Shown: piece after piece, positions 1 through 64,000 of the stretch | How positions within the stretch are numbered: position 1 is the stretch's first letter | Layout of the letters: every line of letters begins with the position of its first letter | From: Betaproteobacteria bacterium | GTDB lineage: Bacteria > Pseudomonadota > Gammaproteobacteria > Burkholderiales > Eutrophovitaceae | Direction: 5' to 3' | NCBI GenBank assembly: GCA_020354125.1 | Contig: CP070643.1 | Location: forward strand, 2,478,488-2,542,487 | DNA: 64,000 nucleotides | The notes under the pieces: model-generated | Seen by the model: only the letters and a program-made list of their open reading frames with translations | Database searches by the model: none | What the model was told of the DNA's origin: nothing | Translations under genes and position numbers: made by a program

Positions 1-80
1 CACAGAACAACAGCATCAACACCAGCTCGCAAGCCAGAAAACACAACCTCTTGAAGCACCCACACGCTTCGGCTGTCCAA

Positions 81-147
81 GTTTTTAAAGAGCGATCGCC
101 GATTCAGGCGAAGCCGCGCATTATACGGACGCGAAAAGGCTGGTCAA
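81..147 (-). promoter_or_regulatory. rRNA operon promoter and antitermination leader (boxA)
   Basis: Read on the minus strand there is TTGACC (147-142), a 16-base spacer and a perfect TATAAT (125-120). A/T-rich tracts upstream at about 148-167 resemble an UP element, and a GC-rich discriminator follows the -10. Further down is GCTCTTTAAAAAC (93-81), very close to the boxA of rRNA leaders, followed by text resembling the E. coli rrn leader. Such promoters drive 16S-23S-5S operons and are stringently controlled. The 16S gene should lie just left of the window. tyrS followed by an rRNA operon is a known gammaproteobacterial arrangement. Confidence 0.85.
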
Positions 148-161
148 GCCTTTTTCGAGAG

Positions 162-193
162 AAAAAATGCCCCAAAACTGAGGAACTTGGGGC
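162..193 (-). terminator. Rho-independent terminator of tyrS
   Basis: A 7-bp stem (187-193 with 169-175, GCCCCAA/TTGGGGC) with an 11-base loop is followed on the minus strand by a run of six T (167-162). It lies 19 bases after the tyrS stop codon and separates tyrS from the rRNA promoter. Confidence 0.85.
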
Positions 194-212
194 GCAGCGT
201 AGCCAATGAGCC

Positions 213-1412
213 TTAGCTGACAGTGACGCGGGCGAATTTGCGCTTGCCGACCTGCAAAATGGCGGTGGTTCCCTTGGCCAGTTGCAGGCTCTTGTCGGCG
301 ATCTTCTCGCCGTCAACGCGCACACCACCCTGCCCGATCATCCGCATGCTTTCAGAGGTGCTGGCGGTTAGACCGGTCTGCTTCAGAATCTGAGCCAACC
401 CGACAGTGTCCCCCTCGGCAGCAACCTGGAAGTCGGGTATATCCTCCGGCAGCGCACCTTGCTTGAAGCGTGCCTCGAAATCAGTCAGCGCCTTGTCGGC
501 CGCTGCCTGATCATAAAATCGCGCAACGATTTCCTGGGCAAACATCACCTTGATGTCGCGGGGATTGCGGCCGCCGGCAACTTCATCTTTCCATTTGCGC
601 ACGGTGGCCAGTGGTTCGAAGGAAAGCAGCTCGATGTAGCGCCACATAAGGTCGTCGGACACAGACATCAGCTTTCCGAAAATCTCGCTGGGCGGTTCGG
701 TAATGCCCACATAGTTATTGAGCGATTTGGACATTTTGTTGACGCCGTCCAGACCCTCGAGCAACGGCATGGTGAGAATGCACTGTGAGGGCATTCCCCA
801 GTGGCGCTGCAGTTCGCGGCCTACCAACAGATTGAATTTCTGGTCGGTTCCACCAAGTTCCAGGTCGGCCTTCAACGCAATGGAGTCATACCCCTGGACC
901 AGGGGGTACAAGAACTCATGAATCGCAATCGGCTGCCCAGCCTTGTAACGCTTTCCAAAGTCATCCCGCTCCAACATGCGCGCCACGGTATAGGACGCCG
1001 CCAGACGAATCATGTCAGCTGGACTGAATTTGTCCATCCAGGTCGAGTTGAACGCAATCTCGGTTTTGCCTTCGTCGAGAATCTTGAACACCTGTTCTTT
1101 GTATGTCGCCGCATTCTGAGCAACGTCTTCACGCGTCAGTGGCGGCCGTGTGGTGTTCTTTCCGGTCGGATCCCCGATCATCCCGGTGAAATCGCCGATC
1201 AGAAAAATGACGTGGTGACCGAGGTCCTGCAGCTGGCGGAGCTTATTGATGAGCACGGTATGGCCAATGTGCAGGTCAGGCGCGGTCGGATCGAAGCCGG
1301 CCTTCACTCGTAACGGTTTGCCGGATTTCAGCCTGTCGACGAGCTCTTGCTCTACCAACAGTTCATCGGCTCCGCGCTTGATGATCTCCAGTTGTTCCGT
1401 GACGTCTGTCAT
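213..1412 (-). CDS. tyrS: Tyrosine--tRNA ligase (type 2 subfamily)
   Basis: Cytoplasmic class I aminoacyl-tRNA synthetase that charges tRNA-Tyr. The 399-residue protein carries HIGH (48-51) and KMSKS (226-230), the two ATP-binding signatures of the class. A C-terminal S4-like RNA-binding domain covers about residues 338-399. The length matches the roughly 400-residue TyrS form found in Pseudomonas and relatives rather than the E. coli form. The frame stays open upstream to 1481, but the ATG at 1412 gives the usual family N-terminus. It is divergent from mepM and ends in a strong terminator. Confidence 0.96.
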
Positions 1413-1544
1413 GTCCTGATACTGAGGTCGGCTTAACAATCGGCGCCGACCGACATAAATAGTTTGGCCTGTGTTTTGCAAGTCCCGCTTTTAGTTCAGT
1501 AGCGATTCTGCTAAGCTCCGCGCAAGCACGCCGGCGACTGTTGC

Positions 1545-2867
1545 ATGTCATTGAAGGAGGACGGAATTCTAGCTCAAAACCCACCTCGGCGACCGATGCG
1601 CCGCGGCGTCACCTGGCTGCCCGCGCTCGCCATCCTGCCTTTGTTCGGAGTGGTCGCCGCTTTCGGCTTTGCCCCGGAGAGCAACACCGAGAACGTCGAT
1701 ATCCGACATGTCGTAGAAGACATCGCGCTCCGCATTCCCACTGTACAGGTACAACCGAGTACGCAGCATTTCTGGCGTGAGGAGCGTATCCGGCGCGGCG
1801 ATACAGTCGCCACTATCATGCTGCGGCTCGGCGTTGAAGATCAGGAGGCGATGAGCTACCTGTTGCAGGCACGTGGTGTGCGGTCGCTTTACCGTCTCAT
1901 TCCCGGTCGGGCCGTGCGCGCCGTTACCACAGGCGATGGCCGGCTCGTCGAGCTGTCCTATTTCAACGCCGACGGCAAACGCCTGTTGGTCAAGCGCACC
2001 GAAGGCGGCTTTAGCACTACCGAAAACTCCCCGCTACTCGAACACCGGACCATGCAGTCGTCCGGGTCAATCGAATATTCCCTTTTTGCAGCAACCGACG
2101 CGGCAGGACTACATGACGATGTAGCGATCCAACTTGCCGACATCTTTTCCAGTGACGTCGACTTCAATCGCGATATCCGTAAAGGAGACCGGTTCCTGGT
2201 CGTGTATCAAGCGAACTACTCCGACGGGGAGTTTCTCGGTGTCGGTCGCGTCATTGCCGCCGAATTCATTAATCAGGGCAAGATCCATCGCGCCGTTTAT
2301 TTTCAGGACGACAGGGGCCGCGGCGGATACTATGCGCCGGACGGAAAGAATATGCGCAAGGCGTTCCTGCGCTCACCGCTGGCGTTCTCCAGGATTACAT
2401 CGCGGTACTCGAACAAACGCTTCCATCCCGTCCTGCGCAAATGGCGCGCACATCGCGGCATCGACTACGGCGCACCGACCGGAACGCCGGTTCGCGCAAC
2501 TGCGAGCGGCCGGGTCAAGTTTGCCGGCCGAAAGGGCGGCTACGGAAAGCTGATTTCTTTGCGCCATGCCAACGGCTATGGCACGCGCTACGCGCATCTG
2601 TCGCGTTTCGCCAAAGGTATACGCCGCGGTGCACGCGTCGAGCAAGGCCAGGTAATTGGCTACGTTGGCAAGACCGGGCTGGCCAACGGGCCGCATCTGC
2701 ACTACGAATTCCTGGTCAATGGCAAGCAGCGCAATCCGTTGAAGCTGGCCTTGCCACCGGGGCCGCCCATCACACCGGAGCTGCGCGACGCATTCGAAGC
2801 GACAGCCGAACAACTGCTGGCTCGGCTCGATCTGCTGGGCGATACCAATCTCGCCTCGCTTGACTGA
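1545..2867 (+). CDS. mepM: M23 family murein endopeptidase (MepM-like)
   Basis: Periplasmic peptidoglycan DD-endopeptidase of the LytM/M23 family, expected to cleave crosslinks during wall growth. A hydrophobic segment near residues 23-42 acts as signal or anchor. An OapA/LysM-like middle region follows. The M23 domain has the zinc ligands HxxxD (H303, D307) and HLH (384-386) and ends near residue 405. It is divergent from tyrS, as in pseudomonads. The start is uncertain: the ATG at 1545 has no Shine-Dalgarno, the good AAGGAGG lies inside the frame at 1554-1560 with only an ATT 5 bases on (1566), and the next ATG is at 1596. Confidence 0.9.
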   Translation: MSLKEDGILAQNPPRRPMRRGVTWLPALAILPLFGVVAAFGFAPESNTENVDIRHVVEDIALRIPTVQVQPSTQHFWREERIRRGDTVATIMLRLGVEDQEAMSYLLQARGVRSLYRLIPGRAVRAVTTGDGRLVELSYFNADGKRLLVKRTEGGFSTTENSPLLEHRTMQSSGSIEYSLFAATDAAGLHDDVAIQLADIFSSDVDFNRDIRKGDRFLVVYQANYSDGEFLGVGRVIAAEFINQGKIHRAVYFQDDRGRGGYYAPDGKNMRKAFLRSPLAFSRITSRYSNKRFHPVLRKWRAHRGIDYGAPTGTPVRATASGRVKFAGRKGGYGKLISLRHANGYGTRYAHLSRFAKGIRRGARVEQGQVIGYVGKTGLANGPHLHYEFLVNGKQRNPLKLALPPGPPITPELRDAFEATAEQLLARLDLLGDTNLASLD

Positions 2868-2941
2868 CAGGTTGACTCAGCGTCTGGCAGCCGATGCTGC
2901 ACCACTTCTGGTTTAGCCATTGCGTCTCGAGGACGCACAAA

Positions 2942-2978
2942 TAAAAACGGGAGCAGATACTTGCTCCCGTTTGTGTTT
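2942..2978. terminator. Bidirectional terminator between mepM and erpA
   Basis: A 9-bp perfect stem (2947-2955 with 2962-2970, ACGGGAGCA/TGCTCCCGT) with a 6-base loop. T-rich flanks occur on both strands, stronger on the minus strand (TTTTTATTT). It lies between the convergent genes mepM and erpA. Confidence 0.85.
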
Positions 2979-3048
2979 GGCAATCTAAACGACCGTCTGG
3001 TCGCTGTTTAGCCTGAATGCGTTCGTGCTTAATGCGTCGTCGGCGCTC

Positions 3049-3399
3049 TCAAGCCGAAAAGGACGAACCGCAACCGCACGTCGAACTCGCATTCGGGTTC
3101 TTGATGACGAATTGGGCGCCTTCCATGCCTTCCTGATAGTCGATTTCAGCCCCAACAAGGTACTGGTAGCTCATTGCGTCAATCAGCAACGTGACGCCGT
3201 TCTTCTCCATGGTGGCGTCATCGTCATTGATTTCCTCATCAAAGGTAAATCCGTACTGAAAGCCCGAGCAACCGCCGCCGGTAACGAACACCCTTAATTT
3301 GAGTTCGTTATTTCCCTCTTCATCGATCAGTTCCCTGACCTTTTGCGCGGCGCTGTCACTAAAGATCAGCGGTGCGGGCATTTCTGTGGCTGCATTCAT
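3049..3399 (-). CDS. erpA: Iron-sulfur cluster insertion protein ErpA
   Basis: A-type carrier that delivers Fe-S clusters to apo-proteins, including isoprenoid-synthesis enzymes in E. coli. The 116-residue protein has the three conserved cysteines of the family: one in GGGCSGF and two in the C-terminal TCGCGSSF. The ATG at 3399 is preferred because AGGAG sits 6 bases upstream; the frame runs 11 codons further to 3432 without such support. It is the last gene of a minus-strand group with argC, DUF6776 and bactofilin, 61 bases after bactofilin, and ends at the shared terminator near 2960. Confidence 0.95.
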
Positions 3400-3460
3400 T
3401 TCTAACTCCTGCTGAAGCTTCAAGGCATCCATTAATTATGCAACCGGATGGCAATCCTCG

Positions 3461-3862
3461 TCACTCTTGTGCTGCAATCGGCACAACTTTCTTTCCTTTG
3501 TCCTCGTCCTGGTGAACCAGGCGTCCCTGAACTACCGCACCCAATTGAATCTCCAGCGTGCGGTAATGCACATCTCCTGTGACATTGGATTTCGGCTGTA
3601 GTTCGACGTATTCGGCGCCGAATACGGGGCCAATCACCGTTCCATTGATAACCGCGTGAGACACGCGGATCTCACCCTCAATCTGCGCCTTTTCACTCAA
3701 CACCAGTGTGCTCGGCTGATCATCGGCTGTGAGCACGTTGCCCCGAACGCGCCCGTCGACCCGCAATCCGCCCGAGAACGCAATGTTTCCTTCAACGACG
3801 GTGCCGGCGCCAACCAGGCTATCAATTCGGTTCTGTGGTTTGGTAGGCTTGTTTCCGAACAT
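3461..3862 (-). CDS. Bactofilin family protein
   Basis: Small cytoskeletal polymer-forming protein (DUF583). The 133 residues consist of a short polar N-terminus and a repeating beta-helix pattern of alternating hydrophobic residues and glycines (about 15-115), then a charged tail. Bactofilins self-assemble into filaments and position cell-envelope enzymes, often M23 endopeptidases; an M23 gene (mepM) is two genes away, which makes a functional link plausible. A Shine-Dalgarno GGAGGA lies 3 bases before the ATG. Only 12 bases separate it from the upstream DUF6776 gene, so they are probably cotranscribed. Confidence 0.88.
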   Translation of the reverse strand: MFGNKPTKPQNRIDSLVGAGTVVEGNIAFSGGLRVDGRVRGNVLTADDQPSTLVLSEKAQIEGEIRVSHAVINGTVIGPVFGAEYVELQPKSNVTGDVHYRTLEIQLGAVVQGRLVHQDEDKGKKVVPIAAQE

Positions 3863-3874
3863 TCTTCCTCCAGG

Positions 3875-4633
3875 TCAGGAAAGGGTTGTGGCTTGTGTAG
3901 ACACAGGCGTCGGGTCCCCATTTTTCAAGACCCGGACTTGTACGCCCCGAACGATCGCTTCAGGTTGCAGCGTAAAAGTGCCTTCCACCCGTTGGTAGAA
4001 TTTGAAACGCAAATTATACGCCTGCTCATCATCGCCATTCGCGGGAAACGTAGTCACAGCCGGTTCGCCGTCAGCAACATAGTCGACAATAAGTTGCAAC
4101 CGGCCACGAAACTCTCTCACGCGTTGCTTCGACTGCACGATTAACAGGTGGTAACGGTATTCACCGGGCAGTGCGTCGCGCTCGACCCGGAAGCGGTTGA
4201 CAGTGACGCCGCCCGGGTCCGCACCTGAGGCCATCAACGTCTGAAAGAACGCCAGGTCTTCCTTGAGGAGGGCGTTCTCCTCTGACAAAGCCCGGATCTG
4301 GCCAGTCAGGTTGCCTTGCGCCGACAGTTCGATCTGCAGCTGACGTTCCATCGCGGCAACTTCCTTGCGCAAGCCGGCGTTCTCATCCTGCAATTGACCG
4401 TTCAGTTCCTGCAACCGGGACTGAGCGCCCGAAGCTTCGCTGGCATCGAAACCGGCATAGCGACGCCCCAGATCGTACGCGACCCATGCCGCGATGATCG
4501 TCACTACGATGAAAGCCCCAAAGGTCAGCCAGCGCCAGTACCAGGGCACGTGCGAATGTACTGCAACGCGGGGAGCGGCAATGCCAAAGCGCCTGCGCAG
4601 TTTCTTGAGTCGTAACTTCTTCATTCCGGTCAC
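3875..4633 (-). CDS. DUF6776 family membrane-anchored coiled-coil protein
   Basis: Function unknown. The protein (about 252 residues) has a basic N-terminus, one transmembrane helix at about residues 35-53, a long coiled coil rich in Q, L and E (about 67-130), and a soluble periplasmic domain (about 135-245). Its frame begins at GTG 4633, which overlaps the argC stop as GTGA; ATG 4624 is an alternative start three codons in. It sits between argC and bactofilin in a group often seen in gammaproteobacteria. A role with bactofilin in envelope organisation is only a guess from position. Confidence 0.75.
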
Positions 4634-5658
4634 GGCATCAATGCAACGTGATCAAGGCCCATTGTCTCTTCCAGACCGAACATGAGGTTCATGTTCTGCA
4701 CTGCCTGCCCGGATGCACCCTTGACCATATTATCGATGATGGCAAGAACGACCACCAGGTCGCCTCCATCAGGACGATGCACTGCGATCCGACAGGTATT
4801 GACGCCACGCACGCTGCGCGTGTCCGGATGACTTCCGGAGGGCATGACATCGACAAACGGCTCGTCCGCAAAGCGCTCTTCGTACAACGATTGCACGTCC
4901 ACGTCGCGTGTCAACCAGGCATAAAGAGTGGCATGTATGCCGCGGATTGCCGGCGTCAGATGTGGCACAAAAACCAGGTTAATTGGTCCGCCGGCGACCT
5001 TGGCAAGGCCTTGAATCATTTCCGGATGGTGTCGGTGTCCGGCGACACCATAGGCACGAAAATTGTCAGATACCTCTGAAAACATGATTCCCAGTTCGGC
5101 TTTTCTGCCGGCACCACTCACGCCTGATTTGGCATCGGCAACGAGATGCGCCGGATCAACGATACCGGCCTCTATCAAAGGCAGAAAACCAAGCTGTACT
5201 GCTGTTGCGTAACAACCCGGATTCCCCACGACACGGGCAGTTTTGATCTGATCACGGTACATCTCCGGCAATCCGTACACTGACTCGGCGAGCAACTCGC
5301 GCGCCGAATGTTCGACTTTGTACCATTTGGTCCACTGCGCAATGTCTTGTAGGCGAAAATCGGCTGCCAAATCAATCACTTTGACGCCTGCCTCGACCAG
5401 TGCCTGGGCATGGGCCATGGCCACCCCGTGCGGCGTGGCAAAGAACACAACATCGCACTCATCGAGGCGGGCCTTCTCCCGGTCCGAAAACTCGAGATCG
5501 ACCTTCCCTCTCAGATTGGGGAACATCCCTGCAACCGGTGTGCCGGCTTCGGTGCGCGAGGTAATGGCGGTCAGCGTGGCACGTGGATGCGTCGCCAATA
5601 TCCGAAGTAGCTCCACACCAGTGTACCCGGTGCCGCCGACAATCCCTATTTTTATCAT
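4630..5658 (-). CDS. argC: N-acetyl-gamma-glutamyl-phosphate reductase
   Basis: NADPH-dependent enzyme of arginine synthesis that reduces N-acetylglutamyl phosphate to the semialdehyde. The N-terminal dinucleotide-binding motif is GGTGYTG (8-14). The catalytic cysteine is C149 in GNPGCYAT. The 342-residue length fits the long bacterial type. ATG 5658 gives the family-typical N-terminus MIKIGIVGG; another in-frame ATG lies at 5670, and neither has a strong ribosome site. The open frame continues to 5847 but would run through the rpsI terminator, so that extension is not coding. No other arg gene is nearby. Confidence 0.94.
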
Positions 5659-5722
5659 TTCATGCAACATGTTACAGGTGAATTTGCTGATAGTACCTGA
5701 AGTTTGACTGCATCTGAGGCCG

Positions 5723-5753
5723 AAAAACAAAAAAGCCGCCCGGAGGCGGCTTT
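5723..5753 (-). terminator. Rho-independent terminator of rplM-rpsI
   Basis: On the minus strand the stem GCCGCC/GGCGGC (5750-5745 with 5740-5735), extended by three A-T pairs, is followed by a T-rich run (5734-5723). It starts 17 bases after the rpsI stop and separates it from argC. Confidence 0.9.
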
Positions 5754-5770
5754 CAGGAATCGCAAAACGA

Positions 5771-6169
5771 TTAGCGTTTCGAGTACTGAGGACGCCGCCG
5801 CGCCTTGTGCAGGCCAACTTTCTTTCGTTCGACCTCGCGGGCATCACGAGTAATCAGCCCCGCTTTTCGCAACACTGGCTTCAGCGACGCGTCATAGTCG
5901 ACCAGCGCCCGGGCAATGCCGTGCCGCACGGCGCCTGCCTGACCGGATTCACCGCCCCCGGTCACGTTCACATGGATATCGAAGTTCGTCACGTTGTCGG
6001 TCAATTCGAGAGGTTGCCGAACCAGCATGCGTCCGGTTTCACGCGAGAAGAACTCATCTACCGGCTTGTTGTTGACCACGATGTTCCCACCACCCGGCTT
6101 GATGTACACACGTGCCACCGCTGATTTGCGCCGGCCTGTTCCGTAATTGGATTGTGATGCTGTAGCCAT
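5771..6169 (-). CDS. rpsI: 30S ribosomal protein S9
   Basis: Small-subunit ribosomal protein whose C-terminal tail reaches the P-site tRNA anticodon. The 132 residues contain the family's [12 protein letters not shown] near the N-terminus, the [19 protein letters not shown] core, and the invariant basic end RRRPQYSKR. It is 13 bases downstream of rplM in the universal rplM-rpsI pair and ends at a strong terminator. Confidence 0.98.
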
Positions 6170-6182
6170 TTCGGTTTCTACC

Positions 6183-6611
6183 TCAGACGTTCAATGCCTG
6201 CGGCTGCTGAGCCGCATGCGGATGTTCGGAGCCAGCGTAAACTTTGAGCTTCTTGAGCATCGCGTAACCGAGTGGCCCCTTGGGTAGCATGCCTTTCACC
6301 GAAAGCTCCAGCGCCCGGGTCGGAAAGCGTTGCTGCATCTTCTTGAAATTTGTCTCGTACAGTCCACCCGGATAGCCACTGTGGCGATAGTACATCTTGT
6401 CTTCCGCCTTGTTCCCAGTGACGCGAATCTTGTCGGCGTTGACCACGACAATGTAATCGCCGGTATCCACGTGCGGCGTGTAGATGGGCTTGTGCTTGCC
6501 ACGCAAGCGCTTGGCGATTTCAACCGACAAACGCCCAAGCACTTTGTCGCTGGCGTCAATCAAGTACCATTCGCGACTTACGTCGCTTGATTTGGCAGTA
6601 TAGGTTTTCAT
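6183..6611 (-). CDS. rplM: 50S ribosomal protein L13
   Basis: Early-assembly large-subunit protein of 142 residues, the usual bacterial length. Recognisable stretches are the N-terminal [29 protein letters not shown] and [18 protein letters not shown]. First gene of the rplM-rpsI operon, read from a strong promoter 44-73 bases upstream. In E. coli L13 represses its own operon through the mRNA leader; the leader here is short and no such element could be assigned. Confidence 0.98.
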
Positions 6612-6654
6612 GGCGACGGTGCCCGGTGGGGTCGTCTAATTGCGAAAGGCGCGA

Positions 6655-6684
6655 ATTCTAATCGCCCGGCGCGCGCATTGTCAA
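6655..6684 (-). promoter_or_regulatory. Sigma-70 promoter of rplM-rpsI
   Basis: On the minus strand a perfect -35 TTGACA (6684-6679), an 18-base GC-rich spacer and a near-consensus -10 TAGAAT (6660-6655) lie upstream of rplM. The remaining divergent interval up to 6893 must also hold the promoter of the HtrA protease gene, but no clear match was found there. Confidence 0.75.
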
Positions 6685-6893
6685 ACTTGAAAAGCGTAGG
6701 CAACGCCCAGATTTAATTAGCGTTTTAGGCCATTCATTGGAGTATCATCCGCTGTCCTCGATACAGCCGAGGCAAAGCAATTGCTTCAATCCGGGCCGAT
6801 AATGCGGAATAATCGCTTTTTGGGGTAGTCGCAATCCCGTATTCTTACATTTAGTCAGTAGCTTAAATCGCCCTGTCCGGGCTCTAGCCGCAC

Positions 6894-8063
6894 ATGCGTA
6901 AATTCTGGTTGGTATTCTCTCAGGCCGTGACGATCTGCCTCGCGGCGTTATTTGTCATCACGACCTTTCGGCCAAACCTGCTGGCCGTGGCGCCCCGCTC
7001 GACCGGTGGCGAAGTCGTCACCATCCGTGAAGCCGGCAATCAGCAAATCCAGGACATCAACCTCGGCAGCCTCAAATCGGCCGCTCAAAAGGCGATGCCT
7101 GCAGTGGTCAATATCTACACCACGAAGCAGAACAAGCTTCCACGCCACTCGTTCATGGACGATCCGCTTTTTCGCCGCTTCTTTGGCGACCAGTTTGATG
7201 GCGAGAGCCGCCAATCCGCCAGCCTGGGATCCGGGGTCATCGTAGGTCCGCAGGGATACGTGCTCACCAACAACCACGTGATTGAGACTGCCGACGAGAT
7301 CGAAGTGGCGTTCGCCGGTGGCAGAAAGGCACCTGCAGAGATTGTCGGGACAGACCCCGAGACCGACCTGGCGGTGCTCAAGGTAGACACGGCAGAGCTG
7401 CCTTCGATCGCGTTTGGCAATCCACAAAACTTGAGTGTGGGCGATTTTGTCCTGGCGATCGGCAATCCGTTTGGCGTTGGCCAGACTGTGACGATGGGTA
7501 TCGTCAGCGCCAAAGGCCGCAGCCGCCTGGGCATCAGTACCTTCGAGAACTTCATCCAGACCGACGCGGCGATCAATCCCGGAAACTCGGGCGGTGCATT
7601 GGTCGACGCGGCTGGCAATCTGGTCGGAATCAATAGCGCGATCTATTCACGCACCGGCGGCTCGCTGGGAATCGGCTTCGCGATTCCATCAGACCTGGCG
7701 CGCCACGTTATGGAAGAAATCATTGAAACCGGATCTGTCACCCGCGGCTGGATCGGAGTAGAGGTGCAGGATATTTCGCCTGAGCTCGCTGAATCATTCC
7801 GCTTGCCGACTACCAACGGCACGCTGATTGCCGGTGTGCAGCCCGGCGGACCGGCGGAGCGGGCCGGCATTCGACGCGGTGACATTCTGGTTGCCGTTGA
7901 ATCGCAGGAGTTTACCGACGCCACCGAGATGCTGAACCTGATTGCCGCGCTGGAACCGGGCAACGAGGCGACCCTCAGAATCTTGCGCGACCGAGAGGAA
8001 AAACTGGTCCAGATCGAGGTCGGCACGCGACCGCGACCCGCGCACCGAAGAAGCTTCGAATAA
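6894..8063 (+). CDS. degS: Membrane-anchored HtrA-family serine protease (DegS/AlgW-like)
   Basis: Periplasmic quality-control protease of 389 residues. An uncleaved-looking N-terminal helix (about 5-24) anchors it. The trypsin-like domain carries the catalytic triad H128 (NNHVI), D158 (TDLAVL) and S232 (GNSGGA). A single PDZ domain covers about residues 280-370. One PDZ plus a membrane anchor is the architecture of DegS/AlgW, which start the sigma-E envelope stress cascade by cutting the anti-sigma factor, rather than of two-PDZ DegP. The neighbourhood (after tat, near rplM) is also where beta- and gammaproteobacteria keep this gene. It converges on tatC. Confidence 0.9.
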   Translation: MRKFWLVFSQAVTICLAALFVITTFRPNLLAVAPRSTGGEVVTIREAGNQQIQDINLGSLKSAAQKAMPAVVNIYTTKQNKLPRHSFMDDPLFRRFFGDQFDGESRQSASLGSGVIVGPQGYVLTNNHVIETADEIEVAFAGGRKAPAEIVGTDPETDLAVLKVDTAELPSIAFGNPQNLSVGDFVLAIGNPFGVGQTVTMGIVSAKGRSRLGISTFENFIQTDAAINPGNSGGALVDAAGNLVGINSAIYSRTGGSLGIGFAIPSDLARHVMEEIIETGSVTRGWIGVEVQDISPELAESFRLPTTNGTLIAGVQPGGPAERAGIRRGDILVAVESQEFTDATEMLNLIAALEPGNEATLRILRDREEKLVQIEVGTRPRPAHRRSFE

Positions 8064-8124
8064 TTCAACTGGACCGCTTGATGCGGCCAACACCAAGCGA
8101 TTCGCTCAACAGCGCTCTACTTGG

Positions 8125-8877
8125 TCAACTCGGTGGCGAATCCGACTGCGGTTGTTCGTCCTCGGCGGATTTCCCGAGCCAGCCGGATACCATCAGCCCG
8201 AATTCATAGAGCAGCCACAGGGGAAACGCCAGCAGTAACTGGGAGACGACATCGGGTGGTGTAAAGATAGCCGCTATTACGAACGCGCCTACCACCACAT
8301 AAGGCCGTGCCTGCTTCAGTTTGTCGATGCTGACGATGCCCATGCGCGTCAGAATGACCACGGCAATTGGCGTTTCAAACGCCACGCCGAAAGCCAGAAA
8401 AAGCGTCAGCACGAAATCGAAATACTTCTGAATATCGGTCATCACCGCCACCCCCTCTGGGGAGAAAGTGGTGATGAAGTGGAATACCACCGGAAAAACA
8501 ATGAAATACGCGAATGCCATGCCGACCAGGAAGAGCAACGTGCTGGTGGCAATCAGCGGCAGAACAAGTTTCTTCTCGTGAAGGTAAAGCCCTGGGGCTA
8601 CGAATGCCCAAGCCTGGTACAGAACATAAGGCAAGGCGATGATCAGCGCGGCAAACATGGTGACTTTGACCGGGACAAAAAACGGCGCAGCCACTTCCAC
8701 CGCAATCATCTGCGTGCCCTCGGGCAGTTCCGCCAGCAGCGGCGCCGCCAGCAGGGTGTAGATATCCCTGGCCCAATAGAACAACAGGCCAAACACGATG
8801 AGCAGTGCCAAGATCGCCCGCATCAAGCGATCGCGCAGCTCGATCAGATGCGACATGAAGGAGTCAGATTCGCTCAT
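8125..8877 (-). CDS. tatC: Sec-independent protein translocase subunit TatC
   Basis: Inner-membrane receptor core of the twin-arginine translocase, which moves folded proteins to the periplasm. The 250-residue protein has the N-terminal cytoplasmic motif SHLIELRDRLMRA, six predicted helices and the conserved YQAWAFVAPGLY and FxxPxxxxFE regions. ATG 8877 gives a typical start; the frame extends to a TTG at 8928 without support. It is last of tatABC, 90 bases after tatB, at the end of the long mla-his-tat block. It binds signal peptides together with TatB. Confidence 0.96.
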   Translation of the reverse strand: MSESDSFMSHLIELRDRLMRAILALLIVFGLLFYWARDIYTLLAAPLLAELPEGTQMIAVEVAAPFFVPVKVTMFAALIIALPYVLYQAWAFVAPGLYLHEKKLVLPLIATSTLLFLVGMAFAYFIVFPVVFHFITTFSPEGVAVMTDIQKYFDFVLTLFLAFGVAFETPIAVVILTRMGIVSIDKLKQARPYVVVGAFVIAAIFTPPDVVSQLLLAFPLWLLYEFGLMVSGWLGKSAEDEQPQSDSPPS

Positions 8878-8967
8878 GACCGCACCCTGCATCTGTTGCC
8901 CGTAATCCGTTAAACGCTGGTTCCCCAACAGGGGCCTGGAAACCGGGCCTGATCTTCAACGTCGACC

Positions 8968-9576
8968 TCAAGCCTGTTTACCCTCTGATTCGGAAGCTGT
9001 GGATGGCGAAACGGGATCCTCCGCCGGTGCCGGCGATGGTGCCCGCGTCTGCACGGTCGCGTCGCCTTGCGACTCCTCCGCCGGTGCCGGCGCCGGTGCC
9101 CGTGTCTGCGCAGCCGTATCGGCTTCCGTCACCCGATCCGGTTTCTCATCCGGGTAGGCGGGCGGGTTGAGCGAGTGCATCAGATTGATGCCCGCTTGGG
9201 GTTCCTTGGCTCCCGCCTGGGGTTCTTCGGCGCCCGCTTCGGGCTCGCTGACGCCGGTATCTGGCTTGACGGCTTCTTCCACGCTTTCGCGCGTTGCCGA
9301 TTCCGCCTGCTTGACCTCGTCCTCGATGAAATTGACCTGCTTCGAGACGCTTTCTTCAATCTCCTGCGCCGCTTCCTTCATTGAGGACTGCAGCTTTCGC
9401 AATTCGTCCAACTCGACTTCGCGATTGATATCAGCCTTGATCTCGCTTACATAACGCTGCATGCGTCCCACCAGATGACCGAGCGTGCGGGCGACGCGCG
9501 GCAATCGCTCCGGGCCGATCACAATCAGCCCGACGACGGCAATAATCATTAACTCGGTAATACCGAAGTTAAACAT
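8968..9576 (-). CDS. tatB: Sec-independent protein translocase subunit TatB
   Basis: Membrane partner of TatC in signal-peptide recognition. It has the short N-terminal helix (about 4-20) followed by the IGPERLP hinge and an amphipathic helix. The 202 residues are longer than usual because the tail holds low-complexity repeats: three EPxAGA-like units near residues 110-128, and two QTRAPxPAPAE units near 160-190 that are also visible as a DNA direct repeat at about 9017-9110. The tail is probably unstructured and cytoplasmic. It lies 27 bases after tatA. Confidence 0.94.
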   Translation of the reverse strand: MFNFGITELMIIAVVGLIVIGPERLPRVARTLGHLVGRMQRYVSEIKADINREVELDELRKLQSSMKEAAQEIEESVSKQVNFIEDEVKQAESATRESVEEAVKPDTGVSEPEAGAEEPQAGAKEPQAGINLMHSLNPPAYPDEKPDRVTEADTAAQTRAPAPAPAEESQGDATVQTRAPSPAPAEDPVSPSTASESEGKQA

Positions 9577-9603
9577 GGGTGAAACCGCGAAGCTGTTAGC
9601 GAA

Positions 9604-9834
9604 TCAGGTCTTTGACTCTTCTTTTACTTCGCCTTCGATGGTTTCACCTTTTGCAGCGTCTGTTTCAATCTTCGCCGTAGCCGTAGTCTCGTCGTCATCG
9701 GTTTTCACGCCTTCCTTGAAGCCCTTGACCGCTTTGCCAAGGTCAGAACCAAGGTTTCCCAGTTTCTTGGTGCCAAAAACAAGCACAACCACCACCAAGA
9801 CGATTAACCAGTGCCAAATACTGAATGTTCCCAT
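9604..9834 (-). CDS. tatA: Sec-independent protein translocase subunit TatA
   Basis: Pore-forming component of the twin-arginine translocase, 76 residues. A short transmembrane helix (about 6-20) is followed by [23 protein letters not shown], the hinge and amphipathic helix of the family, then an acidic tail. It follows the HIT gene by 23 bases and precedes tatB. Confidence 0.96.
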
Positions 9835-9857
9835 TTGCTTCGCCTCTGAAAGTTCAC

Positions 9858-10217
9858 TTACTTCGACTTGTGGATCATCCCCGGTAGCGGCTTGTCACCG
9901 CCAAGGATATGAACGTGGAGATGATAGACATCCTGTCGTCCTACCCGACCGGTATTGACGACCGTCCGGAACCCGTCCGTCGACCCTTGTTCTCTCGCCA
10001 GCCGGCCGGTCATCACCATAATACGCCCGAGCACGTCACGATCTTCCTCCTCCGCTTCGCCAAGCGACGCTATGTGCTTTTTCGGGATGATCATGAAATG
10101 CACCGGCGCAGCCGGATTAATATCATGAAAGGCGAGAATCTGATCGTCTTCATACACCTTGCGGCTCGGAATCTCGCCCCGAACGATCTTGCAAAAGATA
10201 CAGTCTTGTTCGCTCAC
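9858..10217 (-). CDS. HIT-family nucleotide-binding protein (HinT-like)
   Basis: Histidine-triad hydrolase of nucleoside phosphoramidates or dinucleotides. The active-site motif HLHVHIL is near the C-terminus, and an N-terminal CxxC (DCIFCKI) may bind zinc. GTG 10217 is chosen because it gives the family N-terminus [10 protein letters not shown] and follows AGGG by about 9 bases; the frame remains open to a GTG at 10250. It lies between hisE and tatA, its usual place in this proteobacterial block. About 119 residues. Confidence 0.9.
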
Positions 10218-10271
10218 GCTTACCAACCCTGGAAAAGCCTGAGCAAACACCTTCAGGCATAAGAATGAGGT

Positions 10272-10601
10272 CTAGTCGGGCAAGCGCCGGCTTTTCTTTT
10301 CCTCAATACCCGATATGCCTTCGCGGCGGCACAACTCCTCCAGTACATCGTCCGGGCTCAACCCGTGATACGAAAGCATCACCAGGCAATGAAACCATAG
10401 GTCCGCCGTTTCACGTACCAGATGCAGTTTATCACCGTCTTTGGCGGCCAGTAGTGTCTCGGCGAATTCTTCGGCGACCTTCTTCAGAATGGCGTCCTGC
10501 CCCTTGTCGAACAGGCTTGCGACGTATGAACTACCGACATCCGCGCTGCGTCGCTCCTCTATCACCTCGGCCAGCCGTTGCAGGATGCTGGTATCGGTCA
10601 T
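10272..10601 (-). CDS. hisE: Phosphoribosyl-ATP pyrophosphatase
   Basis: Second step of histidine synthesis: removes pyrophosphate from phosphoribosyl-ATP. All-alpha NTP pyrophosphohydrolase of 109 residues with the acidic metal-binding helices [14 protein letters not shown] and [15 protein letters not shown]. It is separate from hisI, unlike the fused enterobacterial HisIE, and overlaps hisI by four bases (ATGA), implying translational coupling. Confidence 0.96.
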
Positions 10602-10990
10602 GACTTTCCGTAAATCTCATCAGGTTCGACCAGGACCGGCTGCGTGACAACCCAGTTGCCCGCTTCCAATTTCCTGAAAAAACAATTCGCCCGCCCGGTA
10701 TGGCAGGCGATTCCTCCAGCCTGATCGACTTTGAGCAGAACCACATCTCCATCACAATCAAGCCGGACTTCTTTGACAGTCTGAACGTGTCCGGATTCCT
10801 CGCCTTTTCGCCAAAGACGCGATCGTGACCGCGACCAATAGACTGCGCGAGCGCTCCGAACTGTCTCGCTGAGCGCGTCACGATTCATCCACGCCACCAT
10901 CAGCACGTCTCCGCTGCTCGCGTCCTGCGCTATGGCAGGCACTAATCCATTCTCGTCCCACTGAACTTCGTCAAGCCAGGCCGTACTCAT
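10598..10990 (-). CDS. hisI: Phosphoribosyl-AMP cyclohydrolase
   Basis: Third step of histidine synthesis: opens the adenine ring of PR-AMP. The 130-residue zinc enzyme has [18 protein letters not shown], the metal-binding DCDGD, and the cysteines in [10 protein letters not shown]. It overlaps hisF and hisE by four bases on each side, so the three are tightly coupled. Confidence 0.97.
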
Positions 10991-11757
10991 GTCCGCACCT
11001 CGATACCCGAATCCGCAAGCCGCTTCTTGACGTCGGCAACCGTCAATTCACCATAGTGGAAGACACTCGCTGCGAGGAGCGCATCGGCACCCCCCTTGGC
11101 AACGCCATCGACAAAGTCCTCAACATCACCGACGCCACCGCTGGCAATGATTGGCACATCGAGCGCATCGGAGAACGCCCGCGTGAGTTCGAGGTCGAAT
11201 CCTTCCTTGGTGCCATCCCGGTCCATACTGGTTAACAGGATTTCGCCAGCGCCCGCCTGCTGCATGCGCCGGCCCCATTCGAGCGCATCAATACCGGTCG
11301 ATTTGCGACCGCCATGGGTAAACACTTCCCAACGCATTGGTGACGAACCTGCCACGCGACGCGCGTCCACCGCCACGACAATGCACTGCGAGCCGAAACG
11401 CGCCGCCGCCTCTTCAACGAGCTTCGGGTTGAGAACAGCCGCCGTATTAATGCTGACTTTGTCGGCTCCGGCATTGAGCAGGCTGCGCACGTCATCGATC
11501 GAGCGAACACCGCCGCCGACCGTAAGAGGAATAAACACCTGCGCTGCGACATCCTCGATAACGTGAACGATCAAGCCGCGCTCATCACTGCTGGCAGTGA
11601 TGTCGAGAAAACACAATTCGTCTGCGCCTTGCTGGTCGTAACGTCTGGCGATCTCGACCGGATCTCCGGCATCACGTAATCCGACGAAATTGATGCCCTT
11701 GACGACCCGCCCCCCGGTAACATCGAGACACGGGATGACACGTTTGGAAAGTCCCAT
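10987..11757 (-). CDS. hisF: Imidazole glycerol phosphate synthase, cyclase subunit
   Basis: TIM-barrel subunit that joins PRFAR and ammonia to give imidazole glycerol phosphate and AICAR. The 256 residues include the N-terminal RVIPCLDV with catalytic Asp, the second catalytic Asp in VVAVDAR, and phosphate-binding loops GGGVRS and ASGGVG. It works as a heterodimer with HisH, which supplies ammonia. It is 37 bases downstream of hisA and overlaps hisI. Confidence 0.98.
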
Positions 11758-11794
11758 GCCCTTAACCTATCCCACTATGGTTCGCGCGCGGGCC

Positions 11795-12562
11795 TTATTC
11801 GTCAGCTTGCCCATCGCCTGCCTGCTGCCCGGATTTATTGGCCAGCTTCTGTGCCGAGGAGAAATCGAGCTTACCTTCGTAAATTGCGCGTCCGGTGATC
11901 GCGCCCATAACACCCTCTTCCTCAATCTCACACAGTGTCTCAATGTCCTTCAGCGAGTTGATGCCGCCGCTGGCGATAACCGGGATCGTCAGCGCCCGCG
12001 CCAGTTCGACGGTTGCCTCGATGTTAAAACCCGTCATCATGCCGTCACGCCCGATGTCCGTATAGATCACCGCTTCGATGCCATAGTCCTGAAACTTTTG
12101 CGCCAGATCGATGACGTCGTGCCCGGTCATCTTTGACCAACCCTCAACGGCAACCTTTCCGTCCCGCGCATCCAAAGCAACAATCACGTGACCGGGGAAC
12201 GCGTAACAGGCGTCATGCAGGAAACCGGGTGTTTTAACCGCGGCCGTGCCGACCACAATGTACGACACGCCATCGTCCAGATAGCGCTCAATGATATCCA
12301 GGTCGCGAATGCCACCACCGAGCTGAATCGGGATGTCATCCCCGATAGCAGCGACCACCGCCTTGATCGCCTCCTCGTTCCTCGGCTTACCGGCAAAGGC
12401 GCCGTTGAGGTCTACAAGATGCAGACGCTGTGCACCCTGCTTCACCCAATGACTGGCCATGGCAGCAGGATCTTCCGAGAATACAGTCGCCTCGTTCATG
12501 TCGCCCTGCTTGAGGCGAACGCAGTGTCCATCCTTCAGGTCGATAGCGGGAATGATTAACAT
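11795..12562 (-). CDS. hisA: ProFAR isomerase
   Basis: Amadori-rearrangement isomerase of histidine synthesis. The 255-residue TIM barrel is homologous to HisF, with N-terminal [15 protein letters not shown] and phosphate loops GGGIRD and ASGGINS; the catalytic Asp pair is in AIDL and YTDIGRDG. The C-terminus carries a short extra polar tail. Order hisH-hisA-hisF is conserved. Confidence 0.97.
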
Positions 12563-12656
12563 GATCAGGAGTATGTCTACGTACTGTTACTAATGAAGAC
12601 CGGGATCTCGTGATGAAGAGACATGGTGCCCGCCACGTTCCCGGCGCAGCGTGAAC

Positions 12657-13340
12657 TCAGACGTTAGCCGTTCCGAATGCTTTATCCTTCGAAATATCCG
12701 AAGAGCCGTCCCAGCGCACAAAATTCGACAACAACTTGAGACCGGCGGATTGGCTCTTTTCCGGGTGAAACTGCACGGCAAAAATGTTATTGCGTGTCAC
12801 CGCACTCGTAAAGGCGAACGGATAGTGCGTCGTCCCCGCTACCAGCTCGGGATCAGCAACGTCCACGTAGAAGCTGTGCACGAAATAAAACCGGCTGCCG
12901 TCCTCAATGCCCTGCCACATCGCATGTGGCCGATTCTGGAACACCTGGTTCCAACCCATATGCGGCACCTTGAGTTTATTGCCTGACTCGTCGCGCATAC
13001 GCTCCGGGGGGAAACGCTTCACGCGCCCCGGCAGCAAGCCCAGACCATGGATGTCGCCTTCCTCGCTATGATCGAAGAGCATCTGCAGCCCGATGCATAA
13101 GCCGAGGAATGGCTTTTCCTGTGACGCGACGATAATGGGCTCTCTTAGACCACGCGCGTCGAGCTCACGCATGCAGTCCGGCATCGCTCCCTGGCCAGGA
13201 AACACAATCCGGTCGGCGTCAGCGATGTCCCGGCCATCACTGGTAACGACGACGCTGCACTCAGGCGCAACGTGCTCCAGCGCCTTCGCTACGGAACGAA
13301 GATTACCCATGCCATAGTCGACTACTGCGATCGTGGCCAT
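12657..13340 (-). CDS. hisH: Imidazole glycerol phosphate synthase, glutaminase subunit
   Basis: Class I glutamine amidotransferase that feeds ammonia to HisF. The catalytic cysteine is C82 in GLCIGLQ, completed by H192 and E194 in FHPEKSQ. The 227 residues exceed the usual 210 or so by a polar C-terminal tail after the last domain helix. It follows hisB by 22 bases; 94 bases without a gene separate it from hisA. Confidence 0.97.
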   Translation of the reverse strand: MATIAVVDYGMGNLRSVAKALEHVAPECSVVVTSDGRDIADADRIVFPGQGAMPDCMRELDARGLREPIIVASQEKPFLGLCIGLQMLFDHSEEGDIHGLGLLPGRVKRFPPERMRDESGNKLKVPHMGWNQVFQNRPHAMWQGIEDGSRFYFVHSFYVDVADPELVAGTTHYPFAFTSAVTRNNIFAVQFHPEKSQSAGLKLLSNFVRWDGSSDISKDKAFGTANV

Positions 13341-13362
13341 AAACGCAATGACTTGAACGCCT

Positions 13363-13950
13363 CTACAGACTGCCCTTGGTCGAAGGCAATGCCTGGCTCG
13401 CGCGCGGGTCCAACTCCGTCGCCGCGCGCAACGCCCGGCCGAAAGCCTTGAATATGGTTTCGGCCTGATGATGCGCGTTATCTCCAGTTAGGTTGTCCAG
13501 GTGTACCGTGATTTGCGCATGATTTACGAAACCCTGGAAGAACTCGTGAATCAGGTCAACATCGAATTCGCCAATCATGGCACGAACATAGTCAACCCGA
13601 TACGCCAGCCCGGGACGACCGGACAGATCAATCACCGCTCGCGAAAGCGCTTCATCCAACGGCACGTAAGCGTGGCCATAGCGCCGCACACCTTTCTTGT
13701 CGCCGACAGCTTTCGCAAATGCCTGCCCGAAGGTGATGCCAACGTCCTCCACCGTATGGTGCGCATCGATATGCAAGTCACCCTTGGCCTCGACATTCAG
13801 GTCGATCAAGCCATGTCGTGCAACCTGGTCAAGCATGTGATCGAAGAATCCGATCCCGGTTGATAGGCTGGACTGCCCGCCGCCATCGAGGTCGAGTTCG
13901 ACCTTGATCTGCGTCTCGAGCGTATTACGAGTGACCGTTGCCTTGCGCAT
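13363..13950 (-). CDS. hisB: Imidazoleglycerol-phosphate dehydratase
   Basis: Manganese-dependent dehydratase of histidine synthesis. It is monofunctional here (195 residues): the histidinol-phosphatase domain fused to enterobacterial HisB is absent, and no separate phosphatase gene is in the window. Metal-binding motifs are [23 protein letters not shown] and NAHHQAE. ATG 13950 is preferred over an in-frame TTG at 13968. The 148 bases between it and hisC hold no recognisable signal. Confidence 0.97.
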
Positions 13951-14098
13951 TGCGAGTGAATTCTTCAACTAAGTGCAATCGTAACCCAAATCATGACTGC
14001 CGGCGCGACAGGTTCGGTTGCAGCACGTAGGTGCAAGTCAATCGGATCAGGGTTAATCGGGTGCGAACGATCCGGTTGCAATTCAAGCGGGTTGATAC

Positions 14099-15160
14099 TT
14101 AATTGAGCACGGCGCGTAACGCGGCGAGCAACGCATCGCATTGCACATCCGCGCCGACCGTGATCCGCAAGTAGGCTGCGACCCGCGGTGGATTGCGGAA
14201 GTGACGAACAATCACGCCACGCTCGCGAAGGCTCGTCGCTATGTCAGTGGCTTCCCGCGCGTTATGACGAGTCAATACAAAATTCGCCGCCGAAGGCAGC
14301 ACTTCGAATCCCAGGTCGCGTAACCCCGCGACCAGTCGGCTGCGACTATCAATGATCTTGCGACAGCTGTTGGCGACATGGTCGACATCTTCGATCCCGG
14401 CAATCGCCGCTTTCTGGGCGAGCCGGTCGAGCGGATAGGAATTGAAGCTGTCCTTGACGCGGTCAAGGGCGGCGATCAGGTCTGGATGACCGATTGCGTA
14501 ACCGACGCGAAGACCTGCCAGCGAATGCGATTTCGACAGTGTGCGCGTGACCAGCAACTGCGGATAGTGAGGCACCAACGGCACCACCGATTCGCAACCG
14601 AAGTCGACGTAGGCTTCATCGATCACCACCACTGAATCCTTATTTGCCTCGAGCAGCCGCTTTATGTTTGACACCTCGAGCGCAAGCCCGGTTGGCGCGT
14701 TGGGGTTGGGGAAGACGATCCCGCCGTTCTGCCGCATGTAGTCATCGATGTCTATTTCGAACCGGGCGTTGAGCGCAATCTGTTCATATGTCGTACCGAA
14801 CAAGCGACAGTACACGGGATAGAAACTGTAGGTGATGTCGGGGAATAGTACCGGATCACGGTGTGTTAGAAGCGCCCGAAACGTGTGCGCCAACACTTCA
14901 TCCGAGCCATTACCGACAAATACGTTGGCCGCCGTGACGCCGTTGTGCTGTGCTATCGCCGCGCGCAACTCGGAACTCACAGGATCGGGATACAAGCGCA
15001 ACGAGTCATTGATATGGCTGCGCAGCACTTCTAGCACCCGCGGGCTCGGGCCGTAGGGATTTTCGTTGGTGTTCAGTTTGACGACGTCGGCACCCTCGGC
15101 CTGCTCCCCGGGCACATATGGGGTCAGCCCATGAACGACATCGCTCCAGAATCGGCTCAT
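14099..15160 (-). CDS. hisC: Histidinol-phosphate aminotransferase
   Basis: PLP-dependent class II aminotransferase converting imidazole acetol phosphate to histidinol phosphate. The 353 residues show [11 protein letters not shown] at the N-terminus, the PLP ring contact IDEAYVDF, and the Schiff-base lysine K210 in [14 protein letters not shown]. It lies 18 bases after hisD within the operon. Confidence 0.96.
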
Positions 15161-15178
15161 ATCATTAATGCAGCCATT

Positions 15179-16504
15179 TCAATAACGCATGCGTGCGGCT
15201 TGCGCATGCGCGGGCAGCCCTTCGCCTTCGGCCAATTCGGCGGCGATGGGGCCCAAGCTCGCAGCGCCGTCAGCAGACACGGATATGAGGCTGGTGCGCT
15301 TTTGAAAGTCGTAAACCCCCAACGGCGATGAAAATCGCGCGGTGCGCGCCGTCGGCAAAACATGATTCGGACCAGCGCAGTAATCGCCGAGCGACTCGGA
15401 CGCATAGCGGCCAAGAAAAACTGCGCCAGCGTGACGAATGCGATTGAGCAAGGCCTGCGGATCTTCGACAGACAACTCCAGATGTTCGGGCGCGATCTGA
15501 TTCGCAACGTCGCATGCCTCATCGAGACTGGAAACATGTATCAGCGCGCCACGATCGCGCAGGGAAACCTCGATCACCTGCCGACGTCGCATGCCAGCCA
15601 ACTGGCGCCCGATACTCGCTGCGACCCGATCAAGGAAACCGGCATCCGGACTGAGCAGGATAGCCTGCGCCATTTCGTCATGTTCGGCCTGTGAAAACAG
15701 ATCCATGACAACCCAGTCGGGGTCGGTCGCGCCGTCGCAGATCACCAGGATTTCGGAGGGGCCCGCCACCATATCGATGCCGACCACGCCGAACACGCGA
15801 CGCTTGGCCGCTGCGACGTAGGCGTTGCCAGGCCCAACAATCTTGTCAACCTGCGGAATGCTTTCCGTACCGTAAGCCAGTGCAGCCACTGCCTGCGCTC
15901 CACCGACCGTAAAAACACGGTCGACCCCGGCAATATGCGCAGCCGCCAGCACCAGATCATTGCGGTGCCCGCCCGGCGTCGGAACAACCATGATCACCTC
16001 GCCAACACCGGCAACCTTGGCCGGGATCGTGTTCATCAATACCGTCGACGGGTACGCCGCCTTGCCGCCGGGTACGTACACGCCGACACGATCGAGCGCG
16101 GTGACTTTCTGTCCCAACCGGGTGCCATCCGCTTCGGTGAAGCTCCATGACTCAGCACGTTGTTTCTCGTGATACGCGCGGATGCGCGAAGCAGCGGTTT
16201 GCAGCGCGTCGCGCTGTTTCTGTGGCAAGTTGGCGAACGCCACGCCCAGTTGTTCAGTCGGCAAGGTCAAATCATCGACCGTGTCGGCGGTAAGCTTGTC
16301 GAAGCGGCCGGTGTAATCAAGCAGCGCTTGGTCACCATTCTTTCTCACCGCAGCCAGGATCTCCGTCACCGCGGATTCAACGTCCTCGTCTTGCGTCGCC
16401 TCGAACGCCAGCAAACCGCGAAGCCGCTCGGCGAAATCGGCATCGCTGGTAGAAAGCCTGTTGACGATGCTCACCGCTTCGCCGCTCATTCCTTCACCAG
16501 TCAT
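15179..16504 (-). CDS. hisD: Histidinol dehydrogenase
   Basis: Last enzyme of histidine synthesis: two successive NAD-dependent oxidations of histidinol. The 441-residue protein has the zinc-site stretch [14 protein letters not shown], the catalytic region [10 protein letters not shown] and the conserved AGPSEILV and GPNHVLPT. The start at 16504 overlaps the hisG stop by four bases (ATGA); an internal ATG five codons later is possible but has poor spacing to a ribosome site. Confidence 0.97.
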
Positions 16505-17166
16505 TTCTTCGACCTGGCGACAGCCGCTGAGAACGCGCCAATCATCGGCTGAACGCTGTTGCGCTTGAGCTTCAGCGCAGCCTGATTCACGATCAGCCGC
16601 GAACTGATCGGCATGATTTCCTCGACCGGGCGTAAGTTGTTGGCTTTAAGTGTGTTGCCACTCGATACCAGGTCGACAATCGCTTCGGCCAATCCTGCCA
16701 ACGGCGCAAGTTCCATCGATCCATACAGCTTGATCAAATCGACGTGTACGCCCTTCGCCCCGAAGTGTTCGCGCGCCGTCTTGACGTACTTTGTGGCAAC
16801 ACGTAGCCGCGCCCCTTGTCGCACCGCTGATTCGTAATCGAACTCGTTGGGCACTGCCACCATCATGCGACAGCGCGCAATGCGTAAATCCAACGGCTGA
16901 TACAAGCCGTCCCCGCCGTGCTCGAGGAGGACGTCCTTGCCAGCGATTCCCATGTCAGCCGCTCCGTACTGCACATAGGTGGGTACGTCGGAAGCACGCA
17001 CGATAATGATCTTCACGTCAGCGCGATTGGTGGCAATAACCAGTTTGCGGGATTTTTCCGGATCGTCGGCCGGTTTGATTCCCGCAGCCTTGAGCAGCGG
17101 CAGCGTCTCATCGAATATCCGCCCTTTTGACAACGCCAACGTAATGACGCCCGTATCGCCTACCAA
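16501..17166 (-). CDS. hisG: ATP phosphoribosyltransferase, short form (HisG-S)
   Basis: First, committed step of histidine synthesis. About 221 residues: the catalytic two-domain core ([10 protein letters not shown], the PRPP loop near [20 protein letters not shown]) without the C-terminal regulatory domain of long HisG. Short HisG acts in a complex with HisZ, which must lie elsewhere. The start is unusual. No ATG fits the family N-terminus; TTG 17166 has CAGGAA 7 bases upstream and starts a few residues before the conserved core. Longer in-frame starts (ATG 17256, another at 17352) would add unrelated sequence, the latter overlapping murA. Confidence 0.92.
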
Positions 17167-17297
17167 AACACAGTTCCTGTTTTTCGATCCGTTACCAAAA
17201 CAATGACCCCCAACCACCTCCGCATGCGGTCGGTTCTGATGCACCTCGCGCCCCATGATCCGCGACACGCAACGACCGGGCCTTACACGTAACCGCG

Positions 17298-18566
<1,269 letters not shown>

Positions 18567-18803
18567 CTACTGTTCGGCCCACTGCTCCGGGGTGAGTGTA
18601 CGCATGGAGAGGGCGTGAATTTCCTCGCGCATGCGGTCGCCAAGCGCCCGATAGACAATCTGATGCTGTTGGACGCGATTCTTGTCGCGAAACTCCGGAC
18701 TGACGATAACGGCCTCGAAATGCTGGCCGTCCCCAACCACTTCAACGTGATCGCAAGCGAGGCTTTCCTTGATATACGACTTGACGGTCTCGGGCGTAAG
18801 CAT
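18567..18803 (-). CDS. ibaG: BolA-family protein IbaG
   Basis: Small (78 residues) BolA/YrbA-like protein, expected to pair with a monothiol glutaredoxin in iron-sulfur trafficking or stress response. The family helix and turn are visible in VQQHQIVYRALGDRMREEIHALSMRTLTPEQW, including the conserved H preceding the recognition helix. Its place directly before murA after the mla genes matches ibaG in other proteobacteria. Confidence 0.92.
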   Translation of the reverse strand: MLTPETVKSYIKESLACDHVEVVGDGQHFEAVIVSPEFRDKNRVQQHQIVYRALGDRMREEIHALSMRTLTPEQWAEQ

Positions 18804-18824
18804 ATTTTCGGTAACGGCGTGGCG

Positions 18825-19580
18825 TCAGGCGCGCAGCTTGTAGCCACGTTTAATCAACAGCAAAGTCGCGCATGATAAGGCCAAAAGGGCACCGCCCACA
18901 ATCATCAGGCTGGAATAAGGTGAGGTATCGGAGACGCCGAAGAAGCCATAGCGAAAGCCATCGATCATGTAGAAGAACGGGTTGAACTTCGACACCTGCT
19001 GCCAAACGTCAGGCAAGGAGTGAATCGAATAGAACACGCCCGACAGAAAGGTAAGTGGAATGATGATGAAGTTCTGAAATGCAGCGATCTGATCGAACTT
19101 CTCGGCCCATATGCCGGCGAGCATGCCGAGCGTTCCCAGCATCGCCGAGCCCATGAACGCGAACAGGAATACCCATGCCGGTTGTGCTAACGGGATCGAC
19201 ACGAACGGCGACGTCGCAAGCAGCACCCCGGTAGCAACCAGCAGGCCGCGCACGCAAGACGCCAGTACGTACGCCAGATAGAACTGAAAATGCGTCAGCG
19301 GCGTCAGCAGCACAAACACGATATTGCCGGTGATTTTTGACTGAGCAATGCTCGATGAAGAATTGGCGAAGGAATTTTGCAACAGTGACATCATCGCCAG
19401 GCCGGGAATCAGGAAGCTGCTATAAGCCACCCCAGGGTATACCGACACCCGCCCCGAGAGTACATGCGAGAAGATCAGCAGGTAGAGCATGGCGGTCAGG
19501 ATCGGTGCCAATACCGTCTGGAATGCGACCTTGCGGAAGCGCAGGATTTCCTTGTAGAACAGCGTCAGAAAACCGCCCAC
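18825..19580 (-). CDS. ABC-2 type transporter permease (YadH-like)
   Basis: Inner-membrane half of an ABC exporter with the upstream ATPase. The 251 residues form about six helices with the ABC-2 pattern, including FLIPGLAMMSLLQNSFANSS and FLSGVFYSI-SLP. GTG 19580 follows GGAG by 6 bases and starts one base after the ATPase stop, so the two are coupled. Position between mlaB and ibaG is conserved in proteobacteria. The substrate is unknown. Confidence 0.9.
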   Translation of the reverse strand: MGGFLTLFYKEILRFRKVAFQTVLAPILTAMLYLLIFSHVLSGRVSVYPGVAYSSFLIPGLAMMSLLQNSFANSSSSIAQSKITGNIVFVLLTPLTHFQFYLAYVLASCVRGLLVATGVLLATSPFVSIPLAQPAWVFLFAFMGSAMLGTLGMLAGIWAEKFDQIAAFQNFIIIPLTFLSGVFYSIHSLPDVWQQVSKFNPFFYMIDGFRYGFFGVSDTSPYSSLMIVGGALLALSCATLLLIKRGYKLRA

Positions 19581-19581
19581 A

Positions 19582-20484
19582 CTAGTCTCCGCGCATGATC
19601 GACATGAAGACCTCTTCCAGATCAGGCTGGGTCAGTTCCATGCCGGCGATCTCGCGATGACTCCGGCGCAGCTCGGCGAGCACATCCTCGACCTGGGCGC
19701 AGTCGCGCAATGCCAGCACCCACTCGCCATCGCTCGCAGGAGCGGCAAGCAGCGGCTGCAGCGACTCGGGCAGTGACTCACCTACCATCCGCAAGCGCAG
19801 CTTCAGGGCCGAGAACCGCTTGAGCAATTTCTCGGTTGATTCGAGCACCACCATGCTCCCTTGCTTGAGCATGCCAATACGCGTGCAAAGCGATTCGGCT
19901 TCTTCCAGATAGTGAGTCGTCAGTACGATGGTATGGCCGTCCTTGTTGAGCTGGCGAATGAACTCCCACAGACCCTGACGCAGGTCGACATCGACGCCGG
20001 CGGTTGGCTCATCGAGAATGATCACCGGTGGCTTGTGAACGAGCGCCTGAGCCACCAGTACCCGCCGTTTCATGCCGCCGGACAAGGATCGCATGTTGGC
20101 ATCGGCTTTCGACACGAGGTCCAGCCGCTCGAGGATTTCATCGATCCAGTCATCATTGCGCCGCAAGCCGTAATAGCCCGATTGCAGGCGCAGGGTCTCG
20201 CGGACCGAAAAGAATGGATCGAACACCAGCTCCTGCGGCACCACTCCGAGCGAACGACGCGCTTGCTGATACTGCGCGACGACGTGATGCCCCATGACGC
20301 GCACCGAGCCGGCGTCGGCTCTTGCCAAACCCGCAATAAGACTAATCAAGGTGGTCTTGCCGGCGCCGTTGGGACCTAGCAAGCCGAAGAACTCGCCCTG
20401 TGCCACATCGAGATCAATTCCCGAGAGCGCCTGTACCGCACCATAGGCCTTGCTCACGCCCCGTACTTCAATGGCTGGCAGCAT
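19582..20484 (-). CDS. ABC transporter ATP-binding protein (YadG-like)
   Basis: Cytoplasmic ATPase of the ABC-2 exporter encoded with the next gene. Walker [10 protein letters not shown] (about 36-44), signature LSGGMKRR and Walker B VIILDEPTAGVD are intact. A C-terminal domain of about 80 residues follows, as in drug or polysaccharide exporters. The 300 residues match YadG-type proteins. Lies 86 bases after mlaB. Confidence 0.92.
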   Translation of the reverse strand: MLPAIEVRGVSKAYGAVQALSGIDLDVAQGEFFGLLGPNGAGKTTLISLIAGLARADAGSVRVMGHHVVAQYQQARRSLGVVPQELVFDPFFSVRETLRLQSGYYGLRRNDDWIDEILERLDLVSKADANMRSLSGGMKRRVLVAQALVHKPPVIILDEPTAGVDVDLRQGLWEFIRQLNKDGHTIVLTTHYLEEAESLCTRIGMLKQGSMVVLESTEKLLKRFSALKLRLRMVGESLPESLQPLLAAPASDGEWVLALRDCAQVEDVLAELRRSHREIAGMELTQPDLEEVFMSIMRGD

Positions 20485-20570
20485 GTTGCAATCGATTCGC
20501 TTGTTATCGATTCAATTGGGATTGGTTGATCGCGAACATCTTGGGCGCGACGCCACGGCGTGTGCGCAGC

Positions 20571-20858
20571 CTATTCCGCATCGAGCAAGATCAAGTCTTC
20601 AACGCCATAGAGATTGGTCAGACTCTTGACTGCTTCACCGAGATTGGCAAACCGCACTTCTCCGCCCTTGACCCGCGCTTGGCGCGACCACTCGAGCATG
20701 AGACTCACCGAGGCCGAGTCGATCTCGCTAACTTCGGAAAAATCGATCACGGTCTGTGATCGGCCCAGGTATTGGCCACCGGCCTCAAGCAGCGCAATCG
20801 CATTTTTCAGCGTGACCGGCCCACTGACGTAAAGCCGGCCATCCGCCTCCCGGATCAC
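20571..20858 (-). CDS. mlaB: STAS-domain protein MlaB
   Basis: Cytoplasmic accessory subunit of the MlaFEDB phospholipid transporter. The 95-residue single STAS domain has VIDFSEVSEIDSASVSLM, with the threonine/serine-bearing loop that contacts MlaF. Start is GTG 20858, overlapping the mlaC stop (GTGA). Confidence 0.88.
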   Translation of the reverse strand: MIREADGRLYVSGPVTLKNAIALLEAGGQYLGRSQTVIDFSEVSEIDSASVSLMLEWSRQARVKGGEVRFANLGEAVKSLTNLYGVEDLILLDAE

Positions 20859-21496
20859 TGACTCTTTGCCGCGGCGGACAAGTCCCCCGCATTTTTTTGA
20901 ATCAGGGCGTCGAGTAGGCCTTGAACGCCGCCTCGCTGAATTTCCTGGGAGAAAATGTTTCGGTAATTGATGATCAGACTGGCCCCGCCCATGCGGACAT
21001 CAAACACCTTCCAACCGTCGTCAGTCAGTGCCATGGCGTAATCAACCTCTACCGGCTGCGCGCCACCGGGAAGTCGAATCAAAGTGCTGACGATGGCATC
21101 GGTGGCGTCGCTGCTGGCGCGCAAGGGCCGATACTCAACATAGATCGCGTTATACATTTTGAACGCTGATGCATAGGACCGGATCAGCAGCGTGCGAAAT
21201 TCCCGGATCAGCGCAGTGCGCTGTTCCGGCGTGGCTTGTCGCCAGGGCCGGCCAACCGCTAACCTGGTCATTCTCGGGAAGTCGAAGTGTGGTGCAATTT
21301 TCTGCTCCATGACTTCAGCAATTCTCACCACGTCGCCAGACTGAACCCGATCGTCACTACGGATGATTTTCAGCACCTCTTCTATCGTCTGCCTGACCAA
21401 CACGTCCGGTGGCACCGGTGCTGCCGCTGCTGACGACATTGCCATGCCGAGGACAATCATCATTAGCACGAGGCGTTTCGCTGCATAAGCGATCAT
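20855..21496 (-). CDS. mlaC: Periplasmic phospholipid-binding protein MlaC
   Basis: Soluble shuttle that carries phospholipids between the outer-membrane MlaA complex and the inner-membrane MlaFEDB. The 213 residues begin with a Sec signal peptide (cut expected after about residue 25, AAAA). The mature part has the family pattern FDFPRMTRLAVGRPWR and DGWKVFDVRMGGASLIINYRNIF. No mlaA gene is in the window. Confidence 0.94.
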   Translation of the reverse strand: MIAYAAKRLVLMMIVLGMAMSSAAAAPVPPDVLVRQTIEEVLKIIRSDDRVQSGDVVRIAEVMEQKIAPHFDFPRMTRLAVGRPWRQATPEQRTALIREFRTLLIRSYASAFKMYNAIYVEYRPLRASSDATDAIVSTLIRLPGGAQPVEVDYAMALTDDGWKVFDVRMGGASLIINYRNIFSQEIQRGGVQGLLDALIQKNAGDLSAAAKSQ

Positions 21497-21536
21497 TTTT
21501 GATTCTCCATGTCTAGAGCGCGGGGGCTGACCAGCG

Positions 21537-22007
21537 TTAGTTGCCCGACCCGCCTTCGGGCGGCCTGCCGTAAAGAAACTGCCCGATTACTTTCTCGAGC
21601 ACGATTGCTGATTGCGTGAGCATCACCGTATCGCCGTCACGGAGAAGCTCAACATCGCCACCACCGTCAATGCCGATAAACTGATCGCCCAGCAACCCAT
21701 AAGTCAAAATTGAAACTGAGCTGTCTTTCGGGAACTCGTAACGATTGTCGATACGCATCGTCACTTTCGCGCGTAACGACTCGTTATCAAAGCCGATTCG
21801 CTCGACCCGGCCAACCACCACGCCGGCACTCTTGACCGGTGCGCGCACCTTGAGGCCGCCGATATTATCGAATTGGGCCGTGATCGTGTACCCGTCTGAC
21901 ACCCTCACCGAACTGGCGTTCCCCACTTTGAGCGCAAGTACCAGCAGGCCGATCAGACCGGCTGTGACAAATATCCCTACCCACAAATCAATCGTCGTGC
22001 GCTCCAT
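21537..22007 (-). CDS. mlaD: MCE-domain protein MlaD
   Basis: Membrane-anchored periplasmic ring protein of the Mla system. A helix at about residues 9-27 is followed by one MCE domain (FDNIGGLKVRAPVKSAGVVVGRV). The 156 residues match the E. coli length with a short C-terminal helix. Lies 3 bases after mlaE. Confidence 0.95.
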   Translation of the reverse strand: MERTTIDLWVGIFVTAGLIGLLVLALKVGNASSVRVSDGYTITAQFDNIGGLKVRAPVKSAGVVVGRVERIGFDNESLRAKVTMRIDNRYEFPKDSSVSILTYGLLGDQFIGIDGGGDVELLRDGDTVMLTQSAIVLEKVIGQFLYGRPPEGGSGN

Positions 22008-22010
22008 CCT

Positions 22011-22805
22011 TCAAACTCCAGTAAACATGAAAGCAGTCAGCACAAAATCGAGCGCTAGAACCGCAAGCGCCGAAGTGACCACTGTGCGCGTAACGGCGTG
22101 GGACACGCCTTCAGCCGTTGGCGGTGCATCATAGCCCTCAAAAACCGCAATGGCTGTTACCGCGAAGCCAAATACGATGCTCTTGATAACACCATTAAAT
22201 ATGTCGTCCCAAAAATCAACATTTGACTGCATCTGTGACCAAAACGCACCACCGTCCACCCCGATGACAACGACCGTGATCAAATAGCCGCCGAATATGC
22301 CCATCGCACTGAAAATCGCCGCCAGCAGCGGCATCGATATGAAACCGCCCCAGAACATTGGCGCAACAACCCGAGCGTAAGGGTCTACCGCCATCATCTC
22401 CATCGCCGACAATTGCTCGGTGGATTTCATGATGCCGATTTCCGCGGTAATCGCGGAGCCGGCACGGCTGGCGAACAGCAGAGCAGTAACAACTGGCCCG
22501 AGTTCACGTACCAGCGACAGCGCAACCAGCGTTCCAACCGCCTCGGCTGAACCGTAGCGTTTCAGGGTTTCGTAGCCCTGCAATCCAAGAACCAGCCCGA
22601 CAAACAGTCCCGACACGATGATAATGATCAGCGACAGCGCGCCGGCGAAGTAAACCTCATCGATGAGCAGGCGAAAGCGGCGGAAAGTGGTCGCCGAGCG
22701 AAGCAGCACGATACTCATGAAGCGGCTCGCCGCGCCCAGACGCCAAACGCCATCGACCGTGAGCCGGCCAACCACTCGCAATCCTCGTACCACCGCCGAA
22801 CTCAT
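22011..22805 (-). CDS. mlaE: Phospholipid ABC transporter permease MlaE
   Basis: Integral-membrane permease of MlaFEDB, 264 residues with five to six helices. Family stretches include [42 protein letters not shown] (start and end motifs seen within), [22 protein letters not shown] and the SYL-like cytoplasmic loop. Directly abuts mlaF with no gap. Confidence 0.95.
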
Positions 22806-23654
22806 TCAGCCTCCCAGACCCAGATCTGCGTCATAAGAGGCCGCCGGGTAGTGGAACCGCACCGGACCGTCCATGTGTCCCTCGACGAACTGCCGCACGT
22901 ACGGCTCGTTGGAAGTTCGCATTTGTTCGGGCGTGCCCTGTGCAACGATCTGGCCACGGGACAAAAAGCAAACATAGTCGACGATCTTGAATGACTCGGC
23001 GACATCATGCGTGACAACGATCGATGTCGCCCCCAGTGCCGAATTGAGACGCCGAATAAGATTGGCAATCACCGCCATCGAAATCGGGTCAAGTCCGGCA
23101 AATGGCTCGTCGTACATGATTAGCTGTGGATCGAGCGCGATGGCGCGTGCCAGTGCGACGCGCCGCGCCATTCCGCCTGACAACTCGGCAGGTTTGAGTT
23201 CATGCGCGCCGCGCAGCCCGACTGCATGAAGTTTCATCAGGACCAGGTCCCTGACCATGGCTTCGGGCAACCGCAAATGCTCGCGTATCGGGAAAGCCAC
23301 GTTCTCGAACACCGACAGATCGGTAAACAGTGCGCCAAACTGAAACAACATCCCCATGCGCCGCCGCGCCGCATACAACCGCGCGTGAGACATCGAGCTC
23401 ACCTCTTCGCCATCAAAGCGCACGCTGCCTTTCTGCGCCCTGATCTGCCCGCCAATCAGTCGTAGCAGTGTCGTCTTACCAGAGCCGCTGCCTCCCATGA
23501 TTGCAACCAGCTTACCGCGAGGAAAATCGATACTGAGATTCCGAAGAACGGAATTCGCGCCGTAGGAAAAATCGACTCCGTCGAATTCGACCAGTTGGTG
23601 GGCTTGCACTTTACCTTTGAGTTTGTCGTGTTGCGCTGGCATTCTAGCGGACAT
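22806..23654 (-). CDS. mlaF: Phospholipid ABC transporter ATP-binding protein MlaF
   Basis: ATPase driving MlaFEDB. Walker A GGSGSGKTT, signature LSGGMARR and Walker B LIMYDEPFAGLDP are intact. The 282 residues include a C-terminal extension with FVEGHMDGPVRFHYP, the region that swaps with the partner subunit and contacts MlaB in E. coli. First gene of the long minus-strand block ending at tatC, and divergent from the ABC ATPase of the pilus region. Confidence 0.95.
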   Translation of the reverse strand: MSARMPAQHDKLKGKVQAHQLVEFDGVDFSYGANSVLRNLSIDFPRGKLVAIMGGSGSGKTTLLRLIGGQIRAQKGSVRFDGEEVSSMSHARLYAARRRMGMLFQFGALFTDLSVFENVAFPIREHLRLPEAMVRDLVLMKLHAVGLRGAHELKPAELSGGMARRVALARAIALDPQLIMYDEPFAGLDPISMAVIANLIRRLNSALGATSIVVTHDVAESFKIVDYVCFLSRGQIVAQGTPEQMRTSNEPYVRQFVEGHMDGPVRFHYPAASYDADLGLGG

Positions 23655-23757
23655 GAACGCAACGCGCAGTGAAATAGCATGGCTCTTGATTGGGAGGCTG
23701 TGTCGTGTCGTCTGAGGAGCTGGCTAGAATACCTTTTTGTTATGACCAGCCCGGTGG

Positions 23758-24486
23758 ATGGACGCCATGACAACCGCGTTGGAGTTCTTCGGACTGAGCA
23801 AACGTTACGGCACGATCGAGGCGGTGTCTTCGCTGTCGATGAGAATTGGAACGGGAACGACGTTCGGTCTGGTTGGTGCAAATGGCGCGGGCAAGACAAC
23901 GCTCATCAAATGCCTGCTGGATTTTTGCGCGATTGATGGTGGGCGTATCAATATCTTCGGTGTTCCGAGTAGCCGCACCGAAGCGCGCAGTCGGCTCGCT
24001 TTCCTGCCAGAGCGATTCGTCCCGCCCTATTACCTCACGGCAAGGGACTTCTTGCACTTGATGGCTCGGATGTACGGCCGTGACTTCGATCTACAGGAGT
24101 CCGTGAACATGCTCGCTACACTCGATCTGGAGCCCGATGTGCTGGCCCGTCCGGTCAGATCGCTGTCCAAGGGCATGACCCAGAAAATCGGATTGGCCAG
24201 TTGCTTGCTGAGTGCGCGCGAACTGCTGGTCCTCGATGAACCCGGTAGCGGCCTGGACCCGAAAGCGCGTGCGCTATTCAAGGCGGCGGTGCGCTCTGCG
24301 CACGCCGCCGGCCGAACGATATTTCTGACCTCTCACTCACTGGCTGACGTCGACGAAATGTGCGATCAGATCAGCGTCATGCACCGCGGAGTGCTGCGCT
24401 ATAGCGGCAACCCGGCACAAATGAAGCAGCAGTACGATGCAGCCTCTCTGGAGCAAGCGTTCCTTAACTGCATTGGAGAAAATTAA
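23758..24486 (+). CDS. ABC transporter ATP-binding protein (orphan, pilus-locus flank)
   Basis: ABC-2 type ATPase of about 242 residues. Walker A GANGAGKTT, signature SLSKGMTQK and Walker B LLVLDEPGSGLDP are present; the signature has K in place of the usual second G (LSKGM). ATG 23767 is an alternative start. There is no permease beside it: the next gene, on the same strand, is the sigma-54 activator. An ABC-2 permease without an ATPase lies at 41209-42012 on the other side of the pilus genes and is the likely partner. Exported substrate unknown. Confidence 0.85.
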   Translation: MDAMTTALEFFGLSKRYGTIEAVSSLSMRIGTGTTFGLVGANGAGKTTLIKCLLDFCAIDGGRINIFGVPSSRTEARSRLAFLPERFVPPYYLTARDFLHLMARMYGRDFDLQESVNMLATLDLEPDVLARPVRSLSKGMTQKIGLASCLLSARELLVLDEPGSGLDPKARALFKAAVRSAHAAGRTIFLTSHSLADVDEMCDQISVMHRGVLRYSGNPAQMKQQYDAASLEQAFLNCIGEN

Positions 24487-24513
24487 CGCAACTCCATGAA
24501 CCGCAACGTTTTT

Positions 24514-24530
24514 ATGGCACGATTGTTGCC
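24514..24530 (+). promoter_or_regulatory. Sigma-54 promoter of the response regulator/pilus operon
   Basis: TGGCACGATTGTTGC (24515-24529) matches the RpoN consensus TGGCACG-N4-TTGC with exact GG-N10-GC spacing (GG 24516-24517, GC 24528-24529). It lies 34 bases before the activator's GTG start, so the activator may control its own operon. Confidence 0.85.
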
Positions 24531-24563
24531 TCAGCAGCGGTGTGAACACTTACCTTTGAAACC

Positions 24564-26000
24564 GTGACCAAATCCCCCGAAGACAACAAACCGGACCTGC
24601 TGATCGTCGACGACGATCCGCTGATAACGGATACCCTCGACTTCGTGCTGGGCAAGGACTACAACGTGAGCGTTGCCGAGTCCCGCTCCCAGGTCAAAAG
24701 CCTGCTCAGGCAACTGGGCACGCCACCGGAGTTGGCGCTCATTGACCTTGGCTTGCCGCCTGCACCGCACCGACCGGACGAAGGGTTTCACCTGATCAGC
24801 GAACTGCTGGCGGTAGCACCAGCAATGAAAATCATCGTGCTTTCAGGGCAGACCGATGAGTCGAATGCGCGTTACGCGCGCACCCTTGGCGCGATGGATT
24901 TTGTTGCCAAACCGGCGGAACCCGAACACCTGAAATCCGTGCTGGCAAGCGCGCGCGAAGTCGCGGTCGTTGAGCAAAAGGAGAGCGTGCCCAAGAGCGG
25001 GCTAATCGGCAATGGGCCGGCCATTTCCAAACTGCACCAGCAGATCGAACAATACAGCGCTTCTAATTTTCCGGTTCTCGTCGAGGGCGCCTCAGGCAGC
25101 GGCAAGGAACTCGTTGCCAACTCATTACATCGCCAGAGCCCGCGCAGTGACAAGCCATTCCTGGCACTGAACTGCGCCGCGATTTCACCGACGCTGGTCG
25201 AACCAACGCTGTTCGGATACAGCAAAGGTGCATTCACGGGCGCGACAACAGCACGGCCCGGTTACTTCGAAGATGCCCGTGATGGCACGCTATTCCTTGA
25301 TGAGATCGGTGAACTCCCGCTCGAGCTTCAGGCCAAGTTGCTGCGCGTGCTTGAAAATGGCGAGTATCAGCGGGTGGGCGAGACCCAAAGCCGTGTCAGC
25401 AATGCGCGGGTGATCGCGGCGACCAACCGTGATCTTCGAAACGAGGTTAAAGAGGGGCGGTTCAGAGCGGACTTGTATCACCGGCTTTCGGTATTTACCG
25501 TGCAGGTCCCACCGTTGAGGGATTTGGGCGAGGACAAGTTACTATTGCTCGAGCATTTCTCCGCGTTCTATGCACAGGAAAGCAACGTCGAACCGTTCCT
25601 GCTCGATGCCGGCGCCAGAAGACTCTGGCTCGAATACGAATTCCCGGGCAATGTGCGAGAACTGCGAAATATTGTCATTCGGCTCAGCACCAAGTACCCG
25701 GGCAAGAGCGTAACGATGGAGCAACTGCTCAACGAACTTGACTGGGAGGACACAGATTCCGCTCCGCCATCAACGAGCCCCGAGCCCGCCGCTACGACTG
25801 ATGCGGCACGCCAACGCCTGCAGCGGGACAAGAACTTCCAGCTCGATCAACTGCTCAAGGAGCTCGAACGCAGTTATGTCGAGGCGGCACTCGAGCTGAC
25901 TCACGGGAATCTGAGCAAGGCGGCACGAATGCTGGGCATTCACCGCACGACCCTGTACAGCCGGATGCAAAGCTACGAGCAAACATCCCGGGAAGAGTAA
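24564..26000 (+). CDS. Sigma-54-dependent response regulator (NtrC/PilR type)
   Basis: Two-component activator of RpoN promoters, 478 residues. The receiver domain (about 12-135) has the acidic pocket VDDD and the phosphoacceptor D61 in LIDLGLP. The AAA+ domain has Walker A GASGSGKE (175-182), the sigma-54-contacting GAFTGA (222-227), Walker B LFLDEIGE and the arginine finger region FRADLYHRL. A Fis-type helix-turn-helix (about 440-472, NLSKAARMLGIHRTTLYSRM) binds DNA. Starts at GTG behind a sigma-54 promoter, and is followed after 4 bases by the pilus genes. The probable partner kinase is at 39251-41011. Confidence 0.93.
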   Translation: MTKSPEDNKPDLLIVDDDPLITDTLDFVLGKDYNVSVAESRSQVKSLLRQLGTPPELALIDLGLPPAPHRPDEGFHLISELLAVAPAMKIIVLSGQTDESNARYARTLGAMDFVAKPAEPEHLKSVLASAREVAVVEQKESVPKSGLIGNGPAISKLHQQIEQYSASNFPVLVEGASGSGKELVANSLHRQSPRSDKPFLALNCAAISPTLVEPTLFGYSKGAFTGATTARPGYFEDARDGTLFLDEIGELPLELQAKLLRVLENGEYQRVGETQSRVSNARVIAATNRDLRNEVKEGRFRADLYHRLSVFTVQVPPLRDLGEDKLLLLEHFSAFYAQESNVEPFLLDAGARRLWLEYEFPGNVRELRNIVIRLSTKYPGKSVTMEQLLNELDWEDTDSAPPSTSPEPAATTDAARQRLQRDKNFQLDQLLKELERSYVEAALELTHGNLSKAARMLGIHRTTLYSRMQSYEQTSREE

Positions 26001-26004
26001 TCGG

Positions 26005-27483
26005 ATGTATTACAGCTTTTTCGGGCTGTCCCAGCCGCCCTTCAAGATCACGCCGGACACGGAGATGTTCTTCGACGGGGGCAATCGGGGCGCAATCCTC
26101 GAGGCACTGATCTACGCCATATCGCAGGGCGAAGGCATCATCAAGGTCACCGGCGAAGTGGGCAGCGGTAAGACCATGCTTTGCCGCATGCTGCAAACTC
26201 GCTTGCCGGAAAGCGTCGAGACCATCTACCTCGCCAACCCGAGCGTTTCGCGCGATGAGATCCTGCATGCCATTGCGTTCGAGATGGAGTTGACGGTGCC
26301 GAAAGATGCGAACCGTATCGAGGCCATGCATCGCATCAATGACTACCTTCTCGAGCGGCATGCCGAAGGCAAGCATGTCGTGCTGTTCGTCGAGGAGTCT
26401 CAGAGCATGCCGTTGGCGACACTGGAAGAAGTCCGGCTGTTGTCCAACCTCGAAACCGGCCATCACAAGCTGTTGCAGATCGTGCTGTTCGGACAACCGG
26501 AACTCGACGACAACCTACGGCTCCCGGAGATCCGTCAACTGCGCGAAAGAATCACCCATAGTTTCTCGCTCACTCCGCTAACGGCCAGCGATGTGCTCCG
26601 CTACCTGACGTTTCGCCTGCGTGCGGCGGGGTACCGTGGGCCCGATTTGTTCAGTCGCCGTGTCGTTGACTACATCAGCCGTGTCAGTCAGGGCTTGACA
26701 CGTCGGGTCAACATTGTTGCCGACAAGGCGCTGCTCGCCGCATTTGCCGACGGCACCCATAATGTTTCCATCAAGCACGTCAAAGCGGCGGTACACGATA
26801 CGGAATTTGCCGATACCGCACCGAGGATGGCCATGTCGCCACTTGGCTATATCACGGTGGGGCTGTTCATCGGCGGGGCGGTGGGCGTGACGGCACTGAT
26901 CGCATTTCAACAAATCCGCGACGATCGGGCCGACGTCCAGAATGCAACCGCGGCCAGTTTCGACACAGCGCCCCGATCCGGGCAGGCGCAAGTTCAGACT
27001 CCAGTCGAGACCCGCGTGGTGCGCCGGGAGGCCGCCGTGACGCAGTCCCCCACGGTTCCCGTCGTCTCCGCCTCGCCACAAAGTGCAGAGCCAACCTCAG
27101 CGGCCAACGCGGGCGAGAGTATATTCACATCAGAGTCGCCCGAATCCGACGATTTGTTGGAACAGAGATTGCGTGAAACCCAGCGATGGCTCTCTGAGAC
27201 AGAAGATAGCCGTTTCACCATTCAGTTGCTCGGCTCCAACAACCCCGAATACCTGAGAAATGGTCTGGCGGCAATCGGCGATCTCGTTGAGCTGGAACGG
27301 GTTTTTGTCTACCGTACGCTCGCCAATCAGGTGCCTTCATACACCGTCTTGTTGGGCACGTACGGTACTCGCGCGGAGGCATTCCAGGAAATCGACGCCT
27401 TGCCCGAAGCAATGAAGGCGAACGGCCCATATTTCCGCACCATAAAGGGCGTAAAAGCAGAAATAGCCCGCAACGGCGTCTGA
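26005..27483 (+). CDS. mshM: MshM/ExeA-like AAA ATPase with C-terminal SPOR-like domain
   Basis: Membrane ATPase of MSHA-type pilus assembly. Residues 1-270 are an ExeA-type AAA domain with Walker A GEVGSGKT (50-57) and Walker B VVLFVEESQ. A transmembrane helix follows at about 277-300, then a linker rich in P, S, T and Q. Residues about 400-487 look like a SPOR domain (FTIQLLGS...YTVLLGTYGTRAEAFQEIDALP), which in other proteins binds denuded peptidoglycan glycan strands. ExeA needs peptidoglycan binding to place its secretin; here a SPOR module could do that job. First pilus gene after the regulator. Confidence 0.85.
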   Translation: MYYSFFGLSQPPFKITPDTEMFFDGGNRGAILEALIYAISQGEGIIKVTGEVGSGKTMLCRMLQTRLPESVETIYLANPSVSRDEILHAIAFEMELTVPKDANRIEAMHRINDYLLERHAEGKHVVLFVEESQSMPLATLEEVRLLSNLETGHHKLLQIVLFGQPELDDNLRLPEIRQLRERITHSFSLTPLTASDVLRYLTFRLRAAGYRGPDLFSRRVVDYISRVSQGLTRRVNIVADKALLAAFADGTHNVSIKHVKAAVHDTEFADTAPRMAMSPLGYITVGLFIGGAVGVTALIAFQQIRDDRADVQNATAASFDTAPRSGQAQVQTPVETRVVRREAAVTQSPTVPVVSASPQSAEPTSAANAGESIFTSESPESDDLLEQRLRETQRWLSETEDSRFTIQLLGSNNPEYLRNGLAAIGDLVELERVFVYRTLANQVPSYTVLLGTYGTRAEAFQEIDALPEAMKANGPYFRTIKGVKAEIARNGV

Positions 27484-27532
27484 CTCCCGACTGCTGGTTC
27501 GGCAGCGGGACGTCAGTAGATTGGCTCATACT

Positions 27533-29371
27533 ATGTCGTGGACTGCAGTGACCAGTAAGGGGGGCGACAGACAGACGGCAGCGGCTTCGGCCCCGTCTTC
27601 GGCGACGGTGCGCCAGTCGCGTCGCACGGTCATTTGTGCGGCCGGCCTCAGCGGGCTCATCACACTCACCCTGTTGGCTGCATGTGCCTCGTACAAACCG
27701 ACTGTGCCGCCCTCCGAGGCGCATATCAGCCGCGATACAGTCCCCGTTACGCCACCCGACGAGAAAATACTTCCGCCGGTCACGGTCAGCGATTACGTGC
27801 CGATGCCCAAACCGCGCGTCAAGCTGCCTACCTACAGCGTGGTGGTGACCGAGGTACCGGTAAAAGAGCTGCTGTTCGCCCTGGCGCGCGACACCAAGCA
27901 GAACATCGATGTGCATCCCAACATACAGGGCGTGGTCAGCATCAACGCGGTGGACGAAACGTTCCCGGCAATTCTGGAGCGCATCGCCAGTCAGGCCAAC
28001 GTCCGCTACCGTACCCAAGGCAAAACCATCGTCGTCGTTCCCGACACGCCATACTTCAAAACCTATCGCGTTGATTACGTCAACGTGAATCGCAATTCCG
28101 ATGCCTCGGTCGGTGTCAGCGGCGACATCACTACCGCCAGCGTGGGTGAAGGCCAGGCAGGCGCTTCAGAGCAGGGTTCGAGCACCACCATTGGCTCCAC
28201 GTCAGAGGCGGATTTCTGGGGCGTGCTGCGTGCCAACCTTGCCAGCATTATCTCTGCGACCAAGGCGCTGAGCGAGACCGAGGATGAGAAAGCCCTCAGG
28301 GCCGAAGCCCAGCAGCAGGCCAGGCAAGAGCGCATTCTGCAGGCCGAGGCCGTCGCTGGCGCCGGGGGTGATGCGGCGGGTTTGTTCGACACCGCATTCG
28401 GCGACGTACCGACTGCCGACATAAAAAGCGAGGACGAGATCATCGTCAATGCGGTGGCCGGCACCGTCACAGTTCTCGGCACCGAGAAACAACATGCGCT
28501 GGTGCAGGCATATCTCGACGGCGTGACTTCTTCCACGCAGCGCCAGGTACTCATCGAAGCCACTATTGCCGAGGTGCAGCTGTCCAACAGCTATCAGGCC
28601 GGCATTGACTGGAGTCGCATCGCGATTGACACAGGATGGTCATTCGAACAGTCACTGACAGCCGGTGCCCTGGGTGAAGCGCCACGGATGGTGGTGGGTT
28701 ACAGCAACCCACTTTCAGACGGCGCCAGCATCTCGGCTTCTCTGAAACTGCTCGAGCAATTCGGCAATACCCGCGTGCTATCGAGCCCCAAGCTAATGGC
28801 ATTGAATAATCAGCCGGCCTTGCTGAAAGTGGTCGACAACGTCGTCTACTTCGAGGTCGAGGTTAATGTTACGACGACGGCAAACGTCGGTCAGCTCACC
28901 ACGTTCGACACTACGGCACGTACTGTACCGGTCGGTCTGATCATGTCGGTCCTGCCGCAAGTTTCTGAAAACGGCACTGTCAGCCTCACTGTGCGTCCGA
29001 CCATATCGAGGGTGCTGCGATTCGTGAAGGACCCCAATCCGGCGCTGGTAGACGCCGGGGCAGAGAATCTGGTGCCGGAAATACAGGTGCGCGAAATGGA
29101 GTCGATGCTGCAGGTTGGCAGCGGACAAACCGTCGTGCTCGGCGGACTGATGCAGGATGACGTGCGGCGCGATCGCGACCAGGTTCCGTTCGCCGGTTCA
29201 CTGCCCAACGTCGGCGATGCATTTGCTTATCGTGACGAGGAAGTAAAGAAGTCGGAGCTCATCGTATTTCTCAAGCCGACGGTGGTAGCCAACCCCAGCC
29301 TCGATAGCAATGAACTGAAGTTCTTTCAGCGCTTCCTGCCATCCATCGATCCAACTGGCAAGGATCCATGA
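27533..29371 (+). CDS. mshL: Secretin, MshL-like outer-membrane pilus pore (lipoprotein)
   Basis: Outer-membrane secretin through which the pilus passes. The lipobox LLAAC puts the lipidated cysteine about 51 residues from ATG 27533, after an unusually long polar N-terminus; the start is therefore uncertain (TTG 27521 and GTG 27548 are also in frame). Periplasmic STN/N-domains cover about 80-170. A region rich in E, Q and A follows. The secretin core at about 320-595 includes the VPVGLIMSVLPQ and GQTVVLGGLMQDD motifs. The next gene overlaps by four bases. Confidence 0.92.
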   Translation: MSWTAVTSKGGDRQTAAASAPSSATVRQSRRTVICAAGLSGLITLTLLAACASYKPTVPPSEAHISRDTVPVTPPDEKILPPVTVSDYVPMPKPRVKLPTYSVVVTEVPVKELLFALARDTKQNIDVHPNIQGVVSINAVDETFPAILERIASQANVRYRTQGKTIVVVPDTPYFKTYRVDYVNVNRNSDASVGVSGDITTASVGEGQAGASEQGSSTTIGSTSEADFWGVLRANLASIISATKALSETEDEKALRAEAQQQARQERILQAEAVAGAGGDAAGLFDTAFGDVPTADIKSEDEIIVNAVAGTVTVLGTEKQHALVQAYLDGVTSSTQRQVLIEATIAEVQLSNSYQAGIDWSRIAIDTGWSFEQSLTAGALGEAPRMVVGYSNPLSDGASISASLKLLEQFGNTRVLSSPKLMALNNQPALLKVVDNVVYFEVEVNVTTTANVGQLTTFDTTARTVPVGLIMSVLPQVSENGTVSLTVRPTISRVLRFVKDPNPALVDAGAENLVPEIQVREMESMLQVGSGQTVVLGGLMQDDVRRDRDQVPFAGSLPNVGDAFAYRDEEVKKSELIVFLKPTVVANPSLDSNELKFFQRFLPSIDPTGKDP

Positions 29372-30765
29372 GTCTGCTGCTCCAGGCTCTACAAAAAGCG
29401 TCGAAGGATCGCGACAACAACACAGACGGTGCGCCTGTGGAGGGCGCTGCTGACGATGGCGACCTGGCACTGGAGCCAATGCCAGAGCCCCGGCTCATCG
29501 AAGAGGAAGCGCCCATAGACGACGTCGCGCCGGAGCCGTCATCCACGCCTGACGACGCAGCCGACGTGCTGCGCGCCAACGAAGTACCACGCTACACCCC
29601 GCTGGATTGGGCACGCGATCATTACATGCTCACGTTTCTGGCAGGCGCTTTCCTATTTGCATTTTTCTACGGCTTTTACGTTTACGTGCAGATTTCCAAT
29701 CCCGCCTGGTTACGTTCCACGCCGTCGCCAGTAAGTGCGCCAGTCCAGACCGTCATCACGCCACTACCTGCTCCAGTAGACGATGCGCCGCGCATCTCGG
29801 GCTTGCCCGCGGCGGCGGACGCAGCGCAGCCAAAAGGTGAGGCGCCAGCTACCCTCGCCGCTGTCAGCGGCGATACTGCCGAGCCAATCGCCGCGCAGGC
29901 TACCGGTTTCGGCACCACCGCCCCGCAGACCACTGCGCCGCGGACCGCTGCTGACGCTGCGACTGCGCAACCGTCGCCGCGTATCCGGCGGCAAGCACCA
30001 CCCCCGCCACAGTCAGCGGCCGCGGCCACACGTGCCAGACCGAGCAATAGCGTGGCAGCACGGCTGGACAACGAAGGCATCGAAGTGATCGAGATCCCTG
30101 TTGGGCCAAGCGTCGCGGTGCTGCCTGACAGCGCGCCAGCACCGAACCAGACGAACATCGAGGTGCAGACGCAAGACGGCGCGTATTCACCGATTGACCC
30201 AGTGCTAATGATGGCCTACGAAGCTTTGCAGCTCGGCCAGTACGAAAAAGCTGGCGAGCTCTACAGCCAGGTGTTGTCACGCGACCCCGACAATATTGAC
30301 GCAATGCTCGGTCTGGCGGCGATCGCCTGGAAACAGGGTCGACCAAGCGTCGCCAGCCAGTACTACGGCCGCGTGCTGGAACTGGAACCACGCAACAGCC
30401 ACGCGCAAGCAGGCCTGATCGCCATTCTCGGCAATGCCGACCCGATCGCGGCCGAAACCAAACTCAAACAACTCATCGACCGCGAGCCGTCCGGCTTTTT
30501 GTATTTCACGTTGGGTAATCTGTACGCTGAACGCAGCCTGTGGGCGCAGGCGCAGCGCGCCTACTTCCAGGCCTATCAGCTGCAACCCGAGAACTCCGAT
30601 TACGCATTCAACCTGGCCGTCGGCCTCGAGCATCTGGGGCAAGCGCGCCCAGCTCTCGACTACTACCGAAAGGCACTCGACCTGTCGTTCAGGACCGGGC
30701 GCGCAAACTTCGATCAGAAGCTCGCAATCGAGCGTGTCGGGCAGCTATCGGCCCGAGTTGAGTAA
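29368..30765 (+). CDS. mshN: MshN-like TPR protein of pilus assembly
   Basis: Bitopic membrane protein of 465 residues. It starts with MSLLLQALQKASKDR, a short motif typical of GspB/MshN-like proteins in such loci. An acidic stretch follows, then one helix at about 86-109, a long Pro/Ala/Thr-rich periplasmic linker (about 120-245), and TPR repeats at about 275-460 (for example KAGELYSQVLSRDPDNIDAMLGLA and AQRAYFQAYQLQPENSDYAFNLA, each read in parts). It probably links the inner-membrane machine to the secretin. Overlaps mshL by ATGA. Confidence 0.85.
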   Translation: MSLLLQALQKASKDRDNNTDGAPVEGAADDGDLALEPMPEPRLIEEEAPIDDVAPEPSSTPDDAADVLRANEVPRYTPLDWARDHYMLTFLAGAFLFAFFYGFYVYVQISNPAWLRSTPSPVSAPVQTVITPLPAPVDDAPRISGLPAAADAAQPKGEAPATLAAVSGDTAEPIAAQATGFGTTAPQTTAPRTAADAATAQPSPRIRRQAPPPPQSAAAATRARPSNSVAARLDNEGIEVIEIPVGPSVAVLPDSAPAPNQTNIEVQTQDGAYSPIDPVLMMAYEALQLGQYEKAGELYSQVLSRDPDNIDAMLGLAAIAWKQGRPSVASQYYGRVLELEPRNSHAQAGLIAILGNADPIAAETKLKQLIDREPSGFLYFTLGNLYAERSLWAQAQRAYFQAYQLQPENSDYAFNLAVGLEHLGQARPALDYYRKALDLSFRTGRANFDQKLAIERVGQLSARVE

Positions 30766-30776
30766 ACGAAGAACCT

Positions 30777-32486
30777 ATGGCCGAGCAACGAAAGAAGCTC
30801 CGTCTGGGCGAGTTACTCGTCCAGCAAGGACTAATCACCCAGGATCAGCTGCGCATCGCGCTGACTGAGCAGACCGCCCAGAAGAACGTACCCCTCGGCC
30901 GTTTGTTGGTGCGCTTGGGATTCGTCACCGAGTCGGTAATTCGCGACATCATGGCGCGAACCATCGGCCAGGAAAGTATCGACCTGAATCAGGTCCTGGT
31001 CGATGCCGAAGCGCTGAGCCTGGTGCCGCAGGAATTCGCCCGCCGGCAACGACTGTTGCCAACCGCATTCAATGCAGAAAAGAGCGAACTGACTGTCGCC
31101 ATCACTGAAGTGTTTAATCTGGCCGCACTCGATCAGCTCCGCGCCATGGTCGGCAGCAACGTGCAGATCAAAACCGTACTCGCTGGTCAGGCGCAGCTCG
31201 ACGACTTCATCGACCAGTTCTACGGTTTCGAACTGTCGGTCGACGGCATCCTGCGCGAAATCGAGACCGGTGAACTTGATTACCAAAGCCTGCAGCAGGA
31301 CACCAGCGATGAATATACTCAGCCGATCGTGCGACTGGTTGGCGCACTGCTGGTCGATGCCGTCAAACGCGGTGCATCTGATGTGCACTTCGAGCCCGAG
31401 TATGCGTTTTTGCGCATTCGTTACCGGATCGACGGCGTGTTGGAGCAGGTGCGCAGCCTGCACAAGAATTACTGGGCCGGTATCGCCGTTCGCCTGAAAG
31501 TGATCAGCGGCATGAACATCGCCGAGACCCGGGCACCCCAGGACGGTCGCATTTCCTTGAATCTGAATGGCCGACCAGTCGATTTTCGCGTGTCCACGCA
31601 ACCGACTATCTGGGGGGAGAACATCGTATTGCGGGTGCTCGACCGCGAGAAGTCAATCATTTCCCTCGAGCACATGCGCTTGCCGCAAGACATGTTGGCG
31701 AAACTCAATTTGATGCTCGCCCGGCCCGAGGGCATCCTCATCATCACCGGCCCAACCGGAAGCGGTAAAACCACGACGCTGTACTCCATGCTCGCCAAGT
31801 TAAACGTCGAGTCGGTCAACATCATGACGCTTGAGGACCCGGTCGAGTATCCGGTTGCACTCATGCGCCAAACCTCGGTCAATGAGTCTGCTCGCGTCGA
31901 CTTCGGCAGTGGCATTCGATCGATCATGCGTCAGGACCCGGACATCATTCTGGTCGGCGAGGTGCGTGACCAGGACACGGCAGAGATGGCTTTTCGGGCG
32001 GCCATGACGGGGCACCAGGTTTTCACCACATTGCACACCAACTCGGCGCTTGGAACGTTTCCGAGGCTGCTTGACATTGGGATCGCGCCTGACATCATGG
32101 CCGGCAATATCATCGGCATCATGGCACAACGGCTGGTACGCACCCTGTGCACAAATTGCAAGGAAGCCTACACACCAAACGCCGAAGAACGACTGTTGCT
32201 CGGCAGTGTCGACGACCCGGAACTGAAGCTGCACCGTCCGGTTGGCTGCACAGCGTGCAATAACCGCGGTTACAAAGGCCGTGTCGCCGTGCTGGAGATC
32301 CTGCATATGGACGCAGACATGGATGAATTGGTTGCGCGGCGCGCCTCGCCAAGGGAACTACGCGAGGCCGCGTTCACCAAGGGCTTTCGAACGCTTGCCG
32401 ACGAAGGACTGCAGCGCGTTCTAGAGGGTGTGACCAGCCTATCGGAAGTTGCACGGGCTATCGACCTTACCTCACGCGCAAGATAA
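30777..32486 (+). CDS. mshE: Pilus assembly ATPase MshE (GspE family) with MshEN domain
   Basis: Cytoplasmic hexameric motor for pilus extension, 569 residues. The N-terminal MshEN domain has RLGELLVQQG-L-ITQDQLRIALTEQ (9-32), the c-di-GMP-binding signature of MshE, and a second copy PLGRLLVRLGFVTES about 10 residues later. The motor domain has Walker A GPTGSGKT (325-332), Walker B ILVGEVRDQDTA and the His box TTLHTNSA. Four zinc cysteines are C458, C461, C491 and C494. Pilus extension is therefore probably controlled by c-di-GMP, as in Vibrio MSHA. Confidence 0.95.
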   Translation: MAEQRKKLRLGELLVQQGLITQDQLRIALTEQTAQKNVPLGRLLVRLGFVTESVIRDIMARTIGQESIDLNQVLVDAEALSLVPQEFARRQRLLPTAFNAEKSELTVAITEVFNLAALDQLRAMVGSNVQIKTVLAGQAQLDDFIDQFYGFELSVDGILREIETGELDYQSLQQDTSDEYTQPIVRLVGALLVDAVKRGASDVHFEPEYAFLRIRYRIDGVLEQVRSLHKNYWAGIAVRLKVISGMNIAETRAPQDGRISLNLNGRPVDFRVSTQPTIWGENIVLRVLDREKSIISLEHMRLPQDMLAKLNLMLARPEGILIITGPTGSGKTTTLYSMLAKLNVESVNIMTLEDPVEYPVALMRQTSVNESARVDFGSGIRSIMRQDPDIILVGEVRDQDTAEMAFRAAMTGHQVFTTLHTNSALGTFPRLLDIGIAPDIMAGNIIGIMAQRLVRTLCTNCKEAYTPNAEERLLLGSVDDPELKLHRPVGCTACNNRGYKGRVAVLEILHMDADMDELVARRASPRELREAAFTKGFRTLADEGLQRVLEGVTSLSEVARAIDLTSRAR

Positions 32487-32507
32487 TCCCTACCACAAGG
32501 CCGGCGC

Positions 32508-33713
32508 ATGCCATCGTTTCAATACAAAGCAATCGATCGTGACGGCCGCAAAACGCGGGGCCGCCTGGATGCCTACAATGAGGCCGATCTGGAGTTGCGC
32601 CTGCGAAAAATGGGGCTGGACCTGATCACCTCGCGGCGGCTGGCACGAAACGCCCCGACGGTGGGCAGAAGCAACATTACGCGGCATGATCTGATCACGT
32701 TCTGTTTTGACATGGAGCAGATCTCGCGCGCCGGTATTCCTCTCGTCGAAGGTTTGCGCGATCTGCGCGACGGCCTGGAAAATCCCCGATTTCGCGAAGT
32801 CCTGACCTCCGCGCTCGAAGACATCGAAGGCGGCAAAACGCTGTCGGAAGCATTGGGCGCGTTTCCAAAGGTTTTCAACAAGGTTTTTATCAGCCTGATT
32901 CGTGCCGGGGAACTTTCCGGACAACTGACCGAAGTGTTCGAGAATCTCGGCACCACACTACGCTGGCAGGACGAACTTGTTTCGCAGACGCGAAAGCTGC
33001 TCATCTATCCAGCGATGGTTTTTTTCGTCGTCGGGGGCGTTGTCATTTTTTTGCTGCTGTATCTGGTACCTCAAGTCGTTGGTTTGCTCAAGACCATGGG
33101 ACTGGATTTACCCCTGCAAACGCGCGTCCTGATCAAGCTGTCCGATTTGACAAGCGACTACTGGTACCTACTGCTGATCATTCCCTTGCTAGTAATCGGC
33201 GTCGGTGCGATCGCAATCCAGTCCAGCGCGAGGCTTCGATACGCGTTCGACTATTTCCTGCTCCGATTGCCTGTCATCGGTCAAATTCTGCAGAAGATTC
33301 TACTGGCGCGCTTCGCCAATTTCTTCGCACTCATGTACCGCTCCGGTATCACCATACTGGAAGCCATCCGCACCAGTGAAGACATCGTCGCCAACGGTTA
33401 TGTCGCCGATGGTTTGCGTCGTGCCGGGCAACAAATCAACGCCGGTGAAAACCTGTCGGAAGCGTTTCAGAATCTCGGAATGTTTCCGCCACTAGTGGTT
33501 CGCATGTTGCGCGTTGGCGAGAACACTGGCGCACTAGATACTGCGCTGTTGAACGTCACCTATTTCTATAATCGCGATGTCAAGGAATCTGTCGACAAAG
33601 CGCTGAAGTTGCTGGAACCGACGCTGACATTATTCCTGGGCATCATCCTTGCGTTGATCCTGTTCTCGGTACTTACGCCCGTTTACGAAATACTCGGACA
33701 ACTGGATATCTAA
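32508..33713 (+). CDS. mshG: Pilus assembly platform protein MshG (GspF/PilC family)
   Basis: Polytopic inner-membrane platform on which the motor acts. The 401 residues contain two GspF domains: the first with DMEQISRAGIPLVEGLRDL and FINKVFISLIRAGE-like text, the second with FANFFALMYRSGITILEAI and LRVGENTGALDTAL. Membrane helices lie at about 165-190, 215-238 and 370-393. It follows mshE by 21 bases. Confidence 0.95.
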   Translation: MPSFQYKAIDRDGRKTRGRLDAYNEADLELRLRKMGLDLITSRRLARNAPTVGRSNITRHDLITFCFDMEQISRAGIPLVEGLRDLRDGLENPRFREVLTSALEDIEGGKTLSEALGAFPKVFNKVFISLIRAGELSGQLTEVFENLGTTLRWQDELVSQTRKLLIYPAMVFFVVGGVVIFLLLYLVPQVVGLLKTMGLDLPLQTRVLIKLSDLTSDYWYLLLIIPLLVIGVGAIAIQSSARLRYAFDYFLLRLPVIGQILQKILLARFANFFALMYRSGITILEAIRTSEDIVANGYVADGLRRAGQQINAGENLSEAFQNLGMFPPLVVRMLRVGENTGALDTALLNVTYFYNRDVKESVDKALKLLEPTLTLFLGIILALILFSVLTPVYEILGQLDI

Positions 33714-33722
33714 CCACCGAAT

Positions 33723-35273
33723 ATGGCGGCCAAAATCCTCGCCTGCATCTCGACGAGCAATATCACCGTCGCTCAGTGGCGGCGCGGCCGCCTGATGGAT
33801 TTACGCCGCTTCTCTGACGCCGACAAAGGCCGATCCGAATTCAAGGCGTACTTAAGCAGCTTGTCGAAGTCAACCATCAGTATCATCGTTGACTCGATCG
33901 ATGAGGACTATCGAACCGAGACGCTGCCGCACACCGCGGGCGCTGATCGCGCCCAACTGATATCACGCAAGCTGCGTCAGCTGTTCAGATCAACGCCATA
34001 CGCGGCAGCCGGTCTGCAGGAACAAACCAGGGGAAATCGCCGCGACGACCAGTATCTCTTCGCGGCACTCACGCGTCCCGAGCTGCTCGGCTCATGGCTG
34101 CGCGTGATCACTGAACTGAGCATTCCGATCACGGGTATCTATTTACTTCCTGTGGTCGCGCTGTCAGTAGTGGACCGGCTCGAGATAAAGCGACCGAATC
34201 TGCTGATCGTGAGCAACAATGAATCCGGTTTGCGACAGACGTTTTGCAAGGACGGCAAGTTGAGCGTCAGCCGCCTGACGCCGCCGCGCGAAGACAATAC
34301 TCAGAGCACGACCTTCTACGCCGAGGAAATCAACAGCACCCGCATGTACCTCGACGCACTGACGCTCACACACGTCGACGACATCGTGACGGTGCTGATC
34401 CTCGATCACGATGGTTCACTAACTGACTTGCGCGACGCCATCACTGAGCATCGACCCAACATGGAATGCCTGCAATTGGGGCCGGCCGAGCTGCAAAGCG
34501 CAGTTGGCATCAGCGAAGCCGACGCCAGTAGTTGTCCGGACGCGTTGCACCTGTACCTGTTGGCAACAACACGGCCGACCATGAATCTGGCCCCGTCCTC
34601 ACTGAAGACACGTCTGCAGGTTCACCTGTTCGGCAAGGTCATTTATGCAGCAGCCGGGGGGGTCGCCGGCTTGGCGGTACTGTGGTCCCTGGTCAACGCC
34701 GCGTTAATCATACAGGCCAGCGGCGAAATCGAGCGCTTGACGCAGAGAGCCCGAACCTTCCAGCTGCAATACCAGGCGGTCACCGAGCGCTTTCCGAAGA
34801 CCCCTGCCGGGTCTGAATTGCTTCGCGACAGCGTCGAAGCGGCGAAACAAATCAATGCGCGGCGGCAAACCCCCAACGCGTTCATGATGGTGCTGGGCTC
34901 GGCAATGAACGGCTCGCCAAATATTGGTCTGAATCGAATCGAGTGGCTGCATGGCGCTCCTGAGCTGGTCGAATCAGAGCTACAGACGACCGATCTAGAA
35001 CCGCATCTGGTCAACGGCATTGGACAATTCGGCATCGTTGGGGCCGAAGTCCTGTCCTATAAAGGTGACCATCACGCCGCATTGCGAAATATCCGGGCCT
35101 TCACTCGCCTGCTTGCCGGCGACGAGCGCATCGCGCACGTTGCTGTAATCCGCCTGCCACTCGATCTGGATCCGAACGCCGGCCTCAATGGCAGTACTGC
35201 CACTGAACAGACAACGCAAACGGCGCCATTCGAAATTGCTGTTGTCCTCAAGTCAAATCGGGAAACACAATGA
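33723..35273 (+). CDS. MshI-like protein (PilM-like domain joined to PilN-like domain)
   Basis: 516 residues with a cytoplasmic part (about 1-295) weakly resembling the actin-like PilM fold, a membrane helix at about 305-327, a short coiled coil, and a periplasmic part (to about 510) where PilN-like proteins sit. In type IVa pili PilM and PilN are separate; MSHA MshI and related proteins combine the roles. Nucleotide-binding residues could not be confirmed by eye. Overlaps the next gene by ATGA. The assignment rests mainly on architecture and position between mshG and mshJ. Confidence 0.7.
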   Translation: MAAKILACISTSNITVAQWRRGRLMDLRRFSDADKGRSEFKAYLSSLSKSTISIIVDSIDEDYRTETLPHTAGADRAQLISRKLRQLFRSTPYAAAGLQEQTRGNRRDDQYLFAALTRPELLGSWLRVITELSIPITGIYLLPVVALSVVDRLEIKRPNLLIVSNNESGLRQTFCKDGKLSVSRLTPPREDNTQSTTFYAEEINSTRMYLDALTLTHVDDIVTVLILDHDGSLTDLRDAITEHRPNMECLQLGPAELQSAVGISEADASSCPDALHLYLLATTRPTMNLAPSSLKTRLQVHLFGKVIYAAAGGVAGLAVLWSLVNAALIIQASGEIERLTQRARTFQLQYQAVTERFPKTPAGSELLRDSVEAAKQINARRQTPNAFMMVLGSAMNGSPNIGLNRIEWLHGAPELVESELQTTDLEPHLVNGIGQFGIVGAEVLSYKGDHHAALRNIRAFTRLLAGDERIAHVAVIRLPLDLDPNAGLNGSTATEQTTQTAPFEIAVVLKSNRETQ

Positions 35274-35881
35274 AGGTCGAACGCAAGGATCTGCTGCCGC
35301 TGCGCTTGCCGCTCGCCACGTTCGCTGCCGCCGTGCTCGCCGCCGTGATTCTCATCGACTACTCGAGCGACAAGTACGCGCTCCAACAGGAGCGGGTTGC
35401 CGCAGCAAACGCCCAGGTCGCGGAAGCGAGCCAGCGCTACCACGACTCGGATCTTGAAAAAGAAGTTATCTCCCGATACCTGCCGCAATATCGCGAACTG
35501 CAACAACGTGGCTTCATCGGCTCGGAGAACCGGATCAACTGGATCGACGCGCTTCGCATCGCAGATCAACAAGCAGGCGGCTTTGGCGTCCAGTACCAGT
35601 TGAGTGCCCAAGGCCCATACAAAGGCCTGCTCTCCGGCGACCCCATCGCAACACGATTGCGCCGATCAACAATGGACATTCGTTTCGGCGTGGTGCACGA
35701 GGGACAGTTCCTGGCTTTCCTGGATGCACTCGAATCGGAAGGTGCCGGAATGTACACACTGCGTGCTTGCTCTCTGGAACCTGTTCACAAGGAACAACCG
35801 CGACCCCGGACACAGAATCTGAGAGCGCGCTGCGAGATCGACTGGCTCACTTTGATCCTAGCTCAGGAGGAGCAATCGTGA
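35270..35881 (+). CDS. MshJ/PilO-like inner-membrane pilus protein
   Basis: 203 residues: short cytoplasmic N-terminus, one helix at about 14-31, a coiled coil (ALQQERVAAANAQVAEASQ) and a small periplasmic ferredoxin-like domain, as in PilO/GspM. It would pair with the MshI-like protein in the alignment subcomplex. Overlaps both neighbours by four bases (ATGA upstream, GTGA downstream). Confidence 0.75.
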   Translation: MKVERKDLLPLRLPLATFAAAVLAAVILIDYSSDKYALQQERVAAANAQVAEASQRYHDSDLEKEVISRYLPQYRELQQRGFIGSENRINWIDALRIADQQAGGFGVQYQLSAQGPYKGLLSGDPIATRLRRSTMDIRFGVVHEGQFLAFLDALESEGAGMYTLRACSLEPVHKEQPRPRTQNLRARCEIDWLTLILAQEEQS

Positions 35882-36369
35882 CATTCCGGCCGTTGCTGTT
35901 GATCGTCGTGCTTGCCGCACTACCGCTGGATCACACCGTGCTGGCACAGGACGAAACGCTGGGTCGGCTGTTCTACACCGCCGGACAACGGGCCGCTTTG
36001 GACGCCAACGTTCGGAGCTCTTCCCAGGCGGTGGAAAAACCAATTTCGATTCCGCCCTCGGTGACTCTGAACGGCGTGGTAACACGCAGTGACGGGGAGC
36101 AGACTGTCTGGATTGAAGGCCGCGCCTATCACCGCACGGAAACCGACGACCTCGAGGTGATCACCCGATCCGCCGAGCCGGGCACAGCCGAGATCAGAGT
36201 CCGGGGCGTGCCTAAGCGGAGATCGGTGCGCGTCGGCCAGCGGCTCGATCCCGTAACTGGGGAAACCTTCGAGGCCTTCGAAAAGCCGCCACCCGAAACA
36301 CAACTGCGCAGGCCGGCAAACGCTGACAGCCAGGGCGCGGAACCTGCTTCATCTGAAGTAAACGAGTAG
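35878..36369 (+). CDS. MshK/PilP-like periplasmic pilus protein
   Basis: 163 residues starting at GTG 35878, which follows AGGAGG at good distance and overlaps the mshJ stop. A Sec signal peptide ends near LDHTVLA. The mature part has a small beta domain with SVTLNGVVTRSDGEQTVWIEGRAY and RSVRVGQRLDP, the pattern of MshK/GspC/PilP homology domains that touch the secretin. The tail is polar and disordered. Confidence 0.72.
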   Translation: MTFRPLLLIVVLAALPLDHTVLAQDETLGRLFYTAGQRAALDANVRSSSQAVEKPISIPPSVTLNGVVTRSDGEQTVWIEGRAYHRTETDDLEVITRSAEPGTAEIRVRGVPKRRSVRVGQRLDPVTGETFEAFEKPPPETQLRRPANADSQGAEPASSEVNE

Positions 36370-36546
36370 GGCGGCACGCCAGTATGACGCTTGTCACGCG
36401 TCTTCTGATTCGGCTGCAGGACCACGGGGAGGTGGCGGTGGCAAGCAATACCAAGCCAAGTCAAATGCACCATATCCGTCATGACTGCGGGCCCTTGGTT
36501 GCGCCCCACGGGTGCGTCCATTCCTGCTGTTAGGAAAGGCAGTAGC

Positions 36547-38397
36547 ATGAGCACCTGCATCACCAAACGGAACATGTCAGCGAACGGGGTCGGTCATCCA
36601 TCCGGACGGATACGCCGTAGCCAGCATGGTGCAATCGGCCTGGCGCTAATGGTTATGCTTGGGCTGTTGATCGGGCTGCTTGTCATCGGTTACGCGCGTA
36701 ATGTTCGCGGTAACGACGTGGTCGACCCACGCACCATTTCGGCCCTGTCGAAAGCGCGCGAAGCTTTGCTTGGCTACGCGACAACCTATCGTGACACGCA
36801 CGCCGGCGAGGGATTCGGTTATTTCCCCTGTCCGGATATGGGTTCAGGAACCGAAGGGCAGGCCGCGACCGCCTGTGGCGGCACTGACGTCACCGTCATT
36901 GGCCGTCTGCCCTGGAAGACGCTGGACCTGGCACCGCTGCGCGACGCCAGTGGCGAATGCCTCTGGTACGCGATCTCGGGCAACTACAAGAACAATCCCA
37001 AGACCAATGACCTCGTCAATCATGACACCAACGGGCTGATCGAAGTGATGGCGGCCGACGGCACCGGTTTCATTGCCGGCGCCACACCGCCGCAGCGTGC
37101 CGTCGCGGTCATCTTTGCACCAGGTGCCATACTTCCCGGACAGGACCGGACTCTCGCTGCGACCAATCCACCCGAGGTTTGCGGTGGCAATTACGATCCG
37201 GCGAACTATCTGGACACCGACTTCACCAGCAGCATCGACAATGCTGCGGCGGCTAGCGTAGCCCACGCACTCACCCGGTTTATTGGGGCGGAACATTCCG
37301 ACCTGACAGCATCAGCCGTTGACGCATTCAACGATCAACTGATGCCAATTCTGTCCGACGAACTTTTCGCGCGGCATATTGAGCGGCGCAACGATTTCCA
37401 GAGCTATCTCACCGATCCGTTGACCGGAATGCTGCGCAAGACTGCAGACTGTCTGGCAGCCTACGGCGGCAGTAACGGCACTTTTGCTGGAAAGTTCGTC
37501 AAACAATTGCCCTGGACCGCGCCAATCGATGTCGGCACATTCGGTGACGCCGCTCAATATAGCGATGCAAGCAACGTTTTGTCAGGCCGTCTGCCGCGAA
37601 CTGTATCGGTTTCTGCTTCCGTCTCTCCGTTTCCGAACTCGAATTATTTCTCGACACCGATGCTCGACGAAGCGAGATGCTCGGGCTGGAATCTCGTTGA
37701 TCCGTTCTGGGAGAAGTGGAAAGATCACATGCTATATGCTGTCGCTCGTGCTCACCGGCCAAACAACTTTCTTGCTTGGCACAATGACCCTTGCGTCTCT
37801 GACGAGTGCATAAACGTTCAGGACCAGGACGGCATCAAGACCAACATGGCAGCGGTCGTCATATTCTCGGGGGGCCGGTTGGCAGGTCAAAATCGTAATA
37901 GCAACGCCAATCCTTCATATTCGAGTACCGACAAGGCGGATCCGGCCAATTACCTCGAGGGCGCGAACATTACGGCCATCCAGACCAATCCAACCTCTCC
38001 GGCCGCACCGAATCGGCTCTTCTCGAAAACGGCCGGCAACGATACGATCATGTGCCTGCGCTCCCTGCCCGCGGGTTTCGGCACAGAACTGTTCGTTGAC
38101 CCGACCTGCGGCGCATCGGCCCGTTGTATAACCGATGGCGGCTTGCTGGCTGGTTACCGGGCTGGCTCCACCAATAACTGCAGGGTCGGCACGAGCGGCA
38201 TTGCTGCCGCATGTGAGGCTATCGTGCAAGACATTGACATCAATAACTGCCCGGGGAACGGAACGACTTTTGATAGCGGCGGACAACCGTATTCCTGCGA
38301 GCGAGGCGCCAGAGATTTTGTTAGCTACGAATGTCTGCAGGGATTTGCAAGCGCCAGATGCCAGCTTGCCCACACTGCCTTGACCAACTGCCAGTAG
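36547..38397 (+). CDS. Large non-canonical prepilin (GspK/PilX-class candidate) with duplicated ectodomain
   Basis: About 616 residues from ATG 36547 (AAAGG 7 bases upstream; another in-frame ATG at 36481). A basic leader ends in SQHG (25-28), followed by the hydrophobic helix AIGLALMVMLGLLIGLLVIG. The +5 residue is Ala, not Glu, as in tip subunits of the GspK class. The ectodomain is cysteine-rich and has FPCPD...GRLPWKTL. Two related segments, AVIFAPGAILPGQDR...DPANYLD (nt 37106-37230) and VVIFSGGRLAGQNR...DPANYLE (nt about 37855-37965), point to internal duplication. Probably a pilus tip or adhesin; no function is established. Confidence 0.7.
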   Translation: MSTCITKRNMSANGVGHPSGRIRRSQHGAIGLALMVMLGLLIGLLVIGYARNVRGNDVVDPRTISALSKAREALLGYATTYRDTHAGEGFGYFPCPDMGSGTEGQAATACGGTDVTVIGRLPWKTLDLAPLRDASGECLWYAISGNYKNNPKTNDLVNHDTNGLIEVMAADGTGFIAGATPPQRAVAVIFAPGAILPGQDRTLAATNPPEVCGGNYDPANYLDTDFTSSIDNAAAASVAHALTRFIGAEHSDLTASAVDAFNDQLMPILSDELFARHIERRNDFQSYLTDPLTGMLRKTADCLAAYGGSNGTFAGKFVKQLPWTAPIDVGTFGDAAQYSDASNVLSGRLPRTVSVSASVSPFPNSNYFSTPMLDEARCSGWNLVDPFWEKWKDHMLYAVARAHRPNNFLAWHNDPCVSDECINVQDQDGIKTNMAAVVIFSGGRLAGQNRNSNANPSYSSTDKADPANYLEGANITAIQTNPTSPAAPNRLFSKTAGNDTIMCLRSLPAGFGTELFVDPTCGASARCITDGGLLAGYRAGSTNNCRVGTSGIAAACEAIVQDIDINNCPGNGTTFDSGGQPYSCERGARDFVSYECLQGFASARCQLAHTALTNCQ

Positions 38398-38404
38398 GAC
38401 CGAA

Positions 38405-39169
38405 GTGACCGCTTTGACCTCCAGACGCACCCTGATCACAGCGACGTTAGGGAAATACGCCGGCGGCTTCTCGCTGATCGAGTTGTCGGTCGCGATTATC
38501 GTGATCGCCTTGCTGCTGGGCAGCCTCCTTGTTCCTCTGTCTACCCAGGTCGACCAGCGCCGCTACGCAGAGACAGAAAAGCAGCTTGAGCATGTCCGGG
38601 AGGCAGTGATCGGTTTTGCGCTGGCCAATCGGTACCTTCCTTGCCCGGCAGTCTCAGCCACGGATGGACGTGAAGACCGCGACACAGGCACTGGTCAGTG
38701 CACCGATGTCGGGGGGAGTCCCAAACGTGACGGGTTTCTGCCGTGGGTGACGCTCGGTGTCACGCCTTCCGACGCGTGGAACAACCTCATCCGTTACAGC
38801 GTTGACCCCGATTTCGCCCGATCGGACCCGAATTTCTTTTTCACTCTCGCAAGCTTAGGCGACATTCGAGTGCGCACCCGCGACCAAGGAGGGACACTGG
38901 TCGATCTGACCAATGTCGAGATTCCGGCCGTAATCCTGTCACACGGCGAAAACGGCTTCGGCGCAACCTCTTCAGCGGGTGTTGCCCGAACGGTGCCGGG
39001 CGGTTGGACCGGCGACGAAAGCGACAACGCGTCTAACACGACGCTGTTCTATTTCCGGACTCGCAGCGAGGTCGCCACCGTGACCGGCGGCGAATTCGAT
39101 GATGTCGTCACTTGGGTATCCCTGAATCAGTTGTTTGCGCGCATGGTCAGCGCCGGCCGCTTGCCCTGA
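38405..39169 (+). CDS. Prepilin (minor pilin candidate)
   Basis: 254 residues starting at GTG 38405. A 21-residue basic leader ends in GG, cut before FSLIELSVAIIVIALLLGS, with Glu at +5: a textbook type IV prepilin site. The ectodomain has YLPCPA, then GFLPWVTLGVTPSDAWNNLIRYSV and IPAVILSHGENGFGA. These match in order the PCP...LPW...VIF segments of the preceding large protein, so the two share an ectodomain family. Last gene of the pilus operon; no terminator was seen before the convergent kinase gene. Confidence 0.85.
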   Translation: MTALTSRRTLITATLGKYAGGFSLIELSVAIIVIALLLGSLLVPLSTQVDQRRYAETEKQLEHVREAVIGFALANRYLPCPAVSATDGREDRDTGTGQCTDVGGSPKRDGFLPWVTLGVTPSDAWNNLIRYSVDPDFARSDPNFFFTLASLGDIRVRTRDQGGTLVDLTNVEIPAVILSHGENGFGATSSAGVARTVPGGWTGDESDNASNTTLFYFRTRSEVATVTGGEFDDVVTWVSLNQLFARMVSAGRLP

Positions 39170-39250
39170 TCAACCGTTTCGGTTTCCCAGCGCGGCTGCA
39201 AGGCATCATCGACCAGGGACGGCACACGCCGCCGAGAATGGATAAGCACA

Positions 39251-41011
39251 CTAAGCTTGTGCGACCTGCGCTTGCTCCGCGGGCGCCAACTCAAAGCAGA
39301 CGCGGCCGGGTTCGTTCGATACCAGCCGCAGCTCGTAGCTACTCTCCCTGGCATAGCGGCCCGCCTGATACAAGCCAACACCGAGCCCGGTTTTGGAGGA
39401 CGACACGGGCGATTCAAACAAGCGCTCCACAACAGAATCGGCAACGGGTTCTCCATCGTCACAGACGTTCAGAGCGTACCCGCCGTCGCGCGCTCGCAAT
39501 GTAATCGTGATCGACAAGCCGGGTGAAAGGCGCCGCTTTAGTAAGGCATTCTGCAGCAGGTTGTCGCTGACGCTGTCAAACAACTCGGCATGCAAGGTGC
39601 CGTCGCTATCGGGGGTGAGCCCTGTCTCGAGAAAGGTCACCGGTTCATAGGCAAACCGTCGCTTCAGACCCTCCCACCAGTCAAACGCTTTCGACTGTTC
39701 ACCAGCGCTACTGACATCGCTGGCCAGTTTATCCAAGGTGATCTGCAAGCGTTGCGCGATTTGCGGCAATTGGCGCCGCATTAACCACCGTACTGCCTCT
39801 GCGTCGGCTTCGCCACTGGTCTCAGCTGCATTGCACAGCGACCGCAGAGACTGCAACAGATTCTTCACGTCATGTGTCAGACGCGAGCCCGTTTCATAGA
39901 TCGCCTGCATATACGCATTGCGTCGCTGCTGCGCCGCCCTCACCTTGCTCTCGTAATAATCGCCCAGCAGCCGCGCCAGCAAACGAACATGCAGCACCAA
40001 TGCCGGGCTCGGCGAGAAGCGCGTATACACGGCAATGCCCAAGCCACCGAACGAAAATTCGGTGATGTGCTTGGTCCGCTCGCCAACCTCGCCGTTGCTC
40101 GCCACCGCTTTCCAGCGCACGCCGGACACCCACGGCAAAACCGCCAGTTCCTGGGCCGCGAGCACCGCGAACTGGTCCGCGTCGTCGACACGCTCGGCAA
40201 TTGCCGCGAGGCTGTGCATCCAACGCTCGAACGGAATACCGACACTGAGGAAATAGCGAGTGACAAGTTGGCCAATCCCGACAAAACCGGCCCGCGGATC
40301 CCACAGCAACGACAATACGATCAGGAACAGAGCAATGCCAAACAGCGTCTGCGTCAGTGCCACGATGTAATTGCCATGGCTGATCTGTTTGATCACGAAC
40401 GAGCCAAGCACCAGCACCACCACCAACAGGAAAAGCAACACGCTGTAGAACAGGTCCAGGGCGTAAACAGTCTGGCGTTCGGTTTTCTGGGGGCGAATGA
40501 AGAAAATCAGCGCCGCCGGAATCAGCAGACCGTACGTTACAGTCGCCTGCACAACAGGCGGGATCGTCTGCTCCTCGAACAGGTGGGGCACCACCCACAT
40601 CAGCAGGACAGACAACAGATACAGCGCCGCGAGCATCGACCCGATACGCTGGCGGACGTTTCGGATGCCGGGCATGTTGCCGCCGATCAGGGAGAACAGC
40701 ACTGATATCCACAGTGCCATCAACCACCAACTTCCGGCCGCCACCAGCACCGCTCCGGCAACCAGAATCAGCACCACCTGCCTGACCACCAGGCGCTGCT
40801 CTCCGCGCCATAACGGCTGCCACAGCAGGAACAGGCCAAAGTGCGTCGTCAACAGCGCTCGCGCCAGAGGGTCCGACAGCTCCAGGATCAGGCCGCCATG
40901 CAAGGCCAACAGCATCAGCGACAGCCAGTGCTCCTGGCGCAGGGCTCCGATCAACCGGGTCGCCTTTGTTTCAGATACTTGCTCTGACGCCGGGTTGATC
41001 TCAACGGACAT
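39251..41011 (-). CDS. Membrane sensor histidine kinase
   Basis: 586 residues. The N-terminal half is polytopic (about eight helices between residues 25 and 255). A GAF-like linker (about 270-360) follows, then the kinase core: H-box RLTHDVKNLLQSLRSL with H380, N-box SDNLLQNALL, and G-boxes DDGEPV and GLGVGLY. HDVKN in place of HE(L/M)xN resembles the PrsK-like kinases. No receiver gene is adjacent, but the pilus operon it converges on begins with an activator lacking an adjacent kinase, so they are inferred to be one pair. PilS-type kinases have a similar role for type IV pili. Confidence 0.88.
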   Translation of the reverse strand: MSVEINPASEQVSETKATRLIGALRQEHWLSLMLLALHGGLILELSDPLARALLTTHFGLFLLWQPLWRGEQRLVVRQVVLILVAGAVLVAAGSWWLMALWISVLFSLIGGNMPGIRNVRQRIGSMLAALYLLSVLLMWVVPHLFEEQTIPPVVQATVTYGLLIPAALIFFIRPQKTERQTVYALDLFYSVLLFLLVVVLVLGSFVIKQISHGNYIVALTQTLFGIALFLIVLSLLWDPRAGFVGIGQLVTRYFLSVGIPFERWMHSLAAIAERVDDADQFAVLAAQELAVLPWVSGVRWKAVASNGEVGERTKHITEFSFGGLGIAVYTRFSPSPALVLHVRLLARLLGDYYESKVRAAQQRRNAYMQAIYETGSRLTHDVKNLLQSLRSLCNAAETSGEADAEAVRWLMRRQLPQIAQRLQITLDKLASDVSSAGEQSKAFDWWEGLKRRFAYEPVTFLETGLTPDSDGTLHAELFDSVSDNLLQNALLKRRLSPGLSITITLRARDGGYALNVCDDGEPVADSVVERLFESPVSSSKTGLGVGLYQAGRYARESSYELRLVSNEPGRVCFELAPAEQAQVAQA

Positions 41012-41208
41012 TTCGTGACACTCTCACAAGTGGGCTACAACCTGTTGTTTCGCGGCCAACAAATAGAGTTCGAGAAAATGACACGAAAAAAGCATGCCAA
41101 CGGTCGCCTGCGGGACTGTATGACCAGCATCCGGGCCGTCCCTGACTGGTATGCATTCTTGAATTAGCCGGATTTGGAGTCTCGCGAAGTCCGTTCGCGC
41201 TACGCTAT

Positions 41209-42012
41209 ATGTCGAAGTCTATTGCAAATCCGGCTTTGATGCCGCTAACGGCCCGCATCCTGGCCATCGCCCGCTACACCGTCCTCGAAGCGTGGCGTAA
41301 TCGGTCGGTTTTTCTGCTGATCGGAATGGTCGTCCTTGCTTTGCTGCTCAGCCTGTTCGTCCGCCAGCAGGCCATCACTGAATCAGACCGCGCTCAGGTC
41401 GCCTTTCTCGCCAGCATCACCCGGCTCGGATCAGTGTTTCTGCTTGCAATTACCGTTCTTCAGGGGTCGGTACGGGAGTTTCAAGACAAGGTCCTGGAGT
41501 TGATGCTTTCGCTTGACCTGCCACGTTCCGCGTATCTTGCCGGCAAGTTTCTCGGTTACGCATTACTCGCCGTCGGCTACGGCGCAATCGCCTCCTTACC
41601 GCTGCTGCTGCTGTCAGACCCCCTCAACGTATTCCGTTGGAGCATCACCCACATATTTGAACTGTGGATCGTGATCGCTTTTGCGCTGTTTTGTATCACC
41701 GCATTCTCCCAACTATTGGCGGCCGCTACATTCGTGCTGGCGTTCTACCTGCTGGCCAGGTCGATCACTGCGATTCAACTTATCAGCCAGTCGACCCTGA
41801 GCGGACCCGGCCCGGCCAGCGACTTTGCAGCATTGCTTGCCGACGCGATCGCACTGGTGCTGCCACGCCTCGACGCCTTCACCCAGACAGCATGGCTGGT
41901 TGAGGCCATCGCTGAGCCGCTGTCAATGACAGGCGCAATCGTGCAGACGTCGATTTACGTCTCGCTCCTGCTGTGCGCGGCGATGTTCGACCTGCACCGC
42001 AGGAATTTCTGA
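41209..42012 (+). CDS. ABC-2 type transporter permease
   Basis: 267 residues with about six helices: a first helix after a basic amphipathic N-terminus (IARYTVLEAWRNRSVFLLIG), a cytoplasmic coupling region GSVREFQDKVLELMLSLDLPRSAY, and hydrophobic helices to the end. No ATPase is beside it; the orphan ATPase at 23758-24486 is the best partner. Divergent from the kinase gene across 197 bases, and 21 bases before the helical-repeat gene. Substrate unknown. Confidence 0.82.
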   Translation: MSKSIANPALMPLTARILAIARYTVLEAWRNRSVFLLIGMVVLALLLSLFVRQQAITESDRAQVAFLASITRLGSVFLLAITVLQGSVREFQDKVLELMLSLDLPRSAYLAGKFLGYALLAVGYGAIASLPLLLLSDPLNVFRWSITHIFELWIVIAFALFCITAFSQLLAAATFVLAFYLLARSITAIQLISQSTLSGPGPASDFAALLADAIALVLPRLDAFTQTAWLVEAIAEPLSMTGAIVQTSIYVSLLLCAAMFDLHRRNF

Positions 42013-42033
42013 TCTTTCGCCGTTTACGCAACC

Positions 42034-42762
42034 ATGGCAAAACAGCGAGAGGTTGGTAGTGTTCCGGGCTGGGTTCGCTGGTTATTGCCGGCATTGCTGG
42101 TGGCACAGATCGCGTTTCGCCTGGCCGAGCCGGCTCCGGCCGCGGTGGCCGCGCAACTGGGCCCACCCCCGGCATTGGACTCGTTGCGCCTGGCCGCCCT
42201 GGGCGAGCCAATTGGGCTCGCGGTCGCGCTATCTCTGCGCCTGCAGGCGTTTGATACCCAGCCTGGCGTCAGCATCCCGTTTCGCGAACTCGACTATCAG
42301 AATATTGAGCGTTGGTTGGATCGTATCGTGATGCTCGACCCGCACAGTGCTTACCCTTTTCTACTCGCGTCACAGCTCTATTCCCAAGTGCCCGACGAAG
42401 CGAAGCAACGCATCATTCTCGACTTCGTGTTCCGCAAGTTTCGCGAGGATCCGGTCCGGCGTTGGCGCTGGCTGGCCCACGCGTCGATTATCGCCAAGCA
42501 CCGGCTGGGCGACCTGCAACTGGCGCTGATCTATGCTCGCGCCATCGCCACCGACGCAAACGACCCAATGGTGCCGTCCTGGGCGAGACAAATGCACATC
42601 TTTCTGTTGGAGGATCTCGGCGAACACGAGGCTGCCAAGATCCTGCTAGGCGGCTTGTTGGCGAGCGGAACTGTGAACGACGCAAACGAAGCACGCTTTC
42701 TGATGGAGCGTTTGGAGGCGCTTGAGCCTGACGAGATCTCGACAGAATCGTCGAGACCATGA
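42034..42762 (+). CDS. Membrane-anchored helical-repeat (TPR-like) protein, unknown function
   Basis: 242 residues. One hydrophobic helix at about 13-29 acts as anchor or uncleaved signal. The rest is alpha-helical with TPR-like spacing, for example IERWLDRIVMLDPHSAYPFLLASQLY and RLGDLQLALIYARAIATDAND (read in parts). No catalytic motif was seen. It follows the ABC-2 permease by 21 bases and precedes the sigma-54 pilin, so a part in export or pilus function is likely but unproven. Confidence 0.65.
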   Translation: MAKQREVGSVPGWVRWLLPALLVAQIAFRLAEPAPAAVAAQLGPPPALDSLRLAALGEPIGLAVALSLRLQAFDTQPGVSIPFRELDYQNIERWLDRIVMLDPHSAYPFLLASQLYSQVPDEAKQRIILDFVFRKFREDPVRRWRWLAHASIIAKHRLGDLQLALIYARAIATDANDPMVPSWARQMHIFLLEDLGEHEAAKILLGGLLASGTVNDANEARFLMERLEALEPDEISTESSRP

Positions 42763-42973
42763 CAACGTAATCGCTCTCAGCAATCGCTTCAAGCTCAATA
42801 TCGTTACCTGCATGTCATGCGCGATTCCCCCTGAGCCAAGCTGACGACGCGGCTTCAACTTATTGTTTTTATGTGGATTATGTAGCGCGGCGTGGAAATC
42901 GGATCGGCGCCGACACAGCCCGGGGACAGGTATCGCGCTGGCCACCGGCCGATCGAAGGAAGTCGGTCTTGGG

Positions 42974-42989
42974 TGGCACGGAACTGGCA
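42974..42989 (+). promoter_or_regulatory. Sigma-54-type promoter of the pilin gene
   Basis: TGGCACGGAACTGGCA (42974-42989) has GG at 42975-42976, ten bases, then GC at 42987-42988. The -24 element is perfect (TGGCACG) and the -12 element is TGGCA rather than TTGCA. Start of transcription would fall near 43000, some 23 bases before the pilin ATG. An inverted repeat GCATGTCATGC lies upstream at 42810-42820 and could be an activator site. Confidence 0.7.
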
Positions 42990-43022
42990 CCAGGGTTCAG
43001 CACAACACGCTTGGAGATAATG

Positions 43023-43712
43023 ATGGTTCAAAAACAGACCGGGTTTACATTGATCGAGATTGCGATCGTGCTGGTCATTATCGGCTTACTGCTTGGGGGA
43101 GTACTCAAGGGCCAGGAGTTGATCACCAGTGCACGTGTTCGCAACCTGATTTCGCAGCAGGATGGCGTGAAAGCTGCCTTCTTTGGCTTCCAGGACCGTT
43201 TCCGCGCCTTTCCGGGGGATTACACCGGCGCCACGGCCAACATTTCCGGTGTTGCCACTGCCGCGTGTAATGGCGGCAATGGCGACGGCGATGGCCGGAT
43301 CGAGACCGCCAATAACGAATACATCTTGGCATGGGAGCATATGTCCAAGGCGGGATTCATTGCTGGCAGCTATACCTGTGCCGCTTCCGAGGGCGCAACC
43401 ACGACGCCAGTCAACCCATACGGTATGTATCTGCAGGTCATCTACGATGGTGTCTATGGCGGCGGCTCGTCTCCACAAAGACACAATATAAAGACCGGCC
43501 CGCAGATTCCAGTTGGATTGATGTTCCAAATGGACCAGAAAATTGATGATGGCAGTCCGAACACCGGCACGTTCCAGTTCTCGACCTTCGCCGCACAGGG
43601 GACAGCGCCAACAGGTGGCTCCGGCACCGCATGCACCAGTGCGACCGCGGCGAGCGGCGCCTGGAACACGACCAACGGCAACACCAATTGCGGCGGTGCA
43701 AGCCTGCTCTGA
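43023..43712 (+). CDS. Type IV pilin (major-pilin candidate)
   Basis: 229 residues. A 7-residue leader ends MVQKQTG, cut before FTLIEIAIVLVIIGLLLGG with Glu at +5. The start at 43023 is set by GGAG 6 bases upstream; the frame is open back to 42873 but that part covers the promoter. The ectodomain has FRAFPGDYTGA, a motif of a widespread pilin family, glycine/asparagine-rich loops and paired cysteines. It has its own sigma-54 promoter and strong terminator, so it is a single-gene unit, as expected for an abundant pilin. Confidence 0.9.
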   Translation: MVQKQTGFTLIEIAIVLVIIGLLLGGVLKGQELITSARVRNLISQQDGVKAAFFGFQDRFRAFPGDYTGATANISGVATAACNGGNGDGDGRIETANNEYILAWEHMSKAGFIAGSYTCAASEGATTTPVNPYGMYLQVIYDGVYGGGSSPQRHNIKTGPQIPVGLMFQMDQKIDDGSPNTGTFQFSTFAAQGTAPTGGSGTACTSATAASGAWNTTNGNTNCGGASLL

Positions 43713-43768
43713 CCGCACTCGTCAGAGACGGACCGCGCTCGTCAAGCTGGTCTGAACGAGCAATCTGA

Positions 43769-43795
43769 AGAGCCCGCATTAGCGGGCTCTTTTTT
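43769..43795 (+). terminator. Rho-independent terminator of the pilin gene
   Basis: A 9-bp perfect stem AGAGCCCGC/GCGGGCTCT (43769-43777 with 43782-43790), a 4-base loop, and TTTTT from 43791. The stop codon of the convergent antiporter gene (43796-43794) lies inside the T-tract. Confidence 0.93.
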
Positions 43796-45764
43796 AGCCT
43801 TGCAGCATGAACATTTCGGCTAACGCCAGCGATTCCTGCGCGCCGCGCAACACAATCACATCGCCCTCCTGAACCCGCGTTTCCGGCTCGGGGAACTGAC
43901 TACGAATATTGCGCTGCCGGATCGCGGTCACCTCGACGTTGAAGCGCCCCAGATCAAGCTCCCGCAGCGTCTTGCCGATCGCTGCCGCTCCGGTCACGAT
44001 TAACACCGAATGCAGCCTGACTTGCATGTGGTCGCTCGCTTCTTCCGGTTCATCCGTGGCGCCATGGTAGAAACCACGGAACAGGTCATAGCGCTGCTCT
44101 CGCGTGTCGCGGATGCGCTGTAGCACGCGATTGAATGGCACACCGAGCAACATCAGCGCGTGTGCTCCCAGCATCAGGCTGCCTTCCAGAATCTCTGCAA
44201 CGACTTCAGCTGCACCGGCTTGTTTGAGCTGATCGATGTCACTGTCATCCAGGGTACGCACCACCACCGGCAAGCCGGGCCGCAACTCCTGCACCAGGCT
44301 CAGAATCCGCAATGCGGAGGCAGTGTCAGCATAGGATACAACAAGCGCATTGGCGCGCAGCAAACCCGCCGCGATCAATACCTCGCGTCGGGCTGCATCG
44401 CCAAATACCACGCTTTCACCGGCGGCGGCAGCTTCACGCACGCGCTGCGGATCAAAATCCAGCGCAATGAAACCTACGCCTTCGCGTTCGAAGAAGCGGG
44501 CAAGATTCTGTCCGCTGCGCCCGTATCCACAAATGATCACGTGCTGCTCGGCGCCCATGCTCTGCACCGCGATGTTGTGTAACGCCATGGCGCGGTTCAT
44601 CCATTCGGCACCGCTGAAACGGCGCACCATGTGCTCGCTGTATTCAATGAGGAAGGGCGAAATCAGCATCGACAGTATCAGGGTTGCCAAGGCGATTTGC
44701 GTCCTGACGTCGTCAATAACGGCGAGGTTTGTGGCTTGCGCAAGCAATACCAGACCAAATTCCCCGGCACCCGCCAGCGCCAGCGCTGATCGCAACGACA
44801 CCGAGGCATCGGTACCGAACAGACGTCCGAGACTGGCGACGATCACCGTTTTTCCCACCAGTATCAAAACCAGCAGGCCAAGGATCCAGTACCAGTAGTC
44901 GACCAGCGCTGCCGGATCGAGCATCATGCCGACAGTGACAAAGAACAAGCCCAGCAGCACATCGCGGAACGGCTTGATGTCCTGCTCGACCTGATAGCGG
45001 TATTCCGTTTCAGAAATCAGCATGCCGGCGAGGAACGCACCCAGTGCCAAAGACAGTCCGGCCAACTCGGTAACCCAGGCGAGTCCAAGCGTGATCAAAA
45101 GCACGTTGAGCACGAACAACTCGGATGACTTTTGCCGAGCAACCAAAGTGAACCAGGGCCGCATCAATCGCTGTCCGAAATAGAGCAGCACCACCAGCAC
45201 TAGCGCGGCCTTGACCACCGCAAGGCCGAGCGCCACCAGCACCGTTTCCGCACCCCGCGCCAGTGCCGGTATCACGATCAGCAGCGGCACCACCGCTAGA
45301 TCCTGAAACAGCAGAATCCCGACAATCTGCCGGCCATGCGGCGAATTCAACTCGAGCCGCTCAGACAGCATCTTCGCCAGAATTGCGGTCGACGACATCG
45401 CAAACACCCCACCGAGCACCAACCCAGCACGCCAGTCAGCACCCGTTGCCATGGAGACAAAAACGATTAGAACGGTGGTAATTCCGACTTGTGCCGCACC
45501 CAGACCAAACACCAGGCGGCGCATGGTCAGCAGTTTGGCCAGGCTGAACTCGAGCCCGATACTGAACATGAGGAAGACAACACCGAACTCGGCGAGATAG
45601 CGCGTCTCGGCACTGTCACTGACAAGACCAAGCGCATTTGGCCCGATCAGTACGCCGACGAGCAGATAGCCGAGCAGCGCCGGCAGCGCGAGCAAGCGAA
45701 ACACGGCCACAACAACCACTGCTGCGAGCAGCAGAATCAGGACCAGTTCAAGCGTGCCGTGCAT
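43794..45764 (-). CDS. Kef-type monovalent cation:proton antiporter (CPA2) with RCK domains
   Basis: 656 residues. Residues about 1-385 are a CPA2 exchanger with about 12 helices (GEFGLVLLAQA, SSTAILAKML, FQDLAVVPLL). A TrkA-N/RCK NAD-binding domain follows (HVIICGYGRSGQNLARFF with the Rossmann glycines), and a TrkA-C domain ends the protein (about 570-650). Likely potassium or sodium/proton exchange across the inner membrane under redox or nucleotide control. A gene of this kind commonly lies next to kdsD in gammaproteobacteria. Divergent from kdsD. Confidence 0.9.
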   Translation of the reverse strand: MHGTLELVLILLLAAVVVVAVFRLLALPALLGYLLVGVLIGPNALGLVSDSAETRYLAEFGVVFLMFSIGLEFSLAKLLTMRRLVFGLGAAQVGITTVLIVFVSMATGADWRAGLVLGGVFAMSSTAILAKMLSERLELNSPHGRQIVGILLFQDLAVVPLLIVIPALARGAETVLVALGLAVVKAALVLVVLLYFGQRLMRPWFTLVARQKSSELFVLNVLLITLGLAWVTELAGLSLALGAFLAGMLISETEYRYQVEQDIKPFRDVLLGLFFVTVGMMLDPAALVDYWYWILGLLVLILVGKTVIVASLGRLFGTDASVSLRSALALAGAGEFGLVLLAQATNLAVIDDVRTQIALATLILSMLISPFLIEYSEHMVRRFSGAEWMNRAMALHNIAVQSMGAEQHVIICGYGRSGQNLARFFEREGVGFIALDFDPQRVREAAAAGESVVFGDAARREVLIAAGLLRANALVVSYADTASALRILSLVQELRPGLPVVVRTLDDSDIDQLKQAGAAEVVAEILEGSLMLGAHALMLLGVPFNRVLQRIRDTREQRYDLFRGFYHGATDEPEEASDHMQVRLHSVLIVTGAAAIGKTLRELDLGRFNVEVTAIRQRNIRSQFPEPETRVQEGDVIVLRGAQESLALAEMFMLQG

Positions 45765-45906
45765 GGGCCATGCAGTGAACGATCAGCGAAGGACTCAGCA
45801 TGAGTTCAAGTGTATCGGGACAACCGATGCTCGTACATCTCGTTGCTAAATGTCAGCATATGTGTGGTAACAATTTGCAGGCTCCCCTGCGTTATACTTC
45901 GCGCCG

Positions 45907-46893
45907 ATGGACAGCATAGGAAAACTGTCACCGCAAGAGGCCATCAACCTTGCCAAGCGTGTTCTCGACATTGAGGCACGCGCTGTCGAGGATCTAGCCC
46001 TTCGGCTCGACGAATCGTTCGCAGCAGCGTTGCAGATCATACTGGGATGCCAGGGCCGTATCGTGGTGAGCGGCATAGGCAAGTCCGGACATATTGCGAA
46101 CAAACTCGCTTCTACTTTGGCAAGCACCGGCACGCCGGCATTCTTCGTGCATCCGGCGGAGGCAAGTCACGGTGACCTCGGCATGATTACCCGCGGTGAC
46201 GTCCTGATTGCATTGTCGAATTCCGGGGAAAGCGCAGAACTGCTGGTGATCGTGCCAATCATCAAGCGCGAAGGCGCGAACCTGATCGCCATGACTGGCA
46301 ATCCCGAATCGTCACTGGCGAAGGAAGCGGACGTGCATCTGAACGCCAGCGTATCGGAAGAGGCTTGCCCACTTGGCCTCGCACCAACTGCAAGCACCAC
46401 CGCGGCATTGGCGCTGGGTGATGCACTTGCCGTTGCCTTGCTCGAAGCGCGTGGCTTTAGCGAGAAGGATTTCGCGCGGTCCCATCCCGGTGGCCGCCTT
46501 GGCCGACAGCTTCTCACCCATGTGTCCGATGTCATGCGCACTGGCGACGCGATACCTCGTGTGCCGGAGACGGTCATGCTCAACGATGCCATCCTGGAAA
46601 TGTCGCGCAAGGGAATGGGCATGACAGCCATTGTTCGCGGCGACCAGCCAGTCGGAATATTTACCGACGGTGACCTGCGCCGGTTGCTGGAACACGGCAG
46701 CGACATTCGCTCGATTCCTGTCATAGACGCCATGACGCAATCGCCGCGCACCGTCGAATCGACCAGACTCGCCGTAGAGGTCGTCAAAACCATGGAGGAT
46801 TACAAGATCAACCAGATTCTGGTTGTCGATGAGGATGGCAAGCTCGTTGGCGCGCTCAACACCCACGATTTGATGCAGGCCAAAGTGATATGA
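45907..46893 (+). CDS. kdsD: D-arabinose-5-phosphate isomerase
   Basis: Converts ribulose 5-phosphate to arabinose 5-phosphate, first step of Kdo synthesis for lipopolysaccharide. An N-terminal SIS domain (about 35-175; GIGKSGHIANKLASTLASTG, SNSGESAELL) is followed by two CBS domains (about 205-328). 328 residues, the usual length. A -10-like TATACT lies at 45893-45898, very near the start. Overlaps kdsC by ATGA. Confidence 0.96.
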   Translation: MDSIGKLSPQEAINLAKRVLDIEARAVEDLALRLDESFAAALQIILGCQGRIVVSGIGKSGHIANKLASTLASTGTPAFFVHPAEASHGDLGMITRGDVLIALSNSGESAELLVIVPIIKREGANLIAMTGNPESSLAKEADVHLNASVSEEACPLGLAPTASTTAALALGDALAVALLEARGFSEKDFARSHPGGRLGRQLLTHVSDVMRTGDAIPRVPETVMLNDAILEMSRKGMGMTAIVRGDQPVGIFTDGDLRRLLEHGSDIRSIPVIDAMTQSPRTVESTRLAVEVVKTMEDYKINQILVVDEDGKLVGALNTHDLMQAKVI

Positions 46894-47417
46894 GCGAGGA
46901 CGTGTCGCGGCGAGCCAGCCAAATACGGTTGGCCTTGTTCGATGTCGATGGCGTGATGACCGATGGCACTCTGTTTATCTCTCAGCGCGGTGAGTCTTTC
47001 AAGCCGTTCAACATCCTCGATGGTCTTGGGCTGAAGTTGCTCAAGACCAGCGGCGTGACGACCGGAATACTGACTGGTCGTTCATCGGCATCGGTCAAGA
47101 AAAGAGCCTCGGAACTTGCAATCGACCATTTAATCCAAGGCGCAGAGGACAAGCTGCAAGCGTATGCGGATTTATGCAAGCAGCTTGGATTGGATGACTA
47201 CCAGGTGTGTTACATGGGCGACGACCTACCGGATTTGCCAGTGCTGCGCCGCTGCGGGCTGGCGCTGTCACCGCCGGATGCAGTCAAACAAGTGCGCGAG
47301 CAAGCGCACTTCGTGACGCGCACCGGCGGCGGACGCGGTGCCGTACGCGAAGCCTGCGAACTGATCATGCAGGCACAAGGTACCTGGGAAAGCCAGATCG
47401 GCGCCTATCTCGCATGA
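46890..47417 (+). CDS. kdsC: 3-deoxy-D-manno-octulosonate 8-phosphate phosphatase
   Basis: HAD-family phosphatase releasing Kdo from Kdo 8-phosphate. The nucleophile motif is FDVDGVMTDG, and the later acidic motif is MGDDLPDLPVL. The 175 residues are typical of the capless C0-type tetramer. Four-base overlaps with both kdsD and lptC show tight coupling. Confidence 0.96.
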   Translation: MSEDVSRRASQIRLALFDVDGVMTDGTLFISQRGESFKPFNILDGLGLKLLKTSGVTTGILTGRSSASVKKRASELAIDHLIQGAEDKLQAYADLCKQLGLDDYQVCYMGDDLPDLPVLRRCGLALSPPDAVKQVREQAHFVTRTGGGRGAVREACELIMQAQGTWESQIGAYLA

Positions 47418-48022
47418 TCAAAGATCGGCTCGTCGCCTGGTCACCGGTGATTCTCTTGCTCCTGCTTGCAGCCTTGACCTGGTGGCTCGATTACAGGGTA
47501 CGCGTACCTGAACAGCAAGCGAACGGTGGAGCGGGAAAGGATCCAGAGTTCTATATCGAAGGATTCATGGCCATACGCATGAACCCGGACGGCACGCGGC
47601 GCTACGAGCTCACGGGAACACGACTCACACACTATGCCGACGAGAAAGGTTCGCTGCTCGCATCTCCGAGCCTGCTCTACCATGACTATGAGCGGGCGCC
47701 GGTTACGGTCAGTAGTAATACTGCCGAAGTAGAAGACGGTGGCGACAACGTCCACTTTCGCGGCGACGTGACGATCTCACGACCGGCCTTCGGAGAGACC
47801 CCCGAACTCGGAGTCGCCACCGACTACATGCACGTGATGCCCGATGAGGAGATCGCCCGGACCGATCAACAGGTGACGATGACCGAGGGAAATTCCACGG
47901 TCAGCTCGGTTGGCTTAGAATTTGATAAGAAGGCGAGGGAAATTCGCTTGTTATCGAACGTTGAAGCACGCTATGAGACACCCAGATCCCGGGCCGCAAA
48001 AGCGCAGGCCGATGAGCGCTGA
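47414..48022 (+). CDS. lptC: LPS export system protein LptC
   Basis: Bitopic inner-membrane protein that takes LPS from LptB2FG to LptA. One helix at about 9-25, then a periplasmic beta-jellyroll of 202 residues total with YELTGTRLTHYADEKGSLLASP. ATG 47414 overlaps the kdsC stop (ATGA). lptF and lptG are not in the window. Confidence 0.92.
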   Translation: MIKDRLVAWSPVILLLLLAALTWWLDYRVRVPEQQANGGAGKDPEFYIEGFMAIRMNPDGTRRYELTGTRLTHYADEKGSLLASPSLLYHDYERAPVTVSSNTAEVEDGGDNVHFRGDVTISRPAFGETPELGVATDYMHVMPDEEIARTDQQVTMTEGNSTVSSVGLEFDKKAREIRLLSNVEARYETPRSRAAKAQADER

Positions 48023-48572
48023 TAAGCGACGCAATTTGCGTCGCTTCATCGTCGCCACGTTCCTCGGCGCGGCGTGTCTGTCAGCACAGGCAGAACGGGC
48101 CGATCGCGACAAGCCGGTCAACATCGAGGCGGATAAGGTCGAGATCGACGACCAGAAAAAGGAAGCGATTTTCCAGGGCAATGTGGTGCTGACCCAGGGA
48201 ACGCTGATGCTCAAGGCGGACCGCATCGTCGTCAACCAGGATGAAAGCGGTTTCCAGTCCGGCGTCGCATACGGCAAGCCAGCCTATTTTCGACAAAAAC
48301 GTGAGGGCTACGAGGATTTCATTGAAGGCGAGGCGGAACGGCTCGAGTATCACGGTCAGCAAGAGAAGGTCGAGCTGTTCATCAACGCGAAGTTGACGCG
48401 CGGTGGCGACGAGGTTCGCGGCAACTACATTTCCTATAGCGCACTGACCGAGTTCTTCGAAGTGATGGGCGAACAACCTGGTACGGCACCGGGTACCACT
48501 GGTGGCCGGGTGCGCGCAATCATTCAGCCGCGCAATGAAGAGGAAGATGGCGAAAGCACCGAATCCCAATAA
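48012..48572 (+). CDS. lptA: LPS transport periplasmic protein LptA
   Basis: Periplasmic bridge protein for LPS. A signal peptide ends near SAQA (about residue 27). The OstA-like beta-jellyroll includes PVNIEADKVEIDDQKKEAIFQGNVVLTQGTLML (seen in parts), and the tail is acidic. ATG 48012 is chosen from the signal peptide; it overlaps lptC by 11 bases. 186 residues, the usual length. Confidence 0.94.
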   Translation: MSADKRRNLRRFIVATFLGAACLSAQAERADRDKPVNIEADKVEIDDQKKEAIFQGNVVLTQGTLMLKADRIVVNQDESGFQSGVAYGKPAYFRQKREGYEDFIEGEAERLEYHGQQEKVELFINAKLTRGGDEVRGNYISYSALTEFFEVMGEQPGTAPGTTGGRVRAIIQPRNEEEDGESTESQ

Positions 48573-48641
48573 ACGCAGCCGGGTAGTGCCAATCGTTGAC
48601 CGACTTGCCAACCATCTCCGCGTGCGTTTCGTAACTGTTCG

Positions 48642-49367
48642 ATGAGCAAGCTGCGAGCAGACCGCCTGAAAAAACGCTACAAGGCGCGCACAGTAGTCAA
48701 GGATGTTTCACTCGAAGTGGAAAGCGGTGAAGTCGTCGGATTACTCGGCCCCAACGGTGCCGGCAAGACAACCTGTTTCTACATGATGGTGGGGTTGACC
48801 GCCGTTGATGGCGGTGAGCTCTATCTTGACGAGAAAACGCTCACCCACATGCCGATTCACCGTCGGGCACGTCTCGGCCTCAGCTACCTGCCCCAGGAGG
48901 CATCGATTTTTCGCAAGTTGACCGTAGCCGAGAATATCAAGGCGGTGCTGGAACTGAGCGGCCATAACGGCGCTGACAAGGGCAAATCCCGCCTCGATAA
49001 GTTGCTGCATGAGTTGCACATCGCCCACCTGAAAAACAGCCCGGCGATTAGCCTGTCCGGCGGAGAGCGTCGCCGCGCCGAAATCGCGCGGGCACTGGCC
49101 ACCGATCCACGGTTCATCTTGCTTGACGAGCCGTTTGCCGGGGTCGACCCGATCGCCGTGCTCGATATTCAGAAAATCATCCGTTTTCTTAAAGAACGTG
49201 AAATTGGTGTGCTAATCACCGACCACAATGTCCGCGAAACACTGGGCATTTGCGATCGCGCTTACATTATCAACGACGGCTCCGTTCTGGCCTGCGGAAA
49301 GCCAGAAGAAATCGTTTATAATGAAAGTGTAAGAAAAGTCTATTTAGGCGAACATTTCCGTTTGTAA
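48642..49367 (+). CDS. lptB: LPS export ABC transporter ATP-binding protein LptB
   Basis: ATPase powering LPS extraction with LptFG. Walker [10 protein letters not shown], signature [15 protein letters not shown] and Walker [14 protein letters not shown] are intact; 241 residues match E. coli. The gene lies between lptA and rpoN, the standard order. Confidence 0.97.
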
Positions 49368-49414
49368 ATGCGCCTCTGGTCCCCAATCCGAACCCACTCC
49401 ACACCGGCTCCGGC

Positions 49415-50839
49415 ATGAAGCACTCACTGCAGCTCAAGCTGTCTCAGCACCTGACGCTGACGCCACAGTTGCAGCAGTCGATTCGTCTTCTGCAGCTGTC
49501 GACGCTGGAACTAAACCAGGAGATCGAGCGCTTCCTGCAGGAGAACCCGCTGCTGGAGCGTGAGGAGGAAGAAGAGTCGCAGGAAGCGGCTGCCCCGGCA
49601 GGGCAGGAGGCGACCGTCGCGACGACGACCAGTTCCAGTGAGGTTGCAGCACCGGAGCAGCCAACGCAGCCGGAATGGACTGGCGAGGAGGGATACAGCT
49701 CATACGGCACTCCCGAATCGGACGATGACGACTCAGAGCAACCGCAGGCTGCCGGGCCCGCCAGCCTTCGCGATCATCTTCTTTCCCAGTTGTCATTGAT
49801 GCAGCTCTCCGAGCGAGACACACATCTGGTCGCTTACCTGATCGACAATCTCAACGATGACGGGTTTATTCAGGACGAGCTCGAGGAACTGGCCGCACTG
49901 TTACCGGAAGAGCTCGAAGTCGACAGCGAAGACCTAGGCATCGCGCTGAAGTACCTGCAAAGCCTGGAACCCGCCGGGGTCGGCGCGCGCAATATCGGAG
50001 AGTGCCTGGCGCTGCAAATTGAAGCACTGCCGGAGGACACCCCATTCCGCTCCCAGGCTTTGCAGGTTGTACGTGATCACCTCGATACGCTGGCAGTTCG
50101 CGACTACACAAAACTAAAGAAAATCCTGCGCTGTGACGATGACACGCTACGAGGCATCCAGAACCTGATCACCCACCTGAATCCGAGGCCGGCAGCGAAC
50201 TATACCGGTGGGGAGGCCCGATATGTGGTGCCCGATGTGATCGTGCGCAAGATAAAAGGAATGTGGGTTGCCTCCCTAAACCCTGACGCGATGCCAAAAT
50301 TGCGGGTTAATCGCATGTATGCTGACATTCTTCACCGCAACCGCGATGCCAGCTTGCAACAACTTTCGGGTCAGTTGCAGGAGGCCAAGTGGCTGATCAA
50401 GAATGTGCAGCAGCGATTCGATACGATCCTGCGTGTATCGCAGGCGATCATCGACCGGCAGCGACACTTTTTTGAACACGGCGAAGTCGCCATGCGACCG
50501 CTTGTGTTGCGCGAAATCGCCGAGACGCTGGACCTTCACGAATCAACCGTGTCACGGGTGACAACCCAGAAATTTATGTTCACGCCGAGGGGCATCTTCG
50601 AACTCAAGTATTTCTTCGGCAGCCATGTGACCACCGAAACCGGCGGTGCCTGTTCGGCGACCGCCATTCGTGCGCTGATCAAACAACTGGTTGGCGAAGA
50701 GGACCGGCGCAGTCCGCTGTCGGACAGTCAGATTTCAGAGATTCTCGGCAAGCAGGGTATTGTCGTGGCACGCCGAACAATCGCCAAATACCGCGAATCG
50801 CTGCAGATACTCCCCGTCAATCTGCGCAAATCAATCTAG
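49415..50839 (+). CDS. rpoN: RNA polymerase sigma-54 factor
   Basis: Alternative sigma factor that recognises -24/-12 promoters and needs an AAA+ activator. Region I is glutamine- and leucine-rich (MKHSLQLKLSQHLTLTPQLQQSIRLLQ). An acidic region II spans about 50-110. The core-binding and DNA-binding regions follow, ending with the RpoN box ARRTIAKYRE (452-461). 474 residues. It should serve the two sigma-54 promoters of the pilus region in this window. Confidence 0.97.
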   Translation: MKHSLQLKLSQHLTLTPQLQQSIRLLQLSTLELNQEIERFLQENPLLEREEEEESQEAAAPAGQEATVATTTSSSEVAAPEQPTQPEWTGEEGYSSYGTPESDDDDSEQPQAAGPASLRDHLLSQLSLMQLSERDTHLVAYLIDNLNDDGFIQDELEELAALLPEELEVDSEDLGIALKYLQSLEPAGVGARNIGECLALQIEALPEDTPFRSQALQVVRDHLDTLAVRDYTKLKKILRCDDDTLRGIQNLITHLNPRPAANYTGGEARYVVPDVIVRKIKGMWVASLNPDAMPKLRVNRMYADILHRNRDASLQQLSGQLQEAKWLIKNVQQRFDTILRVSQAIIDRQRHFFEHGEVAMRPLVLREIAETLDLHESTVSRVTTQKFMFTPRGIFELKYFFGSHVTTETGGACSATAIRALIKQLVGEEDRRSPLSDSQISEILGKQGIVVARRTIAKYRESLQILPVNLRKSI

Positions 50840-50866
50840 ATTCAAAGTTCCGCAGGAGAGCAGCGC

Positions 50867-51187
50867 ATGAACTTAAAGGTCTCCGGGCATCATCTCGACG
50901 TCACACCTGCAATTCATGGTTATATCGAAGAGAAGATGGCACGCATCTCGCGCCACTTTGATCAGGTGATGGACGTTGACATCATTCTGTCTGTCAACAA
51001 ACTCGATCAGAAAGTCGAAGCAAAAGTGCATCTCAGCGGGAAAGACCTGTACTGTGAGTCGATTGACGCGGACATGTACGCCGCGATTGACGGCCTGGCT
51101 GACAAGCTCGATCGTGTGGTACTGAAACACAAGGAGCGACTTGTGGATCACCATAACCAGGAGTCCATCCGACGCGCCCAGGGCTAG
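50867..51187 (+). CDS. hpf: Ribosome hibernation promoting factor, short form
   Basis: Binds the 30S decoding site in stationary phase and favours 100S dimers. 106 residues of the S30AE/YfiA fold, without the extra dimerisation domain of long HPF. A Shine-Dalgarno AGGAG lies 9 bases before the ATG. Directly downstream of rpoN as in many proteobacteria. Confidence 0.94.
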   Translation: MNLKVSGHHLDVTPAIHGYIEEKMARISRHFDQVMDVDIILSVNKLDQKVEAKVHLSGKDLYCESIDADMYAAIDGLADKLDRVVLKHKERLVDHHNQESIRRAQG

Positions 51188-51204
51188 GCGCCGGATAACC
51201 TACC

Positions 51205-51690
51205 ATGCGGCTGCTCGAGCGACTCCTACCTGCCAGCAATGTCATCCTCGACCTGGATGTCACCAGCAAGAAGCGCGTATTCGAGCACGCCGGACTGCTG
51301 TTCGAGAATACGCTTGGTATCGGTCGCGGCAAGATCTTTGACGCCTTGCTGGCACGCGAGCGGCTCGGCTCGACCGGTCTCGGTCATGGTGTGGCCATTC
51401 CGCACGGACGCATCAGCGGCCTGAAGGAAGCAGCCGGCGCGTTCATTCGCACCAAGACACCAATCGCTTTCGAAGCACCGGACGCGAACCCGGTCAATCT
51501 GATCTTTGTTCTGTTAGTGCCCGAGAAAGCAACGGACCAACACCTGCAGATCCTGTCCGAACTGGCCCAAATGTTTAGCGAGCGCAACATTCGCACAACG
51601 CTGAATGATGTCGCCGACGCCGATACGGCGCAGCGCGCCATCATTGAATGGGAGCCGCATGCCCCGGATCGGCGTCGCGCAGCTGTTTGA
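51205..51690 (+). CDS. ptsN: Nitrogen-regulatory PTS enzyme IIA (PtsN)
   Basis: Regulatory phosphoacceptor of the nitrogen PTS, affecting potassium transport and carbon/nitrogen balance. The phosphorylated histidine is H67 in GHGVAIPHGRI. 161 residues. It overlaps hprK by 32 bases. Confidence 0.94.
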   Translation: MRLLERLLPASNVILDLDVTSKKRVFEHAGLLFENTLGIGRGKIFDALLARERLGSTGLGHGVAIPHGRISGLKEAAGAFIRTKTPIAFEAPDANPVNLIFVLLVPEKATDQHLQILSELAQMFSERNIRTTLNDVADADTAQRAIIEWEPHAPDRRRAAV

Positions 51691-52600
51691 CGACAACGCC
51701 GACGCGCTTGACCTCAAATGGGTTTCCGGGTCGCGCGACTCAGCGCCCTTTCTGGACAGTACCGACGTCAATCAATCATCACAGGGTTTGATCGGCCACC
51801 TCAATCTGGTTCATCCCAACTGGATTCAGATTTTTAGCCGCACTGAAGCGGCCTATTTTTCCGGTCTTAACGAACAAGCTCAACGCGAAGCACTGGAGCG
51901 CATCACGGGCAGTGGCTTGGTGTGCATCATTCTGTCTGATGGTGAGTTGGCACCGCCGTCGCTGGCCGATTTCGGAAAGGCCAGGAACGTCCCGGTTATC
52001 GCCTCGCCGATGGCAAGCCTGCAGGTGATCTGGGTCATGCGCACCTATCTGGGTCGGGCGTTGGCCGAGTTCGTGACGCGCCATGGTGTGCTGCTCGACG
52101 TGCTCGGTGTAGGCGTGCTGCTCACCGGGGAAAGTGGCGTGGGTAAGAGCGAACTGGCCCTGGAACTGATATCGCGCGGCTCGGGACTGGTTGCCGACGA
52201 CGTCGTCGAGCTTTACCACATCGGGCCGAGCACACTCGAGGGGCGCAGTCCGCAACTACTGAAGGATTTCTTGGAAGTGCGCGGATTGGGCATGCTCAAC
52301 ATCCGCACCATTTTTGGTGAGACTGCGGTACGCCGACGCAAGAATCTGAAATTGATTGTCCAGCTCGAGAAGCCGGTCGGCGGCAACATCCCGGGGGTCG
52401 AGCGGTTGCCGTTGAACGCCAGCGTCGAGCGCATTCTCGACGTCGATATCCGCACCGTGCAATTGCCAGTGGCGGCCGGTCGTAACCTGGCGGTGCTGGT
52501 CGAAGCAGCGGTACGCAATTATGTGCTGCAGCTGCGCGGCATCGACAGCACTCAGGAGTTTATCCAGCGCCAGGAAGGCTACCTCGGTTCGCAGGAGTAG
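51659..52600 (+). CDS. hprK: HPr kinase/phosphorylase
   Basis: Bifunctional enzyme acting on a serine of HPr-like proteins. 313 residues: an N-terminal domain, P-loop GESGVGKS (157-164), and the family signature EVRGLGMLNIRTIFGE (about 208-223). ATG 51659 follows GGGAG and lies inside ptsN in another frame. HprK alongside ptsN and rapZ is known in several proteobacteria outside the enterics. No HPr or enzyme I gene is present in the window. Confidence 0.93.
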   Translation: MPRIGVAQLFDDNADALDLKWVSGSRDSAPFLDSTDVNQSSQGLIGHLNLVHPNWIQIFSRTEAAYFSGLNEQAQREALERITGSGLVCIILSDGELAPPSLADFGKARNVPVIASPMASLQVIWVMRTYLGRALAEFVTRHGVLLDVLGVGVLLTGESGVGKSELALELISRGSGLVADDVVELYHIGPSTLEGRSPQLLKDFLEVRGLGMLNIRTIFGETAVRRRKNLKLIVQLEKPVGGNIPGVERLPLNASVERILDVDIRTVQLPVAAGRNLAVLVEAAVRNYVLQLRGIDSTQEFIQRQEGYLGSQE

Positions 52601-52671
52601 CCATGCCGAAGCCGTGCAATGTGTGCAGCTTTGTAACCGGCAAGACACGCTTTTTCGCTAGTGTGTGAACC

Positions 52672-53514
52672 ATGATGCAACTGGTCATCATCACCGGACT
52701 CTCTGGCTCGGGCAAAAGTATTGCTCTCAAAGTGCTGGAAGACAGCGGCTATTACTGTGTTGATAATCTCCCAGCCCAGTTGTTGCGCGAAACCGTCGAC
52801 TTCTTGCGCAACAGCGGTACTCAGCGGGTTGCCATCAGTATCGATGTACGCAGCGGATCGAGTCTGGTACATCTGCCGGAATTGTTGGAGCAGATGAAGT
52901 CGAGTGACCTCGAGACGCATATTGTGTTTCTCGACTCCAAAGCAGAAACGCTGGTGAAGCGTTTCTCCGAAACGCGCCGGCGACATCCGCTGGCAGAGGA
53001 CGACCGCACGCTGATTGAGAGCATCCAACTCGAACGCGAACTACTCGAGAAAGTCGGCACCCTCGGACATCGCATAGATACCAGCGATCTGAATCCGAAT
53101 GCGCTGAGAAACTGGGTGCGCGATCTGCTGGATTTGGACGACAGTGAACTTGTGCTGCTGTTTCAATCGTTCGGGTTCAAACATGGCATCCCTCTCGATG
53201 CGGATTTCGTTTTCGATGTGCGCTGCCTGCCAAATCCGCATTACGATCCGAAGCTACGCGACTTCACGGGGCGCGATTCTCAGGTAGTGACGTTTCTCGA
53301 AGCAAACGCCGACGTTGAGGACATGCGTGAACACATCCGCACATTTGTCGAACGCTGGTTGCCGTGTTTCGTGCGCGACAACCGGAACTATCTGACAGTG
53401 GCGATCGGCTGCACCGGCGGGCGGCATCGCTCTGTGTACCTTGCCGAACGGCTTGCGGAATATTTCGGCAAAGAACGCCAGGTGCTGGTTCGCCATCGCG
53501 AGTTGGCAGAGTAA
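52672..53514 (+). CDS. rapZ: RNase adapter / nucleotide-binding protein RapZ
   Basis: P-loop protein that in E. coli delivers the small RNA GlmZ to RNase E and so controls amino-sugar synthesis. Walker A GLSGSGKS (9-16), and conserved CIGCTGGxHRSV near the C-terminus (seen as [12 protein letters not shown]). 280 residues. ATG 52675 is equally possible as start. Confidence 0.94.
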
Positions 53515-53562
53515 TCACGATGTGGCTGGCCGCAACATGCGTCTAATCGACGTGATCGATCG

Positions 53563-54189
53563 ATGACTCCGGCTCGCACAGTGACGCTGGCTCTGACCGG
53601 CGCATCCGGCATGCCCTACGGCGTGCGGCTGCTCGAATGCCTGCTGCAGTCAGGGACCCGCGTTTACCTGATCTACTCGCAAGCAGCGCAGATCGTCGCC
53701 CGGCAGGAAATGGATCTGTCTCTTCCGTCACGCGCCAAGGACGCCGCAACGTTTCTGTCCGAACGCTACGCACCACAGGAAGGGCAGCTACGCGTTTTCG
53801 CGCGCGAAGAATGGTTTGCGCCGGTGGCGTCAGGATCGAACCCGGCTGACGCGATGGTTATTTGCCCCTGCACCATGGGTACACTAGGGTCGGTCGCGGC
53901 GGGACTTTCCGACAATCTGATTGAACGCGCCGCTGATGTCATGCTCAAAGAAAAGCGGCCGCTTATTCTAGTGCCGCGCGAAACGCCGTTATCAACAATT
54001 CATCTGGAGAACATGCTGCGTCTCGGTCGCGCCGGTGCCACCATCCTGCCGGCCAATCCCGGCTTCTATCATCATCCGGACAGCGTCGAGGCGCTGGTCG
54101 ATTTCGTCGTTGCACGGATACTCGATCAACTCAAGATTGATCACGACCTGATGTCACGTTGGGGTGAGCAGCGCCATGCCGACGAATAA
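53563..54189 (+). CDS. ubiX: Flavin prenyltransferase UbiX
   Basis: Makes prenylated FMN, the cofactor of the UbiD decarboxylase in ubiquinone synthesis. 208 residues with the FMN site ALTGASGMPYGVRLLE at the N-terminus, CPCTMGTLGSVAAGLSDNLIERAADV, and VPRETPLSTIHLENML. ubiD is not in the window. Confidence 0.96.
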   Translation: MTPARTVTLALTGASGMPYGVRLLECLLQSGTRVYLIYSQAAQIVARQEMDLSLPSRAKDAATFLSERYAPQEGQLRVFAREEWFAPVASGSNPADAMVICPCTMGTLGSVAAGLSDNLIERAADVMLKEKRPLILVPRETPLSTIHLENMLRLGRAGATILPANPGFYHHPDSVEALVDFVVARILDQLKIDHDLMSRWGEQRHADE

Positions 54190-54223
54190 GTAGCGATGAC
54201 TGAATGGCAATAGCTGAAGAGCG

Positions 54224-54835
54224 ATGACTGAACAGCCGACTCCGGGCGCCGAAGGCATGGATACGCTACCAATGCCCATATTTCCGCTTGGCCTGGTACT
54301 GTTCCCGGGAGCGAAGCTGCCGCTCAAGATCTTCGAGCAACGCTATCTGGAGATGACCAAAGCGTGCGTGCGCGACAATTCGGTATTCGGCGTGTGTTGC
54401 ATTCTGCACGGACAGGAAGTCGGCGCACCTGCCGAGCACGCGCAAATCGGCTGCAGCGCACGCATCGCCGAATGGGACATGCCGCACCCGAACCTGTTTC
54501 ATCTAATGTGTACCGGCGAACGGGTCTTTCGGGTGCTCGATTTGCGCATCGAGTCAAACGGTCTGATCACCGGCACGGTGCAGTGGTTAACCAGCGATAC
54601 CGCCGGAGTCGACGCCAACAGCTTTGACGTTTGCCGTAACGCGCTTGAAAGCTTCGCCAAACAAGCTGGTGAAACAATCTTCGCAGGCCCGCCGCAATTC
54701 GACGATCCGGAATGGGTCAGTTACCGTCTCTCGGAATTCCTTCCCATCGACTGGCAGCGCAAACAAGCGCTGCTCGAACAACGCAGCACCGCGCAGCGGC
54801 TTGCCGCCATTTCCAGAATGCTTCAGCCCGCCTGA
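54224..54835 (+). CDS. LON N-terminal substrate-binding domain protein
   Basis: 203 residues made only of the LON substrate-binding domain (PMPIFPLGLVLFPGAKLPLKIFEQRYLEM), with no ATPase or protease part. Function is not established. Its start region is duplicated: AGCGATGACTGAA occurs at 54192-54204 and again at 54220-54232; the first copy opens a five-codon frame (M-T-E-W-Q-stop, 54196-54213). The 3' end overlaps mutY by 13 bases, tail to tail. Confidence 0.88.
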   Translation: MTEQPTPGAEGMDTLPMPIFPLGLVLFPGAKLPLKIFEQRYLEMTKACVRDNSVFGVCCILHGQEVGAPAEHAQIGCSARIAEWDMPHPNLFHLMCTGERVFRVLDLRIESNGLITGTVQWLTSDTAGVDANSFDVCRNALESFAKQAGETIFAGPPQFDDPEWVSYRLSEFLPIDWQRKQALLEQRSTAQRLAAISRMLQPA

Positions 54836-55905
54836 CCCGGAACGGCTTGCAGTGCGAGCCGACCACGCAGCTGCGACACCAGTTTGCGTACCGGCACCGG
54901 TATCGGATAGTGCATCGCTTCATCGAGCCCGACCCACGCGCGACCCGGCATCTCGGCCTGGGACTGACGCTGCTCCACCCGGCACAACAGCGGTGCAATG
55001 GTCAGGGAAAAATGCGTGAAGCCATGTTCGATTGGCGTCATTTGATCAATCGCGCGTACTTCAGCACCGAACTGACTACGACAAGCCTGCATCGCGTTAC
55101 CCACGGCATCGATCTCGGGAAAGCTCCACAAGCCACCCCAGATTCCCGGTGCCGGGCGCTTTTCGATCATCAACCGGCCATCGTGTTCCATCACCAGCAT
55201 CACCGTTGAGCGCTGCGGGCGCATCTTCTTCGGCCGCGGTGTGGGCAGCACATCGGTGCACTCGAGCAATCTTGCCGTGCACCCCTGCGCCAACGGGCAG
55301 TTTCCACAACGGGGACGCGAGCGGGTACATACTTGCGCACCCAGATCCATCAAACCTTGCGTGTAGGCCTGCACATCACGCTCAGGAAGCAGTTTTTCGG
55401 CGAGGCACCACAAACGGTCTGCGACCGCTTTGACGCCCGGATAGCCCTCGATGCCAAAGTAGCGCGCAAATACACGCTTGACGTTGCCATCGAGGATGGG
55501 GTGGCGCTGGCCAAACGAAAAGACTGCGATCGCGCCGGCAGTCGAACGCCCTACCCCGGGCAACGCAACGATGTCATCAAAGCAAGTCGGGAACTGCCCT
55601 TCGTGTATGCATGAAATCTGGCGAGCGGCCCGGTGCAGATTGCGCGCCCGCGCGTAGTAGCCGAGACCGCTCCACACCGCCAGTACGTCGTCTTCTTCCG
55701 CCTCCGCCAAGTGTTGCAGCGTCGGAAAACGCTTCAGGAAACGGTCGAAATACGGTACCACCGCGTTGACCTGGGTCTGTTGCAGCATGATTTCCGATAA
55801 CCACACCCGATACGGATCAGCCATCTTTTGCCAGGGCAAATCGTGCCGGCCTTCACGACGCTGCCACTCAGTGACGTTGCTCGCGAAATCTGATGCTTCG
55901 GTCAT
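54823..55905 (-). CDS. mutY: A/G-specific adenine glycosylase MutY
   Basis: Base-excision repair enzyme removing adenine paired with 8-oxoguanine. The helix-hairpin-helix glycosylase domain has SEIMLQQTQV and LPGVGRSTAGAI; the 4Fe-4S loop is C-x6-C-x2-C-x5-C (CTRSRPRCGNCPLAQGC). A C-terminal NUDIX-like domain (about 225-350) recognises 8-oxoG. 360 residues. Downstream of asmA by 19 bases. Confidence 0.96.
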   Translation of the reverse strand: MTEASDFASNVTEWQRREGRHDLPWQKMADPYRVWLSEIMLQQTQVNAVVPYFDRFLKRFPTLQHLAEAEEDDVLAVWSGLGYYARARNLHRAARQISCIHEGQFPTCFDDIVALPGVGRSTAGAIAVFSFGQRHPILDGNVKRVFARYFGIEGYPGVKAVADRLWCLAEKLLPERDVQAYTQGLMDLGAQVCTRSRPRCGNCPLAQGCTARLLECTDVLPTPRPKKMRPQRSTVMLVMEHDGRLMIEKRPAPGIWGGLWSFPEIDAVGNAMQACRSQFGAEVRAIDQMTPIEHGFTHFSLTIAPLLCRVEQRQSQAEMPGRAWVGLDEAMHYPIPVPVRKLVSQLRGRLALQAVPGQAG

Positions 55906-55924
55906 GTGTGTTTTTTCGAGTGCA

Positions 55925-58300
55925 TTATCGGAACAAGTCCTTGAGACGTTTCTTCAGCTCGTCTTCCGGCTTGGCGCTCGGCGCGGCGTCTTCCTTGGTG
56001 GCATCGCTGTCGTCCTGATTGCCGCCGAGTAGTTGCTCGGTCAACGTCGATTCCAGTTTCTGTTTGAGTTTCTTCTCTTCAGCCTTGAGCCTTTGTTTGG
56101 CCTGCAACTCGATCGCGTCGGAGAACTGCAGTTCATAGTTGAGCGCAGTCAGCGGACCAGTGACGCGAAGCGGAACGGTAAAACCGGCAACATCACTCAA
56201 GTCTTTACCACCCTGCCCCTTGGACGTCGCCACCAGCGAGGTGTTGGCAACGTAATCAATACTACCTTCGACGAGGTTCAGACTGCCGGCACCAGTGAGG
56301 CGTATGAACGGCGAACTAAGCGTCAGGTCATCGTTGCGCGCCTGGCCGTTGTCGATTCGGAAACTTGCTTTCAGTTCGGAAAAGTCGGTTTTCTCAGTCG
56401 GTGACGCTGCCGTTTCTTGATTGCGCTTGAGCGACAGCATGTCCTTCGCGCTGCGCAACGACTGCGCCAGATTGATCCCTTTGACTGCGCCGTCTTTCAG
56501 TTCCACACCGGCATCACCGGTCAACGTCTTGGTCAGTGCACCAACCGTGTCGCCTTGGGCTGTCAAGTCAAGATCAACGCTGCCGCGCCCTTCGAGCAGG
56601 TCCTTATCGAGCGCATCTTGCAGCAATGGTCCGATGGTCACGCCGGAAAGACTCTGCTTGACGGCAAACGCGTTGGTATTGGCATCGGCGGTCACCACAC
56701 TGCGCACCGAGCCGCCATACAACTTGGCGAGTAGTGGATTGATTTCCACTTTGCCGTCTCTTGCTTTCAGAGTAATGCGTACGTCCGAGAGTTTTACATT
56801 CGATGCGATCAGGGAGCCGACACGCAGCTTGCCGTCGAGATTGAGTGCCTTGAGCGGCGACAGGTCGATACGTGTTTCGCCTTTTTCACCATCCTCGGCA
56901 GTTGGTTTTTTCTTTTCTTCTTGCTTTGTCTCTTCAGCCGGGCGATATCGATCGAGATTGAGCTTGTCGATCGCGGCGTCAAAACCAATAAACGGTTCGG
57001 CAAACGCCCGAATATTGAATACGCCTTCGATATTCGACTCATCGAAGCGCGTCTTCAGATCGGCCTTAATCACTTCACGCATCACATCGGCATCGACGCT
57101 GCCGGATAGAGGGATCGTCGTGGACTTCATCGGTAACGCCGGTGAGCGCACCTCATACTCTCCAACAATCTTGGTTAGACCAAATCGCTGTTTTTCCAGA
57201 TCACCGGAAACCGGCGTGGACACCCGTCCTTTGACGGTGTTTTCACCTTGCTCCGCATCAAGATCAATGGCCAATTCGTCAATATTCAGCGCGCTTGGCG
57301 AGCCCTTGACCGCCGATAGCCGGATGTCTGCGTCCGCCCGCATTTCCGGGCCACGTGCTTGAACCACTGCCGTAATTACGTCACCGGCGGCTTCGTCTTG
57401 CGAAATGGCAAGACGCGGCGCGCCGATCGTCGCACTGAACGTATTGCCTGCCTGCGCTCCCGAAACTTTCACGTTCAGCGCGCTGACCGCGGTTTTTTGC
57501 GTCGCAGGTTGCGCTTCGACATCGGATGCCGAGACCGTGAGCTTCAGATCGCTGATGGTTGCCGCAAGGCCTTCAGCGCCGGCTTGCAGATCGGTGACTT
57601 TAAATAGCTGCGCCGCGGTATCCGCTTCCAGCACGCCGGACGCATGTGTGCGTAGATCCAGCTGCGGCTTGTCAGCGCGTACCACAGCGCTGTATTCAAA
57701 CGGCGTCGGCACGCTCTCGGCAACACGTCCCGTCTGCAGATCGAGTTCGGACACTTCATAGGAGGCGTCGGCCTGTTCGTCACGGTAAGAGAATGTCCCG
57801 TTCCGGATGCGCACACCTTGCACATCCAGTGTCATCGCCGGCCCTGCGGCTTCGCCACTTTCGTCCCCCGCTGTTTCTTCTGTTGCCGCTTCGTCCGCTT
57901 CAGCCGGCTTTGTCAGATCATCAATGTTGGTGCTTCCGTCAGCGCGCTTGATCAGACGCGCCCGCAAGCCGTCAATCACGATCTCGTCGACAACGATCTG
58001 CTTCGACAGCAATGGCAACAGCGCCAGCGCCACGCGCAGATCATCTACGCCAGCGAACTCAGTTTCCGAGTCGCGCTCGGACAATTGCGTTGGTCCCAGA
58101 CTGACCCCAATTTTCGGGAAGAAAGTCAGGCTGATGTCGCCCTCGATGTTCAGGGTACGGCCAGTCTCCTCCTTAACCAGCGCGACGACGTCGCCCTTGT
58201 ATTCATTGGGATCGAATGTCGCTGCGATATACGCAAAAGCAGCGCCGACCAACGCGACCAACACGATCAAGGCATATAAACCGTACTTGAGATACTTCAC
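55925..58300 (-). CDS. asmA: AsmA-family envelope protein
   Basis: 791 residues. An N-terminal helix at about 5-26 anchors a very large periplasmic beta-rich domain. The start has the AsmA pattern FDPNEYKGDVVALVKEETGRTLNIEGDISLTFFPKIGVSLG (seen in parts), the end has the AsmA C-terminal repeat domain GSLNLVEGSIDYVANTSL, and the tail is charged. AsmA proteins are proposed bridge-like lipid transporters to the outer membrane. The GTG start 58300 has AAGGAG about 9 bases upstream. In an operon with mutY, as in Pseudomonas. Confidence 0.92.
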   Translation of the reverse strand: MKYLKYGLYALIVLVALVGAAFAYIAATFDPNEYKGDVVALVKEETGRTLNIEGDISLTFFPKIGVSLGPTQLSERDSETEFAGVDDLRVALALLPLLSKQIVVDEIVIDGLRARLIKRADGSTNIDDLTKPAEADEAATEETAGDESGEAAGPAMTLDVQGVRIRNGTFSYRDEQADASYEVSELDLQTGRVAESVPTPFEYSAVVRADKPQLDLRTHASGVLEADTAAQLFKVTDLQAGAEGLAATISDLKLTVSASDVEAQPATQKTAVSALNVKVSGAQAGNTFSATIGAPRLAISQDEAAGDVITAVVQARGPEMRADADIRLSAVKGSPSALNIDELAIDLDAEQGENTVKGRVSTPVSGDLEKQRFGLTKIVGEYEVRSPALPMKSTTIPLSGSVDADVMREVIKADLKTRFDESNIEGVFNIRAFAEPFIGFDAAIDKLNLDRYRPAEETKQEEKKKPTAEDGEKGETRIDLSPLKALNLDGKLRVGSLIASNVKLSDVRITLKARDGKVEINPLLAKLYGGSVRSVVTADANTNAFAVKQSLSGVTIGPLLQDALDKDLLEGRGSVDLDLTAQGDTVGALTKTLTGDAGVELKDGAVKGINLAQSLRSAKDMLSLKRNQETAASPTEKTDFSELKASFRIDNGQARNDDLTLSSPFIRLTGAGSLNLVEGSIDYVANTSLVATSKGQGGKDLSDVAGFTVPLRVTGPLTALNYELQFSDAIELQAKQRLKAEEKKLKQKLESTLTEQLLGGNQDDSDATKEDAAPSAKPEDELKKRLKDLFR

Positions 58301-58683
58301 TTGTGCGAACTCCTTCTCTTGCGGGCGACAGCTCCATGCCAGACCACGACAGAACTCTCAAAATTGGCTTGAAGCCCCCCCCGACGTAGCCTCGCAACCT
58401 GCAAGGGTACTATTATCACCTTACCGCGGGCTGGCCGCGCACCACTCTTGCCGCCTTCGCCCGTTCATTGATTCAGGTCACAAAAGAACCGAAGCAGAAC
58501 AGACGGAAACTTGGCGTATTGGAGATGACCCAACTTTCAGGGAAGGGGATTCAGATGCCAAAGTCCGATTTGAACCAAATTGAAAGCCTCAACGGCATGG
58601 ACGCGGCTTGGCGAGACGACCAACGATCCGATCAATTGCTTAACTGTCGCTGAGCGGGCTAACCAACACAGGCCAGAAGTTTA
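58301..58683. other. Intergenic region between asmA and the DUF1622 pair
   Basis: 383 bases of divergent spacer. It must hold promoters for asmA and for the DUF1622 genes, but no clear -35/-10 pair was found. A 61-codon open frame at 58468-58653 has no family resemblance or convincing ribosome site and is not called. A run of nine C (58376-58384 region) is present. Confidence 0.4.
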
Positions 58684-59058
58684 ATGGGAACCATCGAGCA
58701 CATCCGCGAAGGGCTGGAGATCGCCGTCGGCATCATCGAGCTCTTTGCGGTGCTGGTGATCGTGAGCGGCTTCATCCGCGCTTCAGTGGCCTACACACTT
58801 ACCCGGCGTGCCACCGACCGCGAGAAAGCGTTTGTGGCGTTTCGTTCACGCCTCGGCATGAACATGCTGCTGGGGCTGGAGATCCTCGTCATCTCCGACG
58901 TGATCGAATCGATAACGGTGGAGCCATCTTACATGTCATTGACCGTTCTGGCCTTTCTTGTTGCCTTGCGCACCATCGTGAGCTGGACCACCAGTTTGCA
59001 GCTGGAGGGCCGCTGGCCGTGGCAACCTGACACCGGAGGAGACAAAACCGATGCATGA
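58684..59058 (+). CDS. DUF1622 family membrane protein (first of a tandem pair)
   Basis: 124 residues with three predicted helices (about 12-35, 57-75 and 82-98) and a basic loop YTLTRRATDREKAFVAFRSRLG between the first two. It ends with the family signature RTIVSWTTSLQLEGRWPWQ. Function is unknown. The next gene is a paralogue sharing this C-terminal signature and overlaps it by eight bases, so the two products may form a hetero-oligomer. Confidence 0.82.
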   Translation: MGTIEHIREGLEIAVGIIELFAVLVIVSGFIRASVAYTLTRRATDREKAFVAFRSRLGMNMLLGLEILVISDVIESITVEPSYMSLTVLAFLVALRTIVSWTTSLQLEGRWPWQPDTGGDKTDA

Positions 59059-59395
59059 CGTCATGACCGGCCCGGTTCACATGGTGATTGTGATTCTGGA
59101 ACTGGCCGCCGCCGCGCTGTTGATCCTGGGCTTCGTACTTGCCACGGTGTTCTGGTTTCGAAGAGTGCTGCGCGGTGACTCGGGTGCCCGGCACTCCTAT
59201 CGCCGCGCGTTGGGTCGGGTGACCCTCATCGGTCTGGACGTTTTGGTGGCGGCGACGATCGTCAAGACCATCACGCTCGAACCAACTGCGGAGAGCATGG
59301 GACTGCTGGTCTTCATGGTTGCCATCCGTGTGGCCATGACCTGGACCACTAGCCTTGAGATCAACGGCCGCTGGCCGTGGCAGAGGTCGAGGTAG
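59051..59395 (+). CDS. DUF1622 family membrane protein (second of a tandem pair)
   Basis: 114 residues with the same plan as the preceding gene: three helices, a charged loop (RRVLRGDSGARHSYRRALGR) and the end RVAMTWTTSLEINGRWPWQ. Conserved features of both copies are the LGLxxLVxxxIxxxITxEP-like second helix and the WTTSL...GRWPW tail. Overlap of eight bases with its paralogue implies coupled translation. No function is known. Confidence 0.82.
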   Translation: MHDVMTGPVHMVIVILELAAAALLILGFVLATVFWFRRVLRGDSGARHSYRRALGRVTLIGLDVLVAATIVKTITLEPTAESMGLLVFMVAIRVAMTWTTSLEINGRWPWQRSR

Positions 59396-59406
59396 GGATC
59401 ACTCAA

Positions 59407-59472
59407 GACCGCCCTCCGGGCGTCCTTCGCGAGCCGTGCTCGCTTGTCGAACCCAGTGGCTTCTCACCCGTC
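59407..59472 (+). repeat. Three-way-junction repeat, copy A
   Basis: Shares the core GACCGCCCTCCGGGCGTCC...GCGAGCCGTGCTCGC...TCGAAC and the trailing CCAGTGGCTTCTCACCCGTC with copy B. The two internal hairpins (GCCC/GGGC and GCGAGC/GCTCGC) are intact, but the left arm of the outer stem is altered (CTCAAGA in place of GTTCGAGA). Confidence 0.85.
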
Positions 59473-59561
59473 CCAACCTGACCTCTCAGGCAACATTTGG
59501 AATGCAAACGGGGTGGGAATGTGATCGGATTGCCTCAGGGCGACCGATCATCTCTCACTGC

Positions 59562-59633
59562 GTTCGAGACCGCCCTTCGGGCGTCCTTCGCGAGCCGTGC
59601 TCGCTTGTCGAACCCAGTGGCTTCTCACCCGTC
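59562..59633 (+). repeat. Three-way-junction repeat, copy B
   Basis: Outer stem GTTCGA/TCGAAC enclosing two hairpins, GCCC-ttc-GGGC and GCGAGC-cgt-GCTCGC. It is preceded by CATCTCTCACTGC, as in copy C, and followed by the CCAGTGGCTTCTCACCCGTC tail, as in copy A. The third base of the first loop differs (C to T) from the other copies. Confidence 0.88.
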
Positions 59634-59642
59634 ACCACTTTC

Positions 59643-59683
59643 AGCTATGACAAAGGACTCCTTGCGAGCCCTTTGTCATAGCT
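59643..59683. repeat. Perfect 14-bp inverted repeat abutting the tRNA 3' end
   Basis: AGCTATGACAAAGG (59643-59656) and its exact reverse complement (59670-59683) with a 13-base loop. It begins at the CCA end of tRNA-Gly. No T-run follows on the minus strand, so it is not a textbook terminator. The loop TCCTTGCGAGCC resembles TCCTTCGCGAGCC in the neighbouring repeats. Confidence 0.85.
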
Positions 59684-59756
59684 GGAGCGGGTGATGGGAA
59701 TCGAACCCACGTTCTTAGCTTGGGAAGCTAATGTTCTACCATTGAACTACACCCGC
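59683..59756 (-). tRNA. tRNA-Gly (anticodon CCC)
   Basis: 74 bases with encoded CCA. Acceptor GCGGGTG pairs with CACCCGC; D-arm GTTCAATGGTAGAAC; anticodon stem TTAGC/GCTAA around loop TTCCCAA (anticodon CCC, reads GGG); T-arm GTGGGTTCGATTCCCAT. It closely matches the E. coli glyU type. A -10-like TAGAAT (59772-59767, minus strand) lies 11 bases upstream of the 5' end. Confidence 0.96.
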
Positions 59757-59855
59757 GACAGCCGCCATTCTAAGTCGGCGGAAGATCAATTAACACTGGG
59801 TGATGGGATTGTGTCCGTCCCGCATTGCCTCTGCGCTACGGCCATCTCTCACTGC

Positions 59856-59907
59856 GTTCGAGACCGCCCTCCGGGCGTCCTTCGCGAGCCGTGCTCGCTT
59901 GTCGAAC
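59856..59907 (+). repeat. Three-way-junction repeat, copy C
   Basis: Complete core with outer stem GTTCGA/TCGAAC and both inner hairpins; it lacks the CCAGTGGCTTCTC tail of copies A and B. Upstream text (ATTGCCTC...CATCTCTCACTGC) also matches the region before copy B, so the full unit is close to 100 bases. Confidence 0.85.
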
Positions 59908-59923
59908 CGACGTTCTCCGGTTT

Positions 59924-59986
59924 GTATGAAGCCGCGTAACGAGCGGCGTGAGTGCAAGGAGCCGCGGAGCGCACGACGAGACATAC
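59924..59986. repeat. Imperfect palindromic element
   Basis: Outer arms GTATG (59924-59928) and CATAC (59982-59986) enclose a hairpin GCCGC/GCGGC (59931-59935 with 59943-59947) and a second GC-rich inverted segment. It lies directly after repeat C and may be another mobile palindromic element. Confidence 0.45.
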
Positions 59987-60064
59987 CAGTTAGGTAGGCG
60001 AGGAGTAAGCGAGCACGCGACACTGCAATCGCGGCGCGTAGTAGCGGATTCAACAAACCGTCAA

Positions 60065-60105
60065 AGCTTGGGAAGCTCTTAGTTCTACCATTGAACTACA
60101 CCCGC
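60065..60105 (-). pseudogene. Decayed partial tRNA-Gly(CCC)
   Basis: The first 23 bases of the intact tRNA-Gly gene and its anticodon segment AGCTTCCCAAGCT are repeated exactly, with five bases (CTAAG) in place of four (CATT) between them. No T-arm or matching 3' acceptor strand follows. The tRNA cannot fold, so this is a 5'-half remnant of a duplicated gene. Confidence 0.85.
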
Positions 60106-60305
60106 GAAATGCTTGCTTTCCCCGGATTTTACAGTCCGGCCGGCGATGGCGGAATGGTGTATGTATCCTCTTGCTCCGACCATTCGTTCATGCGTCCCAG
60201 TCGAATAGGATGATTGTGCCCATTCCGCCCAGGCGCACATCCTGACGCAAGCCATGCGGAAATGACAAAGCTATACTGCCACTGATTTACTTGTCGAGCA
60301 TTTGA

Positions 60306-61163
60306 ATGGAAACCGTCTCCAGGGTCCTGAACACGACCGTCTTTTCAATGGGTGATGGACCCGGCATCACCGTGCTGCAAATCGCGATTGCGTTACTGAC
60401 ACTTCTGATCGGATTCTGGCTGGCACGCGGGGCGGAGCGCGCGCTGAGCAAGCGGCTCGAGCAACGAAATGTGGACGCCAGCGTCGTTCAGCCCATCCGA
60501 CGATTGTTCTATATCGTCGTCATCGTCGTCCTTTTCTTCACCACGCTAGGCCTTCTCGGCATTCCGCTGGCTGCGTTTGCCTTTGTTACCGGCGCCATTG
60601 CCATTGGCGTTGGCTTCGGCGCAAAGAACATCATCAATAACTTTATCAGTGGCTGGATCCTGATGTGGGAACGCCCGATTCGAATTGGCGACTTCCTGGA
60701 ACTGGGCAATATGCTGGGCACGGTCGAATCGATTCACACACGCTTTACGCGCCTGCGGCGCATCGATGGCGTACGCATGATGATTCCGAACAGCCAGCTA
60801 CTGGAGAATACGGTCGTCAACTGGACCATTGTCGACCGACAACTCCGCTCCTCTGTGCGCGTCGGCGTTCGCTACGGATCCGACGTTCAGAAGGTCAGGC
60901 GTCTACTCGATGAGATTCTTGCCAACAATCCGGATATTCTCGAAGATCCCGCCCCGGTGGTCATATTCGAAGATTTCGGAGATTCCGCCCTGATATTCGA
61001 CGCCTTCTTCTGGATCGAATCGACAAAAGAGCGCACCCTACGTGGGGTGCGCAGCGCGCTGCGATTTGAAATCGACAGGGTGTTCAAGGAAAACGACCTC
61101 GTTATTGCCTTCCCGCAACGAGACATTCACGTCGATGGCTCGTTGAAACTCGAGAAACCCTGA
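60306..61163 (+). CDS. mscS: Small-conductance mechanosensitive channel (MscS family)
   Basis: Tension-gated inner-membrane channel protecting against osmotic downshock. 285 residues: three N-terminal helices (about 22-40, 60-82 and 86-113), the pore helix with FVTGAIAIGVGFGAKNIINNFISG, then a cytoplasmic beta domain (RPIRIGDFLELG, MIPNSQLLENTVVNW) and the alpha/beta vestibule. Length and layout match E. coli MscS. It stands alone. Confidence 0.92.
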   Translation: METVSRVLNTTVFSMGDGPGITVLQIAIALLTLLIGFWLARGAERALSKRLEQRNVDASVVQPIRRLFYIVVIVVLFFTTLGLLGIPLAAFAFVTGAIAIGVGFGAKNIINNFISGWILMWERPIRIGDFLELGNMLGTVESIHTRFTRLRRIDGVRMMIPNSQLLENTVVNWTIVDRQLRSSVRVGVRYGSDVQKVRRLLDEILANNPDILEDPAPVVIFEDFGDSALIFDAFFWIESTKERTLRGVRSALRFEIDRVFKENDLVIAFPQRDIHVDGSLKLEKP

Positions 61164-61231
61164 CAAGGGAAACCATTTCGCGACTTCTGCGTCCCAATTC
61201 TGTCTTTCAGGCATTCACTCGCCTGTGAAGC

Positions 61232-61873
61232 CTAGCTTTTCAGATACACCTCGTCGTCGAAACTCGGAATCCACTCTGGCCTGAAGACGACCAGTCCTGT
61301 GACGATCAGACCGTTGATGAACGCCTCGGGAAACATCATCAGCGGCAGAACCGACAGGTAGCTTTGCCGCAACTGAAGTAGTGACATCTGTTCGAGTCCG
61401 AGCAGCAGCAGGCTGTTGACTGCCATCGCCGCCAGCATCGCGGCCGCAGCGCCGAAGAATGCGACCACGAAGATATAGATGAACGGGTTCGGCGGCAGAT
61501 AGCGCTGGCTTGCCAGCAGCATTAACCGGGTCAACAGGATCGGCACCACACCCAGCGCGAGAAAACTACCCGGCCACGACTGCCAACCTTCTGCACCGGT
61601 GACGCACATCGCGCCCGTCAGGATGGCCGCGGCGATGATGGCGAGTGGCACGCCGAACATCAAGGTCAGTGTCGTCAAGCACAGGAAGTGCATTGGTACC
61701 GCCGGCAGGATTCCCACGCGCAACTGCCAAATAAAGAACACCGCAACGCAAGCACCGAAAAAGACGTGCTGAAAGCCGGTGTCGCGAAACTGGCCCCAGG
61801 GAGCTCTCGCCAACGCCAAGACAGTTACGGCAATGGCAATGGTGGACAGGAAGAGGAAGGGGACCATGCTCAC
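61232..61873 (-). CDS. Polytopic membrane protein, COG3235/CbiM-like
   Basis: 213 residues with six to seven helices. The region HFLCLTTLTLMFGVPLAIIAA and the TGAEGWQSWPGSFLALGVVP loop fit the family of predicted energy-coupling-factor permeases related to CbiM, but the N-terminal MHI motif for metal binding is not present in its usual form. Start is GTG 61873 or ATG 61867. No ATPase or other ECF subunit is nearby, so transport function is uncertain. Confidence 0.65.
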   Translation of the reverse strand: MSMVPFLFLSTIAIAVTVLALARAPWGQFRDTGFQHVFFGACVAVFFIWQLRVGILPAVPMHFLCLTTLTLMFGVPLAIIAAAILTGAMCVTGAEGWQSWPGSFLALGVVPILLTRLMLLASQRYLPPNPFIYIFVVAFFGAAAAMLAAMAVNSLLLLGLEQMSLLQLRQSYLSVLPLMMFPEAFINGLIVTGLVVFRPEWIPSFDDEVYLKS

Positions 61874-61935
61874 GACGACTCGGGCTGAAATGGGAAATTG
61901 GATTTCACCAATAGACAGCGAATCGTTCGATCAAT

Positions 61936-63378
61936 TCAAGGATACGTTGGTGGCTGGTATGGATCCGGAGCACCTGCGGCGATTGGCGGATACTTCTGCA
62001 ACGACGCAACATGCTCAGTCAACAGGCCCAATGCCGCCTTCGGTACCCAGGTGTGTGGGAACAGCACATTGTCGACCTCGCGGGGATCGTTCATGAGATT
62101 GTAGAGACGCGGCATGGTATACGCACGCAACACGCCATTCCAGCCCGTCTGCTCCTTGAAATGGAGTTTCCAATTGCGCCATTTCAACCCGAAGACATCG
62201 TTGCCCATGTAAACGACAAAGCCCTCACGTCCTGATTTTTTCTGCTTGCCGAGGAGAAAATCGCTCATGTCGATGCCATCGATGACGCGGTCTTCGGGCA
62301 CCTTGCCACCGGCAACACTGGCCAAGGTCGGGAAAAGATCCATGGCGTGCACGATTTCATCGCTCTCGCCACCCGCCTTGATCTTCGCGGGCCAGCGCAC
62401 GGCAAACGGGACACGAAGCGCGCCCTCGTAGCCGGTAAACAAGGTTGAACGCCAAGGTCCCGCAGAGCCATGTATCGCCGTCTCTAACGTCATGGACGTT
62501 TCGCCGGCACTGAGTGCCTCCGGGCCGTTATCGGCCGTGAAGATGAAGATCGTTTCCTCAGCGATACCCAGATCATCGAGGGTATCGAGCAATTCACCCA
62601 CGTAGCTGTCGATCTGCATCAGGAGGTCGCCCCACAGACCATTGCCGCTTTTTCCCTCGAAATCGGGGTGGGGCATGGTCGGAAAATGCGTGGCCGTATA
62701 AGGCAAGTAGACGAAGAACGGCTTGTTCGACCGGGCTTGCCGTTTCATGAAGCTGATGGCCCGGTCGGTCAGATCGCGGTCGATCAGCGGCCGGTACTCA
62801 AGCCGGTATGGCCGAACTTTCCGTGGCGCGCGACCCTTGCGACCTTCCATGACATAGGTCTCGGCAACACCACTCTCGGCAAAGCCGGGCAGCGAAGAGT
62901 AGGTCGACTCGTCAGTGGAATTGGGCACGCCATACCATTCATCGAATCCCTGGTCGGTGGGAAACCGTCCCTTGGTCCTGCCGAGGTGCCACTTGCCAAA
63001 CATACCGGTCGCGTAACCAGCATCCGAGAGCATTTCGGCCATCGTCACTTCCCACTGCACCAAGCCGTAAATGCCTTCGCCGATGGGGACAGTACCGTTG
63101 CCGCTGCGGATCGCGTAGCGGCCTGTCATGAGTGCCGAGCGGGACGGGGTGCACTGCACTTCGACATTGAAATTGGTCAGGCGCAGCCCTTCAGCCGCAA
63201 TCTGGTCGAGTCTGGGTGTCGCCGCGCCGCGGATGATGCCGCCGCCGTTGAAACCGGGTTCACCCCAGCCAAAATTGTCCATGAATACCAGGACGATGTT
63301 TGGTTTGTCCTGCGCAAGGGCAACGGAACTTCCAAGACACAGGATGAGTGCGGCAAGAACTCTGTTCAACGGAAGCAT
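61936..63378 (-). CDS. Periplasmic type I sulfatase
   Basis: 480 residues from ATG 63378. The signal peptide ends near SVALA (residue 22). The catalytic motif CTPSRSALMTGR has C76, which must be converted to formylglycine. Metal-site text is FMDNFGWGEPG and FTADNGPEA. The fold and motifs put it with arylsulfatase A-like enzymes; the substrate cannot be told. AGGAG lies 11 bases before the start. No maturase gene is in the window. The gene stands alone between mscS/COG3235 and thiS. Confidence 0.9.
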   Translation of the reverse strand: MLPLNRVLAALILCLGSSVALAQDKPNIVLVFMDNFGWGEPGFNGGGIIRGAATPRLDQIAAEGLRLTNFNVEVQCTPSRSALMTGRYAIRSGNGTVPIGEGIYGLVQWEVTMAEMLSDAGYATGMFGKWHLGRTKGRFPTDQGFDEWYGVPNSTDESTYSSLPGFAESGVAETYVMEGRKGRAPRKVRPYRLEYRPLIDRDLTDRAISFMKRQARSNKPFFVYLPYTATHFPTMPHPDFEGKSGNGLWGDLLMQIDSYVGELLDTLDDLGIAEETIFIFTADNGPEALSAGETSMTLETAIHGSAGPWRSTLFTGYEGALRVPFAVRWPAKIKAGGESDEIVHAMDLFPTLASVAGGKVPEDRVIDGIDMSDFLLGKQKKSGREGFVVYMGNDVFGLKWRNWKLHFKEQTGWNGVLRAYTMPRLYNLMNDPREVDNVLFPHTWVPKAALGLLTEHVASLQKYPPIAAGAPDPYQPPTYP

Positions 63379-63679
63379 GCGGAACTGTCTCCTATAGCAA
63401 ACATCAACCAAACCGGATCGTAAAGCATTACCGGCATGATCGCCCGGGCGGCCGAAGAAAGTCAGACCAGAACTTCGGATACCCGGAAAGCTTCTCGCAG
63501 TCAGCTCGTTATGCCAGGCTAATGTGCTCGTGACTCAGCTCGTCGAAACATCGCGGAGTGGTTCATCACTTTTTAGTGGAGAACTTCGCAGCAATGTATG
63601 AAGGCGCCCTCCTGCCAATGAACAACAACCGCGTGATAACATGGATAGTCACCAAAGCTGAACTCGCGCATGGAAATCA
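63379..63679. other. Intergenic region between sulfatase and thiS
   Basis: 301 bases of divergent spacer. No gene or RNA was recognised; in particular no thi-box (TPP riboswitch) core was seen before thiS. CTGCCA-N17-GATAAC (63612-63640) is a weak candidate promoter for thiS. Confidence 0.4.
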
Positions 63680-63883
63680 ATGATTGCGCTAAATGTAAAC
63701 GGAAACCGCGAGCAGTTTGAAGCAGCGATGAAGGTCGCAGACCTGGTGCGCAGCCTCGGACTGGAAGGAAAACGCCTTGCGGTCGAACGCAATGGCGAGA
63801 TCGTGCCGCGTAGCGATTATGCGGCGGTTGAACTGACGGACGGTGACGCCATCGAGATCGTGGTGGCCGTCGGTGGAGGGTAA
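63680..63883 (+). CDS. thiS: Sulfur carrier protein ThiS
   Basis: 67-residue ubiquitin-like protein that carries sulfur as a C-terminal thiocarboxylate for thiazole formation in thiamine synthesis. It ends VAVGGG, the di-glycine tail needed for adenylation. It is followed after 71 bases by the start of thiG. Confidence 0.94.
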   Translation: MIALNVNGNREQFEAAMKVADLVRSLGLEGKRLAVERNGEIVPRSDYAAVELTDGDAIEIVVAVGGG

Positions 63884-63954
63884 GGCAGGCGACGCGTAGT
63901 TTACGTAAGCGTCTCACGTGATGCACAGCATGTAGGCCGTTGAGTCATAGTCAA

Positions 63955-64000
63955 ATGGACAAGCTAGTTATCGGCGACCGACCGTTCCGCTCCCGTCTCA
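63955..64000 (+). CDS. thiG: Thiazole synthase ThiG, N-terminal fragment (cut by window end)
   Basis: ATG 63955 opens a frame MDKLVIGDRPFRSRL that runs off the window. The G-x-x-x-F-x-S-R-L pattern and its place after thiS match the N-terminus of ThiG, which builds the thiazole ring with ThiS thiocarboxylate. Only 15 residues are visible. Confidence 0.75.
   Translation, partial: MDKLVIGDRPFRSRL

Follow-up and report, generated by a model that had tools for sequence, protein, structure and literature searches.

The pilin gene at positions 43020 to 43712 of the window (the whole 64,000-nucleotide stretch of DNA that was analysed, part of a 4.24-Mb single-contig genome) is very probably controlled by a sigma-54 promoter with a tandem enhancer and an IHF-type site in front of it, activated by a two-component pair composed of the NtrC-family regulator encoded from position 24564 and the histidine kinase encoded at 39251-41011. 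Within this circuit, the 16-mer at 42974-42989 would be the functional promoter of the pilin gene and of the conventional enhancer-dependent type: a −24/−12 element is present, palindromic sites are located upstream of it, and the genome contains rpoN. The parts of the pilin cistron and the sigma factor gene are the following.

42974-42989, forward strand: putative sigma-54 (RpoN) −24/−12 promoter TGGCACGGAACTGGCA, assigned by an 11/12 consensus match and by conservation
43020-43712, forward strand: type IV prepilin (GFTLIEIAIVLVIIGLLLGGVLKGQELI) of 230 amino acids, PF07963 above cut-off, relatives 49-72% identical
43767-43796, forward strand: predicted intrinsic terminator behind the pilin gene, with a hairpin of −23.6 kcal/mol and a z score of −4.8
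49415-50839, forward strand: rpoN, the sigma-54 gene, whose matches to the three sigma-54 domains of Pfam all exceed the cut-off

Consensus scoring of TGGCACGGAACTGGCA gave 11 of the 12 informative positions of TGGCACGN4TTGCW. A sequence-only reading of this DNA had named the site and its exact GG-N10-GC spacing, and both stood; the distance to the pilin ATG at 43020 was corrected from 34 to 30 nt, counted from the end of the site, with a second ATG (43023) at 33 nt. The Shine-Dalgarno sequence is GGAGATA at 43013-43019, and the transcript is predicted to start near position 43000. Evaluation of the score needs to consider the number of sites expected by chance on both strands of the 64-kb window. 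Two sites with a score of at least 11 (at 42974 and 24515) were seen versus 0.6 expected, and 14 with a score of at least 10 versus 7.3 expected, so that window-wide the motif score alone is not significant and is weak evidence.

Related pilins were gathered from whole genomes and named genome contigs, which yielded 87 usable upstream regions. A GG-N10-GC site with at least 9 of 12 matches and not more than 150 nt from the start codon was present in 70 of these 87 regions, compared to a mean of 2.9 and a maximum of 7 in shuffled sequences; with a threshold of at least 10/12, the respective numbers were 59 regions and 0.6 in Markov shuffles. The usual position of the site in the relatives was 50-70 nt 5' of the start codon. 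Because of this conservation, the site at 42974-42989 is more than a chance match, which bears out the initial proposal that a sigma-54 promoter drives a lone pilin cistron. The proposal that this cistron possesses its own terminator was also borne out: a simple terminator scan missed it, and folding picked up a hairpin, AAGAGCCCGC-ATTA-GCGGGCTCTT, followed by a T run directly 3' of the pilin gene, with the energy and z score listed above.

A motif search without any supplied seed identified a palindrome, TGTCGA-N4-TCGACA with the consensus TGTCGAAATTTCGACA, as common to the pilin upstream regions. In the window, it occurs as a tandem, and a further inverted repeat is located between this tandem and the promoter.

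42727-42746, no strand assigned: candidate upstream activator site 1, the palindrome CCTGACGAGATCTCGACAGA, which scored highest within the 64 kb in models trained without this genus
42747-42766, no strand assigned: candidate upstream activator site 2 (weaker), ATCGTCGAGACCATGACAAC, at a spacing of exactly 20 bp to site 1
42810-42820, no strand assigned: inverted repeat GCATGTCATGC (GCATG-T-CATGC), judged to be outside the system

The palindrome was found in 61 of 63 non-redundant promoters used for training, a count that refers to a model constrained to be palindromic and to input regions selected for having the promoter site. In a held-out test, the motif search was begun from random starts on half of the loci with this genus excluded, and three runs recovered the motif in 31/31, 30/31, and 25/31 of the remaining loci versus 1.2 to 2.2 in shuffles; the 25/31 run had settled on an alternative register composed of two adjacent half-sites. 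All three runs placed the best match of the whole 64-kb window inside 42727-42756. The orthologous loci most often contain two copies at a spacing of 20 bp, as the window does. Some regulator-positive loci, for instance L024, have no clear enhancer.

Site 1 overlaps the 3' end of the upstream gene (42034-42762), and such an overlap exists in many betaproteobacteria, albeit in two different reading phases, while the palindrome is intergenic in other loci. Protein coding therefore does not explain the motif, and an origin of the enhancer as a by-product of coding was rejected. The inverted repeat at 42810-42820, which had been suggested as the activator site, had no counterpart in the 62 remaining non-redundant regions; it is present only in the genome of the window, and the conserved sites are those at 42727-42766. 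Among 26 other sites with sigma-54 consensus sampled in the genome, none had a nearby enhancer with a score of at least 10. Definition of a genome-wide regulon by loose motif counts was tried and abandoned as too unspecific, with 232 matches per strand versus 137 for the reversed pattern. With the enhancer motif, new genomes can be searched for the pilin of this kind of system, and a regulated copy can be distinguished from a stray paralogue.

Between enhancer and promoter, in an A+T-rich stretch at 42854-42883, is an IHF-like site:

42856-42868, reverse strand: IHF-like site AAACAATAAGTTG, one mismatch to WATCAANNNNTTR

Sites of this kind with at most one mismatch were present in 29 of 58 orthologous enhancer-promoter spacers versus 8.5 in shuffles. 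In the proposed promoter, an IHF-type bend site near this position would thus lie between the tandem palindrome and the −24/−12 element.

The regulator and kinase genes are listed next, together with a second sigma-54-like site that precedes the regulator gene.

24515-24530, forward strand: other sigma-54-like site, 11/12 match, before the regulator gene
24564-26000, forward strand: NtrC-family response regulator with receiver, sigma-54 AAA+, and Fis-type HTH domains (Pfam), the putative activator
39251-41011, reverse strand: membrane histidine kinase with the H-box HDVKN and a HATPase_c domain, the putative partner of the regulator

The regulator carries the GAFTGA loop at residue 222, and its DNA-reading helix, GNLSxAARxLGxxRTTLYSRM, is conserved in beta- and gammaproteobacteria. 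The kinase adjoins the pilin module even in genomes with the regulator gene far off (e.g., G035, G037, and G039). All 22 kinase-positive relatives also had the regulator, and 36 of the 61 relatives had neither of them. The promoter site was scored in two sets of 30 genomes each. In the first, made up of relatives that encode a related pilin, 22 of 24 regulator-positive genomes had the site but 0 of 6 regulator-negative ones (Fisher p 4.7e-5). The second set was more distant, and the first pilin of tandem copies was used; here the site was present in 22 of 24 genomes with and 1 of 6 without the regulator (p 8e-4). These genomes share ancestry and are not fully independent, which inflates both p values somewhat; several genomes are incomplete metagenome-assembled genomes (MAGs), and the regulator-negative group possibly includes pilins that are not strict orthologs. 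The exception in the second set, L103, is an incomplete MAG of 1.5 Mb, regulator-negative and nevertheless with promoter and enhancer. L074 and L076 are regulator-positive with a promoter site of only 8/12.

These phylogenetic profiles, together with the conserved tandem enhancer, indicate that the link between the pilin and the regulator at 24564 drawn by the sequence-only reading is probably right. The activator of the pilin gene is most likely this regulator, with the tandem palindrome at 42727-42766 as its candidate binding sites. In response to a presumed signal, the orphan membrane kinase would phosphorylate the regulator, and the activated regulator would lead to sigma-54-dependent transcription of the pilin gene. 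The pilin of an MSHA-like pilus would thus be made on demand, with the machinery encoded in a separate upstream operon.

The outlined circuit needs to be weighed against other origins of the pilin transcript. The 16-mer may be a chance match and the pilin gene transcribed by sigma-70 instead, since about 0.6 such sites are expected per window of this size and two were seen. The conservation in 70 of the 87 related promoters argues against this, as does the absence of the promoter where the regulator is missing, and a promoter scan of 42600-43850 found no sigma-70-type site; this is the least probable of the alternatives and hardly credible. Slightly less remote, although still quite improbable, is activation of the sigma-54 promoter by another NtrC-family regulator, be it NtrC, a GlrR-like protein, or an unassigned one. 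The genome encodes NtrC (L114), a GlrR-like regulator (L116), and others, but none of these genes is linked to the pilin, and an NtrC-type protein is the best remaining match in the regulator-negative genomes that are without the promoter site.

Alternatively, the promoter may be activated by PilR, as in the pilA case of the pseudomonads, which the sequence-only reading had seen mirrored here. The genome does possess a true PilS-PilR pair, separate from the genes considered here, at about 4.235 Mb (PilR at C1:4235792-4237159), and the enhancer half-site TGTC loosely resembles published PilR elements. In Pseudomonas aeruginosa, PilR controls pilA via sigma-54 (PMC6058289). PilR does not track the promoter, however, because 25 of 26 genomes examined have an ortholog, among them 5 of the 6 in which a related pilin is not preceded by a sigma-54 site, whereas the regulator at 24564 does track it. 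This regulator is 38% identical to PilR of the same genome over residues 12-469 and is not PilR; the kinase beside the pilin is not PilS. As the activator, PilR was rejected, being a separate gene whose presence the sigma-54 site does not follow, and we regard its involvement as unlikely, if somewhat less so than the other two alternatives. From the pseudomonad analogy, the sigma-54/NtrC-type logic remained, but neither PilR as the regulator nor a pseudomonad-type PilA as the pilin applies here.

The circuit with the 24564 regulator shares with PilS-PilR-RpoN/pilA of P. aeruginosa and Myxococcus xanthus a membrane kinase, an NtrC-family GAFTGA regulator, and a sigma-54 promoter directly before the pilin gene. 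It differs by another kinase and regulator, the genes of which lie on opposite strands with about 13 kb between them, by another palindromic enhancer, and by the MSHA-like machine. In NCBIfam, the kinase and the regulator match PrsK and PrsR of the PEP-CTERM system best, respectively, but the scores are far below the cut-offs of TIGR02916 and TIGR02915 (42 versus 300 bits for the kinase and 366 versus 503 for the regulator).

The pilus operon and the genes around it provide the context of the pilin gene:

23758-24486, forward strand: ABC ATPase, PF00005
26005-39169, forward strand: MSHA-like pilus operon with MshM, L, N, E, G, I, and J-like genes, further genes, and a prepilin gene at 38405
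41209-42012, forward strand: predicted ABC-2 type permease with 7 predicted membrane segments, assigned by weak ABC-2 Pfam matches below cut-off, hydropathy, and its place as a conserved neighbour
42034-42762, forward strand: protein of 242 amino acids with an N-terminal helix and TPR-like helical repeats, assigned by an AlphaFold model (pLDDT 89) and as a conserved neighbour

The gap between the end of the operon at 39169 and the pilin gene is 3.85 kb, in agreement with the 3.8 kb given previously. Pfam matches to secretin, T2SSE, and T2SSF families in the operon, and the MshL and MshE-type matches given below, assign the machinery as MSHA-like. As in the MSHA loci of Vibrio and Shewanella, there are a MshL-type secretin, a MshE-type ATPase with the c-di-GMP motif, and a comparable gene complement. 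The MshL protein scores just under its family cut-off (TIGR02519, 239.9 versus 250.2 bits), and the assembly ATPase (30777-32486) exceeds the cut-off of the MshE-type c-di-GMP motif (NF053729, 59.5 versus 38). Pilus assembly may accordingly be controlled by c-di-GMP, separately from transcription of the pilin gene. In contrast to the MSHA loci, the window adds a dedicated sigma-54 activator with its kinase, an ABC transporter, and the TPR-like protein.

The order pilus operon, kinase on the opposite strand, ABC-2 permease, TPR-like protein, and pilin is conserved. Comparison of the TPR-like protein with PDB structures gave weak TPR matches, none of them confident. The genes for ATPase and permease are separated by the pilus operon in the window, where the ATPase gene precedes that of the regulator. 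In gammaproteobacterial loci, an ortholog of the ATPase (43-55% identity) is encoded directly downstream of the pilin, and because of this position, both components are suggested to form one transporter tied to the pilin. PilG/PilH/PilI of M. xanthus is an ABC transporter required for pilus assembly (PMC3724824), also encoded as permease, ATPase, and an extra protein beside pilin and kinase/regulator genes; the likeness is one of gene arrangement alone.

No description of this pilin circuit was found in the open-access literature. With some reservation, we favor the view that it represents a so far undescribed two-component regulon of Beta- and Gammaproteobacteria for one MSHA-like pilin, consisting of an orphan kinase beside the pilin, an NtrC-family activator at the head of the pilus operon, and a new tandem enhancer of TGTCGA-N4-TCGACA type. 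An ABC transporter and the TPR-like protein would be linked to it and may serve in handling of the pilin or in supplying the signal. A widespread MSHA-like pilus, the transcriptional control of which was not found described in the literature searched, would thereby have a specific regulator, a kinase, and an enhancer assigned to it, and the circuit indicates sigma-54 control of pilins beyond PilSR.

Other pilin copies differ in their upstream DNA. A paralogue in the same genome (L002, C1:4067512-4068216, at about 4.0675 Mb) is 72% identical, and no pilus gene was seen nearby. Its upstream region has kept TGGCACGGAA, with AC replacing the −12 GC, and contains no enhancer motif, so that this distant paralogue has, judging from the DNA, lost both promoter and enhancer elements. 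Other orphan or second-copy pilins are likewise without a sigma-54 site. Some Burkholderiales genomes contain tandem arrays of 4 to 5 related pilin genes at this locus (L061 and L085, downstream of 10001 in these records).

Three members of the genus have retained the 24515 site ahead of the regulator gene, but it could not be recognised in any other genus that was examined. No enhancer motif was found beside it, and a promoter at this position is less well supported than that at 42974-42989. Autoregulation of the regulator operon by the same enhancer was rejected, the motif being absent from all regulator promoters examined except L132. Upstream of the regulator gene in L132, an enhancer-like palindrome (score 12.7) lies beside a TGGCAC element, and autoregulation is possible there.
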